DNA of 64,000 nt from Oligoflexia bacterium (GTDB lineage Bacteria > Bdellovibrionota_B > Oligoflexia > Oligoflexales > JAGOVF01): NCBI GenBank assembly GCA_030432875.1, contig JAUILP010000006.1, forward strand, positions 1-64,000, written 5' to 3'. Shown here one piece after another: positions 1 to 64,000 of this stretch. Positions within the stretch are counted from its first letter, which is position 1. Every line of letters starts with the position of its first letter. The position numbers were made by a program, and so were the translations under genes. The notes below the pieces were generated by a model, which was not told the DNA's origin, ran no database searches, and saw nothing but the letters and a program-made list of their open reading frames with translations.

Positions 1-137
1 GCAATTTTCAGCAATTTTCAGCAATTTTCAGCAATTTTCAGCAATTTTCAGCAATTTTCAGCAATTTTCAGCAATTTTCAGCAATTTTCAGCAATTTTCA
101 GCAATTTTCAGCAATTTTCAGCAATTTTCAGCAATTT
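1..137. repeat. 10-bp tandem repeat array, phased A-tracts
   Basis: Thirteen perfect copies of GCAATTTTCA lie head to tail from base 1 to 130, followed by a partial copy (GCAATTT). The array is cut by the left edge of the window, so its real length is unknown. Each unit holds an AATTTT tract repeated every 10 bp, close to the DNA helical repeat. Such phased A/T tracts are known to bend DNA, so intrinsic curvature is expected (inference). There is no open frame of interest in it. It lies about 0.65 kb from parS and about 5 kb from oriC. Confidence 0.95.
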
Positions 138-1025
138 CTGACAAATACCCATTCATATATATTTAAAGAGCATTTTTTGAATTACCTAGTAAAATAATTG
201 GAACCCGATTTCTGAATCCCCCCTTCTCATGTACATTTTTTATTGTTTTAGAGCCTCAAGGAAAAATTATCAAACATCATTTCCCTGATTGGGTCAAAAA
301 AAATTAGATATCTATGATTTTATAGAACCTATAAGTTTTTTAAATTGGCGCCCAGGAGATCAAATCCGAAGGGGAACATAGCCTTAGCTTGCATTCTGAT
401 GAAAATCGCTAAAAAATTTAATTAAAAACTATTTCCTTGGAACCTTAGGGATGGAAGCAAAAGCTCCGTACTATCACAAAATTATTCTAAAATAAGAGCC
501 TTTTTTTGAGCAATATTCTTGGTAAACCCTTTAAAGCCAAAGACTTGGTTCAAAATTAGCTAGGACCCGTACTTAGCTGAAAAAATATATTTGGGAATAC
601 AGTTACGTCATAGGAATAAAAAAAAAATATTTTGGAAAAAAAATTGGTATTATAAAGGGAAAAATTCTTTAAAGCACATTCAACTTTGATGTCATTTTTT
701 ACTAAACATCTGAAAAATGAGTTCAAAAAAAAAGAATGTCAGCCTTATTATCCAGGAAACACGGCAGCAAAAATAATGTTTCACGTGAAACATCGATACC
801 AAAAACACTTTAGAATACCGTAACACTTTATCTAATAAATTCAGTATATTATAGAACAATAAATTAATACGCCACCAAGCACTCTATTACGCTAATTATT
901 TCAAGTAGTTAATAATTATGTCTTTTTTTTTTTGGGGGGGAAGTTATTACTTATTAAATCGAAGGACTACCAGACCGGGACTATAATGAGAAATCAATAT
1001 AAATACTTGAACCTAACAAAATAAT
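138..1025. other. Non-coding AT-rich region left of the atp genes
   Basis: About 0.9 kb without a convincing gene. It contains a perfect parS site at 777-792 and a pair of adjacent homopolymers (11 T then 7 G, 923-940). Short open frames exist, for example 172-307 on the plus strand, but they have no start codon or ribosome-binding site and are of a size expected by chance in AT-rich DNA. I see no tRNA or IS ends. Confidence 0.6.
777..792. promoter_or_regulatory. parS: parS centromere site
   Basis: The 16-bp palindrome TGTTTCACGTGAAACA is a perfect match to the ParB/Spo0J binding site conserved across bacteria. ParB loads here and with ParA and SMC partitions newly replicated origins. It lies about 4.4 kb left of oriC, the usual neighbourhood. 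No parA or parB gene is in the window; they may lie to the left. No second full parS was seen in the window. Confidence 0.93.
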
Positions 1026-1052
1026 GTCGCTGGTGATTTTCGCGCCAGCGAC
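1026..1052 (-). terminator. Hairpin terminator of the atp genes
   Basis: Read on the minus strand, the 8-bp stem GTCGCTGG/CCAGCGAC with an 11-nt loop begins 19 nt after the atpE stop codon and is followed by ATTATTTTGTT. It is a plausible Rho-independent terminator for the F0 genes. The U-tract is interrupted. Confidence 0.7.
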
Positions 1053-1071
1053 CATGTCTCCGACTCTACAA

Positions 1072-1392
1072 TTAAACTTTATTTAAAAGCAAAAATGCGA
1101 TCAAAAAACCCATAATCGCTTGAAATTCCATAAAGGCTAATCCAAGAATAAAAGGTGTAAAAACATCAGCTCTGGAATTAGGATTTCTTGCAATACCTTC
1201 AAGAGCGGCAGCTGTAGCTTTACCTTGACCAGAGGCAGCACCAAAAGTACCAAGCCCAACAGCAATACTAGCCGCCAAAGCTATTAAACCGGAGGCTGCA
1301 CCGTAGGTGCTCCCTGATCCATCTTCTGCTAAAGCGATACCACCGCAAAGCAAAGCCAACAAAGCTAAACCAAAATTTTTTGAAATCTTCAT
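1072..1392 (-). CDS. atpE: F0F1 ATP synthase subunit c
   Basis: The proteolipid that forms the rotating membrane ring of ATP synthase. The 106 residues contain two hydrophobic hairpin helices (about 31-57 and 77-103) joined by a polar loop with the family signature ALEGIARNP. The ion-binding carboxylate is Glu89 in LAFMEFQAIMG; the following Phe, in place of the Ser/Thr typical of sodium c-rings, favours proton coupling (inference). The protein is longer than the usual ~80 residues because of a hydrophobic, signal-peptide-like N-terminus ending near LAED (about residue 22). Similar extensions are known in some deltaproteobacterial-type c-subunits. It follows atpB by 52 nt on the same strand and is the last gene before the terminator at 1026-1052. 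Confidence 0.96.
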   Translation of the reverse strand: MKISKNFGLALLALLCGGIALAEDGSGSTYGAASGLIALAASIAVGLGTFGAASGQGKATAAALEGIARNPNSRADVFTPFILGLAFMEFQAIMGFLIAFLLLNKV

Positions 1393-1444
1393 CGTAAATC
1401 TCCGTGTATCAATTAAAAGGTTCTATATAACACCTAATCAAAAA

Positions 1445-2272
1445 TTAATGATCATGTGAAACAGCTAAAGAAATATAAATAACGGTCAATAAAGTAAAAA
1501 TGTAACTTTGAACAAAAGCAACAAGTAAACCGAAAAAAACAAAGAGGGCAGGAATTAGAACCCATGTCAAATTGGTAAATACTGCCAAAACCAGATGGTC
1601 CCCGAACAAATTTCCCATTAGACGTAAACTAAGAGAATAAGGCCTCACGAGATGACCTACTAGCTCAATAATTACAAAAAGAGGTGCGATAAAAGCGACG
1701 GGCCCTGTAAAATGCTTTAAATAAGCCACACCATTTTCCTTAAACCCCGAATAATTATAAACAACAAAAGTCATAATACCCATCGCCAAATTCATAGAAA
1801 TGAAGCTGGTAGGGGAATTAAATCCAGGGACTAAGCCTATTAAATTACTCGTTAAAATAAAAATAAAGATAGTAAAAACTAAGGGCAAATGTTTCTCATA
1901 CCCATGAGGAATCTGGTCACGGGTAATACCCATTAAAAAATCAGAAATAAAATCTACGAAACCGTTTATACTAAAAGAAGCATCGGGAGATAAATCATTT
2001 TTTTCAATTTTTTTAGCTACATATGATCTGTAACGCGCCCCAATTACAGTAATGACACCTAAAATAAAAAGTGCCCCGGGAATCGCCATATACTCACCAA
2101 CCTGCAAATCATGGATGTCAAACCCAAGTTTTGTAAGTAAAATCTGATAATAATTTACCGAGTGAGCCATCTCTCCACTAGAGCCAAAACAAAAACTAGG
2201 AACCACCAACAAAGTGAAAAAAAAGGAAATTTTGTCCCATACGTGCCCTAGCTGTCTCAAATTAATTGACAT
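1445..2272 (-). CDS. atpB: F0F1 ATP synthase subunit a
   Basis: Stator membrane subunit that forms the two proton half-channels next to the c-ring. The 275 residues are strongly hydrophobic with several transmembrane helices. The essential arginine is Arg217 in PYSLSLRLMGNLFGDH, followed by the second conserved helix block (AFVQSYIFTLLTVIYI) at the C-terminus. The length is normal for the family. It sits between an AtpI-like gene and atpE. The remaining atp genes (atpF, atpH, atpA, atpG, atpD, atpC) are not in this window, so the F0 a/c genes are separated from the F1 genes or continue elsewhere. Confidence 0.97.
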   Translation of the reverse strand: MSINLRQLGHVWDKISFFFTLLVVPSFCFGSSGEMAHSVNYYQILLTKLGFDIHDLQVGEYMAIPGALFILGVITVIGARYRSYVAKKIEKNDLSPDASFSINGFVDFISDFLMGITRDQIPHGYEKHLPLVFTIFIFILTSNLIGLVPGFNSPTSFISMNLAMGIMTFVVYNYSGFKENGVAYLKHFTGPVAFIAPLFVIIELVGHLVRPYSLSLRLMGNLFGDHLVLAVFTNLTWVLIPALFVFFGLLVAFVQSYIFTLLTVIYISLAVSHDH

Positions 2273-2379
2273 TTATATACTCGCTCGTTAAGAAGAACAC
2301 TATAATAAAAACAATTCTTTTCCGTTTCAGAAGGAAAAAACTAACCTATTTTTAAAAAAATGAGAAGATTTTTTTTTAT

Positions 2380-2826
2380 TCACCTTCCAAACAGAGTATT
2401 TATTTCTCTTTTCAACTTTATCAAAATAAGGGAACCAGAAAAGAGACCGTAAACAAAGCCGAAAAAAGCCGCTAAGAATAATTCCTGATACGATGAAACA
2501 ATTACGAAAAAAAAACAAGTAACAAGTGTATACTTAATTACTTGAAGAAAAAAAACAAATGTAAAAAATCGGCCTTCTAATTTCTCTTTTGCCGAATCTG
2601 CCAAAGAATCTCTATTTATAAATGCCTGATATTTTGAAACTATTGTTCCATTAATAGAAAAACCATAAACAATATTTGCTAAAAAAAATACAGCTGAAAA
2701 ACTCAAATGATTAGGATTTTTAAAAAAGAAAAATCCTACCTCCATAGTAAAAAACCCTAATATAGAAAATAAAAAAAACCACCCATTAAATAAAATGAGA
2801 AATTTATTAGGCCACCTACTCAACAT
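2380..2826 (-). CDS. AtpI-like membrane protein (putative ATP synthase subunit I)
   Basis: A small, very hydrophobic protein of about 148 residues with four likely transmembrane helices (about 10-30, 42-58, 86-108, 116-138) and a basic C-terminus. No strong motif identifies it. The position directly upstream of atpB, the size and the topology fit the AtpI family that helps c-ring assembly. A GTG lies immediately before the chosen ATG, so translation could start at 2829. It overlaps the end of the preceding small membrane gene, which suggests coupled translation. The family call rests mainly on context. Confidence 0.5.
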   Translation of the reverse strand: MLSRWPNKFLILFNGWFFLFSILGFFTMEVGFFFFKNPNHLSFSAVFFLANIVYGFSINGTIVSKYQAFINRDSLADSAKEKLEGRFFTFVFFLQVIKYTLVTCFFFVIVSSYQELFLAAFFGFVYGLFSGSLILIKLKREINTLFGR

Positions 2827-3070
2827 CACTATTTTCTTTCATAGAAGCAAAAAGACGTTTAAATAAGTAGTAATAGAGGTTAACAATAGATAACCCGCAA
2901 ATAACATAAATACCCTTTGCGGCCAGGTCAAAATAGGCATGACCCATATAATTTTCCTTAAGCCACTGCAAAGCAAAATAGCTCAATACTATTAAACCAA
3001 CAACCTCAGTTTTGATCACCAAAATAAAAGGCAGCAAACTTTTTCTAGCATCTTTCTGTGGGAAATCCAT
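2816..3070 (-). CDS. AtpZ-like small membrane protein
   Basis: An 84-residue protein with two hydrophobic helices (about 13-36 and 48-68) separated by a short polar loop. It is the first gene of the leftward F0 cluster (this gene, AtpI-like, atpB, atpE). AtpZ-type proteins of this size and topology open many atp operons and are linked to c-ring assembly or Mg/Ca transport. Sequence similarity is weak by eye, so the call is inference from size, topology and order. The gene diverges from dnaA, whose reading frame begins about 240 bp away. Confidence 0.45.
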   Translation of the reverse strand: MDFPQKDARKSLLPFILVIKTEVVGLIVLSYFALQWLKENYMGHAYFDLAAKGIYVICGLSIVNLYYYLFKRLFASMKENSDVE

Positions 3071-3313
3071 ATATATTATCCAAGAAGCGAGCTAAAATGT
3101 TTTATTACCAAAAACACTTGCCAATGCTAACAATAACGGGCTAAACCGCAATGGGAAATAAATTTAAAAAAAAAATTAAACGCGATAACTTTCCTATTTC
3201 ACCTTGCCCCAAATAAGTTTACTATGATAGCTTTACTCGTTGAACCCTACTAAAATACTGGATTTGATCAACCCAAATTCTTCTATTTGCATGCCATTTT
3301 GGATACATATACT

Positions 3314-4819
3314 ATGACTGAATTATACTGGGATTCTATTAAATCAAAACTTAAGGATTTGATTGATATTAATTCATTTGAAAACTGGATTGATCCCATA
3401 AAATTTAAATCATCGACGGAAAAAAGTGTTACACTTCTTGTTCCTAACTTTGTTTTTTATCAAATAATATTAGATGAATACTTAGAAAAAATTGAATTAG
3501 CTAAAGATTTGATTCAGTTAAAAAATATATCGATAAATTTTGAAGTTGAAAACTCACTTGAAGATAGTGATTATTCAAAATACCTAGAAAATAATCAGCA
3601 GTATATGGATGTTCCGGATCCAATTTCATTTAAGCCCTCGCAAACAGACCCCACTACTTTTACATCAATTCAAGAAGACAATGAAAATTTAGCGATAAGT
3701 AGTGAACTTATCAATTCTGGAAAACAAAGTGACTCTCTCTCAAAATCTTCTCCTGGATATTCTGGTTTCACAATATCTCGCTCTCTTTCTACAAAATCTC
3801 AGCTAAATCCTAATTATACCTTTGATTCTTTTGTCAAAGGTCCCAGTAATCAATTTGCCTATGCTACCTGCCTCAATGTTGCTGAAAATCCAGGCAAAAC
3901 CTATAACCCTCTTTTTATTTACGGTGCCTCGGGACTTGGAAAAACGCACTTAATGCATGCTGTAGGAAACCGAGTTCTTGATTTGAATCCCGATGCTTCG
4001 ATTATGTATATTTCCAGTGAAAAATTCATGAATGAAATGATTTACTGTCTTCGTTTTAATAAAATGTGGGATTTTCGCCAAAAATTTAGACAGTGTGATG
4101 TCTTTCTAGTGGACGATATTCAATTTATCTCTAAGAAAAAAGCAACGCAGGAGGAATTTTTTCATACATTTAATTCCTTATATGACACAAAAAAACAAAT
4201 AGTCATCACTTCTGATATGTTTCCCCAAGATATTCCTGATATTGAAGAACGCCTTAGAAATAGATTTCAATGGGGTCTAATTTCGGATATCCAACCGCCA
4301 GATATGGAGCATCGTATTGCCATTCTGTTAAATAAAGCTGACCAATTAGAAGTAAATTTGCCCCAAGATGTTGCTGAATTTATCGCTAGCCATGCTAAAA
4401 AAAATGTGCGTGAACTCGAAGGAGCCTTGCATCGATTAGCTGCCTTTACTGCTTTGCACGGTAGGCGCATTGATCTAAAGTCAGCGGGAGAAATTTTTCA
4501 AAGTATTATTCCTGATAACTCTAAAAAGCTTGATATTGATACAATACAAAAAGTTGTATCTGATTATTACAATATTAAACTCGTTGATCTTAAAGGAAAG
4601 AAAAGACAAAAGACCCTAACTATCCCAAGGCAAGTTGCTATGTATTTATCAAGAACCTTAACATCTTCTTCATTTCCTGAAATTGGCGATCGGTTTGGCG
4701 GAAAAGATCACACGACAGTTATGCATGCTTTTAGAAAGGTACAAAAAGAGATTGGTGAAAATTTTGAATTAAAATCAAATATAGAGTATTTGGAGCGGCA
4801 GATTGAACAGTTAGTTTAG
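3314..4819 (+). CDS. dnaA: Chromosomal replication initiator DnaA
   Basis: The AAA+ ATPase that binds DnaA boxes and melts oriC. Domain I begins MTELYWDSIKSKL and includes FENWIDP, then a Ser/Pro-rich linker (about 80-165). The ATPase domain carries Walker A GASGLGKT (about 204-211) and Walker B VFLVDDIQF. The C-terminal DNA-binding domain has the signature GGKDHTTVMHAF. I prefer ATG 3314 because MTEL matches the usual N-terminus; an in-frame TTG at 3287 would add nine residues with no family counterpart. Neither start has a strong ribosome-binding site. The length of 501 aa is normal. oriC lies directly downstream, so DnaA is probably autoregulated, although only a weak box-like TTATCCAAG (3076-3084) is visible upstream. 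Confidence 0.98.
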   Translation: MTELYWDSIKSKLKDLIDINSFENWIDPIKFKSSTEKSVTLLVPNFVFYQIILDEYLEKIELAKDLIQLKNISINFEVENSLEDSDYSKYLENNQQYMDVPDPISFKPSQTDPTTFTSIQEDNENLAISSELINSGKQSDSLSKSSPGYSGFTISRSLSTKSQLNPNYTFDSFVKGPSNQFAYATCLNVAENPGKTYNPLFIYGASGLGKTHLMHAVGNRVLDLNPDASIMYISSEKFMNEMIYCLRFNKMWDFRQKFRQCDVFLVDDIQFISKKKATQEEFFHTFNSLYDTKKQIVITSDMFPQDIPDIEERLRNRFQWGLISDIQPPDMEHRIAILLNKADQLEVNLPQDVAEFIASHAKKNVRELEGALHRLAAFTALHGRRIDLKSAGEIFQSIIPDNSKKLDIDTIQKVVSDYYNIKLVDLKGKKRQKTLTIPRQVAMYLSRTLTSSSFPEIGDRFGGKDHTTVMHAFRKVQKEIGENFELKSNIEYLERQIEQLV

Positions 4820-5096
4820 CACTTAATAATATAGATAAATTAATATAATTAACAATAATTTCAAATACTTATTAAATAATTAAAATAACTATTAACGAAA
4901 ATGGGTTAGCGACGGTAGTGGGCCTTGGGTAAAGAGGCACAGCTTTAAATCAGTTTTTTCAAATTTTATTAATACATATTGATATTTGGGCAAAATTTTT
5001 ACCTTAACAGGGTCTTTTTTAAAAATGGACTAAAACTCCTAACGATAACTTAAACAGGACGCGCTCAATTTAGCCACAAATTTACGGTGTGAAAGC

Positions 5097-5105
5097 TGTG
5101 GAAAA
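5097..5105 (-). promoter_or_regulatory. DnaA box, one mismatch
   Basis: TGTGGAAAA on the plus strand differs at one position from TGTGGATAA, the reverse complement of the consensus box. It is opposite in orientation to the two perfect boxes downstream. Confidence 0.55.
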
Positions 5106-5176
5106 CCCCTGGGATAACATGTTTTTTAAACATAGGATAACCTCTTGGCAAAAAAAAATTTAAATTCTATTAATAT

Positions 5177-5185
5177 TTATCCACA
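5177..5185 (+). promoter_or_regulatory. DnaA box
   Basis: Perfect TTATCCACA consensus in the dnaA-dnaN interval. Confidence 0.88.
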
Positions 5186-5223
5186 GGTTCTATACAGAGA
5201 ATATAGGGGTGATTTTTTACATG

Positions 5224-5232
5224 TTATCCACA
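5224..5232 (+). promoter_or_regulatory. DnaA box
   Basis: Perfect TTATCCACA, 47 bp after the previous box and in the same orientation. It borders the AT-rich stretch that probably unwinds. Confidence 0.88.
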
Positions 5233-5408
5233 ACATTTTAATGGTCTTTTATTCAATAATTCTATATGATTACAATAATTATTAGCGCATTAGTCTTTTA
5301 CCTTCTAATATTACTTAATTAACTAAACTATTTTATATAAAAAAGACTAATAGAGAGAAAGAAAATACCAACGTTTAAATATGTCATAGGTCATAGGTAA
5401 CAAAAATT

Positions 5409-6551
5409 ATGAAAATAAAAATTGATAAATCGCATTTGATGTCGGCCTTTCAAAGAATGTCAGGAATTATTTCGGAACGAAATTCCCAAAACTTATATTT
5501 TAGTGCAGAAAATAATCGTTTTGAAATTAGTGGCTCAGACCTTGCTATTTCATCTCAAAGTTTTTTCGATACCGAGGTTCAAGCACCGGGATCTTGTTTC
5601 TCTCATGCTAAACTTATCTTTGATTTTGTGAAAGAGCTGCCAGAAGGTGCTGTAAAAATAGAAAAACTAGGTTCACACCTAAAAATCACCGCGGGTAAAA
5701 ATGAAAATATTACCATCAAAACTTCCGTAGTTGATCCGGTTATTGCTTCCAAAAGTTTTGAGGTAAAAGCCGCAGAAAAAATAAATATTAGTGCAGAGCT
5801 ACTCTCCTATCTCATAGACCAAGTTCAAAACATTATCCTCCCCAATGTATCAACGACTAATTATGGCACAGTTGCTTTTTTACAATCGTTACCGACAGGG
5901 ATATTAAGGCTTGTTGGTTGTGATAGTTTTAGGCTTTCCATGAGTGAAATATACTTAGAAAATTCGGCAGATTTTCTGCGTAAAGGCGTTTGTTTAACGC
6001 GGAGGTCTTTACAAGAGCTGCAAAGAATATGTCGCGATGGATTTGAAGAGTTGACTCTCGGAATATCGTCAGATGGAAGTACTTTGATTGCTGAGGTTCC
6101 AGATTATATCGTCTATATTCGCCTTTCAAATATGAAATACCCCAGTTATGAAATGACCTTAAATAATCAGCAAAATCATGAAATATCCCTTAACTCCAAA
6201 GAGATAATTTCGGTTTTACGAAGAATTTTATTAGCGAGCGATAAAAACAGCAATTTATACCTAAATTTTGCTGATAGCAGCGTTAGTTTCCGCTGCCATA
6301 ATATGGGAAATATGGAGGCAAAAGAAACAATAAATATGGATAATGCTATCGATTTTTCAGGTGATATCACTTTGAATGGTAAATTCTTTTTAGAAACCTT
6401 GAATACGATTCAGCAATCAGAAAATTTTGTCTTTAAATTTAAAGATCAAAATCAACCCATAATTATTACCCCTCAAATAGAACCTCAAGGATGCCGCACT
6501 ATTCATCTTATTGTGCCCATCGAGGAAAGTAAAATTCAATCATTAGCTTGA
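5409..6551 (+). CDS. dnaN: DNA polymerase III beta subunit (sliding clamp)
   Basis: The 380-residue ring-forming clamp that tethers DNA polymerase to DNA. It begins MKIKIDKSHLMSAFQRMSGI, as expected for the first of three clamp domains. The length is in the usual 365-390 range. The C-terminus ends in a hydrophobic-acidic stretch, although the family's MPMR-type ending is replaced by IHLIVPIEESKIQ. It is the first gene after oriC and precedes gyrB by 43 nt, so the two may be cotranscribed. recF, which often lies between them, is absent. Confidence 0.96.
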   Translation: MKIKIDKSHLMSAFQRMSGIISERNSQNLYFSAENNRFEISGSDLAISSQSFFDTEVQAPGSCFSHAKLIFDFVKELPEGAVKIEKLGSHLKITAGKNENITIKTSVVDPVIASKSFEVKAAEKINISAELLSYLIDQVQNIILPNVSTTNYGTVAFLQSLPTGILRLVGCDSFRLSMSEIYLENSADFLRKGVCLTRRSLQELQRICRDGFEELTLGISSDGSTLIAEVPDYIVYIRLSNMKYPSYEMTLNNQQNHEISLNSKEIISVLRRILLASDKNSNLYLNFADSSVSFRCHNMGNMEAKETINMDNAIDFSGDITLNGKFFLETLNTIQQSENFVFKFKDQNQPIIITPQIEPQGCRTIHLIVPIEESKIQSLA

Positions 6552-6582
6552 TGCTTGGCTTTTTGTTGCCCTTTTTTTCTAG

Positions 6583-9111
<2,529 letters not shown>

Positions 9112-9267
9112 AAAGTAAAATGCGTTATTTTCTACCTGATTTTTTTCGGGATTATGATGCAAATACAGGAACTCATAAGAGCGTTTGCCGTGCAAAATAA
9201 TTTAGTATAGAAACGCAAAAAAAGAAGAAATACCCGAAGAAATAGGGCCTTTTAAAGGGAAAGAATT

Positions 9268-11874
9268 ATGACAGAAATCGTTAATATAACTCAAGTCTCA
9301 ATTGAGAATGAATTAAGAACATCGTTTTTAGATTATTCTATGAGCGTAATTGTTTCCCGAGCGCTCCCCGATATTAGAGATGGTTTAAAACCAGTTCATA
9401 GACGCATTCTTTTTGCTATGTACTCGTTAAAAAACTTTTACAATCGCCCCTACTTAAAATCCGCGAGAATCGTCGGTGAAGTGATCGGTCGTTTTCACCC
9501 TCATGGTGATAGTCCTGTGTATGAAGCTTTGGTACGTATGGCGCAGTATTTTTCCATGCGTTATACACTCGTCGACGGGCAAGGTAACTTTGGTTCCGTT
9601 GATGGTGACTCTGCCGCTGCGATGCGTTATACCGAATCTCGTTTAGAAGAACTCGCAAGTCTTCTCCTAGAAGATATCGAAAAAGATACCGTTGATTTTG
9701 TTCCTAACTATGATAACAAAGAAATTGAACCTGCAGTCCTTCCCAGTAAACTTCCACAGCTCATCATAAACGGGGCCCAAGGCATCGCTGTTGGTATGGC
9801 GACGAATATACCTCCCCATAATTTAACGGAAGTTTCTGATGCCTTAATCGCGTTGATCAATAATCCCGATATGAGCGTTCTTGATTTGATGGAATATGTA
9901 AAAGGCCCTGATTTTCCAACCCATGGGATCATTTACGGGAGAACAGGCATTGTCGAAGCCTATCATACGGGTCGCGGCTCAGTCGTGATGCGCGCCAATG
10001 CTCATATTGAAGATGTTTCAGGCTCAGGCGGTCGGGAACGCATTATCATTACGGATCTGCCTTACCAAGTTAACAAGGCAAAGCTAATTGAAAAAATAGC
10101 TGAACTCGTTAATGAAAAAAGGATTGAAGGGATTTCTGATATCAGGGATGAATCGGCAAAAGAAGAAATTCGAATCGCCATAGATCTCAAAAAAGGCGAA
10201 ATGAGCGAGATAATTCTTAATAATCTCTATAAATTAACGCCTCTTCAATCATCTTTTGGCGTAAATTTGCTCGCCCTTGTTGGTGGGGTACCTAAAACCC
10301 TCAACCTAAAAGATATGCTTATAGAGTTTTATTATCACCGCCGGGAAGTGGTGGTGAGAAGAACATCTTTTGAACTTAGAAAAGCAGAAGAACGCGCTCA
10401 TATTTTATTGGGATTAAAAACCGCCGTAGAAAATATCGACGAAGTGGTAAAAATAATCAGAGGCGCTGCAGACAGTCAGACTGCTCATGCTGATTTGATC
10501 GCGCGATTCAGTCTTTCTGATATACAAGCCAAAGCTATTCTTGATATGCGCTTGGCGCGTTTAACAGGACTAGAGCGAGATAAGATCATCAATGAATTTG
10601 AAGAAATCCAAAAAATTATCGCTAACCTAAAAGACATTTTGCAAAACCCAGAAAGAATCACCAAAATAATCCTCGAAGAAATAACGGATATGAAAGAGCG
10701 TTTTGGTGATGAGCGAAAAACGCAAATTATCGATTCTCCTGCTGATGAATTGACAATGGAAAAGTTGGTTGCTGATGAAGAAGTTGCGGTGACGGTCACA
10801 ATAGCGGGATATGTTAAAAGAACACCTCTTACCGAAATAATGGCTCAAAGGCGTGGCGGTAAAGGAAAAAGTGGCATGCTCACCAAAGACGAGGATGTGG
10901 TAAAAGATATTTTCATTACTAGCAATCATCAAACTCTGTTAGTTTTTACCAATTTAGCAAAAGTTTACCAACTCAAGGTTTACCAAATTCCAGAGGCAGG
11001 CTTACGCTCAAGAGGAAAACATTTTGCCAATTTAATTAAATTTGAAGGGGAAGAGCATGTTGTTTCCGTACTCCCCGTAAAAGAATATAAAGCGGGAATG
11101 TATGTCGTTTCTGTAACAGCTCGCGGCTATATTAAGAAAACAGATTTGCTCTCTTATGAAAAAGTGCGCTCTTCCGGGATTATCGGCCTAAAACTTGATG
11201 AAGAAGACCATCTCGTGGCCTGCGGATTATGTGAGGAAAATAATGAAATCCTTTTAGCGGCGAAAAGCGGAAAGGCAATACGCTTTAATTCACATGATAT
11301 CAGACCCATGGGACGTGCGGCGCGTGGCGTAACCGGAATTCGTTTTGGCGAACTGGGAGATAAAGTTGTTGGTATGGAAATCATAGATGCTGCCTCGACC
11401 ATTTTAACGATTTGCGAAAAAGGATTTGGAAAACGAACTCAGTTGGATGAATACCGCCTCCAGTCTCGAGGAGGAAAAGGTATTATTACGATTAAGGTTT
11501 CTGATCGCAATGGACCCGTAGTCGGTATAGCTCAAGTTAGTGATGCAAACGATGTTATTATGATGACAAATACTGGTAAAATCGTAAGGTTACATATTAG
11601 GGAACTTTCGACAATTGGAAGAAATACCCAGGGAGTACGCTTAGTCAATGTTTCTGGTCCCGAAGAAAAAGTAATTAGCTTTTGTATTGCTGACGAAGAA
11701 ATTGATGATGAGGAAGGCACAGTAAGTTCTCTTCCTCCACAGCTTCCTGAAGATCAAATAGAATCTTTGGAAAGTGATGAAAATGGGGACGAAAACGGAG
11801 ATTCAGAGGAAGATAGTGTCCAGGACCTAGATTCTCAAGAAGAGGGTGAAGAGACTCCAGACGATGAAAATTAA
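9268..11874 (+). CDS. gyrA: DNA gyrase subunit A
   Basis: DNA cleavage and rejoining subunit of gyrase. The catalytic tyrosine is Tyr121 in [13 protein letters not shown]. The quinolone-resistance region reads [15 protein letters not shown], with a sensitive-type Ser and Glu at the two key positions. The GyrA-box [10 protein letters not shown] (about residue 528) starts the C-terminal DNA-wrapping domain. The last ~45 residues form a very acidic, low-complexity tail (Asp/Glu/Ser). A 156-bp gap after gyrB contains a weak promoter-like pair (TTGCCG at 9185, TATAGA at 9206), so gyrA may have its own promoter. AAAGGGAAAG precedes the ATG. Confidence 0.98.
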
Positions 11875-11951
11875 TTCCCCAGTAATTTATTGCTTGATAT
11901 AAGGTATCAGCTAAAAAGTTAAAAACATGAGATTATTTGATTAAAATTTTT

Positions 11952-11978
11952 GGTACCGCAAATTATTTGCGGTACTTT
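11952..11978 (+). terminator. Hairpin between gyrA and gatC
   Basis: GTACCGCAAAT and ATTTGCGGTAC form a perfect 11-bp inverted repeat around one central base, followed by only TTT. It may end the gyrA transcript or act as a structure in the gatC leader, as it lies 20 nt before the gatC start. The short U-tract keeps confidence moderate. Confidence 0.5.
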
Positions 11979-11998
11979 AGTTAGCGGAACAAAAATAA

Positions 11999-12289
11999 AT
12001 GGCAATTGAAGTTGAAGAAGTTAAGCGCATAGCGAAACTCGCTCATATCAAATTAAATGAAGATGAAATAACGAAATTTGCCAAGCAAACTCAGCAAATT
12101 TTGGAGTTTTTTGACGAATTAAAAACGCAAAGTGATAGCCTGGATAAAAACTGGCGTCCTGACATTTTGGGAAAGAGTACCTTAGAAAGAGAGGACATCG
12201 TTATCCCACCAACTCCAGTTGAAAAAACGATAAGTCTCGCCCCGGAAAAATCGGGATCAGCATTTCAAGTACCAAAAATTATAGAATAA
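11999..12289 (+). CDS. gatC: Asp-tRNA(Asn)/Glu-tRNA(Gln) amidotransferase subunit C
   Basis: Small 96-residue subunit that clamps GatA and GatB together in the GatCAB amidotransferase. It opens with the family pattern VEEVKRIAKLAHIKLNEDE and has the following FDELKTQ helix. It is followed by gatA after 17 nt, giving the classical gatC-gatA-gatB order. The complex converts misacylated Glu-tRNA(Gln) and/or Asp-tRNA(Asn) to Gln-tRNA and Asn-tRNA. Confidence 0.95.
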   Translation: MAIEVEEVKRIAKLAHIKLNEDEITKFAKQTQQILEFFDELKTQSDSLDKNWRPDILGKSTLEREDIVIPPTPVEKTISLAPEKSGSAFQVPKIIE

Positions 12290-12306
12290 AAATAAGGTAA
12301 CCCAAA

Positions 12307-13797
12307 ATGGAAACATCATTGTCAAGTTCCTTAAAAGCTTGGCAAATTGCCGAAAAATGTAAAAGAGACCACAATCAAATTGATCCTATGATCAATTTTT
12401 TTATTGATCGCAATGTTCGCTATAAAGATGTGTTAAACACCCATCTTTATTTTGATGTTCAGGACATTTATCAGCAGGTAGAAAAATTGAAATCACAGGC
12501 TTATGAGCATTTGCCTCTCGCTTTTGTTCCTGTGTTAATAAAAGACAATATCTGTACAGAAAATATTCCTACTACCTGCGCTTCAAAAATATTGGAGGAT
12601 TATCGTCCCCCCTACTCTGCTACCGTCATAGAACGCTTGAAGCAGGCAGGAGCCATCATATTTGGCAAGCTTAACTGTGATGAGTTTGCTATGGGTAGTT
12701 CAAATGAAAACTCAGCTTATGGACCTGTCTTAAATCCTTGGGACAAGGAATATGTTCCAGGAGGGTCTTCTGGAGGATCAGCAGCGGCTGTATCAGCGGG
12801 GCTATGCCCGATCGCCCTTGGTTCTGATACAGGAGGATCGATTAGGCAGCCTGCGTCATATTGTGGTATTTTAGGTTATAAACCCAGCTATGGCCTTGTA
12901 AGTCGTTTTGGTCTCATTGCCTTTGCCTCCTCTTTGGACCAAATCGGTCCTATGACGACAGATGCCTTAGATGCAGCTCTTTTAAGTGACGTGATCATGG
13001 GACATGACCCAAAAGATTCTACCTCGCTAAAATCTGGGTCTCCTTCTTGGTTTCAAACACTGAAAGAACTAAAAGAAAGCGAAATCAACCTAAAGGGGAC
13101 GACTATCGGGGTCGTATCGGAATTTTTTGCGGCGGGAATTGACTCGGAAGTCAACGCGTGTTTACAGGAAAATATAAAAAAATTAAGCGAGTTAGGGGCT
13201 ACAATAAAAAATGTTAGTCTTAAAAGCTTGAAAAACAGCATCAGCACCTATTATGTTATCGCGACGGCGGAAGCCAGTGCTAACCTCGCACGCTATGACG
13301 GCATTCGTTTTGGTTTTCGAGCTGACTCCCACGAAGGAAAAAAATCACTAAAAGAGATGTATGCCAATACACGCACACAAGGATTTGGTGATGAGGTTAA
13401 AAGGCGTATATTTTTAGGAACATATGTTCTATCTTCTGGATACAAAGATGCTTATTACACAAAAGCGACGCGTATGCGTCAAGTCATAAAAGATGACTTT
13501 TTAGCAGCTTTTTCCGCGGTTGATTTTCTTGTGGGCCCGACCGCCCCCACAACAGCATTCAAATTAGGAGAAAAAAATAAAGATCCCGTTTCCATGTATC
13601 TTAACGATATCTATACGATCGCAGTGAATTTAGCGGGTTTACCAGCTCTTTCTCTTCCCTGCGGAATTAATAGCTTGGGACTTCCAATCGGTATGCAGTT
13701 TATAGGCAAACCCGGTGATGACTTTCAAATTTTAAAAGGAGCTTATGTATATGAGCAGGCCACAGGGTGGCATGAACACCACAAACCTAAGCTCTAA
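12307..13797 (+). CDS. gatA: Asp-tRNA(Asn)/Glu-tRNA(Gln) amidotransferase subunit A
   Basis: Amidase-signature subunit that releases ammonia from glutamine for the transamidation done by GatB. The catalytic Ser-cisSer-Lys triad is visible: Lys79 in VLIKDNIC, Ser154 in PGGSSGGSAAA and Ser178 in DTGGSIRQPAS. The length of 496 aa is typical. AAGGT lies upstream of the ATG. Its 3' end overlaps the gatB reading frame, so translation of the two subunits is probably coupled. Confidence 0.98.
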   Translation: METSLSSSLKAWQIAEKCKRDHNQIDPMINFFIDRNVRYKDVLNTHLYFDVQDIYQQVEKLKSQAYEHLPLAFVPVLIKDNICTENIPTTCASKILEDYRPPYSATVIERLKQAGAIIFGKLNCDEFAMGSSNENSAYGPVLNPWDKEYVPGGSSGGSAAAVSAGLCPIALGSDTGGSIRQPASYCGILGYKPSYGLVSRFGLIAFASSLDQIGPMTTDALDAALLSDVIMGHDPKDSTSLKSGSPSWFQTLKELKESEINLKGTTIGVVSEFFAAGIDSEVNACLQENIKKLSELGATIKNVSLKSLKNSISTYYVIATAEASANLARYDGIRFGFRADSHEGKKSLKEMYANTRTQGFGDEVKRRIFLGTYVLSSGYKDAYYTKATRMRQVIKDDFLAAFSAVDFLVGPTAPTTAFKLGEKNKDPVSMYLNDIYTIAVNLAGLPALSLPCGINSLGLPIGMQFIGKPGDDFQILKGAYVYEQATGWHEHHKPKL

Positions 13798-15265
13798 TGA
13801 ACAGCCGCGGCAGAGTCAATTTAAGGCGGTTATTGGATTAGAAGTTCACTGCCAGTTAAACACGGAAACCAAATTATTTTGTGGATGCCCAACTCAGTTT
13901 GGTGAACTGCCAAATCATAATACCTGTCCTATTTGTTTAGGTCTTCCTGGTGTTCTACCTGTTCTCAATACTAAAGCAGTTGATTTTGGTATTCGCCTCG
14001 CTCTTGCTGTCGGCGCTAGGCTACAACCCACAAGTGTCTTTGCTCGAAAACAGTATTTTTACCCAGATTTACCAAAGGGTTATCAGATAACTCAGTATGA
14101 TTTGCCTTATGCCGTTGGTGGAGGCATTAGCCTTTCAGATGGAAAATTTATTGCCCTGACGCGCATTCATTTTGAAGAAGATGCGGGCAAAAACATTCAT
14201 GGAGACCGCGTCAGTTATGTGGATTTGAATCGTGCAGGTATCCCGCTCTTAGAGATTGTGACAGAACCGTGCATACATACTCCAGAGCATGCTGGCGAAT
14301 ACCTTAAAAGACTTAGGTCTATTGTACGCCATTTGGAAATTAGCGATGGCAATCTTGATGAAGGCTCTTTTCGCTGTGACGTGAATATTTCCGTTCAAGG
14401 AATTCATGACAAAGAACTGGGAACAAGGTGTGAAATAAAAAATCTCAACTCATTTAAAAACATTGAAAGAGCTATTCAGTACGAAATACTGCGGCAGATT
14501 GACTTAATCGAAGACGGAAAAAAAATAGTCCAGGAAACGCTACTGTATGATCCAGCTTTAGGGCGAACCCAAGCGATGCGCTCTAAAGAAGAAGCTAAAG
14601 ATTATAGATACTTCCCTGATCCAGATTTAAAACCTTTAATTATTTCGCCTGAGCGCATTGAGCGCGTTAAAACCAACCTTGCAGAGCTACCTGAGGCCAT
14701 GGCAAATAGGTTTTCAGAGTCCTATCAAATCACGCTTTTAGATGCTGATCAATTGACGCATGAAAAAGAATTAGCGCTATTTTTTGAAGAGGTCGTAGCA
14801 AAAGTTAAAAAAGAAATCAGCCCAAAAATTGTCGCAAATTGGATTTTAAGCGAATATTTACGGGAACATAATGAGAAAAAATGGGATTTTAAGAAACCGG
14901 TTATCACAGCCCAAAATATGGCAGATCTTCTTAATTTGATGGCTGAAGGCGTTATTTCGGGAAAAATTGCTAAAATGGTTTTTAACGAAATGGTCGATAC
15001 TCAAGCTGACCCATCTGTTATCGTAAAGAAAAAAGGCTTAGTGCAGATTACAGACACGAGTATTATTCGGGAGGCTATTGCTACGATTTTAGCAAATAAT
15101 TCTGGGCAAGTAGGCGAGTATCTCAGCGGCAAAGAAAAATTATTCGGTTTTTTTGTCGGTGAAATCATGAAGGTGAGTAAGGGCAAATATAATCCTGCTC
15201 TTGTTAATCAAATTTTAAAAGAATTACTTAATGACCAGGAAAAAACCCTCCAAGCACAAAAATAA
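13772..15265 (+). CDS. gatB: Asp-tRNA(Asn)/Glu-tRNA(Gln) amidotransferase subunit B
   Basis: Kinase/transamidase subunit that activates the misacylated tRNA. The signature FKAVIGLEVHCQLNTETKLF opens the catalytic cradle; the zinc-type cysteines CGC and CPIC follow. The YFYPDLPKGYQITQYD block and the C-terminal helical/YqeY-like tail are present. I prefer ATG 13772 because AGGGTGG lies just upstream; an ATG at 13745 in the same frame would add nine residues. Either start lies inside gatA (26 or 53 nt overlap). Its own end overlaps the next gene by 35 nt. Confidence 0.97.
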   Translation: MNTTNLSSNEQPRQSQFKAVIGLEVHCQLNTETKLFCGCPTQFGELPNHNTCPICLGLPGVLPVLNTKAVDFGIRLALAVGARLQPTSVFARKQYFYPDLPKGYQITQYDLPYAVGGGISLSDGKFIALTRIHFEEDAGKNIHGDRVSYVDLNRAGIPLLEIVTEPCIHTPEHAGEYLKRLRSIVRHLEISDGNLDEGSFRCDVNISVQGIHDKELGTRCEIKNLNSFKNIERAIQYEILRQIDLIEDGKKIVQETLLYDPALGRTQAMRSKEEAKDYRYFPDPDLKPLIISPERIERVKTNLAELPEAMANRFSESYQITLLDADQLTHEKELALFFEEVVAKVKKEISPKIVANWILSEYLREHNEKKWDFKKPVITAQNMADLLNLMAEGVISGKIAKMVFNEMVDTQADPSVIVKKKGLVQITDTSIIREAIATILANNSGQVGEYLSGKEKLFGFFVGEIMKVSKGKYNPALVNQILKELLNDQEKTLQAQK

Positions 15266-16331
15266 ACCTCATTCCATTGAACAGTACTATAAATCAGGCC
15301 TGTTCACGCATTTTTATGGAAGTGCTGGATATTTGGGAGAGGACTGTCCGCGCTGGAAGTATAAACTTGGAGATTTTAGTTCGTCTGAAAGCAGCTCCGA
15401 TCTCCCGGTATTTGACCTTGCTAGTTTGACAAAACCCTTGGTTACTTCAGTTTTATCCTGGCACTTTGGCCTCACAAAGAAAACAAATGCTGAGATACTG
15501 TGTGTTTATCCTTGGTTGGCTCCCCTCCTCTCCTCATACCCCGATTCAAAATCTTTTGTGATGGATTTACTGGAACACACCGCCTGCCTACCCGCATGGC
15601 ATAATTTTTGGGTTTGTTATACTCAGGCCAACCTAACGCCAGGAGATAGTGAGTGGTCACGCCGTATATCTGAAGGAATTCTCCGAGCTTTTAACTTTAG
15701 GAAGCGAAGTGAAGATAGGACGGTATATAGTGATGTTGGCTACATATTACTTGGTCTACTTTTAGTCGGGGAAACGGGAAAAAATTTAGGGGCTCTGTTT
15801 CATGATTTTACTTTGGAACAATGCGGGGCATCCAAACAGAATTTGGGCTTTAACTTATCCTTGCCACAATTCGCCTTTTCGCCTACAGGATTCTGTCCTC
15901 TCAGAAATAAAATGCTTCGAGGTGAGGTCCACGATGAGAATGCCTATTTTTTAGGCGGGGAGTCTGGCCATGCGGGTTTATTTTCTGGTCCTGGGTCTCT
16001 CGAGTGGTATTTAAGGCAGATTTTTGAGGGCCACAAGAAATTTAGCGCAAATTACATCGATTTTTTAAAAATCCAACATCAAAATTCATCATCAGATTAC
16101 CCCGGCGGTTGGCAGAGGGGAGATATTTCTTTACTCTCAAAATTTATAAATACAGATAATGGTGTTTGGTTACATCATTTTGGTTTTACCGGCACAAGTA
16201 TTTTTATAAATTTGGAGACAAAATTTTATGGCATTGTCCTCACTAATAGGGTTTTTAGTCATAGAATTCCTGGAAAAGAAATTCGCCATCTTAGGAGTCT
16301 CGCTTATCAGCTGGCTCTATCATATCAGTAG
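15231..16331 (+). CDS. Beta-lactamase-family serine hydrolase
   Basis: A 366-residue protein with the class C beta-lactamase/penicillin-binding fold pattern. The catalytic SxxK is Ser65-Leu-Thr-Lys68 in DLASLTKPLVT. The second motif is Tyr166-Ser-Asp in VYSDVGYILLG (YSN in many relatives). LLEHTACLPAW, GESGHAGLFSGP and FGFTGTSIFI match further conserved blocks, the last one replacing the KTG triad. No signal peptide is visible, so it may be cytoplasmic. It starts inside the end of gatB (35-nt overlap), so it is probably translated with the gatCAB genes. The substrate cannot be deduced; esterase or peptidoglycan-peptide roles are possible. Confidence 0.85.
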   Translation: MTRKKPSKHKNKPHSIEQYYKSGLFTHFYGSAGYLGEDCPRWKYKLGDFSSSESSSDLPVFDLASLTKPLVTSVLSWHFGLTKKTNAEILCVYPWLAPLLSSYPDSKSFVMDLLEHTACLPAWHNFWVCYTQANLTPGDSEWSRRISEGILRAFNFRKRSEDRTVYSDVGYILLGLLLVGETGKNLGALFHDFTLEQCGASKQNLGFNLSLPQFAFSPTGFCPLRNKMLRGEVHDENAYFLGGESGHAGLFSGPGSLEWYLRQIFEGHKKFSANYIDFLKIQHQNSSSDYPGGWQRGDISLLSKFINTDNGVWLHHFGFTGTSIFINLETKFYGIVLTNRVFSHRIPGKEIRHLRSLAYQLALSYQ

Positions 16332-16343
16332 TTATCCGCTGTT

Positions 16344-17477
16344 CTAAAACTTAAACCGCGTGCCGAGAAAAGTTTCTACACCAAAACTATTTTTTTTCAA
16401 ATCTATCCCTCGTTCAAGATCTTTTAAAGGATCAGAAGTCAACTGCGTTGTATTTTCATCTGTGTCAAGGTAGGTCCCTGAAAACCCCTTACCCATCTCC
16501 GTAATCGGAATTAGAAGTCCAAGCCCAAGATCAATGCCGAAAGAACCTAAATAATAGGTGTAAATCATATCTGATCTCAGAGACAAGACACTAATAGCCG
16601 CTTTGGCATTAAAGAGCGCCAATTTCATGTTTGGGTCATTGTCATCTTTTCTTTCGGCCTTTAAAGTAAGACTCGCCGACTCATAATCAATGCCGCCTGA
16701 AAAATACATCATAGATGAGGGGCTAAATACCATTTTATAGAGGCCGCTAATAAAAAATCCACTACCGCGATGAGAGGTTGATGTCTCCACGTACTCATTA
16801 TTCTTTTCCTCGAGAGGCGAATAATTTGTAGCAACAAGGGGACTGGGACTTGTGGGCAATTTAAGCCTAATTTTTAGCCCTGCGCCAAATGTGGGCGTAA
16901 ATAAATAATCAAAGCCAAAAGACAAAGTTCTCACGAGGCTAAAACTATGCAGATCTTTTCCTTCAAATGAGTGAGATTGGGTAGCATAATTTGACCAAAG
17001 GGTATCTGGTGGGACTCCGTTATCCGGGTTTTTATATATTGCGAGATTATAGGAGATTGGGCTTAAAAACTGTGGGCTCAGTGAAAAATGAAGCATAAAA
17101 TTTTCATTATTACTCATAGATGACGCTTCTGAAGAACTAGAATCTCCATCGTCTCCTTTGACAGTAAAACCCACTTTGATCTTATTAAATTTAGCCCCGC
17201 GACGTAAGGCAAGAATGGAACCTGACTCCTTCGATTTGATGACTTTACCGCAGAGAATTTTTGTATCGTTTTCATCGAATACACAAAGTTTTGTACCTTT
17301 TGGATATGATTCACCAATAATGAGCCGCCCGGTTTTTTTAGAAATTTTTTTTACGCTAGAATCAGCGAAAGCTGGTAGTCCAATAAGTATTAGAAAGGCA
17401 AATAAAAGAAAAAACAAAGGCTTTAATTGTAAACTACCTTCATTTTGACCGAAATTAAAAATTATTTTTGAACTCAT
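16344..17477 (-). CDS. Putative outer-membrane beta-barrel protein
   Basis: Unrecognised protein of 377 aa. A hydrophobic segment (about 20-38, ending GLPAFA|DSS) looks like a signal peptide, preceded by a polar stretch of about 19 residues, so a later start is possible. Residues 40-110 form a small basic domain (GRLIIGESYPKGTKLCVFDE...), followed by a Ser-rich linker and a C-terminal region of alternating hydrophobic strands with many Tyr/Ser/Gly that ends in Phe (FLGTRFKF), as outer-membrane barrels do. It lies 12 nt after the lipoprotein gene at 17490-18674 and likely shares its transcript. It converges with the serine hydrolase gene with a 12-nt gap. Confidence 0.55.
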   Translation of the reverse strand: MSSKIIFNFGQNEGSLQLKPLFFLLFAFLILIGLPAFADSSVKKISKKTGRLIIGESYPKGTKLCVFDENDTKILCGKVIKSKESGSILALRRGAKFNKIKVGFTVKGDDGDSSSSEASSMSNNENFMLHFSLSPQFLSPISYNLAIYKNPDNGVPPDTLWSNYATQSHSFEGKDLHSFSLVRTLSFGFDYLFTPTFGAGLKIRLKLPTSPSPLVATNYSPLEEKNNEYVETSTSHRGSGFFISGLYKMVFSPSSMMYFSGGIDYESASLTLKAERKDDNDPNMKLALFNAKAAISVLSLRSDMIYTYYLGSFGIDLGLGLLIPITEMGKGFSGTYLDTDENTTQLTSDPLKDLERGIDLKKNSFGVETFLGTRFKF

Positions 17478-17489
17478 GGTAAAAAGCCA

Positions 17490-18674
17490 TTAAATTTTAT
17501 TAAGAACAGTATGCCGCCAATCATAAGCCTGAATCAACCAACTATGAGAAGAACCGCCTTCGACAGGAATAAATAGCCTTTGTTCCAAATAGATACTGAG
17601 ATTAATATTACCGGCAATATCTTTGCTTAACCCAGAAAAGTCGAGTTGACCTTTTCCTTCTTTTGCATCAAACACACAAAGAACCTGGTGGCTTTTATCT
17701 TTCTGGGCTTCAAAAAGCATGAGAACTTGTTCATTTGAGCCGACCTTACTCAGCTTCCAGGAAAACCCAAGTGAAGAATTGGAATTAAGCGCGATAGCCG
17801 TACTTGGAGCCTGCAAATTAACGGGGCCCAATTCTTGACTTCTTAGCCCGGTCACAACAAAATTTTCAAAATAGTTTAGCTGTGGCGCAAGTAAGCGGTA
17901 GGAGGTATTTCCAAGCTCATAAGTAATTTCCCACTTATCACCAAACTGAAGAGTTTCAAAGGTGAGCTGCTGCATATCAACATTAAATGGATGGTTCGCG
18001 CCATTAGCCGAAGCAAGTCCCCGCGTACTCAATTTACTGAGCTTTATTGTCGGTGAGGGTTCGCTTGTTTTAAAATAGGAAATTATCTTATCAGTATCTT
18101 TAGTGCACCCGGTTTCTCTTTTTAAGTTTTTTGAAAACGTGATACCTTCTTCCGGTGATGTAAAGGCATAACGATGTATTTGCGCCGTCTTTAAAGGAAT
18201 ATCAAGACGGTTTACAAAAATTTCACCATAAGGCTCTGTTGTTGGTTGGTAGGGATCGACGCTGCCTTCCTTCGCAGAGTAGACTTCAACCGGGCCGCCA
18301 TCTTGAAGCCAGGCAGAAATTTTAAATATATATGAGTCCCGAGTATTTAAGTTACTAAGCCGTTCGGTAACTTTTTTTTGGGGTGCTTCAAAAGCGCATT
18401 TTGATGTCACCGTAAGCGAGGTAATATCAGTGGGAGTGGCATTTGCAGGCCAGTATTCGACTTTGCATTTGGCGGACTGTAAAAACTCTAAGGTAAGAAT
18501 TCCCGTATCCCGCTCATAAGTCCTTGAAAAATAGATTTTTTTGGTATCAATAATCGTGAAGACTTGGTTTTTTTTTGGGCTATCTTTTTTAGTACAGCCT
18601 ACAAAAAATAAACCCAAATATAAAATCGCTAGACCAAATAGTGCAGTGACACTTGATTTGCGAAGGAAGTTCAT
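17490..18674 (-). CDS. Hypothetical lipoprotein
   Basis: 394-residue protein with an N-terminal lipoprotein signal: basic MNFLRK, a hydrophobic core, then the lipobox FVGC with Cys27 as the lipidation site. The mature part is rich in beta-type segments and shows no domain I recognise. An extended -10 promoter sits about 40 nt upstream, so this is the first gene of a two-gene unit with the barrel-like protein. An envelope role, perhaps as partner of that barrel, is inference. Confidence 0.65.
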   Translation of the reverse strand: MNFLRKSSVTALFGLAILYLGLFFVGCTKKDSPKKNQVFTIIDTKKIYFSRTYERDTGILTLEFLQSAKCKVEYWPANATPTDITSLTVTSKCAFEAPQKKVTERLSNLNTRDSYIFKISAWLQDGGPVEVYSAKEGSVDPYQPTTEPYGEIFVNRLDIPLKTAQIHRYAFTSPEEGITFSKNLKRETGCTKDTDKIISYFKTSEPSPTIKLSKLSTRGLASANGANHPFNVDMQQLTFETLQFGDKWEITYELGNTSYRLLAPQLNYFENFVVTGLRSQELGPVNLQAPSTAIALNSNSSLGFSWKLSKVGSNEQVLMLFEAQKDKSHQVLCVFDAKEGKGQLDFSGLSKDIAGNINLSIYLEQRLFIPVEGGSSHSWLIQAYDWRHTVLNKI

Positions 18675-18711
18675 AGTCCCCTACTTCATGTTTAAACAAG
18701 GATATTAATCA

Positions 18712-18720
18712 ATTATAGCA
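18712..18720 (-). promoter_or_regulatory. Extended -10 promoter for the lipoprotein gene
   Basis: On the minus strand TGCTATAAT is a perfect extended -10 element. It is 38 nt before the ATG at 18674. A poor -35 (TTACCC) stands 14 nt upstream of the -10 hexamer; the extended element compensates. Confidence 0.6.
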
Positions 18721-18889
18721 AATTTTTTTTTGGGTAAGGGATTTTAAGGATAAATATTGCCATATCATTCATGGCTAAACATTTGTCCTACAAGAAAAAC
18801 AAAAGTTTCTGCTAATAAAAACTAAGTCTTATACGCCATGTGAAGGAACCAATTTCGTTCCCTTTATATAGCCGTCCTAGGCCTAAAGT

Positions 18890-18919
18890 ACAAAAAGCCT
18901 GCTTCATTTTAGCAGGCTT
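18890..18919 (-). terminator. Rho-independent terminator
   Basis: On the minus strand the stem AAGCCTGCT/AGCAGGCTT (9 bp, 7-nt loop) runs into TTTTTG. It is about 42 nt after the stop codon of the PA14-like lipoprotein gene at 18961-19953 and clearly ends that transcript. Confidence 0.88.
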
Positions 18920-18960
18920 CTTCAATAAATTTGATCGGCAGTCCTTACGGCAATCAATAC

Positions 18961-19953
18961 CTATGGTTTCACATATTTAAATGATTCTGGTGGAATGATA
19001 GCGAAAGAACTTAACCCAGGTTTTTTCCAATAAAGCTCTAAAGCAATTTCATAACGCGGACCTTGAAAATAATGAACGACGACTCTGTGTTTTCCTTTAT
19101 TTAAAAAAATGTTTTGACTTTGTTTCTTTATGGGATGATGTCTTCCGTCGTTATCCAGGACATTTGTGCCATCTAAATAGAGAATAGCGCCATCATCGCT
19201 TTGAATTTGAAATTGGTAGGAACCATCGGCGGGCACATCTAAGTCTGCTATGGCATCAAGAGCAAACCATTCAATAGTAGATAAAATTTCACCGGTTTTT
19301 CCTGAACTGGGAAACCCGTCGGTAAAGGTTCTCGGGCTCACAGCAAAATTGAGCATACAAAAGGAAGTTAAGAAACGGTTCTGGTTAAGAACTTCTGTCG
19401 TGTTGAAGTTTTCTTTGATAAACTTCAAGTTATTATAATTTAAAACCCCACCCCCTAAATTAATAATGTTGGCAACAAAATCGTCATTGACAACCGATTC
19501 ATAGGAGGCGATTTCATAGGCTTTAACAAAAATAGCTCGGCTATCCGGATTAACATTGTCGCACTGATAAAAAGTAGCCGAGGAGTTGCCCGTCCCGCCT
19601 GTCCCGGCCGTACTTGCATTTCCACCACTACCGGTATTAGCATTACTTTCGGAGCTTGCGTTATTTACTGTTCCGTCAGCGCTATTCGGTGGGTTTGTTG
19701 CGAAATCTGGAATATCAGTGTTAGCAGGCGCAACACCTTCATCGATAATCTCATTATCAATAGTATCTAAATCTCCGTTATCTGCTCCGGGGGGGATGAT
19801 AGGGGCGTCTGAAACTTCGGCATTAGCAGTTTCAGAGGTCTTACCCAGTTCTTCCGTAAACGCGGGACCTTGGTTTCCGCACGCTGATAAAACCATTAGG
19901 GTAAAAAAAATCGGGACGCTTAAGCCTTCAGGCCTAAATAGCTTATTTTTCAT
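18961..19953 (-). CDS. Lipoprotein with PA14-like domain
   Basis: 330 residues. The lipobox LSAC places lipidation at Cys25. Residues about 30-125 are a low-complexity Asp/Asn/Thr/Gly/Ser linker. The C-terminal part (about 215-325) has the PA14 pattern: PADGSYQFQIQSDDGAILYL, DGTNVLDNDGRH and GKHRVVVHYFQG...ELYW. PA14 domains bind carbohydrate or act as adhesion modules in secreted proteins. It stands alone, with its own terminator and a 420-bp upstream gap. A surface-exposed sugar-binding role is inference. Confidence 0.75.
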   Translation of the reverse strand: MKNKLFRPEGLSVPIFFTLMVLSACGNQGPAFTEELGKTSETANAEVSDAPIIPPGADNGDLDTIDNEIIDEGVAPANTDIPDFATNPPNSADGTVNNASSESNANTGSGGNASTAGTGGTGNSSATFYQCDNVNPDSRAIFVKAYEIASYESVVNDDFVANIINLGGGVLNYNNLKFIKENFNTTEVLNQNRFLTSFCMLNFAVSPRTFTDGFPSSGKTGEILSTIEWFALDAIADLDVPADGSYQFQIQSDDGAILYLDGTNVLDNDGRHHPIKKQSQNIFLNKGKHRVVVHYFQGPRYEIALELYWKKPGLSSFAIIPPESFKYVKP

Positions 19954-20117
19954 GCTACTGTTCCTCTATAAGTGCCATATTAAAAACAAGAATCGTCTTT
20001 TGGGCCCTTAAATTCCTTCAATCACTGATGTACCATGAGGTTAAATCTCTAAAGGCCCACAAAAAAACCTCATCATGAAAATTATTCGGACAAGCCTATT
20101 CGTAACTTTAAATAAAT

Positions 20118-20137
20118 AAAAAAAGCTTAGTAAAGCT
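20118..20137 (-). terminator. Possible short-stem terminator
   Basis: On the minus strand AGCTT-TACT-AAGCT (5-bp stem) is followed by a run of seven T. It lies about 240 nt downstream of the lipoprotein gene at 20378 and just past the relic frame at 20145-20366. The short stem makes it uncertain. Confidence 0.4.
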
Positions 20138-20144
20138 AATTAAG

Positions 20145-20366
20145 TTAGTTGGTTGAAGAAATAAAAACTATGTATTTGAGGTTGGCAGCCCACGTATCTA
20201 TTTTTCGTTGTTGGCGCAAAACAAAATTCTTAAGCTTGGAATCACCTAAAATACGCCGAAGGCCAGAATTCAGAACGCTACGAGCATAAAAATTGGAGGT
20301 TTCACACCCCTTAGGGTTATTGGCTGTTTGAGTTCTGCGATCTGGTATTAAGAATGGGACTAATGT
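20145..20366 (-). pseudogene. Possible gene relic: open frame without a start
   Basis: A 73-codon open frame between two stop codons, directly after the lipoprotein gene at 20378 and in a different frame from it. It has no ATG or GTG, and the only TTG is near its end. The reading (..PDRRTQTANNPKGC.. ..RRILGDSKLKNFVL..) has a balanced, protein-like composition, unlike the shadows of neighbouring genes. It could be the end of a decayed or frameshifted gene. Chance cannot be excluded. The surrounding gap 19954-20377 otherwise holds a long-range inverted repeat (ATGAGGTT at 20035, AACCTCAT at 20066). Confidence 0.25.
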
Positions 20367-20377
20367 TTAAAATGCTG

Positions 20378-22684
20378 CTACAAAATTTTGACGAAGGCGC
20401 CGCTATTTATTTTTGTTATCATAAACGTAATTCTAGAGCTTTGCCCCTTCCCAAATTGATAATTTCTAAAATTTACGCTGACAAAATTTCCGGAATTTGG
20501 CATCTCCAGATTTCTATTAATAGGGCTCTTAAAAGATTGATACACTAAATATTCGCTAGATGAATGCAGGCTATATATATAATCCATCAAATGATCACCC
20601 GAAATATCCGCCAATATTTTCTCAATTTCAGCCAGGTCTATATTTGAATGCGCGATGTTGATAATCAAAATATCAGCAAATTTACCCCTATTAGTTTCGC
20701 CATTCTCATCCGAGTCATTAAGAGCAGCATCAGTAATTTCTTGAGTAATACTTCGCCAAGAAAATTCTGGCAATTTGGGAATAAAAAATTTGCCCTCGCG
20801 TACCGAATCAGAGAAATACCCACAGAGGGCGCCGTTTTTATTGCTGAAGACTTCATTGGGAGAAAAATAAAAACAAGCTCGGCGTTCCTCGATGCCTTTC
20901 ATATCCAAAAGCTGCGGTCGCTCGATAACATCCATTTCTAGCGTATCAGTAGTATTGTACTGCCAGCCTTTATTAGCCTCTGGCCCATAATTATTAATAT
21001 TTAAGGCCTGATTAAAAGTAAAATGGTCATAATATTTTTTCTGCTCAAAATTAGAATCAAGCATAACTAAAATTTTATGGCCCGAAGTATCAAATGCACC
21101 CAAAGACTCAGCTACTCCATTACCATTGGTGTCAAAGCTTTCTTTATCCAAATTTTCTTTAGAGATATCATTTTCTAAAAGGTTTTCGCTAAATATAATT
21201 TCATCATCAGAAACCACTAAGCTATTTTTTGAAAATACTTCAGCAAGAAAATTGTGCTCAATTTCTGACGAGGCTTTGAGCTTAAGTAGCTCCCTTTGGC
21301 TGTTTATTAGTAAACTTGAAACATGAAAAGCATTAGGTGCTAGACTATTAGGGCAGTTTAACTCCAGCGGTCCATTTGAGACAATTTTAAAGCTACGATT
21401 AGCGTAGCCAAATATCACTTGGCTAGACAGCGCTGATAAGAAACAAATTTCTTTTTTGTTCGGAGATTCTATTGCGCTAGGAATATAAATTTCTTCGCTC
21501 TTTAGGACATTATCGGTTATTTTTATGAGGTATGAATTATTGAACACAAAATTTGGGGAAAAATAAAAGACCATTCTGGCATTTTCTGAAATATTTATAG
21601 GTAGCTTTTTATTTATATTTTGTGCAGCCTTCAGGGAAGCACTGATAGTCATTTTTTGATAATCATCTTGCTGAAAATCAGTTAAATTCAAAATTTCTTC
21701 ATTAAACACCAGTTGATAATTCAAATTATAGTGATCGAGGAACCTAAAATACTCAAAACCATTTTTATAATAATCAGGATTTTCCGAACTAAAATTATTT
21801 TTCAAAAAATAATTTGCTGCTAAGAGAGCATTAAGTTCACGAACGGCATATGAGTCATCATTTTCGCTTCTTCCAAGGATATAGTAGATGATCTCATGCA
21901 TAATCAAGCCCGCTTTGTCTTGGTCTGATAATTTTTCAAATAGAGGTTTATTTATAAGTATAAATTTTTTTTGTGAGGTGAGAATTTTCGGCTTTTGTAG
22001 TGCTAGGGTTACTTTTTGGCAAGAAATCTTGTCACCGATCTGTTTGATATCATCGGTGTCAGGAAGCTCAAAACTGTCAATTGTCTCGGTATTGCTACCT
22101 AATAAAAATGCCTTATAGGTGTCGATGGCTTTTTTCCCGCGCACTGGGTCGAGGGTATACCACCTTTTAAGCATTATCCACATGTACTTGGTCCATACTC
22201 CATTGGGTAATGCGACATTTAGAAGATGATTTTTTTTGAGATTTTCATCAACCCAGTCATTGTTATCTTCTTCGTTTAGTTCGATTTGTAGACGCCAAAT
22301 TGACTGCGCTTCATAAAAATCTCTGAGCAAAACCTCGGGATGTTCGCTATCATCATTACAATAAAAACCTGAACCGCCATTGCCTATGTTGCTTCCACCT
22401 CCAGCGAGTAAAATCTCGGGACTTTCTTTTTGCTCGGTCTCTTTGGTGTTTTTTTGCGCAGATTGAGACGTCTCTTGTTCTGAACCATTAGGTCCTATTT
22501 GTGAAGATACAGATCCAGTAAAATTTTCTTCAATATTTTGGTTAAAATCAAGTTCGGACGGTTCAGAATTTTTTTCACTTTTTACTTTCTTGTGAGCTAT
22601 AGAATTGAAATCACTGCTACATGCCTGTAAAGAGATAATAGAATAAATAAAAATTCCAAATGTTTTATTTTTTAGTTTTAGCAT
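20378..22684 (-). CDS. Large lipoprotein with HEIIY motif
   Basis: 768-residue lipoprotein: signal sequence with lipobox LQAC (Cys22), then an acidic, Ser/Gln-rich linker to about residue 110. The region 115-290 is shared with the next gene upstream: a GFYC start, TLDPVRGKKAI, and DQDKAGLIMHEIIYYILG with His263-Glu264. The HExxY arrangement resembles half of a zincin site, but a second zinc His is not obvious. The long C-terminal part is unrecognised, with beta-type segments. It lies 61 nt after its paralogue at 22746 and likely shares one transcript with it and the TIGR02147 regulator. Function unknown; a surface protein is inferred. Confidence 0.7.
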   Translation of the reverse strand: MLKLKNKTFGIFIYSIISLQACSSDFNSIAHKKVKSEKNSEPSELDFNQNIEENFTGSVSSQIGPNGSEQETSQSAQKNTKETEQKESPEILLAGGGSNIGNGGSGFYCNDDSEHPEVLLRDFYEAQSIWRLQIELNEEDNNDWVDENLKKNHLLNVALPNGVWTKYMWIMLKRWYTLDPVRGKKAIDTYKAFLLGSNTETIDSFELPDTDDIKQIGDKISCQKVTLALQKPKILTSQKKFILINKPLFEKLSDQDKAGLIMHEIIYYILGRSENDDSYAVRELNALLAANYFLKNNFSSENPDYYKNGFEYFRFLDHYNLNYQLVFNEEILNLTDFQQDDYQKMTISASLKAAQNINKKLPINISENARMVFYFSPNFVFNNSYLIKITDNVLKSEEIYIPSAIESPNKKEICFLSALSSQVIFGYANRSFKIVSNGPLELNCPNSLAPNAFHVSSLLINSQRELLKLKASSEIEHNFLAEVFSKNSLVVSDDEIIFSENLLENDISKENLDKESFDTNGNGVAESLGAFDTSGHKILVMLDSNFEQKKYYDHFTFNQALNINNYGPEANKGWQYNTTDTLEMDVIERPQLLDMKGIEERRACFYFSPNEVFSNKNGALCGYFSDSVREGKFFIPKLPEFSWRSITQEITDAALNDSDENGETNRGKFADILIINIAHSNIDLAEIEKILADISGDHLMDYIYSLHSSSEYLVYQSFKSPINRNLEMPNSGNFVSVNFRNYQFGKGQSSRITFMITKINSGAFVKIL

Positions 22685-22745
22685 GAGTATTCACCCAAAT
22701 TTAATCAAAATTCAAAGAAAATTAGTGAACCGAAATATCCTAGAG

Positions 22746-25337
22746 CTATTTAGCCAGCTGCTCGCTTGCATGATGATTTAAAGTGTCCTGCAAAAATCTT
22801 TGCATATCCATTTGCCCTATAACTCTGATCATGTCTTCAATTTTGTCTTTCCCAAGTGTGGCATAAGACGTTATGACTTCGCCGCTTGGGAGTTTAATTC
22901 CCAACCTTATAAGGATCTTAAAGTATCTATTTTTACCTAACTCTGAGCTGTAATAGTCTCGGTAAAAAAGGTTGTCACTAAAGACTTTATCGTCCTCAGT
23001 TGTGCCGGATTTCCCTGAATTGCTCGTAGCCTTATTTGCTATAAGGATAAAATTCTGACTATTAAGGTAACTATGATCTTGCCAGTACCACTCTGCGTCA
23101 ATAATTTGTGTATAATCATTATTGGATAAGGGATTTAATACGTTTGCCTGTTCATTATTGAGAGTATTAAAGTTTAGCTCAATTACAGAAGCTTCAACGG
23201 TAAAGTCATCGATTGACTCCAGCAAAGACTTGTTTATACGGTATTCAATTGGAATGGCCACTTCAGAAAATTCCGGCAGTACTGGGCTAAAGGAATCATT
23301 GATTTCGGGATTTTGTACCGCCTTTAGACAAATTTGATTACCTAGGACATCTAAAAATCCAGGGTTATCGTAACTAAGGCAAATTGGTTTTTGTCGAAGA
23401 CCGATATAATCGATTAAGGTAAGCGTTCTAAAGCCTTCATTAATATTTATAGTAAACCCATTATAAATACGCTCATTTAGATCTAATGGTTGGGTTAATT
23501 TTTCTTCACTCAAACTCTCCTTGAGAAAAGAGGCAGAGACGAGAACAGTTTCATAATAAGGCGCCAATTCCCTCGTTCTAAGCGAAGAATTTATAAGGCT
23601 TCCGCTGGGATCCAAGGCAAACATGTCCGCAGGAGCTTGGTCGGAGTCTGCTCTATTGGATTTATATAATGCGTTAGTAATACTACGGCGATAAATTTTT
23701 CCTGAATCGAGGTCTTCTGTTTTAAGGTAAAGAGGAGACTGAGTACCTATAAGCCCCGAATCTTTGACTCTCACAAAAATAAGGTGATTATCCGTACTAT
23801 CTTCGAAAAAAAGCTCCTGAAAAAGTAGGTCATCTTTTTTAAAAAGCGAGGCTTTAGCCTCATTCTCTAAGCCCTTCAGCTGATCGGGTGTCCATAGTTT
23901 TGCTAGGGATTGTAATTCGCCACTGGCATAAAAACGCACAAAGTTTATGGTCTCCTTTCCTAAATCGCCGCCGCATATTAGCTTTAACCCCATAGGGGCT
24001 ATTAAATTTTGCAGGCGATTTTCAAGATCGACTGTTAGAGCCAGAGCCTTACCATTCACGCGGCATATAAGGTTTGGTTCTGCATAGGGGACAGAAATTC
24101 TCACGGGAAAATTATCAATATTGACCTCTTTATATAAAGTCGGTGTTTTGGCGACAGCCGTAGAATAGGGTGTATATTGAAAAATCACACGTGAAAATGC
24201 ATCGAATTTTAAATATTTTAAGCGTTCTTCTATATTAATATTTTCAGGTTTTATACTAAAGGAGGCTTCCACCTCGGAATTAAGAGATGGCAATGCTCTA
24301 AAATCAAAAAGTTCTGCCTCTCCCCACAGTGTCTTTATGGGAAGACTTAATTTTGCATCGTCCAAAATATTGAGATATAACATGAAGCCTTCATGAGGAG
24401 CTGAAGTCAATTGATTCGCAACGTTTTTTTTGAATTCATCCGCAGCCATTCCCAAAGATAGCTTTCTACTTAAGAAGGAATGAGAAATATTAGTTGATTG
24501 AAAAACATAATTAATGATTTCCCGAAAAATCAAAACCGCTTTATCATCGTCATTTAGAAGCGCGAAATACTCTTCATTAATCACAAGGGCGGCATCAAGA
24601 AAACCTCCTTTTTTAACATATTTTGCAATACTCATATTAAAGCACTTATCGTCTTTTTCGTTTGAAGAAATACTGCCAAACTCTTGGCCAGAAATATCCA
24701 GGTCATAAACAGACCGAGACGATAACTCGGAAATAATTGTATAAAAAAATAAAAGTGCTTTTTCTGCTCTAATGGGATCTAAAGCTGCCCAGCGACCAAG
24801 TAAAGTCAGGACTTTTTTTTGCCATACCTCGGTTAAGGAATTTTTAATCTTGCCATCATCCTGTAACAAACCTACTATTAATGCGATATTTGCTGGTTCT
24901 AAATCTACATTCAAATCAGAAAGACCAAAATCCACAGCCCTATCTAATAGAAAAGCTTTTTTTTGCCCATTTTCTTTATTGATACAATAACCTTCAAATT
25001 TGCCGCCCAAATCCTCATTAAGAGCAACATAGCCTTCAGATGCGGGGGCTGTTATCACTTTTTGTTCTTTTGTGCCCGTAAGAGGTATGCCATTCGCCTT
25101 ATCCTTAATATTTTCCGCGCTAGGTTTGGCTACAATATTTTCTTGGAGTGGCATCTTACTCTGTAGTGACTCAACTTCATTGACTTCCGGAATTAATTTT
25201 TCTTCCTCGGAGCTACTATCCTGAGATTCTCGTTCATTAAGGGAATTATCCTTTAAGGAGTTATTCTTTGCTTTATGGCACGAAAAAACTGCCGCTAAAG
25301 ATATTGATAAAAGCATTAGATTTAACTTTAGGCGCAT
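22746..25337 (-). CDS. Large lipoprotein, paralogue of the 20378 gene
   Basis: 863-residue lipoprotein with lipobox VFSC (Cys20), then an acidic linker to about residue 105. It shares blocks with the protein at 20378-22684: GYC near the start of the domain, AALDPIRAEKAL, a lone Cys block, and DDDKAVLIFREIINYV. Here the His of HEIIY is replaced by Arg272, so any catalytic or metal role of that His is lost. The rest is unrecognised. The stop codon abuts the upstream regulator gene arrangement: the ATG follows the regulator stop with no gap, so the two are surely cotranscribed. Confidence 0.7.
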   Translation of the reverse strand: MRLKLNLMLLSISLAAVFSCHKAKNNSLKDNSLNERESQDSSSEEEKLIPEVNEVESLQSKMPLQENIVAKPSAENIKDKANGIPLTGTKEQKVITAPASEGYVALNEDLGGKFEGYCINKENGQKKAFLLDRAVDFGLSDLNVDLEPANIALIVGLLQDDGKIKNSLTEVWQKKVLTLLGRWAALDPIRAEKALLFFYTIISELSSRSVYDLDISGQEFGSISSNEKDDKCFNMSIAKYVKKGGFLDAALVINEEYFALLNDDDKAVLIFREIINYVFQSTNISHSFLSRKLSLGMAADEFKKNVANQLTSAPHEGFMLYLNILDDAKLSLPIKTLWGEAELFDFRALPSLNSEVEASFSIKPENINIEERLKYLKFDAFSRVIFQYTPYSTAVAKTPTLYKEVNIDNFPVRISVPYAEPNLICRVNGKALALTVDLENRLQNLIAPMGLKLICGGDLGKETINFVRFYASGELQSLAKLWTPDQLKGLENEAKASLFKKDDLLFQELFFEDSTDNHLIFVRVKDSGLIGTQSPLYLKTEDLDSGKIYRRSITNALYKSNRADSDQAPADMFALDPSGSLINSSLRTRELAPYYETVLVSASFLKESLSEEKLTQPLDLNERIYNGFTININEGFRTLTLIDYIGLRQKPICLSYDNPGFLDVLGNQICLKAVQNPEINDSFSPVLPEFSEVAIPIEYRINKSLLESIDDFTVEASVIELNFNTLNNEQANVLNPLSNNDYTQIIDAEWYWQDHSYLNSQNFILIANKATSNSGKSGTTEDDKVFSDNLFYRDYYSSELGKNRYFKILIRLGIKLPSGEVITSYATLGKDKIEDMIRVIGQMDMQRFLQDTLNHHASEQLAK

Positions 25338-26201
25338 TTAAAAATCCTCGCAGATATCTGTATTTTGTTCATTGTCGGGATCTTCGGCCATTAAAAAGGA
25401 CTGAACATTTATCCTATAAACGCTGTCACAGCCAAGGGCTTCGCTATCACTGGAAATTTTCCACAGCTTGTGCACAAATTCTTGGGCAGCATTTTTGATA
25501 GCTTCGACCTGCGAATGATGAATGGCAATGGTAGCAGAATTGAAATCCCTAGATTCAAATGGGCTGGTAAGAAGCGCATTTTTTGCTGTTTCTATACTTT
25601 GCATGTGAATTTTTTGGATAGCCAAATTTCTTGTCGCACTGGAAAAGCTGATAGCCGTGTTAGTTTTTAAAAGTTTCCCCGCGACAACTTTTAGAAGTTT
25701 CATCTTAATCAGTCTTTTAATTGCCATTTCCGCTTCGAATTCGCTGATTTTCCCGCCTAAACATCGAGAAATCCAGGCATGATCCCAGCGAAATCCCTTC
25801 AGTTCTGTCAGTTCCAGGATGACAATGTGATACCAATTGCTGATGAACTCAAACTCTTCATTCTGCATTTCGTGGGCGACGTGAGAGATTTCGGAAATTT
25901 TGTCTTTTAATATTTTATTTTCAACGGCGCTTTGATTTGTTTCCTGGGCTAAGCGCAAATAAAGGATTCGGATGTCGGGTTCTGGTAGGGGTTGTCTTTC
26001 GATGAAGCGGTCAATAAAGCCCTTTTGAATGCGGCGCTGCCTTTTTAATAAATTACAAATATACCCTGAATTGCTATAACCCAGCTCAGTAGCCCAAGAC
26101 TTTAAAGTCAGTGAGCCACTCCCTTGTTTGCGAAAAGCCCAATAAGCTTCGAGAAACTCGTAGTTATTTTCAAAATTTCGAGGAAGAGGTAGCGTTCGCA
26201 T
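25338..26201 (-). CDS. TIGR02147-family regulatory protein
   Basis: 287 residues matching the TIGR02147 (DUF4423-like) family found mainly in Bdellovibrionota and Fibrobacteres. The N-terminal helix-turn-helix-like part reads SLTLKSWATELGYSNSGYIC then LLKRQRRIQKGF. The family core EFEFISNWYHIVILELTELK (about 117-136) and the following winged-helix-like block WISRCLGGKISEFEAEMAIK then RLIKMKLL are clear. The first gene of a unit with the two large lipoproteins, it diverges from the prolyl-oligopeptidase-like gene across a 371-bp gap. A role as transcriptional regulator of these lipoproteins is inference from position. Confidence 0.85.
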   Translation of the reverse strand: MRTLPLPRNFENNYEFLEAYWAFRKQGSGSLTLKSWATELGYSNSGYICNLLKRQRRIQKGFIDRFIERQPLPEPDIRILYLRLAQETNQSAVENKILKDKISEISHVAHEMQNEEFEFISNWYHIVILELTELKGFRWDHAWISRCLGGKISEFEAEMAIKRLIKMKLLKVVAGKLLKTNTAISFSSATRNLAIQKIHMQSIETAKNALLTSPFESRDFNSATIAIHHSQVEAIKNAAQEFVHKLWKISSDSEALGCDSVYRINVQSFLMAEDPDNEQNTDICEDF

Positions 26202-26247
26202 TTAAAAGCTCGGGTAAAAAATTTTTGCTGATCTTTAATTTAGACGC

Positions 26248-26276
26248 TAAGTATCACAGTAATAGAAAAAAGTCAA
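26248..26276 (-). promoter_or_regulatory. Putative promoter of the regulator-lipoprotein unit
   Basis: On the minus strand TTGACT (26271-26276) is separated by 17 nt from TACTTA (26248-26253). It is about 47 nt before the ATG at 26201. The -35 is good and the -10 mediocre. Confidence 0.4.
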
Positions 26277-26491
26277 GGAAACAACGCAAATATGCCGCAT
26301 AGACCTATGATTTTATTGTGATAGTTCCTCTAAAAAAACCACGATATTTTTGGGTAAAAAACGGAAATGATAAAAACGGCAAAAAGAGTTTGTAAGAATT
26401 TTTGAAGATCCGGGGTTTAACATGCCCCTCTTCTTATAACCCCATTTTTTTATAGAGATTTCCACAGAGCTAGCGAATGGACGCGGTAAAA

Positions 26492-26519
26492 TTGACGGGA
26501 GAAGTTTCATGGTGATATT
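26492..26519 (+). promoter_or_regulatory. Putative promoter of the prolyl-oligopeptidase-like gene
   Basis: TTGACG (26492-26497), 16-nt spacer, GATATT (26514-26519), about 53 nt before the ATG at 26573. The rest of the 371-bp divergent gap holds a short inverted repeat around 26412-26428 (GGGGTTTAACATGCCCC) and no gene. Confidence 0.4.
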
Positions 26520-26572
26520 GGTTGCCCGTCTTAGACAGAATTCTAACGTAATCTATTTGAAAGGAAAATAAA

Positions 26573-28780
26573 ATGCTCACAAAATTAAAGTTTATCACGA
26601 TAGCGCTTCTTTTTCAGGCTTTTACTGCGGGATTTGCGCTTTCCCAAGATACCAATACCGAATCACCACAAAAGCGCGCAAATGAGGAGTTTATTGAAAA
26701 ATATTTTAGTAGCAATAAACTGGACGAAGCCTATTCAACCTCCCTTCCCAGGGGATTCAATCATTTTGAAGGAAACTTTAATCACCAGAGAGTTTTCGAC
26801 GGATTTGTATATTATTTGGAAGGCACAAGTTTAAAAAGATTTCCTTTATCCTCCTGGGGTCTGGCTATTGATGGCGAGCGTAAAAATCTTTTAGAAACGG
26901 TCTATGATTTTGGCACAGATGAAAAAACACAGTTGATAGATTATGGATTTTCAGAAGAGCAAAAAATCCTATATGTTTTTTTAACCAACCAAACAAAGAA
27001 GAGCTTAATAAAACTAGATTTTTCTGATGAAAAGAGTCCCATAATTACCGCAGTGGATACGATTAGAAAAAATCTAGACACCCAAAATATTAAAAGTATT
27101 AAGTTCTTAAAAGACGATCAATGGCTTGTTTTTAAAGGTGACGTGCAAAACAAAAGCGATACAATTTATGATTTCAACAATGACTTAGATAAGGTAGTTG
27201 CAAAATTCACATCGCATGATTTTGCAATGACCGACGATGATAAAACGGCACCCGCATCTTTTGTTCCCGTGACTTATACTTCAGCTTCAGGAAAAAATCA
27301 TCTAATTGTAAGCAATGCTAACGTGAAAAGAACTACCAACAATTATTACTATTTTTCAAAAGATGATCACCATTTTTACCCTTTACCCGGTAGTGTTCAA
27401 CTTGTTTACGGTGTTGTTTCAGATTCGCATATTATTGCCCTTGCTCTATTGCCGCGAGAGGGCGACCCCAGTTTATTTGATAGTCATTTGATAGCCTTTC
27501 CCATCTCCAATATTTTGCAGCAGGCAAACACAGAGCCAGTGCAGTTTTTATTTTCTGAAGGCAGCAAGGGCAACGAACAAAAATATCTAAATTTCTATGA
27601 TATTAATGTATCGGGCGATTTAGTAACGTGGCTAGTCTTTGAGCATGGGATTTCCGGCGAACTCTATGTGGCAAAATCGATGGAAAACCCCAATGGAACA
27701 CGTTCCTTAGGTGTTGCTAACCTAATGCAGGAACAAATTTTTCCTAATGTGAAAACAAATATCGTGGCCAAACTCTTTAAGGATGGAGAAGTGTCAGACA
27801 TTAACTACAAAAGGGGTTTATTTGTTCGTGCCATTGAGCCGCACTCAAATCAAATTTTAGTCGAATCATTGAGTCTAGATATCGATTATTTTTTAATGAA
27901 GGTGAGGGTCGATGAGGTTGGTATCGGACCAGAGATAGTAAGTACTCCTTATAAGAGTTCAAACATTACTTTTGAAAAAAATGACGAGGAAGTTATCGTG
28001 ATGCGGATTGAAATCCCCACTGATTTGGGAACCTCGGATGCTTATCTTGTGATGGAAAAGAATAAATGGGATCAAATTCAAAATGAGCGCCTTAATGATG
28101 GGAGTTTTAATGGGCAAATTCCTACCATTATCGAAATGAACGGGATAGATCCATTGCGGCTACATCGACAAAAACAGCAATATTTTAGTAATTGGATTCA
28201 GCATGGTGGTGCTTATGTGCTTCTTCATGCCTCAGGCGGGCTTGAGCATGGGTTTAATTTTTCAAGTATGGGGAAATACGGCTCTGATATGACTCATAAT
28301 ATCCAGGAACTAGAAAATCTATACAATATTCTAGGTGATTTAGGCGTTAGCGAGCCCGCCAAAATAGGTGTTTCTGCCTCCGGTCGTTATGGAAATCTGC
28401 TTGGTGAATTTATTAATCAATTTTCACCCATAAAACCAAAGGCTTTGGTCGTGACAGACGGTTATCCGCAGAATTATAAAATCAACGATCTGGACAATCA
28501 AACAGCTGTTTTATTATTAGATACCGCAGGTTTTGCTACAGACTTTTATACCAGCGTTTATCAAGGCCTTAAGCCCTACAATGAAAATTTTTATAGCTTT
28601 AGTCGCTTGGTTGAACCGCAACCCAAAAGGGTACGTTTTCTTGCCGGTAGCATCCGTTTGGACAGTCTTGTGGAAAGCATTACTTTTTTTCAAATTGAAC
28701 TCGGTCTCACCTTTGAAACGTTTATAGATAAGGTTCAAAGTGGAAAATTGAAGTTCGTTAGCGAAGAACAAAATCCTTAG
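26573..28780 (+). CDS. Secreted prolyl-oligopeptidase-like protein (possible pseudoenzyme)
   Basis: 735 residues with a signal peptide (MLTKLKFITIALLF... cleavage near ALSQ). The first ~500 residues look like a repetitive beta-propeller region. The C-terminal part resembles the S9 alpha/beta-hydrolase domain: IIEMNGIDPLRLH, the GGAYVLLHASGGLEHGFNF block, and the nucleophile elbow GVSASGRYG (family GGSNGG or GxSAGG). The C-terminal block where S9 enzymes have the catalytic GH reads RFLAGSIRLDSL, so the His is not visible. AAAGGAAAA precedes the ATG. It may be a catalytically altered relative that binds peptides. It is not obviously in an operon. Confidence 0.7.
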   Translation: MLTKLKFITIALLFQAFTAGFALSQDTNTESPQKRANEEFIEKYFSSNKLDEAYSTSLPRGFNHFEGNFNHQRVFDGFVYYLEGTSLKRFPLSSWGLAIDGERKNLLETVYDFGTDEKTQLIDYGFSEEQKILYVFLTNQTKKSLIKLDFSDEKSPIITAVDTIRKNLDTQNIKSIKFLKDDQWLVFKGDVQNKSDTIYDFNNDLDKVVAKFTSHDFAMTDDDKTAPASFVPVTYTSASGKNHLIVSNANVKRTTNNYYYFSKDDHHFYPLPGSVQLVYGVVSDSHIIALALLPREGDPSLFDSHLIAFPISNILQQANTEPVQFLFSEGSKGNEQKYLNFYDINVSGDLVTWLVFEHGISGELYVAKSMENPNGTRSLGVANLMQEQIFPNVKTNIVAKLFKDGEVSDINYKRGLFVRAIEPHSNQILVESLSLDIDYFLMKVRVDEVGIGPEIVSTPYKSSNITFEKNDEEVIVMRIEIPTDLGTSDAYLVMEKNKWDQIQNERLNDGSFNGQIPTIIEMNGIDPLRLHRQKQQYFSNWIQHGGAYVLLHASGGLEHGFNFSSMGKYGSDMTHNIQELENLYNILGDLGVSEPAKIGVSASGRYGNLLGEFINQFSPIKPKALVVTDGYPQNYKINDLDNQTAVLLLDTAGFATDFYTSVYQGLKPYNENFYSFSRLVEPQPKRVRFLAGSIRLDSLVESITFFQIELGLTFETFIDKVQSGKLKFVSEEQNP

Positions 28781-28783
28781 GCT

Positions 28784-28817
28784 ATCTGGGCAGCGGTAGT
28801 TACAGCAGCCCCCAGAT
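28784..28817 (+). terminator. Hairpin after the prolyl-oligopeptidase-like gene
   Basis: ATCTGGG and CCCAGAT form a 7-bp stem, 3 nt after the stop codon, with a 20-nt loop. There is no U-tract, so termination is uncertain. Confidence 0.35.
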
Positions 28818-28904
28818 GCTCCGCTTGTCATAGAATATAAAGACGTTAACGGCAATTTAGACTGCCAAGACCTGGATACGGAAAAAACCATATCCAGGGA
28901 TTAA
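28800..28904 (+). pseudogene. Possible gene relic (34 codons)
   Basis: An open frame after a TAG at 28797 reads ..PDAPLVIEYKDVNGNLDC then QDLDTEKTISRD and stops. It has no start codon. The DVNGNLDCQDLD stretch looks like an Asp-rich calcium-loop type sequence, so it may be the end of a lost protein. It is short and could be chance. Confidence 0.2.
28871..28898. terminator. Hairpin between convergent genes
   Basis: CCTGGATA/TATCCAGG plus inner GG/CC pairs around a loop of six A make a strong hairpin between the plus-strand gene ending at 28780 and htpX ending at 28921. Neither strand has a good U-tract. Confidence 0.4.
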
Positions 28905-28920
28905 AAATAATTCAGCTTAC

Positions 28921-29814
28921 TTAAACACTCATTTTCAATCGCTCAATGCGCTGCTCCAACGGAGGGTGCGTAGCGAGAAGCGCGAAAAATTTACCACCAC
29001 TGCTTATTTTCATGGTGTTCAGCGCTTTATTTGATTGATCGACCAATTGTGTGGTGTGGCGCAGCGCTTCAAGCGCTCGCACCATCTTCTCTCGTCCGGC
29101 AAACTGAGCTCCACCCTTATCGGCCCTAAATTCACGCATTCGGCTAAAATAGGCGACAACCATAGACCCTAAAATTCCGAATAAAATCTGGAACAAGATT
29201 TCAACGCCAAAAGCGACGAGGTGGTTTGGACGATCGTCATTTTCACCCCGCATAGCATTTGCCGCAGCCCAAGCGACAATTTTTGCGAAGAACAGAACAA
29301 AGGCGTTTATAACCCCCTGAATCAAAGCAAGGGTCACCATGTCGCCATTGGCTATGTGAGCAATTTCATGTCCCAAAACGCCTTCAACTTCTGTTTTATC
29401 CATGCGCTGCAAAAGTCCAGACGATACGGCAACGAGGGAGCTATTTTTTGTCGCTCCGGTGGCAAAGGCATTTACCTCAGGGCTGTCATAAATACCCACT
29501 TCAGGGGTTTTAGAAAGCCCAGCTGATTTGGCCAAGCGCTCTACGGTCCTTAGCAGCTCTGCACCCTCTCCCGTAGCGGTTTGCGGGTCTATTATCTTAA
29601 CCCGCATCATCATTTTGGCCATGAATTTGGATAATAGCAGCGAAATAAAGCTACCGGCAAAGCCCCAAACAAGGCAAAAAACCATTAGGGAGCCATAATT
29701 TATGCCGTAGTTATTATTTAAATAGGGTTCAACACCAAGGACTTTGAGGATTATGGATACCGTTAATAACACCAAAATGTTAACCAAAACAAATAAAGCA
29801 ATGCGTTTAAACAT
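28921..29814 (-). CDS. htpX: Membrane zinc protease HtpX (M48 family)
   Basis: Integral-membrane metalloprotease that degrades misfolded membrane proteins. The 297 residues have two N-terminal transmembrane helices (about 5-25 and 42-62), zinc motif HEIAH (His149, Glu150, His153), two further hydrophobic segments, and the third ligand Glu228 in RMREFRADKGG. I chose ATG 29814 (MFKRIALF), the standard HtpX N-terminus, with GGGAG 9 nt upstream; a longer frame starting at 29877 lacks support. The gene is the last of a leftward group. Confidence 0.95.
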   Translation of the reverse strand: MFKRIALFVLVNILVLLTVSIILKVLGVEPYLNNNYGINYGSLMVFCLVWGFAGSFISLLLSKFMAKMMMRVKIIDPQTATGEGAELLRTVERLAKSAGLSKTPEVGIYDSPEVNAFATGATKNSSLVAVSSGLLQRMDKTEVEGVLGHEIAHIANGDMVTLALIQGVINAFVLFFAKIVAWAAANAMRGENDDRPNHLVAFGVEILFQILFGILGSMVVAYFSRMREFRADKGGAQFAGREKMVRALEALRHTTQLVDQSNKALNTMKISSGGKFFALLATHPPLEQRIERLKMSV

Positions 29815-29962
29815 ATGCGTAAGCTCCCTTAGAAAAAATTGCCAAAAAGTATAACACCGGTCACAAAAACTTATCAAAAAGTAAGGCTGTCTTAGAAAAC
29901 GTCAACCTAAATAGTTCTCATCATTGTATGACTGCGAGATGAAATTAATATAAGAAAGTCAA

Positions 29963-30784
29963 CTAATAAGGCCGCTGATTTTTCTGGTCGGGGGGTTTTT
30001 GATCCTGAGAAATGGAGGGAGAAATGTAGGGAAAAACCGGCTCCGTGAGGTTAAGTAGCCGGGCAATGTTTTTAAATATCCTAGAAGATTCAATGCCTTG
30101 ATCGGTATCAGGTAGCCAAAGTCCGGTTTCAGTCAGTTCTTTGTTATAGGTCACATCGCTAACGGAAATAGAATACTTTTCCAAACTGCTGTTAATGGTA
30201 ACCTCGCTGGTTACCCAGCTGGTTTTTTTTATGTGCATGGTGACTTTGTTGCGGAGCAAGCGATCAGCTTGGTAATAGTTGTCCCAGTCGGTTGAAATAA
30301 CCCCGAGCTCTTTATCGAGGAGTGTGATGTTATAGTTCATAAGCAATACTTTAAGTGCGGCGTCCCAAACATCTTTAGTATTTGCTTTATACAGAACGGT
30401 TTGTGCTGACTTTACTAACGTTGAGCCAGAATTTGAGGCTGATTTTGACGTGGATTTTTGCGTAAAAAAGCCTTGAGGCTCACTGCCTGTGCTACCTAGG
30501 CGTGGTGCGGGATCTGTATCAATGGGGGCAAAGGGATCAGGTGAATTTAATGGATCTTCCTGACTGTTATTGGTGAAACCATTTTGCCTAGAGGTTTCAA
30601 GTTCATTTGAGCCTGCCCCCGAAGACCCGCGATATTTTTTTAAATAATCAGGAATACAAGAAAAAGTAAGGCCAGTGAGCGCTAATAAAAATGCGGCTAA
30701 GCGCACATTTGAAGCTCGCCCCGCCAATTTTTGTTTTGCAAAGATCTTATAAATTTTCAATTGGCCTATAAAAAGTCTCATCAT
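29963..30784 (-). CDS. BamC/NlpB-like lipoprotein
   Basis: Lipoprotein with lipobox LTFSC. From the first ATG pair the Cys is residue 43, after an unusually long N-terminal stretch; a GTG at 30706, preceded by GGGGCGAG, would give a compact signal with Cys17 and may be the true start. After a Ser/Pro/Asn-rich linker comes a domain (about 130-250) with VWDAALKVLLMNYNI, GVISTDWDNYY and KVTMHIKK. This resembles BamC/DUF3576-type outer-membrane lipoproteins. A role in outer-membrane assembly is inference. The neighbours htpX and mdh give no direct clue. Confidence 0.6.
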   Translation of the reverse strand: MMRLFIGQLKIYKIFAKQKLAGRASNVRLAAFLLALTGLTFSCIPDYLKKYRGSSGAGSNELETSRQNGFTNNSQEDPLNSPDPFAPIDTDPAPRLGSTGSEPQGFFTQKSTSKSASNSGSTLVKSAQTVLYKANTKDVWDAALKVLLMNYNITLLDKELGVISTDWDNYYQADRLLRNKVTMHIKKTSWVTSEVTINSSLEKYSISVSDVTYNKELTETGLWLPDTDQGIESSRIFKNIARLLNLTEPVFPYISPSISQDQKPPDQKNQRPY

Positions 30785-30846
30785 AATCGCTTCGTTTTAA
30801 GAGGGCGGCTCAAAAATACTAACTGACTCGTGGTTCGATAAGCTCT

Positions 30847-30877
30847 GGGTTCAGAGAACTTTTCCTTCTCTAAACCC
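30847..30877 (-). other. Strong 12-bp hairpin downstream of mdh
   Basis: Arms 30847-30858 and 30866-30877 pair over 12 bp (one G-U when read on the minus strand) around a 7-nt loop. It begins about 25 nt after the mdh stop codon in the mdh orientation. There is no T-run behind it, so it may stabilise the mRNA end or form a Rho-assisted terminator. Confidence 0.55.
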
Positions 30878-30901
30878 CGATCAAAAAATTAGAAGACCGC
30901 A

Positions 30902-31891
30902 TTATTTTAATAACAAATCTTTTACAACATCTCGCTCACCAAGTAATTCTTTTAGGGTAACTTGAATTTTTTCTTTTGCAAATGGGCTGAGAGGTATATT
31001 TCTTATGATCTCATAGGTGCCATCGCCATGGCTACGAATTGGGAAAGAAAAAATAAGACCAGAAGGAATACCATAGGCATCTCCGTCACTGGGAACAGCA
31101 GCAGAAAAGCAGGAGCCTTGTGGCGTTTTATTGACAAAACACTTAATGTGATCGATCAGAGCGGAGGCTGCGGAAGCTGCCGAGGATTTTCCACGGGCAG
31201 CAATAATCGCAGCACCCCGATTTTGAACGGTTTTAATAAAGTCGCCCTGCAGCCAAGTTTGATCGCTAATAACTTTATGCGCTGGTTCGCCATTTATTAG
31301 GGTATTTTCAAAGTCTGGATACATGGTAGAGCTATGGTTACCCCAAACAATCATATTCTTTACGGCGGCAACAGGCACCTGGGCTTTTGCCGCAAGACTC
31401 GCCTTCGCCCTATTTTCATCAAGCATGGTCATAGCGGAAAAGCGCGTGGCAGGTACGTCTCGGCAGTTATGCTGAGCGATTAAGGCGTTTGTATTGCAGG
31501 GGTTACCAACCACGCAAATCCGCACATCACGATCAGCTTTTGCGAGAGCTTTGCCTTGATTTACAAAGATAGGTCCATTATCACGGATTAAGTCATTGCG
31601 CTCCATGCCCGGTCCACGTGGCTTGCTACCCACAAGAAGGGCCCAGTGAATGCCGTCAAAGGCTTGATTTTCATTGTCATAGATATTGATGCCAGTTACC
31701 GTCGGAAACGCACAATCGTTGATTTCCATTGCAGTACCTTCAGCGGCTTTCAAGGCAGCGGGGAGCTCCAAAAGATTTATTTCAACCGGCTGATCGGCCC
31801 CAAACACTTCACCCGAAGCTATGCGAAAAAGTAAGCTATAGCCAATTTGACCTGCGGCACCAGTAACAGCAACTTTGATAGTTTTTTTCAT
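30902..31891 (-). CDS. mdh: Malate dehydrogenase
   Basis: NAD-dependent oxidation of malate to oxaloacetate in the TCA cycle. The Rossmann start [19 protein letters not shown], the substrate loop [21 protein letters not shown] and the active-site His in [13 protein letters not shown] mark the cytosolic-type (MDH type 2) family; 329 aa is typical. ATG 31891 (MKKTIKVAV) has GGGAGT seven bases upstream and is preferred over a frame opening at 31906. The next gene upstream on the strand ends 27 nt away. Confidence 0.97.
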
Positions 31892-31918
31892 CGAATGTAC
31901 TCCCAAAAATTATTGCTT

Positions 31919-32668
31919 TTAAGGACCATCATCACTTTTTTGCTTTTGCTCAGAAGTAACTGATGGTTTTCCCTGATTGTTATTTTTTAATATATTTTCG
32001 CTTTCATTAATACGCCAAAATTGTTCATTGGGTTTGTAATTGATGTTTTCCGTCCAGTGCAGAGCCTTTCCGTCCAACATAAAATGGAGAACTTTGATTT
32101 TCTTTTTTTCTTTAAGAAGTTGGTAACAAACATGGCAAGCTAAGGTGGATTTTTCTTCTTGGTCAATTTTCACGCGCACGCCATTTGGAGGACCAGAAAT
32201 AAAAGGCCTTGAGCAGAAATAGCATCCCGCTTTTGCTAGGGTTTCTTTGGGGGTTGATAGCGGGATAGTACTTGTTTTGCCGCCAAAGTACATATCGACC
32301 ATATTCTTTGCTTTTAACGTTTGGTTTTGGCAGTCACGAGCAAGGATGAGGGCTGAATTAAGGCTCCCTTCGCGGATGTCTTTGGGATGAATATGACTTA
32401 TGGCTTCCGCAAGGGTGTACATAAAAGAAACCGTTTTATCGACTTCATCAATGATGGCTTCGTTTCTAATAAGATGTAAGTAAGGGTTTATGTCATTGAG
32501 CTGCTTTTGAATGGCTTCTAGTTGGAGAATGAGGTTTTGGTAGCGTTTGCGTCTTAGAGTTTGTTTTTGCTGTAAATTTCTTTTTTTCTGCTTTTTTATG
32601 TAAAAAAAACCAACCACAAAAGTAGCTATTAATACTATAAAAAATGCTGGTTGCATAAAATTTGGCAC
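31919..32668 (-). CDS. Membrane-anchored protein with CxxC zinc-ribbon
   Basis: 249 residues, unrecognised. One N-terminal transmembrane helix (about 5-24) is followed by basic KKQKKRN, then a helical, probably coiled region to about 120. A zinc-ribbon-like pair lies at about 150-180: CYFCSRPF and CHVCYQLL. The end is polar (Lys/Gln/Ser/Asp). The frame starts with GTG at 32668 after AAGGAAAA; an ATG four codons later (32656) is an alternative. It precedes mdh by 27 nt. The cysteines suggest structural zinc in a cytoplasmic domain. Confidence 0.6.
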   Translation of the reverse strand: MPNFMQPAFFIVLIATFVVGFFYIKKQKKRNLQQKQTLRRKRYQNLILQLEAIQKQLNDINPYLHLIRNEAIIDEVDKTVSFMYTLAEAISHIHPKDIREGSLNSALILARDCQNQTLKAKNMVDMYFGGKTSTIPLSTPKETLAKAGCYFCSRPFISGPPNGVRVKIDQEEKSTLACHVCYQLLKEKKKIKVLHFMLDGKALHWTENINYKPNEQFWRINESENILKNNNQGKPSVTSEQKQKSDDGP

Positions 32669-32968
32669 CAGGTTTTCCTTATATTATGAAAAATCATCTG
32701 TAAAAAACGATGTTTATAGATACTTTAGGGCCCATCAACCCAATTTTCAAAAAAAGCACATTTTTTTGGGAACTTTATAGATGATTGTAACAGAAATCTG
32801 AGCTGAGCGGGAGATTGCGAGCAAATCAGACAAAAGGGACTTCAAAATTCAATCAAGATAACCGGCGATAACACCTTGTCATTATGAAATTTGCTTAAGA
32901 TTTTTGTCAATTTACCGACGAGAGTTTAACACGGAGTTGAAATAATCATTTTAACACGACAGGTTTTT
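32669..32968. other. Divergent intergenic region, no gene seen
   Basis: About 300 bp between the minus-strand zinc-ribbon gene and a small plus-strand frame at 32969. It is AT-rich with no clear promoter pair, hairpin terminator or RNA gene. Promoters for both directions presumably lie here. Confidence 0.4.
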
Positions 32969-33136
32969 ATGCATTTTCAGTCCAAACGAACTCATTTTGA
33001 GCTAATTTTAAAGAAATACAGAGAATATCTTTCCTTGTATAAGTTTATAAATAATGGCTCCTTACAGGGGGTTACCCCATTTTGTGAATTCTACTGGAGT
33101 TACGTCTACAATTCCAAATATATTGAAAAATATTAG
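32969..33136 (+). CDS. Small ORF, possible truncated transposase/HTH start
   Basis: A 55-codon frame with ATG and a modest GACAGG upstream. It reads MHFQSKRTHFELILKKY.. ..GSLQGVTPFCEFYWSY.. and stops. The spacing of YLSLYKF, the Gly and FCEFY resembles the N-terminal helix-turn-helix of some IS-type transposases (sequence-gap-FC pattern), but this is a guess by eye. No IS ends or target repeats are visible. The following 250 bp up to 33389 holds nothing I recognise. Confidence 0.3.
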   Translation: MHFQSKRTHFELILKKYREYLSLYKFINNGSLQGVTPFCEFYWSYVYNSKYIEKY

Positions 33137-33388
33137 GATGCCCTCGCCTACCCCAAAACTCTTTAAAAAGTAATGATGAGACAAAAACGATGAGCTTGCG
33201 GTGGCTTATTGATGAATAAGTTTTTTTAAAAATCGTGTTCCTTGCACATCCCCACACTTTTCCCGCGTTATTCTGAAAATGAGACCCTCCAAGACTATCG
33301 CTTTAATACTGCCTTTAAATGTGTTAGAAAAAATCAAGGGCCTATTTGCATTAAATTTTTTTCAACCCCTGACTAGGTTCGGTTACTA

Positions 33389-34543
33389 ATGAGTGGGGCG
33401 CATAGTTTAGGGCTGGGGTTGTTGCTTTATAACTATTTGCCGCTATCAAATGTCTTTTTTAAGGGTTTCTCATTGTTAGATAAACCACCGCTTCGATCAG
33501 CAGGCAAAAAACCGAGTCCTTCTCCGAGCGGAGGCAGCGCGGCCATCGAGCAAAAAGCCTTGGCTTTGGCGCAAAATATAACATGGAGTGGAGAGGGTAT
33601 ACATTTAAAAAACTCTCTTTTATGGTTTGACTCTCTAAGCTGTCCCGGTATCACATTTGTTTCTTCAGCAATTTTTTTTAATAAACAACCAGACTCAGAG
33701 TATTTTTGCACGGAAGAAACCAGTCAAATACTTGGTTTGTTTGGCAAATCAACAAAATCACTCGCCTGCCAATTCAATAGACCGTTTTCCATTGGGGACT
33801 TGAAGCTCGAGCTCCTCCCCTCTGGCAATGTGCTGGGCGGAGCTTCTTTATTTGTGGAAACCCCCCAGGGGAGAATTCTTTATGCCCCGTACCTTCAAAC
33901 AAAACATATTCCCTTAGTACGCAGATTTCAGCTTAAAAAGGCGGAAGTCCTCGTTATTGGGGCCTTTCAGCCCAGCGAAAAAATTGCCCCGAGTCGAAAA
34001 AAAGAGCGTCAGAAGCTTTTTGAATCTGTACAGAATATTCTTCTTCAGGGCAGTTCTCCTGTCGTCGTTTGTTTGCCTTTTGCCACAGCCCAGGAACTCA
34101 CAAAAAACTTTAATGACGAAGGGTTTAAGGTTGCGGTCGATTACAAAATACATGCGATAAATAAGGCTTATGAGCAGCATGGTTCACAATTAGGAAGTTA
34201 TACGCTCTATTCTCCTCGCATAAAAAAACAAAAGGTTATTATCGTGAGCCCTGCGGTTTGGATAAATGGTATTCGCAAAGGTACATTTAATCTTGAAAAA
34301 AGTTTTTTTATTGATGATGCGATGCATCCCGTGAGCAAAAGTATTGATATAAAAGCAGTAGCGAAAACCTTTAATATTAGCAGCGCCTGCAGTAGTTCTG
34401 AATTTAATGACATTGTGGCCGCAGTCCAGCCTAAAACAGTAGTTGTATTTGGACCGTATGCAAAAATGCTTGCAAACGAACTGAAAGAAGGAAAATTTAA
34501 GGTAAAAATATTATTTAAAAATGATCAGCCCACACTTTTTTAA
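33389..34543 (+). CDS. Possible degenerate metallo-beta-lactamase/beta-CASP-like protein
   Basis: 384 residues of uncertain family. The block LLPSGNVLGGASLFVETPQG then RILYAPYLQT resembles the PAGHxxGSA..GDY region of metallo-beta-lactamase RNases/exonucleases, and the C-terminal half (VVVCLPFATAQELTKNF, IIVSPAV, VVVFGPYAKML) could be a beta-CASP-like insertion and end. The zinc motif HxHxDH is absent, so it would not be an active metallo-nuclease. It may be a scaffold or have diverged. It ends 16 nt before gcvP, so the two are probably cotranscribed. The start has only a weak ribosome-binding site. Confidence 0.4.
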   Translation: MSGAHSLGLGLLLYNYLPLSNVFFKGFSLLDKPPLRSAGKKPSPSPSGGSAAIEQKALALAQNITWSGEGIHLKNSLLWFDSLSCPGITFVSSAIFFNKQPDSEYFCTEETSQILGLFGKSTKSLACQFNRPFSIGDLKLELLPSGNVLGGASLFVETPQGRILYAPYLQTKHIPLVRRFQLKKAEVLVIGAFQPSEKIAPSRKKERQKLFESVQNILLQGSSPVVVCLPFATAQELTKNFNDEGFKVAVDYKIHAINKAYEQHGSQLGSYTLYSPRIKKQKVIIVSPAVWINGIRKGTFNLEKSFFIDDAMHPVSKSIDIKAVAKTFNISSACSSSEFNDIVAAVQPKTVVVFGPYAKMLANELKEGKFKVKILFKNDQPTLF

Positions 34544-34559
34544 ACATTAAGGAGATGCC

Positions 34560-37439
34560 ATGAGTAAGGGTTTTGTTGGTGATGAGGAAAATGAGTTTTT
34601 GGGGCGACATATTGGGCCAACAGAAAATGAACAAAAGTCGATGCTCGCTTCTATTGGCTTTTCCTCTTTGGAAGAGCTTTGTAAGCACGCTGTTCCCAAA
34701 AACATTAGAGTAAAAACAGATTTGACTTTAGAGAAACCTTATACTGAATCAAGGTTGTTAGAAAAAGCAAATATCCTGGCCCACAAAAATAGCCTTTTTA
34801 AAAATTATTTAGGTCAGGGGTATTATGACACACGTACACCGGCAGTCATCCAGCGAGTTATTCTGGAAAATCCAAGTTGGTATACTGCTTATACCCCGTA
34901 TCAAGCTGAAATTTCTCAGGGACGCATGGAAGCTCTTTTATACTTTCAAACCATGATTTGTGAAATGACAAAAATGGAGGTTGCCAATGCCTCTTTGCTT
35001 GATGAGGCGACAGCCGCTGCAGAAGCCATGAACGTTTGTTACGCTCAGCAGGGACACCCTGAAAAGCCGCTGTTTCTGGTCGACGCCATGGTGTTTGAGC
35101 AAACCTACTCGGTGCTAGCAACTCGTGCTAAGGCAATTGATATTGAAGTAAGAAAATTTGATTTTGCCAAAGATGAAAAACCAGAAAGAAATATCATCGG
35201 GGCTCTTATTCAGTATCCCGCTCGTGATGGGTCTATAAAGGACATTGCTTCACTGGTAACTAAAATCAAAGGCATGGGCGGACTCGCTGTTGTGGCAACC
35301 GATCTTATGGCGATAACCATAATGACGCCACCTGGAGATTTGGGTGCTGATATTGTTGTCGGTTCAAGCCAGAGATTTGGTGTTCCCATGATGTTTGGCG
35401 GTCCTCATGCAGGATTTATGGCGGCTAAAGATGCTTATAAAAGAAATATGCCAGGGCGATTTATTGGCGTAACCCGTGATGTAAACGGGAAAACTGCCTT
35501 GAGAATGGCGTTGCAAACCCGAGAACAGCACATAAAAAGAGAAAAAGCGACGTCAAATATATGCACGTCGCAGGTGCTTTTGGCGGTGATGGCAACAATG
35601 TACGCCGTATATCATGGGCCTAAAGGTCTAAATAAAATTAGTGCGAAAATAAATTACTGCGCAAGGTTATTTGCTAATGGTTTAAATAAATTGGGCATTA
35701 AGCCGCGACATAATAGCTTTTTTGATACGGTTTGCTTTGAAGTTTCAAGTGCTCAGGATCTTATATCGCGTGCGATTTTCCACAAAACAAATATTTGGCG
35801 AGACCCGACTGGTTTTCTTTCGGTCTCTTTTGATGAGTCCAAAGAGGTTCAAGATGTAATGGCGGTTCTTGAAATTGTTGCAGGTAAACCTCTTTCCTTT
35901 AGTCTCCAAGATTTGGTTTCAGATTTAACAGAAAGCGTGCCTGAGCAATTTGTTCGTAAAGACCCATGCCTAAGTCATGAGGTGTTTAACAAGTACCACA
36001 CGGAGACCGAATTTATGCGGTTTGCGTACAGGTTGGAGAAAAAAGATCTGTCTTTAAACACCGCGATGATTCCCTTAGGCTCTTGTACCATGAAACTCAA
36101 TAGTGCCGTAGAAATGATGCCCGTCACCTTTTCTGGCTTTGCTCAACTTCATCCCTTTATCCCTCGCAATCAAGCCGATGGGATGCATCAGATAATCACA
36201 GAACTAGAACAAGATCTTGCAGAAATCACCGGCTTTGCCAAAGTGAGCTTGCAGCCGAACGCGGGTTCTCAAGGTGAATATTCTGGCCTTCTTGTCATTA
36301 AGAAATATCATGAGATGCGCCAAGAAGGTCATAGGAATATATGCTTAATACCCGCTTCTGCCCACGGGACAAATCCGGCCTCTGCTATTATGGCGGGTTT
36401 TAGTGTCGTGGTGGTGAGTTGCGATTCTTTAGGAAATATCGATGTCTCTGATCTAAAAGCTAAAGCTGAGGCCAATGCAAAGGATTTGGCTGCGATCATG
36501 ATCACCTACCCTTCCACTCATGGTGTTTTCGAAGAAGATGTTCGCGAAATTTGCGAGATAGTCCATAAATACGGTGGTCAGGTCTATATGGACGGAGCTA
36601 ATATGAATGCCATGGTCGGTCTTGCAAAACCAGGAGAAATAGGCGCAGATGTGCTTCATTTAAATTTGCATAAAACTTTTGCTATTCCTCATGGCGGCGG
36701 CGGACCTGGTGTTGGGCCAATTGGCGTTGCCAGTCACTTAGTTGATTTTCTCCCCGATCATTTTTTGCTTAAAACGGGTAAAGAAACTCAAGGTCGTAGC
36801 ATTGGGGCTATTGCCGCCGCTCCCTGGGGGAGTGCAGGAATTCTTCCTATTTCCTGGTCTTATATCAAATTAATGGGTGGTGCCGGATTAAAGAAAGCCA
36901 CCTCTGTCGCTATTCTTAGCGCCAATTATTTGGCGAAAAAGTTATCCCCAGCTTATCCCATATTGTACACATCCAAAGAGGGCTTAGTCGCTCATGAGTG
37001 TATTTTGGATTGTCGCCCCTTTAAAAAAACTGCGGGAATAGAAGTTGATGATATCGCAAAACGTTTAATGGATTATGGTTTTCATGCCCCCACCATGTCT
37101 TTTCCCGTTCCAGGTACTCTTATGGTCGAACCAACGGAAAGTGAATCCCTATTCGAATTGGACCGTTTTTGTGAGGCGATGCTTAGCATTAGAGAAGAGA
37201 TTCGGAAAATTGAAGAGGGAAGCTGGCCAAAAGAAAACAATGTCCTTAAAAATGCTCCCCATAGCATGGCGACGGTTACGGCTGATAGCTGGGATAAGAG
37301 CTATCCCCGCAGTTTAGCCGCATATCCCACAAGGTTTACAGAGCAGCATAAATACTGGCCCACAGTCGATCGCGTAGACAATGCTTATGGTGACCGCAAT
37401 TTTATCTGTATTTGTCCGCCTATGAGTGAGTACCAATGA
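34560..37439 (+). CDS. gcvP: Glycine dehydrogenase (decarboxylating), P-protein
   Basis: PLP-dependent P-protein of the glycine cleavage system: decarboxylates glycine and passes the aminomethyl group to lipoylated H-protein. At 959 aa it is the full-length single-chain form. N-terminal signature FLGRHIGPTENEQKSML; PIGSCTMKLN-like block IPLGSCTMKLNSA; the PLP lysine is near residue 705 in HLNLHKTFAIPHGGGGPGVG. AAGGAGATGCC gives a strong ribosome-binding site. gcvT and gcvH are not adjacent and not in the window. It converges with the PilZ gene with 15 nt between stops. Confidence 0.97.
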   Translation: MSKGFVGDEENEFLGRHIGPTENEQKSMLASIGFSSLEELCKHAVPKNIRVKTDLTLEKPYTESRLLEKANILAHKNSLFKNYLGQGYYDTRTPAVIQRVILENPSWYTAYTPYQAEISQGRMEALLYFQTMICEMTKMEVANASLLDEATAAAEAMNVCYAQQGHPEKPLFLVDAMVFEQTYSVLATRAKAIDIEVRKFDFAKDEKPERNIIGALIQYPARDGSIKDIASLVTKIKGMGGLAVVATDLMAITIMTPPGDLGADIVVGSSQRFGVPMMFGGPHAGFMAAKDAYKRNMPGRFIGVTRDVNGKTALRMALQTREQHIKREKATSNICTSQVLLAVMATMYAVYHGPKGLNKISAKINYCARLFANGLNKLGIKPRHNSFFDTVCFEVSSAQDLISRAIFHKTNIWRDPTGFLSVSFDESKEVQDVMAVLEIVAGKPLSFSLQDLVSDLTESVPEQFVRKDPCLSHEVFNKYHTETEFMRFAYRLEKKDLSLNTAMIPLGSCTMKLNSAVEMMPVTFSGFAQLHPFIPRNQADGMHQIITELEQDLAEITGFAKVSLQPNAGSQGEYSGLLVIKKYHEMRQEGHRNICLIPASAHGTNPASAIMAGFSVVVVSCDSLGNIDVSDLKAKAEANAKDLAAIMITYPSTHGVFEEDVREICEIVHKYGGQVYMDGANMNAMVGLAKPGEIGADVLHLNLHKTFAIPHGGGGPGVGPIGVASHLVDFLPDHFLLKTGKETQGRSIGAIAAAPWGSAGILPISWSYIKLMGGAGLKKATSVAILSANYLAKKLSPAYPILYTSKEGLVAHECILDCRPFKKTAGIEVDDIAKRLMDYGFHAPTMSFPVPGTLMVEPTESESLFELDRFCEAMLSIREEIRKIEEGSWPKENNVLKNAPHSMATVTADSWDKSYPRSLAAYPTRFTEQHKYWPTVDRVDNAYGDRNFICICPPMSEYQ

Positions 37440-37454
37440 AAATAAAGAGGGTGA

Positions 37455-38321
37455 TTACTTTTTAAGTTGAGAAAACCCTGACGAATAATTAACCAGGAAT
37501 TCTGATAAAGCGTTAATTTTGTCATTGGTTAAATACTCAAAGCTCAGTCCCGCCCGACTGCCCGAGATATAGACGCGCCGTACAATGCCCGTTAAACTCA
37601 GGTAGTCTCCTAGGGCTGGTTTTGTATAGTTATAAACGGGAACGGAGAGTCTTATTTGCTCACGCATTTCGAATAAATGTGTGTTAGATCCCTCGATTAG
37701 GGCTCCGTGCAAACTCACATCAATGAGGCGACCGCTATGTTGTTGACCATAGCGCAGTTGATGGTAAGAAATGGGGATATCAATGGAAAAGCGGCGACTC
37801 TTTCTCTTTGCTACCTCTGATAGGGAAATTTTGATTTTACTGAGTACGCGATCGACTGAATTTTTACGGTAATTCACATAATCATCAGTCTCCTGATAAA
37901 GCAGCAGCTCTTTATGATATGCGGAAATTAAGGAATCTACATTTCGGGTCAAAAAAAGAACGGGCATATGCGTATCCGCCTTTTTTTCCTTCATAACACG
38001 CAATGTTTTCATAACTTCATTTATTTCAGCAAATTCATCATCGATGACCATGAGGTTTATTTGTTTGGTGACGAGTTTTGCTAGGTCAATAATGCCCTGG
38101 GGTCTTACCGTAACAATTCCAGGAATAAGCTTTTTAACATAATTTTGAATACTGGTGACCACATCTGGCGAAAGAGAGGAGCTACCTGCGATCACGATAT
38201 AATTTTTCCGCTTTTTCTTTTGCGTTTCCAAATAATCAGTGACATTGCTCTCTTTTTTTTCTGTTGTCGTTGATGAAGCGGTTGTGGTCGTTGTATTTGT
38301 GGTGGTCGTTGTTTCGGCCAT
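37455..38321 (-). CDS. PilZ-domain protein with receiver-like N-terminal domain
   Basis: 288 residues. After a Thr-rich start (about 4-20), residues 38-165 look like a response-regulator fold (YIVIAGSSSL, LMVIDDEFAEI, MPVLFLTR, a beta/alpha pattern) but the phospho-acceptor position is uncertain. Residues about 170-280 form a PilZ domain with the c-di-GMP motifs RKSRRF (RxxxR) and DVSLHGALIEG (DxSxxG). So it probably senses c-di-GMP. It is the last gene of a three-gene leftward unit, 14 nt after the 1000-residue lipoprotein gene. A role in envelope or motility control is inference. Confidence 0.85.
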   Translation of the reverse strand: MAETTTTTNTTTTTASSTTTEKKESNVTDYLETQKKKRKNYIVIAGSSSLSPDVVTSIQNYVKKLIPGIVTVRPQGIIDLAKLVTKQINLMVIDDEFAEINEVMKTLRVMKEKKADTHMPVLFLTRNVDSLISAYHKELLLYQETDDYVNYRKNSVDRVLSKIKISLSEVAKRKSRRFSIDIPISYHQLRYGQQHSGRLIDVSLHGALIEGSNTHLFEMREQIRLSVPVYNYTKPALGDYLSLTGIVRRVYISGSRAGLSFEYLTNDKINALSEFLVNYSSGFSQLKK

Positions 38322-38335
38322 AAAGGTCTAATTTC

Positions 38336-41300
38336 CTAAAAGATAATGCGTTTTAAACTCTCATCTCTTGTGATAAGCTGCTTGGCAAAATCGGAAGCTT
38401 TGCTCAGGTGAGGCTCGGCGCTTTTTTGCGCCATATTAAAGTATGATTTCCATAAAGCGGTGAGCAGATTTTTTTGCTTGGTTTTTTTTTCAATGCTATA
38501 TAAAAAATGAAGGGAAAGCGCGCTAAAATAGGCCACACTCCTTTGGGTATCTTCTTGGACCAAATCCGCTGAGCCAATGAGATCATTATTTATTTTTACC
38601 AAGTCCTGGTAGGCTTTATTGAGAAATATTTTGGCTTTGTAGTCGTCATGCCCGATTAAAATGCTTCCGACCAAAATGTGGATCATACTGGCATTGAAAG
38701 CTGCCATTGTTTTTTGGTTTTGCTCGAGGCGGGTTGTTTCGCTAAGGCCTTTGCCTATTTTTTGATCAACAATGTCCAGAATTTCATCTATAGAATGGTC
38801 ACCAAGCAAAAAAGTTTTGGCAATGAGATTTTGTGCCTCTAAAAAACTTGGGTCTTCTGCCGGAATTCCTCGTAAAATCGCAGTGGCATCCTCAATTTTA
38901 TTTTTAGATAGCTGGTCACGTGCTTTAGATAGCTCGTCACGTGGTAAATAAACACGTCGCGTGTGGTTGAAGTTTATGGCTTTCCTATCGGCATTGCTCA
39001 GACTAAACGTCAGTGGCTTATATCCAGACTTAGGTAGGAAGCGGATAAGATGGGAATCCTTTTCTAAAGGTGTATTGGGCAGTAAACCCACAAAGAATGT
39101 TTTAGTCTTAATGGTCTCATCGATAATAACTTCAGTGCCGACTGGGGAAGAAGCGAAGCGTGCATGGGTTGGTCCGGCTTCAAGTGTGAGAACAAGTTCT
39201 TTTTTGTCACTAGGAATAGGCAGTGCTTTACTGAGGTATCCTGGTATCGCGGTCTCTATGATCTGGTGCTTAGAAGAAGTATCTTTGCTAAGGACAAGGC
39301 CCCCTGAAGCGTCGGTTGTCCCCTGATATGAACCATCCACAAAAATGGGAACCCCCGGGTGCAGATAAGGTAGAACTTCCTCATCTAAACCCCTAACCTC
39401 TACCTTTATCGAAGAGTTTTCGGCGTGTGTGAGGAGGCTCCTCGGCGGCCTAACAATGGCACCGAGATGATTTTTTTCAAATAATATGGACGTATCTTTT
39501 AGGGTAACCTGAGATGAATCACCCGTGACCTTGCTTATTTCGCCTTCCGCAATAGGATTATTTTGATGGTTTAAGTCAATCAGGAGAACTTTATCGCCAG
39601 CCAAAATTTGACTGTCAAAATTATCTCCCGCGGCGATTTCAAATTTTTGTTCACTGATGTGAGTTACCGCGGTTAAAAATGGCAGGTTATAAACTATTTT
39701 CTTTACTGCTTCTTTCCCAAGTGAGGACTGAACTTTGTCGCCATCAGCATCGTCAATTTCTGCTGTCATAGATCCCGCTAAAGCCTGTCCTTCATCATCA
39801 AGAAAAAGAAGTTGAAGTTTAGGTGTCTTGCCAACAACGATGGTCGGTATGGCAATAATATCTAGATCTAAATCAAAACGTTGCCAGCCTGATTGGGTAA
39901 GGTCAAAGATGCTCAGGCCTTTTTCTGCAAGATATTTTCGCATGTCCTCTCTGGGAAATTCACGGAAAATTTTTCGTACAAATAAATTTTTCTTAAGATC
40001 CAAATAATGCGATTTGCTGAGTTGACTAGCATTAAATATGGTATTTTTAGGTTCTGAGCTTACGATAAAGGGCTCAAGCAAAAAAACTTTAAATGGTTTA
40101 TGGGCATCTCCAGCTAAAATCGCTTGCGATGAAATGATCGATTCGGCAGGAAGGTTTTGTGTTTTACCGCTGTGCTGCCTGAAGGTTAGTCCATTTTTTT
40201 TCCAGAGGTCTTTTTTGTTTTTGGGGATCGAGATTTTTCCGGTGGAATCTGTGTTGCCGATAGTGTCTTGCCCAATGCCGACAGGCGCCTGACTTAGTGG
40301 CCTGGAATGCCAAAGGTTGTCTTCAATTACGGTGACGTCGACATCATCAGAACGCTCAAATTGAAAATATAGATTCGTTTTTTCTTCTAGCCCAACCTCC
40401 TTGAGTACTGACTTTAAATCGGATGCTTTACCAAGAATATTGACTTTCTGACCCAGAAAAGGTTGCGTGATTGTGCTGAGACAATGACCGCGCTCATTTG
40501 TCGAGCAGATAAGATATTCTGCAATACCTTCTTTAAAATAAAAACGAGCATTACTGATAGGGGCGTTGCCGTTAAGGGCGTGCAGTGACAGTAAAACCTT
40601 TTTATCGCGGGGAATATGATTGTTAAATTTCTTATAGTCGATTACGGATGCGGGAGCGCTTTGTATATCTACAAAAGAACCACTAATGATTTCACGTAAG
40701 AGTGAATCTTGCGGTGAAATTCCGATGGTTTTAAGCAGTTGATTTAAGCTGCTGACCTGAAGCTCATCTGATTTAATTGTGTTAGCGAGCGGGGACACCG
40801 CATCATTGGCTGTGACTTCTGGTTCTTCTTCCTGCGAGATAGAGGTGTCAGTTTTTTCTGTTTCATCATCTGCGGTTATATTTTCCGTATTGAGCGTTTC
40901 TTTGGTCGTGTCTTTAAGGGAGTCAGAATTCTCTGGTAATTTCTGGTCCTCAGGGGACACGGAGTCTGTCGAAACTTGTTTGGGAACATTAAATAATGTT
41001 GTTGTTATTTTTATGGGGTCATTTAAGCGGTCTGTTATGTCAAAGCTCGCAAAATATGGGGCGTAATAATAAACATCACTAGGTTTTTTAATTTCGATGC
41101 TAATAGTACTCGGTGGATCAGAATCTAGGATGAAGCTTCCTTCACAGGTGCCTTTGATGCCTGTTTTGCAAATTAAGTTTTTATCGCTAAAGACTTCGGC
41201 CCCGAGGACGGGTGATTTGTCATAGTGATAGGTGCTGACCTCTAAAGATATTTTTTTTTCTTCTGTACAATGGGTAAAGCCCAGAATCAGAGGTAGCAAA

Positions 41301-41338
41301 TAATAAATTCTGGGATAAATCCCCATAGAAATGCGCAT
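38336..41338 (-). CDS. 1000-residue lipoprotein with PEGA-like and helical-repeat regions
   Basis: Signal sequence with Cys24 in LGFTHC, a less than ideal lipobox. The mature part has carboxypeptidase-like/Ig-type folds at the start (LEVSTYHYDKSPVLGAEVFS), an acidic Ser/Asp/Glu linker (about 110-190), further beta domains, then PEGA-like repeats near 640-790 (GVPIFVDGSYQGTTDASG and VGTEVIIDETIK..LLPN), and a C-terminal helical, TPR-like region (about 800-990). PEGA and TPR regions mediate protein contacts in envelopes. Between an anchored membrane protein gene (18 nt upstream) and the PilZ gene. Function unknown. Confidence 0.65.
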   Translation of the reverse strand: MRISMGIYPRIYYLLPLILGFTHCTEEKKISLEVSTYHYDKSPVLGAEVFSDKNLICKTGIKGTCEGSFILDSDPPSTISIEIKKPSDVYYYAPYFASFDITDRLNDPIKITTTLFNVPKQVSTDSVSPEDQKLPENSDSLKDTTKETLNTENITADDETEKTDTSISQEEEPEVTANDAVSPLANTIKSDELQVSSLNQLLKTIGISPQDSLLREIISGSFVDIQSAPASVIDYKKFNNHIPRDKKVLLSLHALNGNAPISNARFYFKEGIAEYLICSTNERGHCLSTITQPFLGQKVNILGKASDLKSVLKEVGLEEKTNLYFQFERSDDVDVTVIEDNLWHSRPLSQAPVGIGQDTIGNTDSTGKISIPKNKKDLWKKNGLTFRQHSGKTQNLPAESIISSQAILAGDAHKPFKVFLLEPFIVSSEPKNTIFNASQLSKSHYLDLKKNLFVRKIFREFPREDMRKYLAEKGLSIFDLTQSGWQRFDLDLDIIAIPTIVVGKTPKLQLLFLDDEGQALAGSMTAEIDDADGDKVQSSLGKEAVKKIVYNLPFLTAVTHISEQKFEIAAGDNFDSQILAGDKVLLIDLNHQNNPIAEGEISKVTGDSSQVTLKDTSILFEKNHLGAIVRPPRSLLTHAENSSIKVEVRGLDEEVLPYLHPGVPIFVDGSYQGTTDASGGLVLSKDTSSKHQIIETAIPGYLSKALPIPSDKKELVLTLEAGPTHARFASSPVGTEVIIDETIKTKTFFVGLLPNTPLEKDSHLIRFLPKSGYKPLTFSLSNADRKAINFNHTRRVYLPRDELSKARDQLSKNKIEDATAILRGIPAEDPSFLEAQNLIAKTFLLGDHSIDEILDIVDQKIGKGLSETTRLEQNQKTMAAFNASMIHILVGSILIGHDDYKAKIFLNKAYQDLVKINNDLIGSADLVQEDTQRSVAYFSALSLHFLYSIEKKTKQKNLLTALWKSYFNMAQKSAEPHLSKASDFAKQLITRDESLKRIIF

Positions 41339-41356
41339 AACCAGGAGCTCCTCGCC

Positions 41357-42346
41357 CTAATGAGACAGGCCATAGTTTTTGTTCTTTAGGGTAAAACCAG
41401 GAATTATTTGAGTAAACTTATCGCCCTCTTCGGTAATAAGAAGGATTTTAACTTCATCTACCCTTAAAGCGCCATTATCAGGAACGGGTAGAGTATAATT
41501 TCTGCGAACAAAGCGTTTTAAGCTAAAGGTATCTCCCTTATAGAACTCACTAATTTCACCGGTTGCGCTGACCACCAAATTAGAGGGAATTGATTTATAA
41601 ATTGGGCCGGATTTCGTTTGGTATTTAATGATGATGTTAACGTAGCCGCTTTGCTTGTCTTTATCATCCAGGTTTTTTAAATTAAATCCGAGTTGAATGC
41701 CATCACTATCCTCTTTTAGTTCAACCCGCTCAATGGAAACGCCTTGGTTTTGAAAAGGCGTTGCTATCGTCGTGTATTTAGCATTTTGTGAAACGTCGTT
41801 TTGGGGACTGTTTTGTGCTGACTGCGCCAAACCGGCAGATTTGTTTGGCGTGTTGTCACCAGAGTTCTTCGGGACATGATCGCGGCTAATTTGGGGCTTG
41901 GATGGGGTCAACGTATTATTGTCCTCAGATTTTGAAGGGTCGCTTTCGCTAGGTGCGCCTTTAGCATTTGGGGCTGATAAATTTTTATCACTTTCATTTA
42001 TTTGCGCAGCTTTGGTCGCCTCATTTTTAGAATCAAGGGCAATATCACCTGTTTTTTGACTGTTGCTGATTTCATAACTAAGAAGAGTGCGCAGGGTTTC
42101 CTTTAGTCGAGATTCCAGTTTTTGGTTACGTTCAAATAACGAGGTTATCCAGTAACTTGACATGATGCTCCAGGCGACAAAAAGTCCCAAAAGCACCAAA
42201 GCAGAAATTACTGATGCAAAAGGGATACGAATATGCCTAGTCTTAGCGCCATCCATGAAAAAAATAAGATTCAATTTCCCTTTTTGGGGTGCTTTGTCTC
42301 GATTTCCCAAGTTAGCTCCTCGTGCGCTCTTGAATTCGTTTGTCAT
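41357..42346 (-). CDS. Single-pass membrane protein of unknown function
   Basis: About 329 residues from ATG 42346. A basic cytoplasmic stretch, a transmembrane helix (about 47-68 of this version), a short coiled-coil (RNQKLESRLKETLRTLL), then a long low-complexity linker (Ser/Asn/Lys/Asp/Pro) and a C-terminal beta domain (GVSIERVELKEDSDGIQLGF..) ending after IIPGFTLKN. The domain is probably periplasmic. A GTG at 42388 in frame is an alternative, but a -10-like TACTAT lies only about 10 nt before it, which favours the ATG. First gene of the unit with the large lipoprotein and PilZ protein. Confidence 0.55.
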   Translation of the reverse strand: MTNEFKSARGANLGNRDKAPQKGKLNLIFFMDGAKTRHIRIPFASVISALVLLGLFVAWSIMSSYWITSLFERNQKLESRLKETLRTLLSYEISNSQKTGDIALDSKNEATKAAQINESDKNLSAPNAKGAPSESDPSKSEDNNTLTPSKPQISRDHVPKNSGDNTPNKSAGLAQSAQNSPQNDVSQNAKYTTIATPFQNQGVSIERVELKEDSDGIQLGFNLKNLDDKDKQSGYVNIIIKYQTKSGPIYKSIPSNLVVSATGEISEFYKGDTFSLKRFVRRNYTLPVPDNGALRVDEVKILLITEEGDKFTQIIPGFTLKNKNYGLSH

Positions 42347-42548
42347 CCCAGGGTAAACCTTTAGATATGTATCTGAGGGGTTACTCACCGGAAAAAAATA
42401 GTATGATTTCTGTTGTATTCTTATTAGTATGACACAAAATTAAGAAAAAATCATTTAAGCTGCTGAGAGCTTGGTGGTTTGGTGTTTCTTTTGGCGTTTA
42501 GGGTTGGGGAAGTCTCGTTTTATTAGGTAAAACAAGAAGAGAATCTCC

Positions 42549-42554
42549 TATAAT
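42549..42554 (+). promoter_or_regulatory. -10 element before the LPS genes
   Basis: A perfect TATAAT about 100 nt before the glycosyltransferase start. No clear -35 is visible. It is the best candidate for the promoter of the GT9-waaA-RNase genes. Confidence 0.35.
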
Positions 42555-42654
42555 TAGCGGGTTATAGCGCCAATGACTTAGTGCCAATTCTCAGTTGAGA
42601 CGCGATTTGTGCTGTGAAATTGTTTTGTACCATGTATGGGGTAAGTCTCAAAAA

Positions 42655-43794
42655 ATGAAACAAACTATAAAAAAAATAGCTATTTATAGATCAAGTGCTC
42701 TCGGGGATGCCATTTTAGCGACGGCTGCGATTTCTTTTCTGCGCCAGAGGCACATCGAGGCCCAGGAAATAACTTGGATTGGTAGTGAACCTGCGCTTTC
42801 ACTCATCACCGCAGCTTTTCCCGATGTGGTTCCAGTAAATATTCATAAATACAAGGGTTTTTTGGGGTTTGTGCGCTTATTCAAACAGCTAAAAAACTTA
42901 GATCTTGTGGTAAATTATCAAAAAAACTTAAAGTCACGAGCTTTGTGCTGGCTGTTAAAGGTTTTCGGGCGCGTCAAGACTTTGACTTATTCAAAAAGAC
43001 AGTTTTTTCGTTTTCAGCTTCTTCTATCAGCTCAGCGAAAAAAGAGAACCTTATTGGGTAAAAAAGAAGGACCGCTAACGTGGCAATATCAGCATTGCCT
43101 AGAGGTCCTCCAGAACTATTTTTTGCCCCTCACCGAAAGCAAAGATGATAAAAAATTTCTCGCTCGTCCCGATTTGCGCGCTATAAAAAATTTGAAGCCA
43201 CAAGGCTTGTCTTCTTTATTGCCTCAAAAGAGGCCGTTTTTAGTGCTCGGTCCCGGAGCCACTCATGCGACAAAACAAGCTCCAGAACAACTTTTTTTGG
43301 GCATTATGCAGGAATTTCTTGGTAGTAAGAGTGATTTTTATGGAAATGATAAAATACCTTGCATTATTTTGGGCTCTAAAAATGAAATGGCTGCTAATGC
43401 CACGCTCTGTGAAAATCTTCGTATGATTTATGGTGATGACCTAGAAATAATCGACTATACGGGACGATTGGCGCTTTTAGAGTCGGCATATATTGTGAGC
43501 TTTGCTGCGGCTGTTTTAAGCAATGATTCTGCCTTGGTGCATATTGCCGAAGCTTTAGACACCCCCGTTGCCGCGCTCTTTGGACCAACAACGGAAGAGT
43601 TTGGCTTTTCTCCTTGGCAGGCTTTTAGTCAGGCTTTTTCGGTGCCGCTTTCTTGCCGACCCTGTTCTAAGCACGGAAAGAGACCTTGCCGCTTCGGTGA
43701 CAAAATGTGTTTCACTATGATCTCAACATTTGCTGTAGGACAATTTTTGGTTGGCCTCTTTAAAAAAAATCTTGAACTAGAAACTTCGCCATGA
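42655..43794 (+). CDS. Family 9 glycosyltransferase (heptosyltransferase-like)
   Basis: 379 residues from ATG 42655 (MKQTIKKIAIYRSSALGDAI), the typical GT9 opening; an upstream frame from 42595 lacks a ribosome-binding site. The N-terminal acceptor domain has SSALGDAILATAAI and ITWIGSEPA. The C-terminal nucleotide-sugar domain has LVLGPGATHATK and the family block LSNDSALVHIAEALDTPVAA..FGPT with the conserved D-S-x-x-x-H. It probably adds heptose or a related sugar to the LPS inner core. It overlaps waaA by 4 nt (ATGA), so the two are translated together. Confidence 0.9.
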   Translation: MKQTIKKIAIYRSSALGDAILATAAISFLRQRHIEAQEITWIGSEPALSLITAAFPDVVPVNIHKYKGFLGFVRLFKQLKNLDLVVNYQKNLKSRALCWLLKVFGRVKTLTYSKRQFFRFQLLLSAQRKKRTLLGKKEGPLTWQYQHCLEVLQNYFLPLTESKDDKKFLARPDLRAIKNLKPQGLSSLLPQKRPFLVLGPGATHATKQAPEQLFLGIMQEFLGSKSDFYGNDKIPCIILGSKNEMAANATLCENLRMIYGDDLEIIDYTGRLALLESAYIVSFAAAVLSNDSALVHIAEALDTPVAALFGPTTEEFGFSPWQAFSQAFSVPLSCRPCSKHGKRPCRFGDKMCFTMISTFAVGQFLVGLFKKNLELETSP

Positions 43795-45059
43795 TGATGC
43801 TAACGCGGATTGCTCTATCTCTCTATTCTCTATTAATGGCTTTGGTCTTAGTTCTGCTCTGGTCTGCACGATACTTTTCAAAAACCTTAAAGCATCAGAT
43901 GGGCGACAGACATTTTTTTTCGCTACCTCGTGGCTTGGTAGGTGTGAGCTCATCGCCGCAAACCTGGCTTTTTTTTTGTAGTTCGGCAGGTGAATATGAA
44001 CAAGCAAAACCGATCATGGATAGGGGACTAAAAAAAGGTTTTAGGGTCGTTATTATTTTTTTCTCTAAGTCGGGCTATGATTTTGCAAAAAAAAGAAATG
44101 AAACGGCGGCCTTTTTTTTGAGCCCTCCAGATACGCTTTGGCACTGGCGATCATGGCTGGATGCCCTCAAGCCTGATACCATATTTATTGTACGCCATGA
44201 AATTTGGCCTGCTTTTATGTTTGTGGGCTCTCAGTATGCAAAAATATTTCTTATCAATGTGGAGCTCAATCCACAAAAGAGTGAGTTTAAACACAAGATT
44301 TCTCGCATTTTATATCAGCGTGCGTACGGAATTTTTGTGGTTTCTGAGGAAGATAAGACAAAGCTAGAAGCTTTTATGCCATTGCAAAGAGATAAAATTT
44401 TTGCTGTAGGTGACACAAAATATGATAGGGTTTATGAGCGCACGTTATCCGCCGCCAAAGGTGAGGCTTCTTTTTTACCAAATGCGGGTTGGCATGAACG
44501 ACCTCAATTGATTGTCGGTAGTGCATGGTTGCCTGATGTCGAATTAGTTGCGAAAGCCTTTCGTCAGATTTTGCAAAAAGCACCGTCATGGCTTCTTGTT
44601 ATCGTTCCCCACGACCTCAGTCAGTCTAACATAAAGAAGATTTTTGAATTATTAACGGAATCAGGTTTAAAGCCAAAAATACTCAATGATGATTTAGATG
44701 ACTTTATGCCAGCAAACGGCGGCAGTACTATTATCATAGAAAGGATGGGGGTACTTGCCGAACTTTATCGCGAGGCTCATCTTGCTTTTGTGGGTGGTGG
44801 CTGTCATTACCGCGTACATAATGTATTAGAGCCCGCAGTCTTTGGACTTCCTATAGCATGTGGCGAGCATTATGATTTTAGTCCAGAGGCGCGGTTGCTT
44901 GTCAAACAAGGGTTACTGCAGGTCGTTTATGATGAAAAAGATGTGTTTAGGTGGTGGCAGACTTGGCAAAATAAAGCCTGTTTTAGGGATGAAAAACTGG
45001 TGGCGACTCTTGAAGAACTGCGGGGGGCTGCTGATAGAATAGTGGCTAAGGTAACTTAA
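43791..45059 (+). CDS. waaA: 3-deoxy-D-manno-octulosonic acid transferase
   Basis: Attaches Kdo from CMP-Kdo to lipid A precursor at the inner membrane. The 422 residues begin with a membrane anchor (about 4-24). The catalytic Glu68 is in FFCSSAGEYEQAKPI. Later blocks fit the GT30 family: KPDTIFIVRHEIWPAF, INVELNP, GDTKYDR, LIVGSAWLPD, IVPHDL, ILAELYREA-like GVLAELYREAHLAFVGGG and HNVLEPAVFGLPIACG. Three ATG codons start the frame and overlap the stop of the glycosyltransferase. Mono- or bifunctionality cannot be read from sequence. Confidence 0.93.
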   Translation: MMMLTRIALSLYSLLMALVLVLLWSARYFSKTLKHQMGDRHFFSLPRGLVGVSSSPQTWLFFCSSAGEYEQAKPIMDRGLKKGFRVVIIFFSKSGYDFAKKRNETAAFFLSPPDTLWHWRSWLDALKPDTIFIVRHEIWPAFMFVGSQYAKIFLINVELNPQKSEFKHKISRILYQRAYGIFVVSEEDKTKLEAFMPLQRDKIFAVGDTKYDRVYERTLSAAKGEASFLPNAGWHERPQLIVGSAWLPDVELVAKAFRQILQKAPSWLLVIVPHDLSQSNIKKIFELLTESGLKPKILNDDLDDFMPANGGSTIIIERMGVLAELYREAHLAFVGGGCHYRVHNVLEPAVFGLPIACGEHYDFSPEARLLVKQGLLQVVYDEKDVFRWWQTWQNKACFRDEKLVATLEELRGAADRIVAKVT

Positions 45060-45081
45060 CAAAAATTATAAAGAAAATTAT

Positions 45082-46614
45082 ATGGATAAAGAATTTATTG
45101 CAAAAAGATTGGTCATAAATAAAAATCCGTCAGAAACGCGAATCGCTTTGCTCGAAAATAATGTTCTCGCCGAGATATTTATTGAACAATGCAAAGAAAG
45201 GAGCATCTTAGGGAATATCTATAAAGGCATAGTGACGCGAGTCCTACCGGGAATGCAGTCGGCATTTGTTGATATTGGGCTAGAACGCACCGCCTTTCTT
45301 TTTGGTGGCGACGTTATCGACCCCAAAGAGGTTCTAGAGCGAAAAAGCCAGTTTAAGGTTGCCGATAGTGATCACCCTGAGATAAAACCTAAAACCAAAG
45401 TTCCTATAGAGTCCGTGCTGAGGACAGGGCAAGAAATACTCGTACAAATTGCTAAAGAACCCCTTGGCACCAAAGGGGCTCGGGTCACCATGAGTATTAC
45501 CTTGCCGGGGCGCTTTCTTGTTTATTTGCCGCAATTTAATAACCTCTCCATTTCCAAAAAAATTGAAGATGAGCAGGAAAAAAACAGACTTAAAAGTTTG
45601 GTTCAAGAAATAAAAGAACCTAATGCCGGGGTTATCATAAGAACAGCAGCAATGCAGGCAAAATCAAGTCACTTTAAAAAGGATCTTGATTTTCTTCAGC
45701 GAACTTGGAACCGTATTGATGGGAAGGCAAGAAGAATTAAAGGACCGGCGCTTATTCACCAAGATCTTGATCTAATTGAACGCATTACCCGCGATCTCTA
45801 TTCTGATGATATTCAGCAAATTATCATTGACTGCCATAAGACCTTCCGCCAATTAAAAAGTTTTTTGGGGGCTACAATTCCAGGTGCCGCAAAAAAGCTT
45901 GAATTTTATAAAGGTGAAATTCCCTTATTTGATTTTTTGCAAATTGAACCCCAAATAAAAGCAGCCCTGCGGAAGCGGGTCGATTTGCCTTCCGGTGGTT
46001 ATTTGGTAATTGAGCAGACGGAAGCACTGGCGAGTATTGATGTCAATACGGGTAGTTTTGTGGGTCAACACAATGCCGACGACACCATTTTTAAAACCAA
46101 TTTAGAAGCAGTAAATAAAATAGTTGAGCAAATTAGGGTGCGCAAACTTGGCGGTATTATTATTCTTGATTTAATTGATATGGAAATTGAGGAGCATAAA
46201 GAGCGGATTCACAGCGCTTTGTCTGAAGAACTTAAAAAAGATCGCCACAGGCCTCATATTTCCAAAATCAATGATCTTGGTCTTGTGGAAATGACACGAA
46301 AGAGAACCAGCGACTCGCTTGAGCGTCAGTTGCTGGATGTCTGCCCTTACTGCGAAGGGCGGGGCCGGACCGTGAGCATACAAGCTCTGGCGCATGAAAT
46401 TCTTCGCGAAATAGAGCGTTATGTAAAATTGACGAGTAATAAAAAAATCATGATAAATGCTCGCGACGACCTGATTGAGTGGATAATGGAGTCTGAGGCG
46501 GACTGGCTTGAAGGGATGTGCGCGCGCCTAAAAGTAGAAGTAGAGTTTCGCTCCAAAGGCCCACCTGTAGGGAGTTTGGGTCAGCCTATGTATGAGATTT
46601 TTACTCTTTATTAG
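45082..46614 (+). CDS. rng: Ribonuclease G/E family endoribonuclease
   Basis: Single-strand-specific endoribonuclease of 510 aa, the size of RNase G rather than RNase E with its long scaffold tail. N-terminal S1 domain: GNIYKGIVTRVLPGMQSAFV, with an insertion around 90-115. The catalytic Asp residues are Asp320 in SIDVNTGSFVG and Asp363 in IILDLIDM. The zinc-link CPYCEGRG (Cys421, Cys424) follows. It is 22 nt after waaA and probably in its transcript. 5S/16S rRNA processing and mRNA decay are the known roles. Confidence 0.95.
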   Translation: MDKEFIAKRLVINKNPSETRIALLENNVLAEIFIEQCKERSILGNIYKGIVTRVLPGMQSAFVDIGLERTAFLFGGDVIDPKEVLERKSQFKVADSDHPEIKPKTKVPIESVLRTGQEILVQIAKEPLGTKGARVTMSITLPGRFLVYLPQFNNLSISKKIEDEQEKNRLKSLVQEIKEPNAGVIIRTAAMQAKSSHFKKDLDFLQRTWNRIDGKARRIKGPALIHQDLDLIERITRDLYSDDIQQIIIDCHKTFRQLKSFLGATIPGAAKKLEFYKGEIPLFDFLQIEPQIKAALRKRVDLPSGGYLVIEQTEALASIDVNTGSFVGQHNADDTIFKTNLEAVNKIVEQIRVRKLGGIIILDLIDMEIEEHKERIHSALSEELKKDRHRPHISKINDLGLVEMTRKRTSDSLERQLLDVCPYCEGRGRTVSIQALAHEILREIERYVKLTSNKKIMINARDDLIEWIMESEADWLEGMCARLKVEVEFRSKGPPVGSLGQPMYEIFTLY

Positions 46615-46689
46615 GCATAACGGGTATGCCCGCTAATTTCGCTTTCAAAAAAGAAACAAATTGAGCTTGGTTATAGTTTTTGGGCCGCC

Positions 46690-46706
46690 GAGGTTTGGCG
46701 AACCTC
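46690..46706. promoter_or_regulatory. Inverted repeat over the aminotransferase -35
   Basis: GAGGTT-TGGCG-AACCTC is a perfect 6-bp inverted repeat with a 5-bp centre, partly extended by flanking CC/GG. It covers the -35 hexamer of the promoter for the aminotransferase gene and is a candidate operator. Confidence 0.45.
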
Positions 46707-46722
46707 CGGTCGGTGGTATAAT
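46695..46722 (+). promoter_or_regulatory. Promoter of the aminotransferase gene
   Basis: TTGGCG (46695-46700), 16-nt spacer, and TATAAT (46717-46722) preceded by TGG, giving an extended -10. It lies in the gap between the RNase gene and the aminotransferase and gives a leader of about 60 nt. Confidence 0.6.
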
Positions 46723-46745
46723 AATTTGTCTAGATTAAACAGGTG

Positions 46746-46776
46746 TATTTGCTTACATTATAAGCAAATATTTTTT
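46746..46776 (+). terminator. Intrinsic terminator in the aminotransferase leader
   Basis: TATTTGCTT/AAGCAAATA form a perfect 9-bp stem with a 7-nt loop, followed by six T. It stands after the promoter and before the ribosome-binding site GAAGGGG (46779-46785). It can end transcripts from the RNase gene or act as an attenuator for the aminotransferase gene. Confidence 0.65.
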
Positions 46777-46791
46777 ACGAAGGGGTCTTCT

Positions 46792-48006
46792 TTGGAAAAC
46801 AAGCCATTACCTTTTAGATTCTCTCGCTTTGTCGCCAATCTTCAGCCGTCACCCACCCTAAGCCTCAACAAACGAGCAAAGGAATTGGGGGCTCAGGGAA
46901 AAAACATCGTAAATTTTAGTGTTGGCGAGCCAGATTATGCGCCCCCAATCCAAGTCGTAGAGAGTGCGAGACAGGCACTTAAAGATGGGTTGACAACTTA
47001 CGGCCCCCCAGGCGGTAGCCTTAAATTCAAAGACCTCATTCGCAAAAAATTTAAATCGGATAATGGCCTCGACTTTGCTCGCGATGAAATAACGGTAGGA
47101 ATTGGGGCCAAGGAACTCCTCTTTCACAGTATGCTGACTCTTTTAAGGGAAAACGATGAGGCGATTCTTTTTGCTCCTTATTGGGTGAGCTATAAAGACC
47201 AAATTATGGCGGCAGGCGGAGTGCCAAAGATTCTGCCACTGCCAGAAAATCCTAAAAAAGACGGTTATATTGATATCCCAAAACTAAAAGAAGCTATCAA
47301 TGACCGTACCAAGTTAATCATTCTCAACAGCCCTAACAACCCAGCGGGTTACACCTTAACCAAAGAAAATTTTCAGGAAATTGCTGATGTTATTGCTCCC
47401 CACCCCATATGGGTCATAAGTGACGAAATTTATGAATATATGAATTTTGGTGGGGCTCACGTGTCTTTTCTTAATGCGGTACCCCAAATGCGCAGCCGCA
47501 CGATTATTATTAACGGTCTTTCCAAAGCCTTTGCTATGACAGGCTTCCGGGTGGGTTATGCCGCAGGACCCAAAAAAGCGATAGGATACATCAAAGGTTT
47601 GGGCGATCATTCCTCAACCTGCATTCCTCCGTTTATTGAAGAGGCAGCGATTACGGCCATGGAGCTTGGTTTTCCCGTCATGCATGAAAAAATTTCTGCA
47701 CTAAGAGAGCGCCGAGATTTTATGATGGCTTTGATCAACGAAAAAATTAAATTGCCCTATATTGAGCCGAAGGGAGCATTTTATTTGTTTTTAGATTTGC
47801 GCCCTGTTTTAGCAAAATCTAAGCTATACGCGCCGAGTGACAGCGGGGGTTTTTGTGCTTGGCTACTAGATGAGGCTCATCTCGCGATGGTTCCTGGCGA
47901 AGCTTTTGGCAGTCCAGGATATGCACGGCTATGCTATTCGACAAGTCGCAGTGTTATTGAAGATGGGGTTAACAGGCTCGTAAAAGCGCTAGAAAATATC
48001 AAATAA
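46792..48006 (+). CDS. aspC: Aspartate aminotransferase (class I PLP)
   Basis: PLP-dependent transaminase of 404 residues from a TTG at 46792, chosen because GAAGGGG lies six bases upstream; a longer frame from 46726 would run through the leader terminator and lacks a ribosome-binding site. Class I features: NFSVGEPDY, YGPPGGSLKFKDLI, NSPNNPAG, ISDEIYEY, and the PLP lysine Lys245 in NGLSKAFAMTGFRVGY; arginine-type substrate site near the end in YARLCYSTS. Interconverts aspartate and oxaloacetate with glutamate/2-oxoglutarate; exact specificity uncertain. Confidence 0.92.
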   Translation: MENKPLPFRFSRFVANLQPSPTLSLNKRAKELGAQGKNIVNFSVGEPDYAPPIQVVESARQALKDGLTTYGPPGGSLKFKDLIRKKFKSDNGLDFARDEITVGIGAKELLFHSMLTLLRENDEAILFAPYWVSYKDQIMAAGGVPKILPLPENPKKDGYIDIPKLKEAINDRTKLIILNSPNNPAGYTLTKENFQEIADVIAPHPIWVISDEIYEYMNFGGAHVSFLNAVPQMRSRTIIINGLSKAFAMTGFRVGYAAGPKKAIGYIKGLGDHSSTCIPPFIEEAAITAMELGFPVMHEKISALRERRDFMMALINEKIKLPYIEPKGAFYLFLDLRPVLAKSKLYAPSDSGGFCAWLLDEAHLAMVPGEAFGSPGYARLCYSTSRSVIEDGVNRLVKALENIK

Positions 48007-48052
48007 ACTTTTAAGATAGACTGATTTTTTTAATACGGGGAAAGATCTGGCC

Positions 48053-49123
48053 ATGGATTTATCAATTTTAGGAAAAAATATTGCTGCTGTTCTCGAGCAG
48101 TTTTTCACAGAAGTCGAAACGACTATGGGGCAACTTTCCCCGGAAAAATTTGAACAATTAAGAGTAAATTTTTTAGGCAAAAAATCACCAATCTCTGGGT
48201 TGATGACAGAGCTTAAAAACTTAAGCAAAGATGAAAAACCCCAGGCGGGAAAGATGATTAATGATGCCCGCCAAACGGTTGAGGGAAAGCTTAATGAACT
48301 TAAAACTCAGGCGATTTCCTGGGAGATAGAGGCAAAACTCAGTGGTGAAGCTCTCGATATTAGTTTGCCGGTGGAGGGCTTTGATAATAAGGGGTCCGCT
48401 CATCCTGTTACCCTCATGCGGCGGATTTTGGTGCAAAGTTTTCGGCACCTAGGCTTTACGGTTTATGATGGCCCTGAACTCGACTTTGAGTTTTTTAATT
48501 TTACGGCGCTAAATTTACCGCCTTATCATCCTGCTCGCGATATGCAAGATACGTTTCATATTGCGGACCACAAAGACCTAATGATGCGACCACAAACCTC
48601 TACGGTTCAAATACATGCGATGCTTAGGGAAAAACCACCACTGCGTATAATCGCGCCAGGCCGGGTATTTCGTTGTGACTCTGACCCTACTCATACGCCG
48701 ATGTTTCACCAAATTGAGGCACTTGTGGTTGATGAAAATATCTCCTTTGCTGATTTAAAGGGAACCATTGATGTTCTTTTAAAGAGTATCTTCAATAAAG
48801 ATTTGGCCACACGTTTTCGTCCAAGTTATTTCCCCTTTACTGAGCCAAGCGCTGAAGTGGATCTCATGTGTACGGTTTGTATGGGAAAAGGAACAGATTG
48901 CCGCGTCTGCAAAGGAACCGGATGGCTAGAGGTCGGAGGATGTGGCATGGTGCACCCCAATGTCTTTGAAGCGGTCAACTATGATGCAGAAAAATATACT
49001 GGATTTGCGTTTGGGTTTGGTATCGACCGGCTTGCCATGCTGAAATACAGGCTTTCCGATTTGCGCACCCTTTTCGAGGGCAATCATAAATTTTTGAGCC
49101 AGTTTCCTATAAGTGCTTCATAA
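48053..49123 (+). CDS. pheS: Phenylalanyl-tRNA synthetase alpha subunit
   Basis: Catalytic subunit of the (alpha-beta)2 PheRS. 356 residues. The N-terminal coiled-coil (about 1-90) precedes class II motif 1-3: HPVTLMRRILVQSFRHLGF, LLRTxTS-like block MRPQTSTVQIHAM, RVFRCDSDPTHTPMFHQIE, and FGFGIDRLAMLKY. A cysteine cluster CTVCMGKGTDCRVCKGTGWL (about 273-292) is a known variant of PheS. It starts 46 nt after the aminotransferase gene and is followed by pheT after 136 nt. Confidence 0.97.
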   Translation: MDLSILGKNIAAVLEQFFTEVETTMGQLSPEKFEQLRVNFLGKKSPISGLMTELKNLSKDEKPQAGKMINDARQTVEGKLNELKTQAISWEIEAKLSGEALDISLPVEGFDNKGSAHPVTLMRRILVQSFRHLGFTVYDGPELDFEFFNFTALNLPPYHPARDMQDTFHIADHKDLMMRPQTSTVQIHAMLREKPPLRIIAPGRVFRCDSDPTHTPMFHQIEALVVDENISFADLKGTIDVLLKSIFNKDLATRFRPSYFPFTEPSAEVDLMCTVCMGKGTDCRVCKGTGWLEVGGCGMVHPNVFEAVNYDAEKYTGFAFGFGIDRLAMLKYRLSDLRTLFEGNHKFLSQFPISAS

Positions 49124-49259
49124 CGGTCAGGCGAGCGGTTTACCGTGATTTTTTGGCTCGAGAAGAAAAAAATTAAAGAATTTTTTATGCGTATTTTTAA
49201 ACATACAGATATTTGCAAGAGCATACAAAAAAAGTAAAAAATATAGGAAAAGAGATCTC

Positions 49260-51827
49260 ATGAGAATTTCACTTAACTGGCTTAATGATTATATTGATCT
49301 TTCGGGCTACACCCCAGAAAACATCAGTTTTCATTTGACGGATTTAGGGCTTGAGGTTGAAGAATTTACCAAAGAAGAGCCGCTACCCCAGAGTATAGTC
49401 GTGGGCCAAATTTTGGAAGCAAAGCCCCACCCGCAGGCCGATAGTTTAAGGTTATGCCAAGTCGATATTGGTCAAGAAAACCCCTTAGAAATCGTTTGCG
49501 GAGCGAGCAATGCCCGCGCAGGCATCAAGGTTGCCGTTGCCACGGTCGGAACCAAAATGCCTTCGGGGTTAGAAATTAAATCGGCCAAAATTCGGGGTGT
49601 TGATTCGTCTGGTATGCTTTGCAGCGAAGAAGAGCTTGGTCTTAGCGATGCTAGTGAGGGAATTTGGGAGCTAGAGCACGATAAAGTCGTTGGTGCGCCG
49701 GTACAAAGTATTTTACCACCACCTGATGCCTACCTGAATCTAAACGTCACCGCGAACCGTGGCGACTGCCTATCCTATTTTGGTGTGGCACGTGAGCTTG
49801 CGGCGAGGCTTGGCAAATCGTTAAAGACACCTACTCTATCTTACAAGCCGTCAGGGTCTATTAACACCAATGACATCCTTTCCTTAAAAATTACTGAATC
49901 GTCAGGATGCTCACGTTTTTATGCGCTTTATGTGAACAATGTTTCCCCAGAGCCCTCACCTACGTGGCTTAAAAAAAGAATTTTGAGCACGGGTATGCGG
50001 CCCATAAACTCTATTGTCGATGTGACTAATTATGTCATGATGGAAACGGGTCAACCTATTCATGCTTATGATGCGTGCATGATTAAAAACAAAGTTCTTG
50101 GTGTGCGCAGGGCTGAAAAAGACGAACGGCTAAAGGTACTCGATGGAACTACAATTAATTTAGAAAATGACGATATTTTGATTGTTGATGGCGTAGAGCC
50201 CATTGGTCTGGCGGGCATTATGGGGGGTGAACACTCCGAAGTTAAAGATGAAACCCAAGCGATTGTGATTGAGGCAGCTGCGTTCGATGCTATTCAAATA
50301 AGAAGAACGGCGCGGCGTTTAGGGATGAATACCGAGGCGTCTCAGCGCTTTGAGCGCAGAATAAACCAGGAACAAACTTTATTTGCCGCGCAAAGAGTAG
50401 CTGATTTGTTATATATCATAGGCAAGCAAAAAGGGGGCGGGGGAGATAAAGAAATGCCCCAAATATCTTCAAACCTTGTCTCTTATGCTCCAAAGTCACT
50501 GGCGTTTGCCCCAATTCTATTTCGCTTATCGCGGCTCGAAAAAATTTATGGGGCAGCCCGAATAGGTTTAACCGAATGCCAGCAGATTTTTTCTGCTCTG
50601 GGTTTTGCCATTTCTGATGCAGCAAAAGAGAATGAGTTTATGGTAACGCCGCCCGCCTGGCGTCATGACATTGAAAAAGAGATCGATCTTATAGAGGAGA
50701 TTATCCGTCATCATGGTTATGAGCACGTCCCCTATTCTCTTCCAACTATGGCTATAACGCCAACACCAGAAGACCCCTTTATTGCTTTTACGGACGAGAT
50801 ACGTAAAACGACGTCTTACTTAGGCTTTTCAGAAACCATTTCTTTTCCCTTTCATAAAGAAAAAACATTTAAAGCTATGCGCATTGGGGAGGGTCATGCT
50901 TTTTATCCGACCGTTGCGCTCCTTAACCCGCTTAGTGAAGATGAAAAATTCCTGCAAACTTCGCTGCTCCCCAGTCTTATAACGGCGATTTGTCGTGGCC
51001 AACATCATGGCCAAAAGGGTGCGCGCTTGTTTGAAGTTGGGCGCTGCTATTTTGCTGCCTCTGCTCGTAAAACGTTAATAGCGGAAACAAACGCATACCT
51101 TGACTCCTTAAAAATCAATGGTCGGTATATTTATCATCATGAGGGTCACGCTGACCCCTCTGAGCGCCCTATAGAAAAACTAATGTGGGCGGGGATCATC
51201 GATCAGCCCTACCAGGAGAAAGGCTGGCGTAACGGCGAAATAAAAGCTGATTTTTATACATTGAAGTCAATCCTCGCTTCTGTTTGCAAGTTTTTAGACA
51301 TAGGGGCGCTAAAATTAGAGGCGGTGCGAGGCGAAGACTTTCCTTTTTTAAACCCAAAATCTGCAGCAACCCTAATGTCTGGTGGCACCGCGCTTGGTTA
51401 TTTGGGTGAGCTTCACCCGGAACTCGCCTTTAATTTTGATTTTAAGCAAAAAGATCTCCCCCTCGTTTTTGAGATCAATGTCGAGCAAATTTTTAAGGCT
51501 AAATTTAATGAATCACCCTCGGTGTTGACCTCAATACCACGCTTTCCTGGGGTGACGCGGGATTTTGCTTTAATGGTAGATAGTGAAGTAACCCATGAAA
51601 AGATTGATGAGCTCATCGCGCATTTTCCTAAGAAAACCAATTTGTCGCATTGGTCCCTCTTCGATTTGTATACTGGGAGCGGCTTACCACAAGGGAAAAA
51701 AAGCATGGGGTACCGTTTTGTCTTTCAGCACCTTGAGCGTACGCTAAAGGACAGTGAAGTAGACAGTGAGTGCGAAAAACTTTTAAATCATTTAAATCAG
51801 TCTCACGGCATCCAGTTACGCCAATAG
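49260..51827 (+). CDS. pheT: Phenylalanyl-tRNA synthetase beta subunit
   Basis: Structural and editing subunit of PheRS. 855 residues, somewhat long. Domains: N-terminal MRISLNWLNDYIDLSGY, EMAP-like tRNA-binding region (VGQILEAKPHPQADSLRLCQ), B3/B4 editing core (RPINSIVDVTNYVMMETGQP), B5 block, the catalytic-like middle (LNPLSEDEKFLQTSLLPSL), and the FDX-ACB C-terminus (IPRFPGVTRDFALMVD). An extra stretch near residues 600-640 (CYFAASARKTLIAETNAYLD) explains the length. A short frame in the 136-nt gap (ATG 49187) has one Phe codon only and is not a classical attenuator peptide. Confidence 0.97.
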   Translation: MRISLNWLNDYIDLSGYTPENISFHLTDLGLEVEEFTKEEPLPQSIVVGQILEAKPHPQADSLRLCQVDIGQENPLEIVCGASNARAGIKVAVATVGTKMPSGLEIKSAKIRGVDSSGMLCSEEELGLSDASEGIWELEHDKVVGAPVQSILPPPDAYLNLNVTANRGDCLSYFGVARELAARLGKSLKTPTLSYKPSGSINTNDILSLKITESSGCSRFYALYVNNVSPEPSPTWLKKRILSTGMRPINSIVDVTNYVMMETGQPIHAYDACMIKNKVLGVRRAEKDERLKVLDGTTINLENDDILIVDGVEPIGLAGIMGGEHSEVKDETQAIVIEAAAFDAIQIRRTARRLGMNTEASQRFERRINQEQTLFAAQRVADLLYIIGKQKGGGGDKEMPQISSNLVSYAPKSLAFAPILFRLSRLEKIYGAARIGLTECQQIFSALGFAISDAAKENEFMVTPPAWRHDIEKEIDLIEEIIRHHGYEHVPYSLPTMAITPTPEDPFIAFTDEIRKTTSYLGFSETISFPFHKEKTFKAMRIGEGHAFYPTVALLNPLSEDEKFLQTSLLPSLITAICRGQHHGQKGARLFEVGRCYFAASARKTLIAETNAYLDSLKINGRYIYHHEGHADPSERPIEKLMWAGIIDQPYQEKGWRNGEIKADFYTLKSILASVCKFLDIGALKLEAVRGEDFPFLNPKSAATLMSGGTALGYLGELHPELAFNFDFKQKDLPLVFEINVEQIFKAKFNESPSVLTSIPRFPGVTRDFALMVDSEVTHEKIDELIAHFPKKTNLSHWSLFDLYTGSGLPQGKKSMGYRFVFQHLERTLKDSEVDSECEKLLNHLNQSHGIQLRQ

Positions 51828-51866
51828 ATAGGGGTCATTAAAGGCGATTAGCGCAAAAAGAATAGA

Positions 51867-51897
51867 ATCTATAGCTCGGTAGGTCCGAACTATAGAT
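51867..51897 (+). terminator. Hairpin after pheT
   Basis: A 12-13-bp stem with one mismatch around loop TAGGT (arms 51867-51879 and 51885-51897), about 40 nt after the pheT stop codon. The following AAAATAAATTTTA is only a weak tail, so termination is partial at best. Confidence 0.5.
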
Positions 51898-51941
51898 AAA
51901 ATAAATTTTAGGTACACAAAGAACTCCGAGAAATTCTCTGC

Positions 51942-52430
51942 ATGCAAAAAAAACAAATGGCGCCAAAGCCTATAAAAGTTAAGCAAAAGCAACTCATTGT
52001 GGGCTGGCGAGAATGGGTTACGCTGCCCTTTTTGGGGGTCGATGAAATCAATGCTAAGATCGATACAGGGGCGCGCACCTCGGCATTGCATGCCTATGAT
52101 ATAGAAGAATACCATAAGCACGGGGTTGATATGGTGCGTTTTAAGATTCACCCCATCCAGCGAAGCCGTAGCTATGTTATTTCTGCGGCAGCTCCTTTGA
52201 TCGAGAAAAGGTGGATAAAGAGTAGCGTAGGAAACCGAACGCTGCGGCCTGTAATTTCTACGATCGTAACCCTAGGGGGATATAGCTGGGAGATTGAACT
52301 TACCCTAGTGAATAGAGACCAGATGGGGTACCGCATGCTATTAGGGCGACAAGCACTTAGCAACAAACTTAATATTTTTATCAATCCTGCAAAAAGCTAT
52401 TTGGCCAGTAAAAATATAGAATTGGACTAA
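51942..52430 (+). CDS. Retropepsin-like protease (RimK-associated, PF05618 type)
   Basis: 162 residues with the aspartic-protease-like DTG motif in [16 protein letters not shown], a [19 protein letters not shown] block, and the C-terminal MLLGRQAL. This is the family often called ATP-dependent zinc protease, which partners RimK in processing glutamate tails. It is followed by rimK after 7 nt and so is almost surely cotranscribed with it. Start: ATG 51942; an ATG at 51957 is an alternative. Confidence 0.88.
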
Positions 52431-52437
52431 AAAACTT

Positions 52438-53325
52438 ATGAACATTCTGATTTTGTCCCGTAAAGAATCATTATATTCGACTTCGCGCCTCAAAGAAGCC
52501 GCGCTGAAACTGGGACATAATGTCGATATCATTGATTATCTTCGGTGTTATATTAACATCAATTCTAAACGCCCAACGGTCCTCTATGCCGGAAAAGATT
52601 TGGATCACTATGATATTGTCATCCCACGCATTGGAGCGTCGCACACATTTTATGGAACTGCTGTTGTGCGCCAATTTGAAATGATGGGAACCAAAACGCT
52701 TAATAGTTCGGTGAGTATAACCAAATCTCGTGATAAGCTGCGCTGCATGCAAATTTTGGCCAAAAAAGGTATTGGGCTACCTATCTCGGGTTGTGCTCAT
52801 TCGACAAAAGATGCCGAAGGACTCATCCAAATCGCGGGCGGTCCCCCCGTGGTTGTTAAGCTTTTAGAAGGCACGCAAGGCATAGGAGTCGTTCTGGCCG
52901 AAACCAAAAAAGCTGCAGAGTCTGTTATTCAAGCTTTTAGGGACCTCAATGCGCATATCATCATTCAAGAATATATAAAAGAGGCTCAGGGGTGTGACAT
53001 CCGCTGTTTTGTTATTGGCAACAAGGTAGTCGCGAGCATACTGCGAAAAAGTGCCGAGGGAGAGTTTCGTTCAAACCTTCACCGCGGAGGTACGGCGCAT
53101 AATGTTATTCTCACCGAGGACGAAGAAAAAACAGCTATAAGTGCCGCACATGGGCTTGGTCTCAGTGTTGCGGGTGTGGATATTTTGCGCTCCAGTCATG
53201 GTCCGGTTGTTCTCGAAGTTAACTCTTCGCCGGGGTTAGAAGGTGTTGAGAAAACGACTAAGGTAGATATTGCTACTCTTATTATTCAGTTTATGGAATC
53301 GACGCACAACACAGGGGGGGCATAA
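52438..53325 (+). CDS. rimK: RimK alpha-L-glutamate ligase
   Basis: ATP-grasp enzyme that adds glutamate residues to the C-terminus of ribosomal protein S6 (or makes poly-glutamate). 295 residues: [17 protein letters not shown] start, [20 protein letters not shown], the ATP-grasp core [17 protein letters not shown], FIKEAxG-like [26 protein letters not shown], and the metal-binding end [12 protein letters not shown]. Followed by a hairpin terminator, so it ends the two-gene unit with the retropepsin-like protease. Confidence 0.95.
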
Positions 53326-53344
53326 TTTTATGCTAAAATTAAAC

Positions 53345-53369
53345 AAAAGTGTCATTAAAGGACACTTTT
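53345..53369 (+). terminator. Rho-independent terminator of rimK
   Basis: AAAAGTGTC/GACACTTTT form a perfect 9-bp stem with a 7-nt loop, 19 nt after the rimK stop codon. The 3' arm supplies the T-run. Confidence 0.65.
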
Positions 53370-53443
53370 ATGGGAAATTAAAGCCAAATGATTAGTATTG
53401 TTCGTGTTGACTCATTAAGAAATTATGCCGAAATAGTCAATGA

Positions 53444-53542
53444 TTAATTGGTGTTGTCGGCGCCACCTTCATGGGCCATGGTCAGGTCATTATAGTTTTT
53501 TTGCACAAAAACTTGGGTGTGTCCCATTGGATCAGAAATCAT
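53444..53542 (-). other. Gap with a possible 32-codon mini-ORF
   Basis: The 300-bp gap 53326-53626 between convergent rimK and the SDR gene holds the rimK terminator and a short minus-strand frame, MISDPMGHTQVFVQKN.., with no ribosome-binding site. It may be a relic downstream of the SDR gene or chance. Confidence 0.2.
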
Positions 53543-53626
53543 GGGGTAATATCAGCAGCAACAGGCACGGAAGATATCGCTCGTTCTAAGGTCTTCCACC
53601 GGCACCAAAACTATAGCCGTCACCAC

Positions 53627-54349
53627 TTAAAACGGAATGGCTTCGCCGTCAAGAAAAAATCCCCCAGTCGGCCCACTTTTGTCGATAAGAGCGAGCTTAA
53701 CAATGCTCTTTGCGCCAAGCGTAAGATCTCTGGGCGCGTTGGGTCCTCCCATGCTGGTTTTTACCCAACCCGGGGAAACAGAGTTGATTTTTATATCAGT
53801 GCCTAAAAGCTCAGCAGCGAGTATTTTTGTGAGACCATTTAAGGCAAGTTTTGATATGCGGTAGCCAGGCCAAAATGCTCCGATCTCATTTAGAGCTCCC
53901 ATTTCTGAGGATACGTTTACGATGGTGCCCGAGTTTTTTTCCTTCATCAGAGGGATAAAAGTTTGGCAGAGTTTAAAGGGGCCAAGGGTGTTTATGTCAA
54001 ATATTTTTGCCATAGTTTTGGGGTTCGCTCTTAGAGCGGAGCCAAGCTCAGGGTGTGTCGGGTCACCACCCTCTAAAAAAACACCCGCATTGTTGACAAG
54101 AATATCGAGGTGACCATATTTCGTTTTTATGTAGGTATAGGCATTTTTGATGTGGCGCGTATTAGAAACATCCAGTTCTAGCGCCTCTACATCAAGATGC
54201 AAGCTACGCAAATGTTCAGCAGCTTCTAGGCCTTTAGAGATGCTTCGTGAGCCCATAATAACAAAATGACCTGCTTCAGCGAGTTGTCGGCATACTTCGT
54301 ATCCGATCCCCCGGTTTGCTCCCGTAACCAGCGCAATTTTTTGTTTCAC
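53627..54349 (-). CDS. SDR-family oxidoreductase (carbonyl reductase-like)
   Basis: 240-residue classical short-chain dehydrogenase. NADP-type Rossmann start ALVTGANRGIGYEVCRQL, NNAG in LDILVNNAGVFLEG, catalytic Ser in VNVSSEMG, the YxxxK pair in GYRISKLALNGL, and the PGWVKTSMGG loop. GTG is the start, with GAGG six bases upstream. The closest known relatives by pattern are plant-type/carbonyl reductases. The substrate cannot be read from sequence. It stands alone, divergent from the ABC transporter pair. Confidence 0.93.
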   Translation of the reverse strand: MKQKIALVTGANRGIGYEVCRQLAEAGHFVIMGSRSISKGLEAAEHLRSLHLDVEALELDVSNTRHIKNAYTYIKTKYGHLDILVNNAGVFLEGGDPTHPELGSALRANPKTMAKIFDINTLGPFKLCQTFIPLMKEKNSGTIVNVSSEMGALNEIGAFWPGYRISKLALNGLTKILAAELLGTDIKINSVSPGWVKTSMGGPNAPRDLTLGAKSIVKLALIDKSGPTGGFFLDGEAIPF

Positions 54350-54512
54350 GGCATCCTCTCTATTTGGCGAAAATTTGCCCTCGCGCCAAACCTTGGCACG
54401 AAAGCAACTATATATCTGAGAAAAAAGATCTCTTAAAATATTTTTATGATCGCGATATGATGTTCTTTTGTTATGATTGAACGGCAGCTGCCATTTTTTA
54501 TTACCTTTTGCC

Positions 54513-54518
54513 TATAAT
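54513..54518 (+). promoter_or_regulatory. -10 element directly before the ABC gene, possible leaderless start
   Basis: A perfect TATAAT only 11 nt before the ATG at 54530. Transcription would begin about 5 nt before or at the start codon, and no ribosome-binding site is present. The -35 is poor. Confidence 0.4.
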
Positions 54519-54529
54519 AATAAACCATT

Positions 54530-56239
54530 ATGCCTAACGCGACAATATCAAAGGTCTGGCCTTCCTACTGGAAGGAAATAAGCAGGTACCCAGTCCTATA
54601 TATTGTGGGTATTTTTACTCTAATAATGACCAGCCTATCAGAGGTCTTTATTCCCAAATTTTCCCAGTGGACACTTGATCTGTTGTGGGGAAGTCCGGAA
54701 AATCATCTACCAAAATTTTTAGAGAATTTGCCGACCAAGGAAGCATTATTAAAGCTCTGTTTTGCCTTCCCACTTGTTTTGATTGTTGGATGGCTTGGCC
54801 GAGTTGGCTGGCGTCAGTCTCTTGCGCGAAGGACACATATTGCGGGCAGGGATTTTCGCGTTGCTTATTGGGATAGCCTTAGGGATTTGCGGGAAAGTCG
54901 CTTGCTTCAGTATACCCTCGGTGATCTTATCTCTCGTGGCATTAGCGACCTTAATGCGGTGCGATTTCTTTTGGGCATGACCTTGGTTATTACTTTTGAT
55001 GTTATCTTTTTTGTGTCATTTTCTCTCTTTTTCATGTTCCGCATAGATGCTGGCTTGGCTCTTGCTTGCCTCGCACCGTCATTTTTTGCAGTACCTCTGG
55101 TCATAAAATTTGCCAAAATCCAGGAAAAAACGTATTTAAAAGCGCAGAAGAAATTATCTTTTTTTTCCGAAATGATCAGCAAAGCTTTGTCTATGATGAA
55201 GTTTTCCCGGGCGACGGCGACAGAAAAAATTTGGTCTAAACATTTGTATCGGGAGGCGACAAGTTATGCAAAAAGGAGCTATAAGTTCCAGCGCTCATCG
55301 TGGAAGCTGTTTCCTATTGTCAATATTCCAACTCTTATAAGTTACATTGTTTTACTTATTCTTGGTCCCCAGCGTCTGAGTGTGGATGCCATTAGCCCAG
55401 GTGAGCTGTTGGCATTTTTTTCATATTTACTTTTGATGCAAACGCCGCTCTATGAAATCAACCACTGCATCACGGAGTGGCAAAAAGGCTTAGTCGGACT
55501 CAAAAGAATAAATGAAGTGATGGCTGTAAAAAACGCGAGCGCTCGAATCGTCGAAGCTGATCCTCTAGATATAAAGAGGTCATTACGAGCAGTTCAAGCA
55601 GGAGACTTAAGCTATGGCTATGGTGAAGGTAGCACTGTTTTACAAAATTTGAATTTTACAATTAAAAAAGGCGAAATTATAGGTATCACAGGGCCTGTAG
55701 GGAGCGGCAAATCAACGTTGGTGAAGATTCTAAGCCAGGAAATCACCGGATACCAGGGATCTTTATGTCTCTTCGGCGAAGAACTTTCCACATTATCTCC
55801 ACAACACATAAGTACGGTGGTGAATTGTGTGCCACAAAAGCCGTTTCTTTTTGCGGGAACGATTCGCCACAATCTTTGTTTAGATAGTATTTTTACTGAG
55901 GAACAGCTAAAAAGCATATTAAATTTTGTGGGGCTATATCATGAACTCCAGCAGGCCGGGCGTTCGCTTGATAGCTGGATTGGTGAGTGGGGCGTGAGTT
56001 TATCTGGCGGGCAAAAGCAGCGCCTTTGTTTAGCTCGCGCTTTGTTAAGGCCAAAGCCCCTGCTTCTGTTAGATGATTCTTTTAGTGCGGTAGATTCTAT
56101 AACAGAAAAAAATATCATCGAACGCATTGGCGAGGTTGTTTCCTCTGAAACAACCATCGTTTGGGTTGCACATAGATCATCTACCCTAAAGTATTGTTCG
56201 CGAATTTTAACCCTTGAAAACGGTGTCATAAGTGAATAA
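54530..56239 (+). CDS. ABC exporter half-transporter A (MdlA-like)
   Basis: 569 residues: six transmembrane segments (about 20-310), then the nucleotide-binding domain. Walker A GPVGSGKST (near 388), signature LSGGQKQR (near 490), Walker B LLLLDDSFSAVD (near 512) and switch His in VAHRSSTL. Asp follows Walker B where the catalytic Glu normally stands, as in MdlA and other heterodimer partners. It is directly followed, with no gap, by the second half-transporter; together they form an asymmetric exporter. The substrate is unknown; lipid or drug export is typical. Confidence 0.92.
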   Translation: MPNATISKVWPSYWKEISRYPVLYIVGIFTLIMTSLSEVFIPKFSQWTLDLLWGSPENHLPKFLENLPTKEALLKLCFAFPLVLIVGWLGRVGWRQSLARRTHIAGRDFRVAYWDSLRDLRESRLLQYTLGDLISRGISDLNAVRFLLGMTLVITFDVIFFVSFSLFFMFRIDAGLALACLAPSFFAVPLVIKFAKIQEKTYLKAQKKLSFFSEMISKALSMMKFSRATATEKIWSKHLYREATSYAKRSYKFQRSSWKLFPIVNIPTLISYIVLLILGPQRLSVDAISPGELLAFFSYLLLMQTPLYEINHCITEWQKGLVGLKRINEVMAVKNASARIVEADPLDIKRSLRAVQAGDLSYGYGEGSTVLQNLNFTIKKGEIIGITGPVGSGKSTLVKILSQEITGYQGSLCLFGEELSTLSPQHISTVVNCVPQKPFLFAGTIRHNLCLDSIFTEEQLKSILNFVGLYHELQQAGRSLDSWIGEWGVSLSGGQKQRLCLARALLRPKPLLLLDDSFSAVDSITEKNIIERIGEVVSSETTIVWVAHRSSTLKYCSRILTLENGVISE

Positions 56240-58066
56240 ATGCCTAAGCAGAAAATACAAATGAAAAGCAGTTCAAATCAAAAGTCTAGACGAGGTCCCC
56301 GATATATTTCCGATTTAGATTATGATGATAATGTTGACTGGTTGGGCCTTATAAAGCTGTTTAAAACAGAAAAAAAGCCCATTAAATATTTTTTGCTTGC
56401 GACGTTACTTCTTCTCGGGAGTGCTGGCTTTTTAATGCTTTCGGCGAAAAACCTCGGAGCGCTTTTTGGGGTTATTGCGCAAAAAAAATTTGGTAGCGAG
56501 TATATTCTTTTGGCGTCTGTTTTTTTAGGGGCTGAAGCGATTTCTCTTATTTTTCAGTATTATGGGCGCATTATCATTGCTTACTCAACAACGCAAGTCA
56601 CCCTGGGTACCCGAAAAAAGCTCATAGATAAAATTAACTCTTTGCCGGTCGCCTATTTTGATAGCACGCCGATGGGAAGAACCCTTACCCGAATAACTGC
56701 TGATGTCGAGGGCTTAGAACAGTTTTTCTCGGGGACGCTTCCCAAGGTTCTTTCAGCCGTTGTGCAGATTATTGCCGTATTTATTGCCATGCTTCTCTCA
56801 AATTTAAAACTAGGGCTTATTGTTGTGTGTTTTACCACACCAGCGATATTTTTTTCTGTGTTTTTGCGGGTCAAAGCCAGGGCGGTTTACCGCGAAATTA
56901 AAAGGTTAACGGCGGGACTCAATGCGAAGCTGGCTGAAAATATTAGTGGACTGACCTTAATCAGACTATTTGGCTTATCCGACTGGACGCTTTCAGAATA
57001 CCGGGGCGGGACAAATTCTCTTTATCGTTCGCACCTAAAACTCATGAATTTAAACGCTTTTGTTATGCCGACCATCGTGCTTCTTTGTACTGCGCCGCTT
57101 ATCTTTGTTTTTGGTTTTGGGGGTAACTATGTTTTAAGTGGCTCTCTTGAGCTTGCCACGTTTGTTGCGTTTGTGCGGTATAGCGAGAGGATTTTAAGCC
57201 CTGTGCGCGCATTTTCTCAGGAGATACAGGTTATTCAAGATGCTCTCGCCTCAAGTGAGCGCATTTACCATATGCTCAATGAACCACCAGAAACATCCGT
57301 TCTTGGGGAAGATGGGCATGTGCAGCAGGAGCTTGCGGGTAAAATAGAGTTTTCTCATGTTTTTGCTTCTTATGGTCGCCCTGAAAAACCTATATTAAAA
57401 AACATCAGCTTCCGTATTGGAAGCGGTGAAAAAGTCGGTTTAGTGGGGGCAACTGGCAGCGGAAAAACCACAACTATCTCGCTTATTCCTGCTTTATACC
57501 AAATCGATGAGGGGGTTGTGCTTATCGATGATATTCCCTTAAATCACTGGCACCGGGAAACCCTGCGTCAGCAAATAGGTTATATAAGTCAGGATGTGGA
57601 GATTTTTCGCGGCTCCCTTAGGGACAATCTTCTGGTCGGACGTTCTGCACATCACTTCGCAAGTGACCAAGAGATCTTAAACGTTTGTGCTTTGACGGGT
57701 TTTGAAAAAACCTTGAATTCACTGCCTAAAGGACTTGATCAAATTCTCTTAGATGGGGGCAAAAATCTTTCTGTCGGTGAGCGGCAGCTTCTCAGTATCA
57801 CAAGGATTATTCTTAAAAACCCCAAGATTCTCATTTTGGATGAAGCCACATCAAGCATAGACCCCCACAGTGAAAAAATTGTACAAGAGGCACTAAATAC
57901 TGCTTCTTTGGGGAGAACAACGCTTATTATTGCGCATCGCTTGAGTACGGTTACGGCGTGTGATCTTATCCTGGTGTTTCATGATGGGAAACTTATAGAA
58001 AAAGGAACGCATGAGCAGCTTGTCAAAAATGATGGTTACTATGCGCAGCTGGCGAGAACGCATTAG
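56240..58066 (+). CDS. ABC exporter half-transporter B (MdlB-like)
   Basis: 608 residues. A basic N-terminal extension (about 1-45), six transmembrane segments, then the nucleotide-binding domain: Walker A GATGSGKTT (near 403), signature LSVGERQL (near 511, a degenerate LSGGQ), Walker B ILILDEATSSID with the catalytic Glu, and IAHRLSTV. The partner at 54530 has the reverse pattern (good signature, degenerate Walker B), so one composite ATP site is active and one degenerate, as in MdlAB-type heterodimers. Its ATG follows the partner's stop codon immediately. Confidence 0.93.
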   Translation: MPKQKIQMKSSSNQKSRRGPRYISDLDYDDNVDWLGLIKLFKTEKKPIKYFLLATLLLLGSAGFLMLSAKNLGALFGVIAQKKFGSEYILLASVFLGAEAISLIFQYYGRIIIAYSTTQVTLGTRKKLIDKINSLPVAYFDSTPMGRTLTRITADVEGLEQFFSGTLPKVLSAVVQIIAVFIAMLLSNLKLGLIVVCFTTPAIFFSVFLRVKARAVYREIKRLTAGLNAKLAENISGLTLIRLFGLSDWTLSEYRGGTNSLYRSHLKLMNLNAFVMPTIVLLCTAPLIFVFGFGGNYVLSGSLELATFVAFVRYSERILSPVRAFSQEIQVIQDALASSERIYHMLNEPPETSVLGEDGHVQQELAGKIEFSHVFASYGRPEKPILKNISFRIGSGEKVGLVGATGSGKTTTISLIPALYQIDEGVVLIDDIPLNHWHRETLRQQIGYISQDVEIFRGSLRDNLLVGRSAHHFASDQEILNVCALTGFEKTLNSLPKGLDQILLDGGKNLSVGERQLLSITRIILKNPKILILDEATSSIDPHSEKIVQEALNTASLGRTTLIIAHRLSTVTACDLILVFHDGKLIEKGTHEQLVKNDGYYAQLARTH

Positions 58067-58136
58067 GGTTGTTTATTAAAAAAGTACTTTTTTGCTTAAA
58101 GTCGTGACTCGTTTACGATAAAGGCTTAGTAGGAAT

Positions 58137-59009
58137 TTATTTTTTCTTTATCGAGACATCTTCTAGATTGAGAGAAAAATTTTCTAAAAGTTCGCGCATA
58201 AATTTGGCATGCAAATAATGCCCCGCTTTATACAGGGTGATTTTTCCAAATAGCTGAAACCCCAAAAGCTTAAGATCGCCGACGCAGTCAAGGAGCTTGT
58301 GGCGCACAAATTCGTTGGAAAACCGAAGCCCCTCGGCATTGATCACTTTTTCATCATCAACCACCACCGCATTGTCTAGGGAACCACCACGAGCAAGACC
58401 CCGGGAGCGCATAAATTCTACGTCTTTTAGGTGGCAAAAGGTTCTGGCCTCACACAATGAAAAATAATTGTCCTCATTAAGCAAAAACTCAGTGGACTGT
58501 TTGCCGATGGCTTTGCTGTACTGAAAGTCTATAGTACAGGAAAATAAAAGCTCATCCGTTGAATGAGGTTCTATGCGCATAAAACTATCATGATGCACCA
58601 CTTCAAAAGGTTTTATGGCGCGATAAGTTTTTTTGGGGGAATCTTGGCGTTTAGAGCCCGTTATAAGCAAAAAATCAACAAAAGGTGCTGCGCTTCCGTC
58701 CAAAATTGGGACTTCAGGAGCATTGATTTTGACTAAGACATTATCGATACCAAGGCCATGGAAAGCGCTCATCAAATGTTCAATAGTGGACACGCTATTT
58801 TCACCGCTACCGATCGTGGTGTTGAGTTCAGTGGCCCCGATTGCTGCAGGTGTTGCGGTGATGATTGGTGCATTCGGAATATCGGTGCGTAAAAAAACAA
58901 TACCATGATCTGGTCCAGCGGGAAGAACTTCAATTTCGACGATATTGCCGCTATGAAGACCAACGCCACGGAATCTCAAGGGCTTGAGGAGGGTTCGTTG
59001 GTACTGCAT
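58137..59009 (-). CDS. lpxC: UDP-3-O-acyl-N-acetylglucosamine deacetylase
   Basis: Zinc deacetylase that commits UDP-GlcNAc derivatives to lipid A synthesis. 290 residues. Zinc ligands His78 in STIEHLMSAFHGLGIDNV and His237/Asp241 in RHKLLDCVGDLKLLG, plus the catalytic His264 in KAGHYLHAKF; these align closely with the E. coli numbering 79, 238, 242, 265. Start MQYQRTLLKPLRFRGVGLHSG is canonical. A 180-nt gap separates it from pyrF upstream on the same strand. It converges with the ABC gene. Confidence 0.98.
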   Translation of the reverse strand: MQYQRTLLKPLRFRGVGLHSGNIVEIEVLPAGPDHGIVFLRTDIPNAPIITATPAAIGATELNTTIGSGENSVSTIEHLMSAFHGLGIDNVLVKINAPEVPILDGSAAPFVDFLLITGSKRQDSPKKTYRAIKPFEVVHHDSFMRIEPHSTDELLFSCTIDFQYSKAIGKQSTEFLLNEDNYFSLCEARTFCHLKDVEFMRSRGLARGGSLDNAVVVDDEKVINAEGLRFSNEFVRHKLLDCVGDLKLLGFQLFGKITLYKAGHYLHAKFMRELLENFSLNLEDVSIKKK

Positions 59010-59189
59010 GGATAAATAGTCTTTTTATGAATTGGTGATTACCCCTCTGTTCTAAATTTTGCCGAGGTATTGTACTCACTATATTAGATACCTCCCCTGG
59101 CGACAATATAGAAAAAAATCCGCGTTTTATGGAAAAAAAGACACACTGACCCCGTGTAAATAATTAAGAGAATCAAAATCTCTGCGGTC

Positions 59190-60101
59190 TTATTCTTTCC
59201 ACATGGCGAGGTAATGATCGAGTCGACGGGAAACCCACTGCTGATAGCCGCTCCAGGAAGTGATCTTTTGTAGTTCTTTTTGGTGTGTTGGGGATCCGAT
59301 GCCAAGGATGTCCCGAGAAACATTGATAAGTGAAGGAGACTGTGGCGGAAGGACGGCTTTGATGCTTTTTAGAGAAAAGCCTTGAGCGCCAACCCCAGGT
59401 ATAAGCAAAGGAAATTGATGAAGCTGGGTGGTGTCCAATGCATTATTAGCTTCAAAATAGGGAGCGCCAACCACGAAGCCTAGGCTTTCAAAGTAGCCGC
59501 TCTTTTGCGCATGATCTATATATAACTTGCCCACAAATTCAGCAAAATTCAGCTGGTTTTCCATTCTTTTGGTTTGAATGACAGGGCCGCTCGGGTTGGA
59601 GCTCAAAAGAACAATATAAACCCCCTTGCCTGCAAGTAACCACGGACTCATGGCTTCAATCGTATCGATACCAAGATAGGGCGTGATGGTTATCGCGTCA
59701 GCATGAAAAATTTCAAAGGCTGCTTTCCCGTAAGCGAACATGGTTGACCGAATATCCGCGCGTTTCGCATCATATATGTTTAAAAATCCCCGCTCGCGGG
59801 CCTTTAAGGTTACCGATTCTAATGCCTGCATCCCTTGCCAGCCGCAGGCCTCAAAAAAAGCGCTTTGCCATTTTATAATTTTGATACGGGGCTCTATGGC
59901 ATCCAAGACGCAAGTGCAAAAATCATCAATAAAATCAGCAAGAGAATTTTCTTGCCTGCACTGCGCGAAAAACGGAGGTAAATCATTAAAAATATGCAAG
60001 TCGATGCCTATACATAGAGGTGCCTCAGACGCGGAGATATTTTTTTCCAGGTGTCTACGAAAACTTTTTTTAAGCAATGGAGGCATTTTTATCCCTAACA
60101 T
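59190..60101 (-). CDS. pyrF: Orotidine 5'-phosphate decarboxylase (type 2)
   Basis: Last step of UMP synthesis: decarboxylates OMP. 303 residues, the long type 2 form. Catalytic DxKRxD: Asp111, Lys113, Asp116 in YDAKRADIRST. Other matches: LCIGIDLHI, IIKWQSAFFEACGWQGMQAL, DAITITPYLGIDTI, and GVGAQG near the end. It overlaps the upstream FadJ-like gene by 7 nt and is cotranslated with it. Confidence 0.95.
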   Translation of the reverse strand: MLGIKMPPLLKKSFRRHLEKNISASEAPLCIGIDLHIFNDLPPFFAQCRQENSLADFIDDFCTCVLDAIEPRIKIIKWQSAFFEACGWQGMQALESVTLKARERGFLNIYDAKRADIRSTMFAYGKAAFEIFHADAITITPYLGIDTIEAMSPWLLAGKGVYIVLLSSNPSGPVIQTKRMENQLNFAEFVGKLYIDHAQKSGYFESLGFVVGAPYFEANNALDTTQLHQFPLLIPGVGAQGFSLKSIKAVLPPQSPSLINVSRDILGIGSPTHQKELQKITSWSGYQQWVSRRLDHYLAMWKE

Positions 60102-62005
60102 AAATACGATAAATGGGGCCAGTTTTTAGTAACATAAGCTTTGAGGCGATTATTGTTGCTATCACGTATAAAGTTTAGTGGCGTTCCTTCAACTAAAGGA
60201 ACGCCAAGCGCTCGAGACGTGAGCAAATCAATTTGATTTAGTGACAGTCCTGTGTTCAATTGGGCTAATTTTTTGACGATAAGGCTCGCATAGGTTAATA
60301 GCCTGATGTGGACAGACATGTTGTTGGGAGGCGTTACCCCTCGGGAAGCGTTGCGGGATAATTCCTTTATTAAACGGTTCATGCTGAAAAAATTCGGATT
60401 TTCAGTCATAAACTCTTTAAAAAACTTGGTTTCGGCATCATCTACCGGAACAAACTCTTCACCGTGATAATTTAAAAAAGCATCCCATTGCTGGCTTTGA
60501 CTTGCAAACACCCACCCCGTCTTTTCAAGCGCACTTAAGATTTTTTCTAATGATAGCTGCGATATGCGGCAAAAAGCTATCATGTCTGATAGAAACGCCA
60601 TTCTGATCACACTCGAAACGCTTCTCTGATTTTTTCCTAAAGGCCGCGTCATAATAACATCTTTACAAATACACCCCATAATTTGCAAAACGGCTTCTTT
60701 ATGAGTCATATCATTTTCAGGGCAACACCATTCATAAATACTTGGGCGGTAGCTGTTGATGTCCCGATAAATATGGATAAAATTAAAAACGGACTTGTTA
60801 AAGGAGAGCTTTAATTCTTGCTCAGCCATCCAGGATAAACGCGGACATTTGAGCGGCTCCTCGCCCAAATGTCCCCACCAGACATAGTTTTGCCAATAGG
60901 AACTGAGCTTTTCCGGCTTAATGATAGAAGATAGCCTGTGGTATAGCACTTCTAAGCTCTTTTTTAAGTCATCCTCTTCCAGGCAGCATAAAAACAGCCT
61001 TTTTTTACTTTGAATCAGACGTAACAAACTGCCCTTGGGAAGAGTGGAATGAGTCACATCAATAGCAAGAATTGGCTCATGGGTAAGGTTGGTCAACGCG
61101 CTGTCTTTAATGGTAGAGAACTCAAGATATTTTATATACTTAGGGTCAAATACCTGTTTGGCTGCTAGGGCCAAAGCCGGGGAGTCCCCTGCGGATGTTT
61201 CCGTGCTTTTATTTTTGCTATTATTTTCCAGATAAAGATCGTAGTAATGAGCGCGGAGCTTAAGATGGTGGAGTTCATCATCGCCATCAGGAATGTGCCG
61301 CCACATAGTCTTTTCTTTAATGTATTTATAAGCGCGAGGGGATTTATTGTTAGGGCCGTGACTAAACCTAAGTTTATTTAGATATCCCGAATTTAGCCAG
61401 TCTGGTACAAGGCCCGCCAAAGATTCATACCAATTTGTATAATTAATGGCTTTGTGAATGATGCCACTATGGAAGGCATCTCGAGCCTTAAATACCAGTG
61501 GGAGTTTTGGGTGGCTTTTAATTTCATTTAGGAGTTTTTTTTCCACCCCTAACGAATTTAAGTTGGGAAAAAAACCAAATTCAGCTTCGGGAAATCCAAT
61601 CAAAGGTTTTTTGTTGAACCAAAGTCTAATATGGCAAGCAAGAGCAAGCTCAAAAAAGCTGCCAAAGCACTCGGCGTCGCTCAGATACATAACTGTTATG
61701 GGGGCGCGGTGAATTTTTTCTAAGACCGTATTAGCTTGCTTAAAGTAGGAAAAAACCTCTTGACGGAAAAGAGAGTTTTTAAGGTGGAATATCCACTCCT
61801 CTTGATAATCATTTAAGGGCATGCGCTGGCAAAGAACTAGGAGCTTTATGGGGGGAGGCGCATTTTCTGATCCAAATCGTGGCAATAAAGAATCTAGAGC
61901 CTTAAAAAAGTCAAAACATTGGGGAGAATAAAGTGACACAAGATTATTGAGTTCAATAGCCACAATATCTGGGGATAATTTTTTTATGGTATAGGTTGTC
62001 GCCAA
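60095..62005 (-). CDS. FadJ-like protein with crotonase domain, degenerate
   Basis: 636 residues. The N-terminal 200 residues match the enoyl-CoA hydratase (crotonase) part of fatty-acid oxidation complex alpha subunits: VMYLSDAECFGSFFELALAC then GFPEAEFGFFPNLNSLG, keeping both equivalents of the catalytic Glu. The GGG oxyanion glycine cluster is changed to CFGSFF. No GxGxxG NAD-binding Rossmann motif is visible after it, and the C-terminal part (about 540-620, LLTSRALGVPLVEGTPLNFI) only weakly recalls a 3-hydroxyacyl-CoA dehydrogenase end. A TTG start at 62005 follows AAGGATAAACAAGGA. Probably a diverged, perhaps non-catalytic relative. Overlaps pyrF. Confidence 0.55.
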   Translation of the reverse strand: MATTYTIKKLSPDIVAIELNNLVSLYSPQCFDFFKALDSLLPRFGSENAPPPIKLLVLCQRMPLNDYQEEWIFHLKNSLFRQEVFSYFKQANTVLEKIHRAPITVMYLSDAECFGSFFELALACHIRLWFNKKPLIGFPEAEFGFFPNLNSLGVEKKLLNEIKSHPKLPLVFKARDAFHSGIIHKAINYTNWYESLAGLVPDWLNSGYLNKLRFSHGPNNKSPRAYKYIKEKTMWRHIPDGDDELHHLKLRAHYYDLYLENNSKNKSTETSAGDSPALALAAKQVFDPKYIKYLEFSTIKDSALTNLTHEPILAIDVTHSTLPKGSLLRLIQSKKRLFLCCLEEDDLKKSLEVLYHRLSSIIKPEKLSSYWQNYVWWGHLGEEPLKCPRLSWMAEQELKLSFNKSVFNFIHIYRDINSYRPSIYEWCCPENDMTHKEAVLQIMGCICKDVIMTRPLGKNQRSVSSVIRMAFLSDMIAFCRISQLSLEKILSALEKTGWVFASQSQQWDAFLNYHGEEFVPVDDAETKFFKEFMTENPNFFSMNRLIKELSRNASRGVTPPNNMSVHIRLLTYASLIVKKLAQLNTGLSLNQIDLLTSRALGVPLVEGTPLNFIRDSNNNRLKAYVTKNWPHLSYLC

Positions 62006-62112
62006 TCCTTGTTTATCCTTTTTGCCAGCAAAAACGCTAATTTTTCTGGAGCATCAAACCATATTTTTTTTGCCGCCGAGCGGTGTTTTTTAATAGATGC
62101 CTATTTAAAGTT

Positions 62113-63177
62113 TTACTTAATAATCACCACATTAATTTCTGGAAAAGCTTCTAAATTAATGAGAATACCACCGCGCATTTTTTGCTCTAACAGACAAAAG
62201 AGAAATCCACTTGAATTGACAAACTGATGAGGCAGGTTATCCGAAATATTGAGCAGTGGTGAAGAAGCAAGTTCATGAGAAAAAAAGTTTTCTAAATAAT
62301 AGTTCAACCGACTGAAGGGGCTGTGCACTTTTAGCCACTTAATATCACTGGAGCTTTCTGCGTGGCTGGGTTTGAGCGCCGCGTTGAGAATATGTGCGAG
62401 TTCAATAAAAAAATCATGATTAATTTCATAATCAGCCGAGCGAATTTTTAAAAACTCTAAAATTAAGCCCCCCCCGCTAAATGCTTTGATATTTTCCTTT
62501 GTGAAGCTTTGCCCATCATGAGCAAAAGTTTCGACCATAATAGCACCCTGAATCCACGCAAAACGATTGTGATCATAAGGATTTAGACTTTCATGCTTTA
62601 GAAGTTTTTCTATACCGCGAAGCTCCTGAGGTTCAATGGTATAGGGGATTAGAGAAAAATCCTGAAATTTCCCGTTTTTAAGGCTGACTATTATCTTTTG
62701 ATCGCTTGGCGCTTTGGTAAAAAAGTTTTGTTTAATATGACGGTCGAGCATCTTTTTTTCTGATTTCCCGAAATTTGGCAGAAGTAACTCTAAATCCCTA
62801 TTAATTTCTAGTAACCGTCGATAGGATTTGGCGGGAATTTTTTCTTCTTTACCTGATATGATGTATAAAGTTCTCTTTTGATGAAAGAGAATATCTTCGA
62901 CTATCGTTGTAAACTCCATTTTTACATTGCTTATAGGGCAATTAAAGGGCAGCGAGCGTGAAAAAAAATTATCTTCCTCTTCTACATTTGAAGACGTTAC
63001 AAGGGCAATACGGCTGAATTCATGTTTAGCCACCAACCCGGTTTGCAAACATAAATTTACAAGAGGTTTTGCCAGCTGACTTTCATCGAAACCGCTAAAA
63101 GATTTGGGGAATGACAATTGCTGATATGTGCTAGTGACATTTAAATATCGTGATTTTTGCCACAATATTTCATGCAT
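62113..63177 (-). CDS. Hypothetical protein
   Basis: 354 residues with no domain I recognise. Soluble, no signal peptide or transmembrane helix; mixed helix and strand; conserved-looking segments are IALVTSSNVEEEDNFFSRSL, LYIISGKEEKIPAKSYRRLL and FSGGGLILEF. AGAAGG lies upstream of the ATG. Its start overlaps the end of the TPR gene by 8 nt, so it is cotranslated with it, and it precedes the FadJ-like gene by 107 nt. Function unknown; a TPR partner or a cofactor-binding regulator is possible. Confidence 0.6.
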   Translation of the reverse strand: MHEILWQKSRYLNVTSTYQQLSFPKSFSGFDESQLAKPLVNLCLQTGLVAKHEFSRIALVTSSNVEEEDNFFSRSLPFNCPISNVKMEFTTIVEDILFHQKRTLYIISGKEEKIPAKSYRRLLEINRDLELLLPNFGKSEKKMLDRHIKQNFFTKAPSDQKIIVSLKNGKFQDFSLIPYTIEPQELRGIEKLLKHESLNPYDHNRFAWIQGAIMVETFAHDGQSFTKENIKAFSGGGLILEFLKIRSADYEINHDFFIELAHILNAALKPSHAESSSDIKWLKVHSPFSRLNYYLENFFSHELASSPLLNISDNLPHQFVNSSGFLFCLLEQKMRGGILINLEAFPEINVVIIK

Positions 63178-64000
63178 CGAGAGTGCCTTCTAATTGAACA
63201 GAAAGCGTTTCAATGCCTTCTCTCAATGAAGCAGATCTTATGCGAGCTTTGAGGAGGTTTAACGTTTTTAGTAAGTAACGCCAATTTTTTTGGTCAATAG
63301 CAATATTGACCAGCATTTCGTAGGCTTCAAAAAAATGAGGATCAACGCCAAGGACCTGTTCAAACATCTCGACGGCCTTTTTAATTTGCCCGGTTTTTAA
63401 ATACAGATGCCCTAATCTATTTGTAATCAAGTTTTTTTCACGGGTTGAGCTCGTTTTCTTCCGGAGTTCACCTAAAACCATAATGCAGGATTCAAAGTCA
63501 CCGAGGCGGTAATAGGCCTCATAATATAAGTTAGAGGTTTCTAAGGGACTGTTTTTGCAGAATTTATTTAAAACATCAATGGCTTCTTTATAATTCGCTT
63601 CGTGGTAGACAAAAACAGTGGCCAATTCATGAGCAATTCGGTACTTTTCTTGCTCTTTTCCTGCATGAAGTATTTTTTTGAGAATGTTTGCGACGCTGAC
63701 CCAATCATTTTGTTGCGTGAAAACCAATTTAAAATATTTCAAAGCCTTAATATTATACTCATCAAACTTTAAGAGTTCATCAAAAGATTCGGCTAACAGT
63801 TCATCGTGCGGGCATTTTTTTTCATAGAGCAATGTTAGTCGCTCCAGGGTTTTAATAATATCACCACTTCGCCGGAATAATTTGTAGCAATTATAGAGGA
63901 TTTTTGCTTCATCCTCCCAGTTTTCAAGGCCAATGATTTTGTGAAGGACATCGCGACGAAATTCAGCATAATTCAATTCAAATTTTTCGAGGATGTTCTG
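63170..64000 (-). CDS. TPR-repeat protein, 5' end outside the window
   Basis: Partial gene. An open frame runs from the window edge (residues reading QNILEKFELNYAEFRRD..) through at least 276 codons to the stop at 63170, so a start at 63976 (TTG) is not trusted; the real start lies to the right. Helix pairs with TPR spacing are clear, for example LGHLYLKTGQIKKAVEMFEQ then VLGVDPHFFEAYEML and VFVYHEANYKEAIDVLNKF. TPRs mediate protein-protein contacts. It is the upstream partner of the unknown 354-aa protein gene. Confidence 0.8.
   Translation of the reverse strand, partial: QNILEKFELNYAEFRRDVLHKIIGLENWEDEAKILYNCYKLFRRSGDIIKTLERLTLLYEKKCPHDELLAESFDELLKFDEYNIKALKYFKLVFTQQNDWVSVANILKKILHAGKEQEKYRIAHELATVFVYHEANYKEAIDVLNKFCKNSPLETSNLYYEAYYRLGDFESCIMVLGELRKKTSSTREKNLITNRLGHLYLKTGQIKKAVEMFEQVLGVDPHFFEAYEMLVNIAIDQKNWRYLLKTLNLLKARIRSASLREGIETLSVQLEGTLDA

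Follow-up and report, generated by a model that had tools for sequence, protein, structure and literature searches.

A TIGR02147/DUF4423 regulator next to two predicted lipoproteins sharing an undescribed, likely gluzincin-derived HExIY domain

The window, by which we mean the whole stretch of DNA analysed (64,000 nucleotides, from an assembly of 4.0 Mb in 191 contigs), was found to carry an operon-like set of three genes on the minus strand, running from 26201 down to 20378. The first gene (25338-26201) encoded a 287-aa regulator of the TIGR02147/DUF4423 type, the second (22746-25337) an 863-aa predicted lipoprotein, and the third (20378-22684) a 768-aa predicted lipoprotein, with spacings of 0 nt and 61 nt, respectively. 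These coordinates were in agreement with a preliminary description of the locus, which had also spoken of a regulator "fused" in one unit with two lipoproteins; the genes are adjacent in an operon-like manner, and no gene fusion was present. Lipoprotein signals could be read in both proteins, with the predicted lipobox VFSC (Cys20) in the 863-aa protein and LQAC (Cys22) in the 768-aa protein. Both appeared to be exported according to the simple hydrophobicity rule by which export was called throughout, in keeping with the earlier idea of a surface system.

The two lipoproteins were revealed to be paralogous across approximately 300 aa (BLASTP E 1e-11, 22%), and the domain profile matched both of them, bearing out the common domain that had been described. 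The HMM envelopes covered residues 107-311 of the 863-aa protein (24405-25019, minus strand; 58.8 bits) and residues 93-302 of the 768-aa protein (21779-22408, minus strand). As described previously, His263 was found within an HEIIY motif of the 768-aa protein (residues 263-267; 21884-21898, minus strand) and Arg272 within the corresponding REIIN of the 863-aa protein (residues 272-276; 24510-24524, minus strand). Beyond this N-terminal domain, no convincing similarity was seen between the C-terminal halves. A short internal repeat (FYFSPNxVF...) was observed in the C-terminal half of the 768-aa protein (E 3e-4 between halves), which suggests the presence of repeated domains.

The intergenic stretch between the operon and a divergent gene (26202-26572) is the presumed control region. 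It contained TATCACARTAA as an inverted pair (26252-26262 and 26313-26323), with no further exact copy in the window; the pair is a candidate operator of the operon. A TTGACT hexamer also lay there on the minus strand (26271-26276). A search for known RNA elements found none. The divergent gene (26573-28780, plus strand) encoded a probably exported protein of 735 aa, which has GVSASGRYG as a GxSxxG-type motif and may be a serine hydrolase; it was considered as a fourth part of the system and dropped, since no relative was detected among 56 genomes. An anti-phage defence system was likewise rejected, as none of the four proteins matched a PADLOC model. A predicted lipoprotein with a PA14 domain (18961-19953, minus strand; Pfam E 2.6e-13) was encoded a short way downstream of the operon.

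The regulator was a clear member of both TIGR02147 (NCBIfam; E 2.1e-35, 122.5 bits vs. a cut-off of 50, residues 10-272) and DUF4423 (Pfam; E 4e-37, 128 bits vs. a cut-off of 30). Fifteen TIGR02147 genes were present in the assembly of the window, and up to approximately 48 TIGR02147/DUF4423 matches per genome were counted among the genomes examined. In the searched literature, which was covered in part, TIGR02147 did not appear, no function was stated for TIGR02147/DUF4423, and DUF4423 occurred only as a table entry, Bd3700 of Bdellovibrio bacteriovorus, a protein raised at the prey-exit stage (PMC12546842). Such a rise fits a role in timed programmes, although no HExIY partner could be assigned to Bd3700 itself.

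Searches of Pfam and NCBIfam with the lipoproteins and the domain alignments gave no model at cut-off, a PDB sequence search gave no relative, and HEXXY was not mentioned in the partially covered literature searched. Judged by sequence, the domain common to both lipoproteins is an undescribed family, and the system appears to be undescribed as well, as had been supposed. The hallmarks of this HExIY family were a VGNGGD segment, two conserved Cys residues (107/111 and 111/114), and then the HExIY motif. Among the members read, the Glu was kept in all 113 and the His in 112, the sole exception being the 863-aa protein of the window; position +4 was Tyr in 98 of the 113 and His in none. Further along, Ser occupied position +15 in 99 of 111 members and Arg position +19 in 109 of 111, and two Asp residues were also conserved (106/111 and 105/113). 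The 768-aa protein possessed all the family hallmarks including the Cys pair, HE, and Arg at +19, with VGNGG in the variant form IGNGG, while the 863-aa protein kept the Cys, Glu, Ser, and Arg residues and had lost GNGG, His, and Tyr. The pairing of an intact with a degenerate copy, which the preliminary description had built into the system, is peculiar to the locus of the window and not the rule. Members ranged from 161 to 1172 aa in length and had very different C-terminal parts. A sub-branch with HEWLW in place of HExIY, likewise adjoining TIGR02147 genes, was observed in two large genomes (L129:6812-8497 and L147:4298-5842).

To place the domain structurally, AlphaFold2 models were compared with known folds. 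The model of the window domain of the 768-aa protein (pTM 0.79) gave zincin-like matches among PDB and viral structures, which were weak and none of them significant. For a single-domain HExIY member (pLDDT 88, pTM 0.88), the top ten PDB matches were selecase, proabylysin, projannalysin, and BlaR1, all HExxH peptidases (minigluzincins or BlaR1), each at E 0.1-0.46 and none significant. The order of strands, HE helix, and next helix was similar between the HExIY domain and gluzincins, of which the minigluzincins were the best fold matches. Gluzincins have HExxH, however, whereas the HExIY domain has Tyr for the second His, and unlike the gluzincins compared, the HExIY proteins are predicted to be exported and carry the VGNGG segment and the conserved Cys pair. 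Against a TIGR02147-linked HExxH sister family, the HExIY profile reached a local P of 3.7e-6, with the second His of the sister family aligned to the Tyr. Weak matches to PF18894 (PhageMetallopep) over the HE helix were observed in 8 of 17 HExIY members (best E 1.8e-4); membership in this family was rejected, with the window domain scoring 13.8 bits vs. a cut-off of 23.7.

Neither the HExxH zinc motif nor a conserved Glu or Asp following the motif as a third zinc ligand was found in the HExIY family, Ser +15 and Arg +19 standing there instead. By strict membership, the domain falls outside the zinc peptidases, whose defining HExxH motif it lacks. The sequence and model comparisons make it likely that the domain descends from gluzincins and that its metal site has been altered. 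The domain may still work like a hydrolase despite the lost HExxH; lacking the second His and a recognised third ligand, it may also bind no zinc at all. The preliminary description had regarded the HEIIY copy as possibly metal-binding, but this metal site is a putative one, since the second His of HExxH was present in no member.

The distribution of the family was then considered. Of 56 relatives, 12 had members according to the domain profile, which also matched 17 loci in named Bdellovibrio-type records, a complete B. bacteriovorus genome among them. A wider search, of 119 genomes around B. bacteriovorus kdesi, located the family in 82 (1-13 copies each); on the side of the window, 12 of 46 sampled genomes had it. 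The system is not peculiar to the lineage of the window, where it was first proposed, but extends across Bdellovibrio-type bacteria and the phylum of the window. For linkage, 115 non-redundant members from sampled Bdellovibrio-like and related genomes were read with their flanks. The preliminary description had called for a profile search with gene neighbourhoods and named a lack of recurrent linkage as the outcome that would speak against the proposal. This outcome did not occur: a TIGR02147 gene was close to 102 of the 115 members, or to 100 of 113 when L129 and L147, which were found via their regulators, are left aside. For 62 of the 115, the regulator was the next gene upstream in the same orientation, with a modal spacing of -4 nt (start/stop overlap). 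For 16, including the 768-aa gene of the window, it lay two genes upstream, for 15 it was divergent, and for 9 it was directly downstream. The remaining 13 members had no close regulator, several of them having short flanks. In the two-genes-upstream cases inspected, that of the window aside, the intervening gene encoded a small predicted lipoprotein. A three-gene operon in Bdellovibrio-type genomes (L073, L075, L076, L226, L230, and similar loci) had the order TIGR02147 regulator, small lipoprotein of approximately 225 aa with no Pfam match, and HExIY protein of approximately 205 aa; at L226 the last of these is a single-domain protein of 206 aa from B. bacteriovorus kdesi.

In B. bacteriovorus kdesi, all five HExIY members were paired with TIGR02147 genes, of which this genome has approximately 14. 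The assembly of the window contained two further TIGR02147 genes immediately before giant lipoproteins, namely C142 (1064 aa, HEIIY) and C149 (896 aa, HEILY). As a neighbour control, ORFs with HExx[HY] were counted around 57 regulators in six genomes and amounted to 20 of 109 adjoining the regulators vs. 12 of 478 farther off. The regulators themselves were sorted by partner: on a tree of 93 regulators, the HExIY label changed 10 times vs. 31.3 in shuffles, and none of 500 shuffles was as low, although the tree was built by FastTree and has many long branches, which leaves its details unsure. The regulators of the window, C149, C142, and G001 formed one starred group. This clustering by partner type and the recurrent linkage lend support to the earlier suggestion that the regulator is a dedicated one. 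Upstream of the three sister regulators (L024 for C142, L026 for C149, and L118 for G001), we found an operator-like palindrome, TATCCAnnnTGG, which was upstream of none of 19 other TIGR02147 genes tested, that of the window included. The TATCCAnnnTGG(ATA) sites had up to three TATCCA copies, and a TTGAC hexamer lay nearby in two of the three loci.

The explanation that we favour, with a probability of roughly 0.68, is that a dedicated and probably self-regulating TIGR02147 regulator and two exported zincin-derived lipoproteins, of which the 863-aa copy is degenerate, are encoded in one transcription unit. The three genes would be transcribed together, and the regulator, residing in the cytoplasm, would most likely bind its own promoter and govern operon expression. 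Both lipoproteins would be exported and anchored at the outer membrane or the surface. The ancestor of their domain was presumably a gluzincin-type zinc peptidase, whose first His and catalytic Glu would have been kept while the second His was replaced by Tyr, and the domain would now act outside the cytoplasm, being either a hydrolase with an altered site or a binding module that bears variable C-terminal parts. The functional copy is probably the 768-aa protein, either such a hydrolase or a protein binding peptides or the cell wall, and the 863-aa copy, without His and Tyr, is probably inactive at the site and probably serves only through its other parts. The lack of a significant fold match and the absence of the sister palindrome ahead of the regulator of the window count against this explanation. 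The recurrent pairing with exported proteins hints at the role of the little-studied TIGR02147 family.

Within this explanation, two versions of the role of the domain are contained. In one, which we hold as a tentative reading a little short of even odds, the domain is an active enzyme of a new type, in which His, Glu, Tyr, Ser (+15), Arg (+19), and the two conserved Asp residues form the working site, whether or not other ligands hold a metal there. The conservation of His, Glu, Arg, and both Asp residues across very divergent sequences, as a catalytic site shows, argues for this version; on the other hand, no known enzyme with such a residue set was found, the fold matches were not significant, and the HEXXY literature search was empty. 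In the other, put forward with equal reserve, it is a pseudo-enzyme in which the zincin fold is kept only for binding peptides, prey, or cell-wall ligands, or for presenting the variable C-terminal parts. The replacement of the second His in every HExIY member, the Ser found at +15 where the sister family has an invariant Asp, the great divergence of C-terminal parts and lengths, and the tolerated loss of His in the 863-aa copy are all consistent with this version. In pseudo-enzymes, however, the catalytic Glu or His is usually lost too, and both are almost invariant here. Either way, a site preserved nearly perfectly without the second zinc ligand represents an unusual outcome of zincin evolution, being either a new active site or that of a widespread exported pseudo-protease.

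The co-inheritance of regulator and exported protein, the frequent start/stop overlap of their genes, and the appearance of BlaR1 among the fold matches would also suit a sensing circuit, in which the exported protein is more than a mere target and feeds back to the regulator by a BlaR1-like logic. We consider this improbable, since the exported protein is predicted to have no membrane-spanning or cytoplasmic part besides its signal peptide, and therefore no direct path to a cytoplasmic regulator. A chance neighbourhood, or a general preference of TIGR02147 genes for exported neighbours, which made up 67% at distance 1 in the neighbour control with other exported kinds also common, is contradicted by the linkage over distant genomes and the partner-sorted regulator tree and can hardly be entertained.

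TIGR02147/DUF4423 entries come without partner or target, and the present analysis attaches to them a defined exported partner family, which lies beside the regulator in nearly nine of ten cases and offers a direct, testable assignment for a large regulator family; B. bacteriovorus, with its five pairs, is a laboratory predator. The HExxH sister family (alignment A4; L029:6059-7249, L115:4769-6088, L126:4794-5972, L152:6691-8019, L183, and L218-L224) comprises exported HELxH proteins, with HExxH in 13 of 13, an invariant Asp at +15, and a TIGR02147 neighbour in 12 of 13 members read. It resembles the HExIY family in the VGNGG mature start, the helix I.I....F......R..L..HE, and the TIGR02147 neighbour, and differs from it in the retained HExxH, the Asp at +15, and a barrel-like C-terminal part, which in most members ended in or near an aromatic residue. 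It is about an even chance that these branches belong to one undescribed superfamily of "VGNGG" proteins that Bdellovibrio-type bacteria export, with a neighbouring TIGR02147 regulator of its own for every branch, HExxH kept in some branches (one with a barrel-like end, one with Kelch propellers), and a strictly conserved HExIY in the most widespread one. If so, the role of TIGR02147/DUF4423 proteins would be the dedicated control of zincin-like proteins that are exported and plausibly directed at prey or the surroundings.

Exported HES[VA]HH proteins with VGNGGD, which have the VGNGG mature start too, were also linked to TIGR02147 genes (L128:4245-5972, L142:6821-8509, L151:6824-8716, and L130:6868-8667), and the one scanned, L128, contained Kelch repeats (Pfam). 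In the assembly of the window, several other TIGR02147 genes adjoined exported proteins in which HExxH is complete, namely HEIAH twice, HEIGH, HEFGH, and HELIH. For two HEIAH lipoproteins, at L031:5160-6818 and L036:7674-9410, the TIGR02147 gene was located downstream, not upstream, with an overlap of a few bases.
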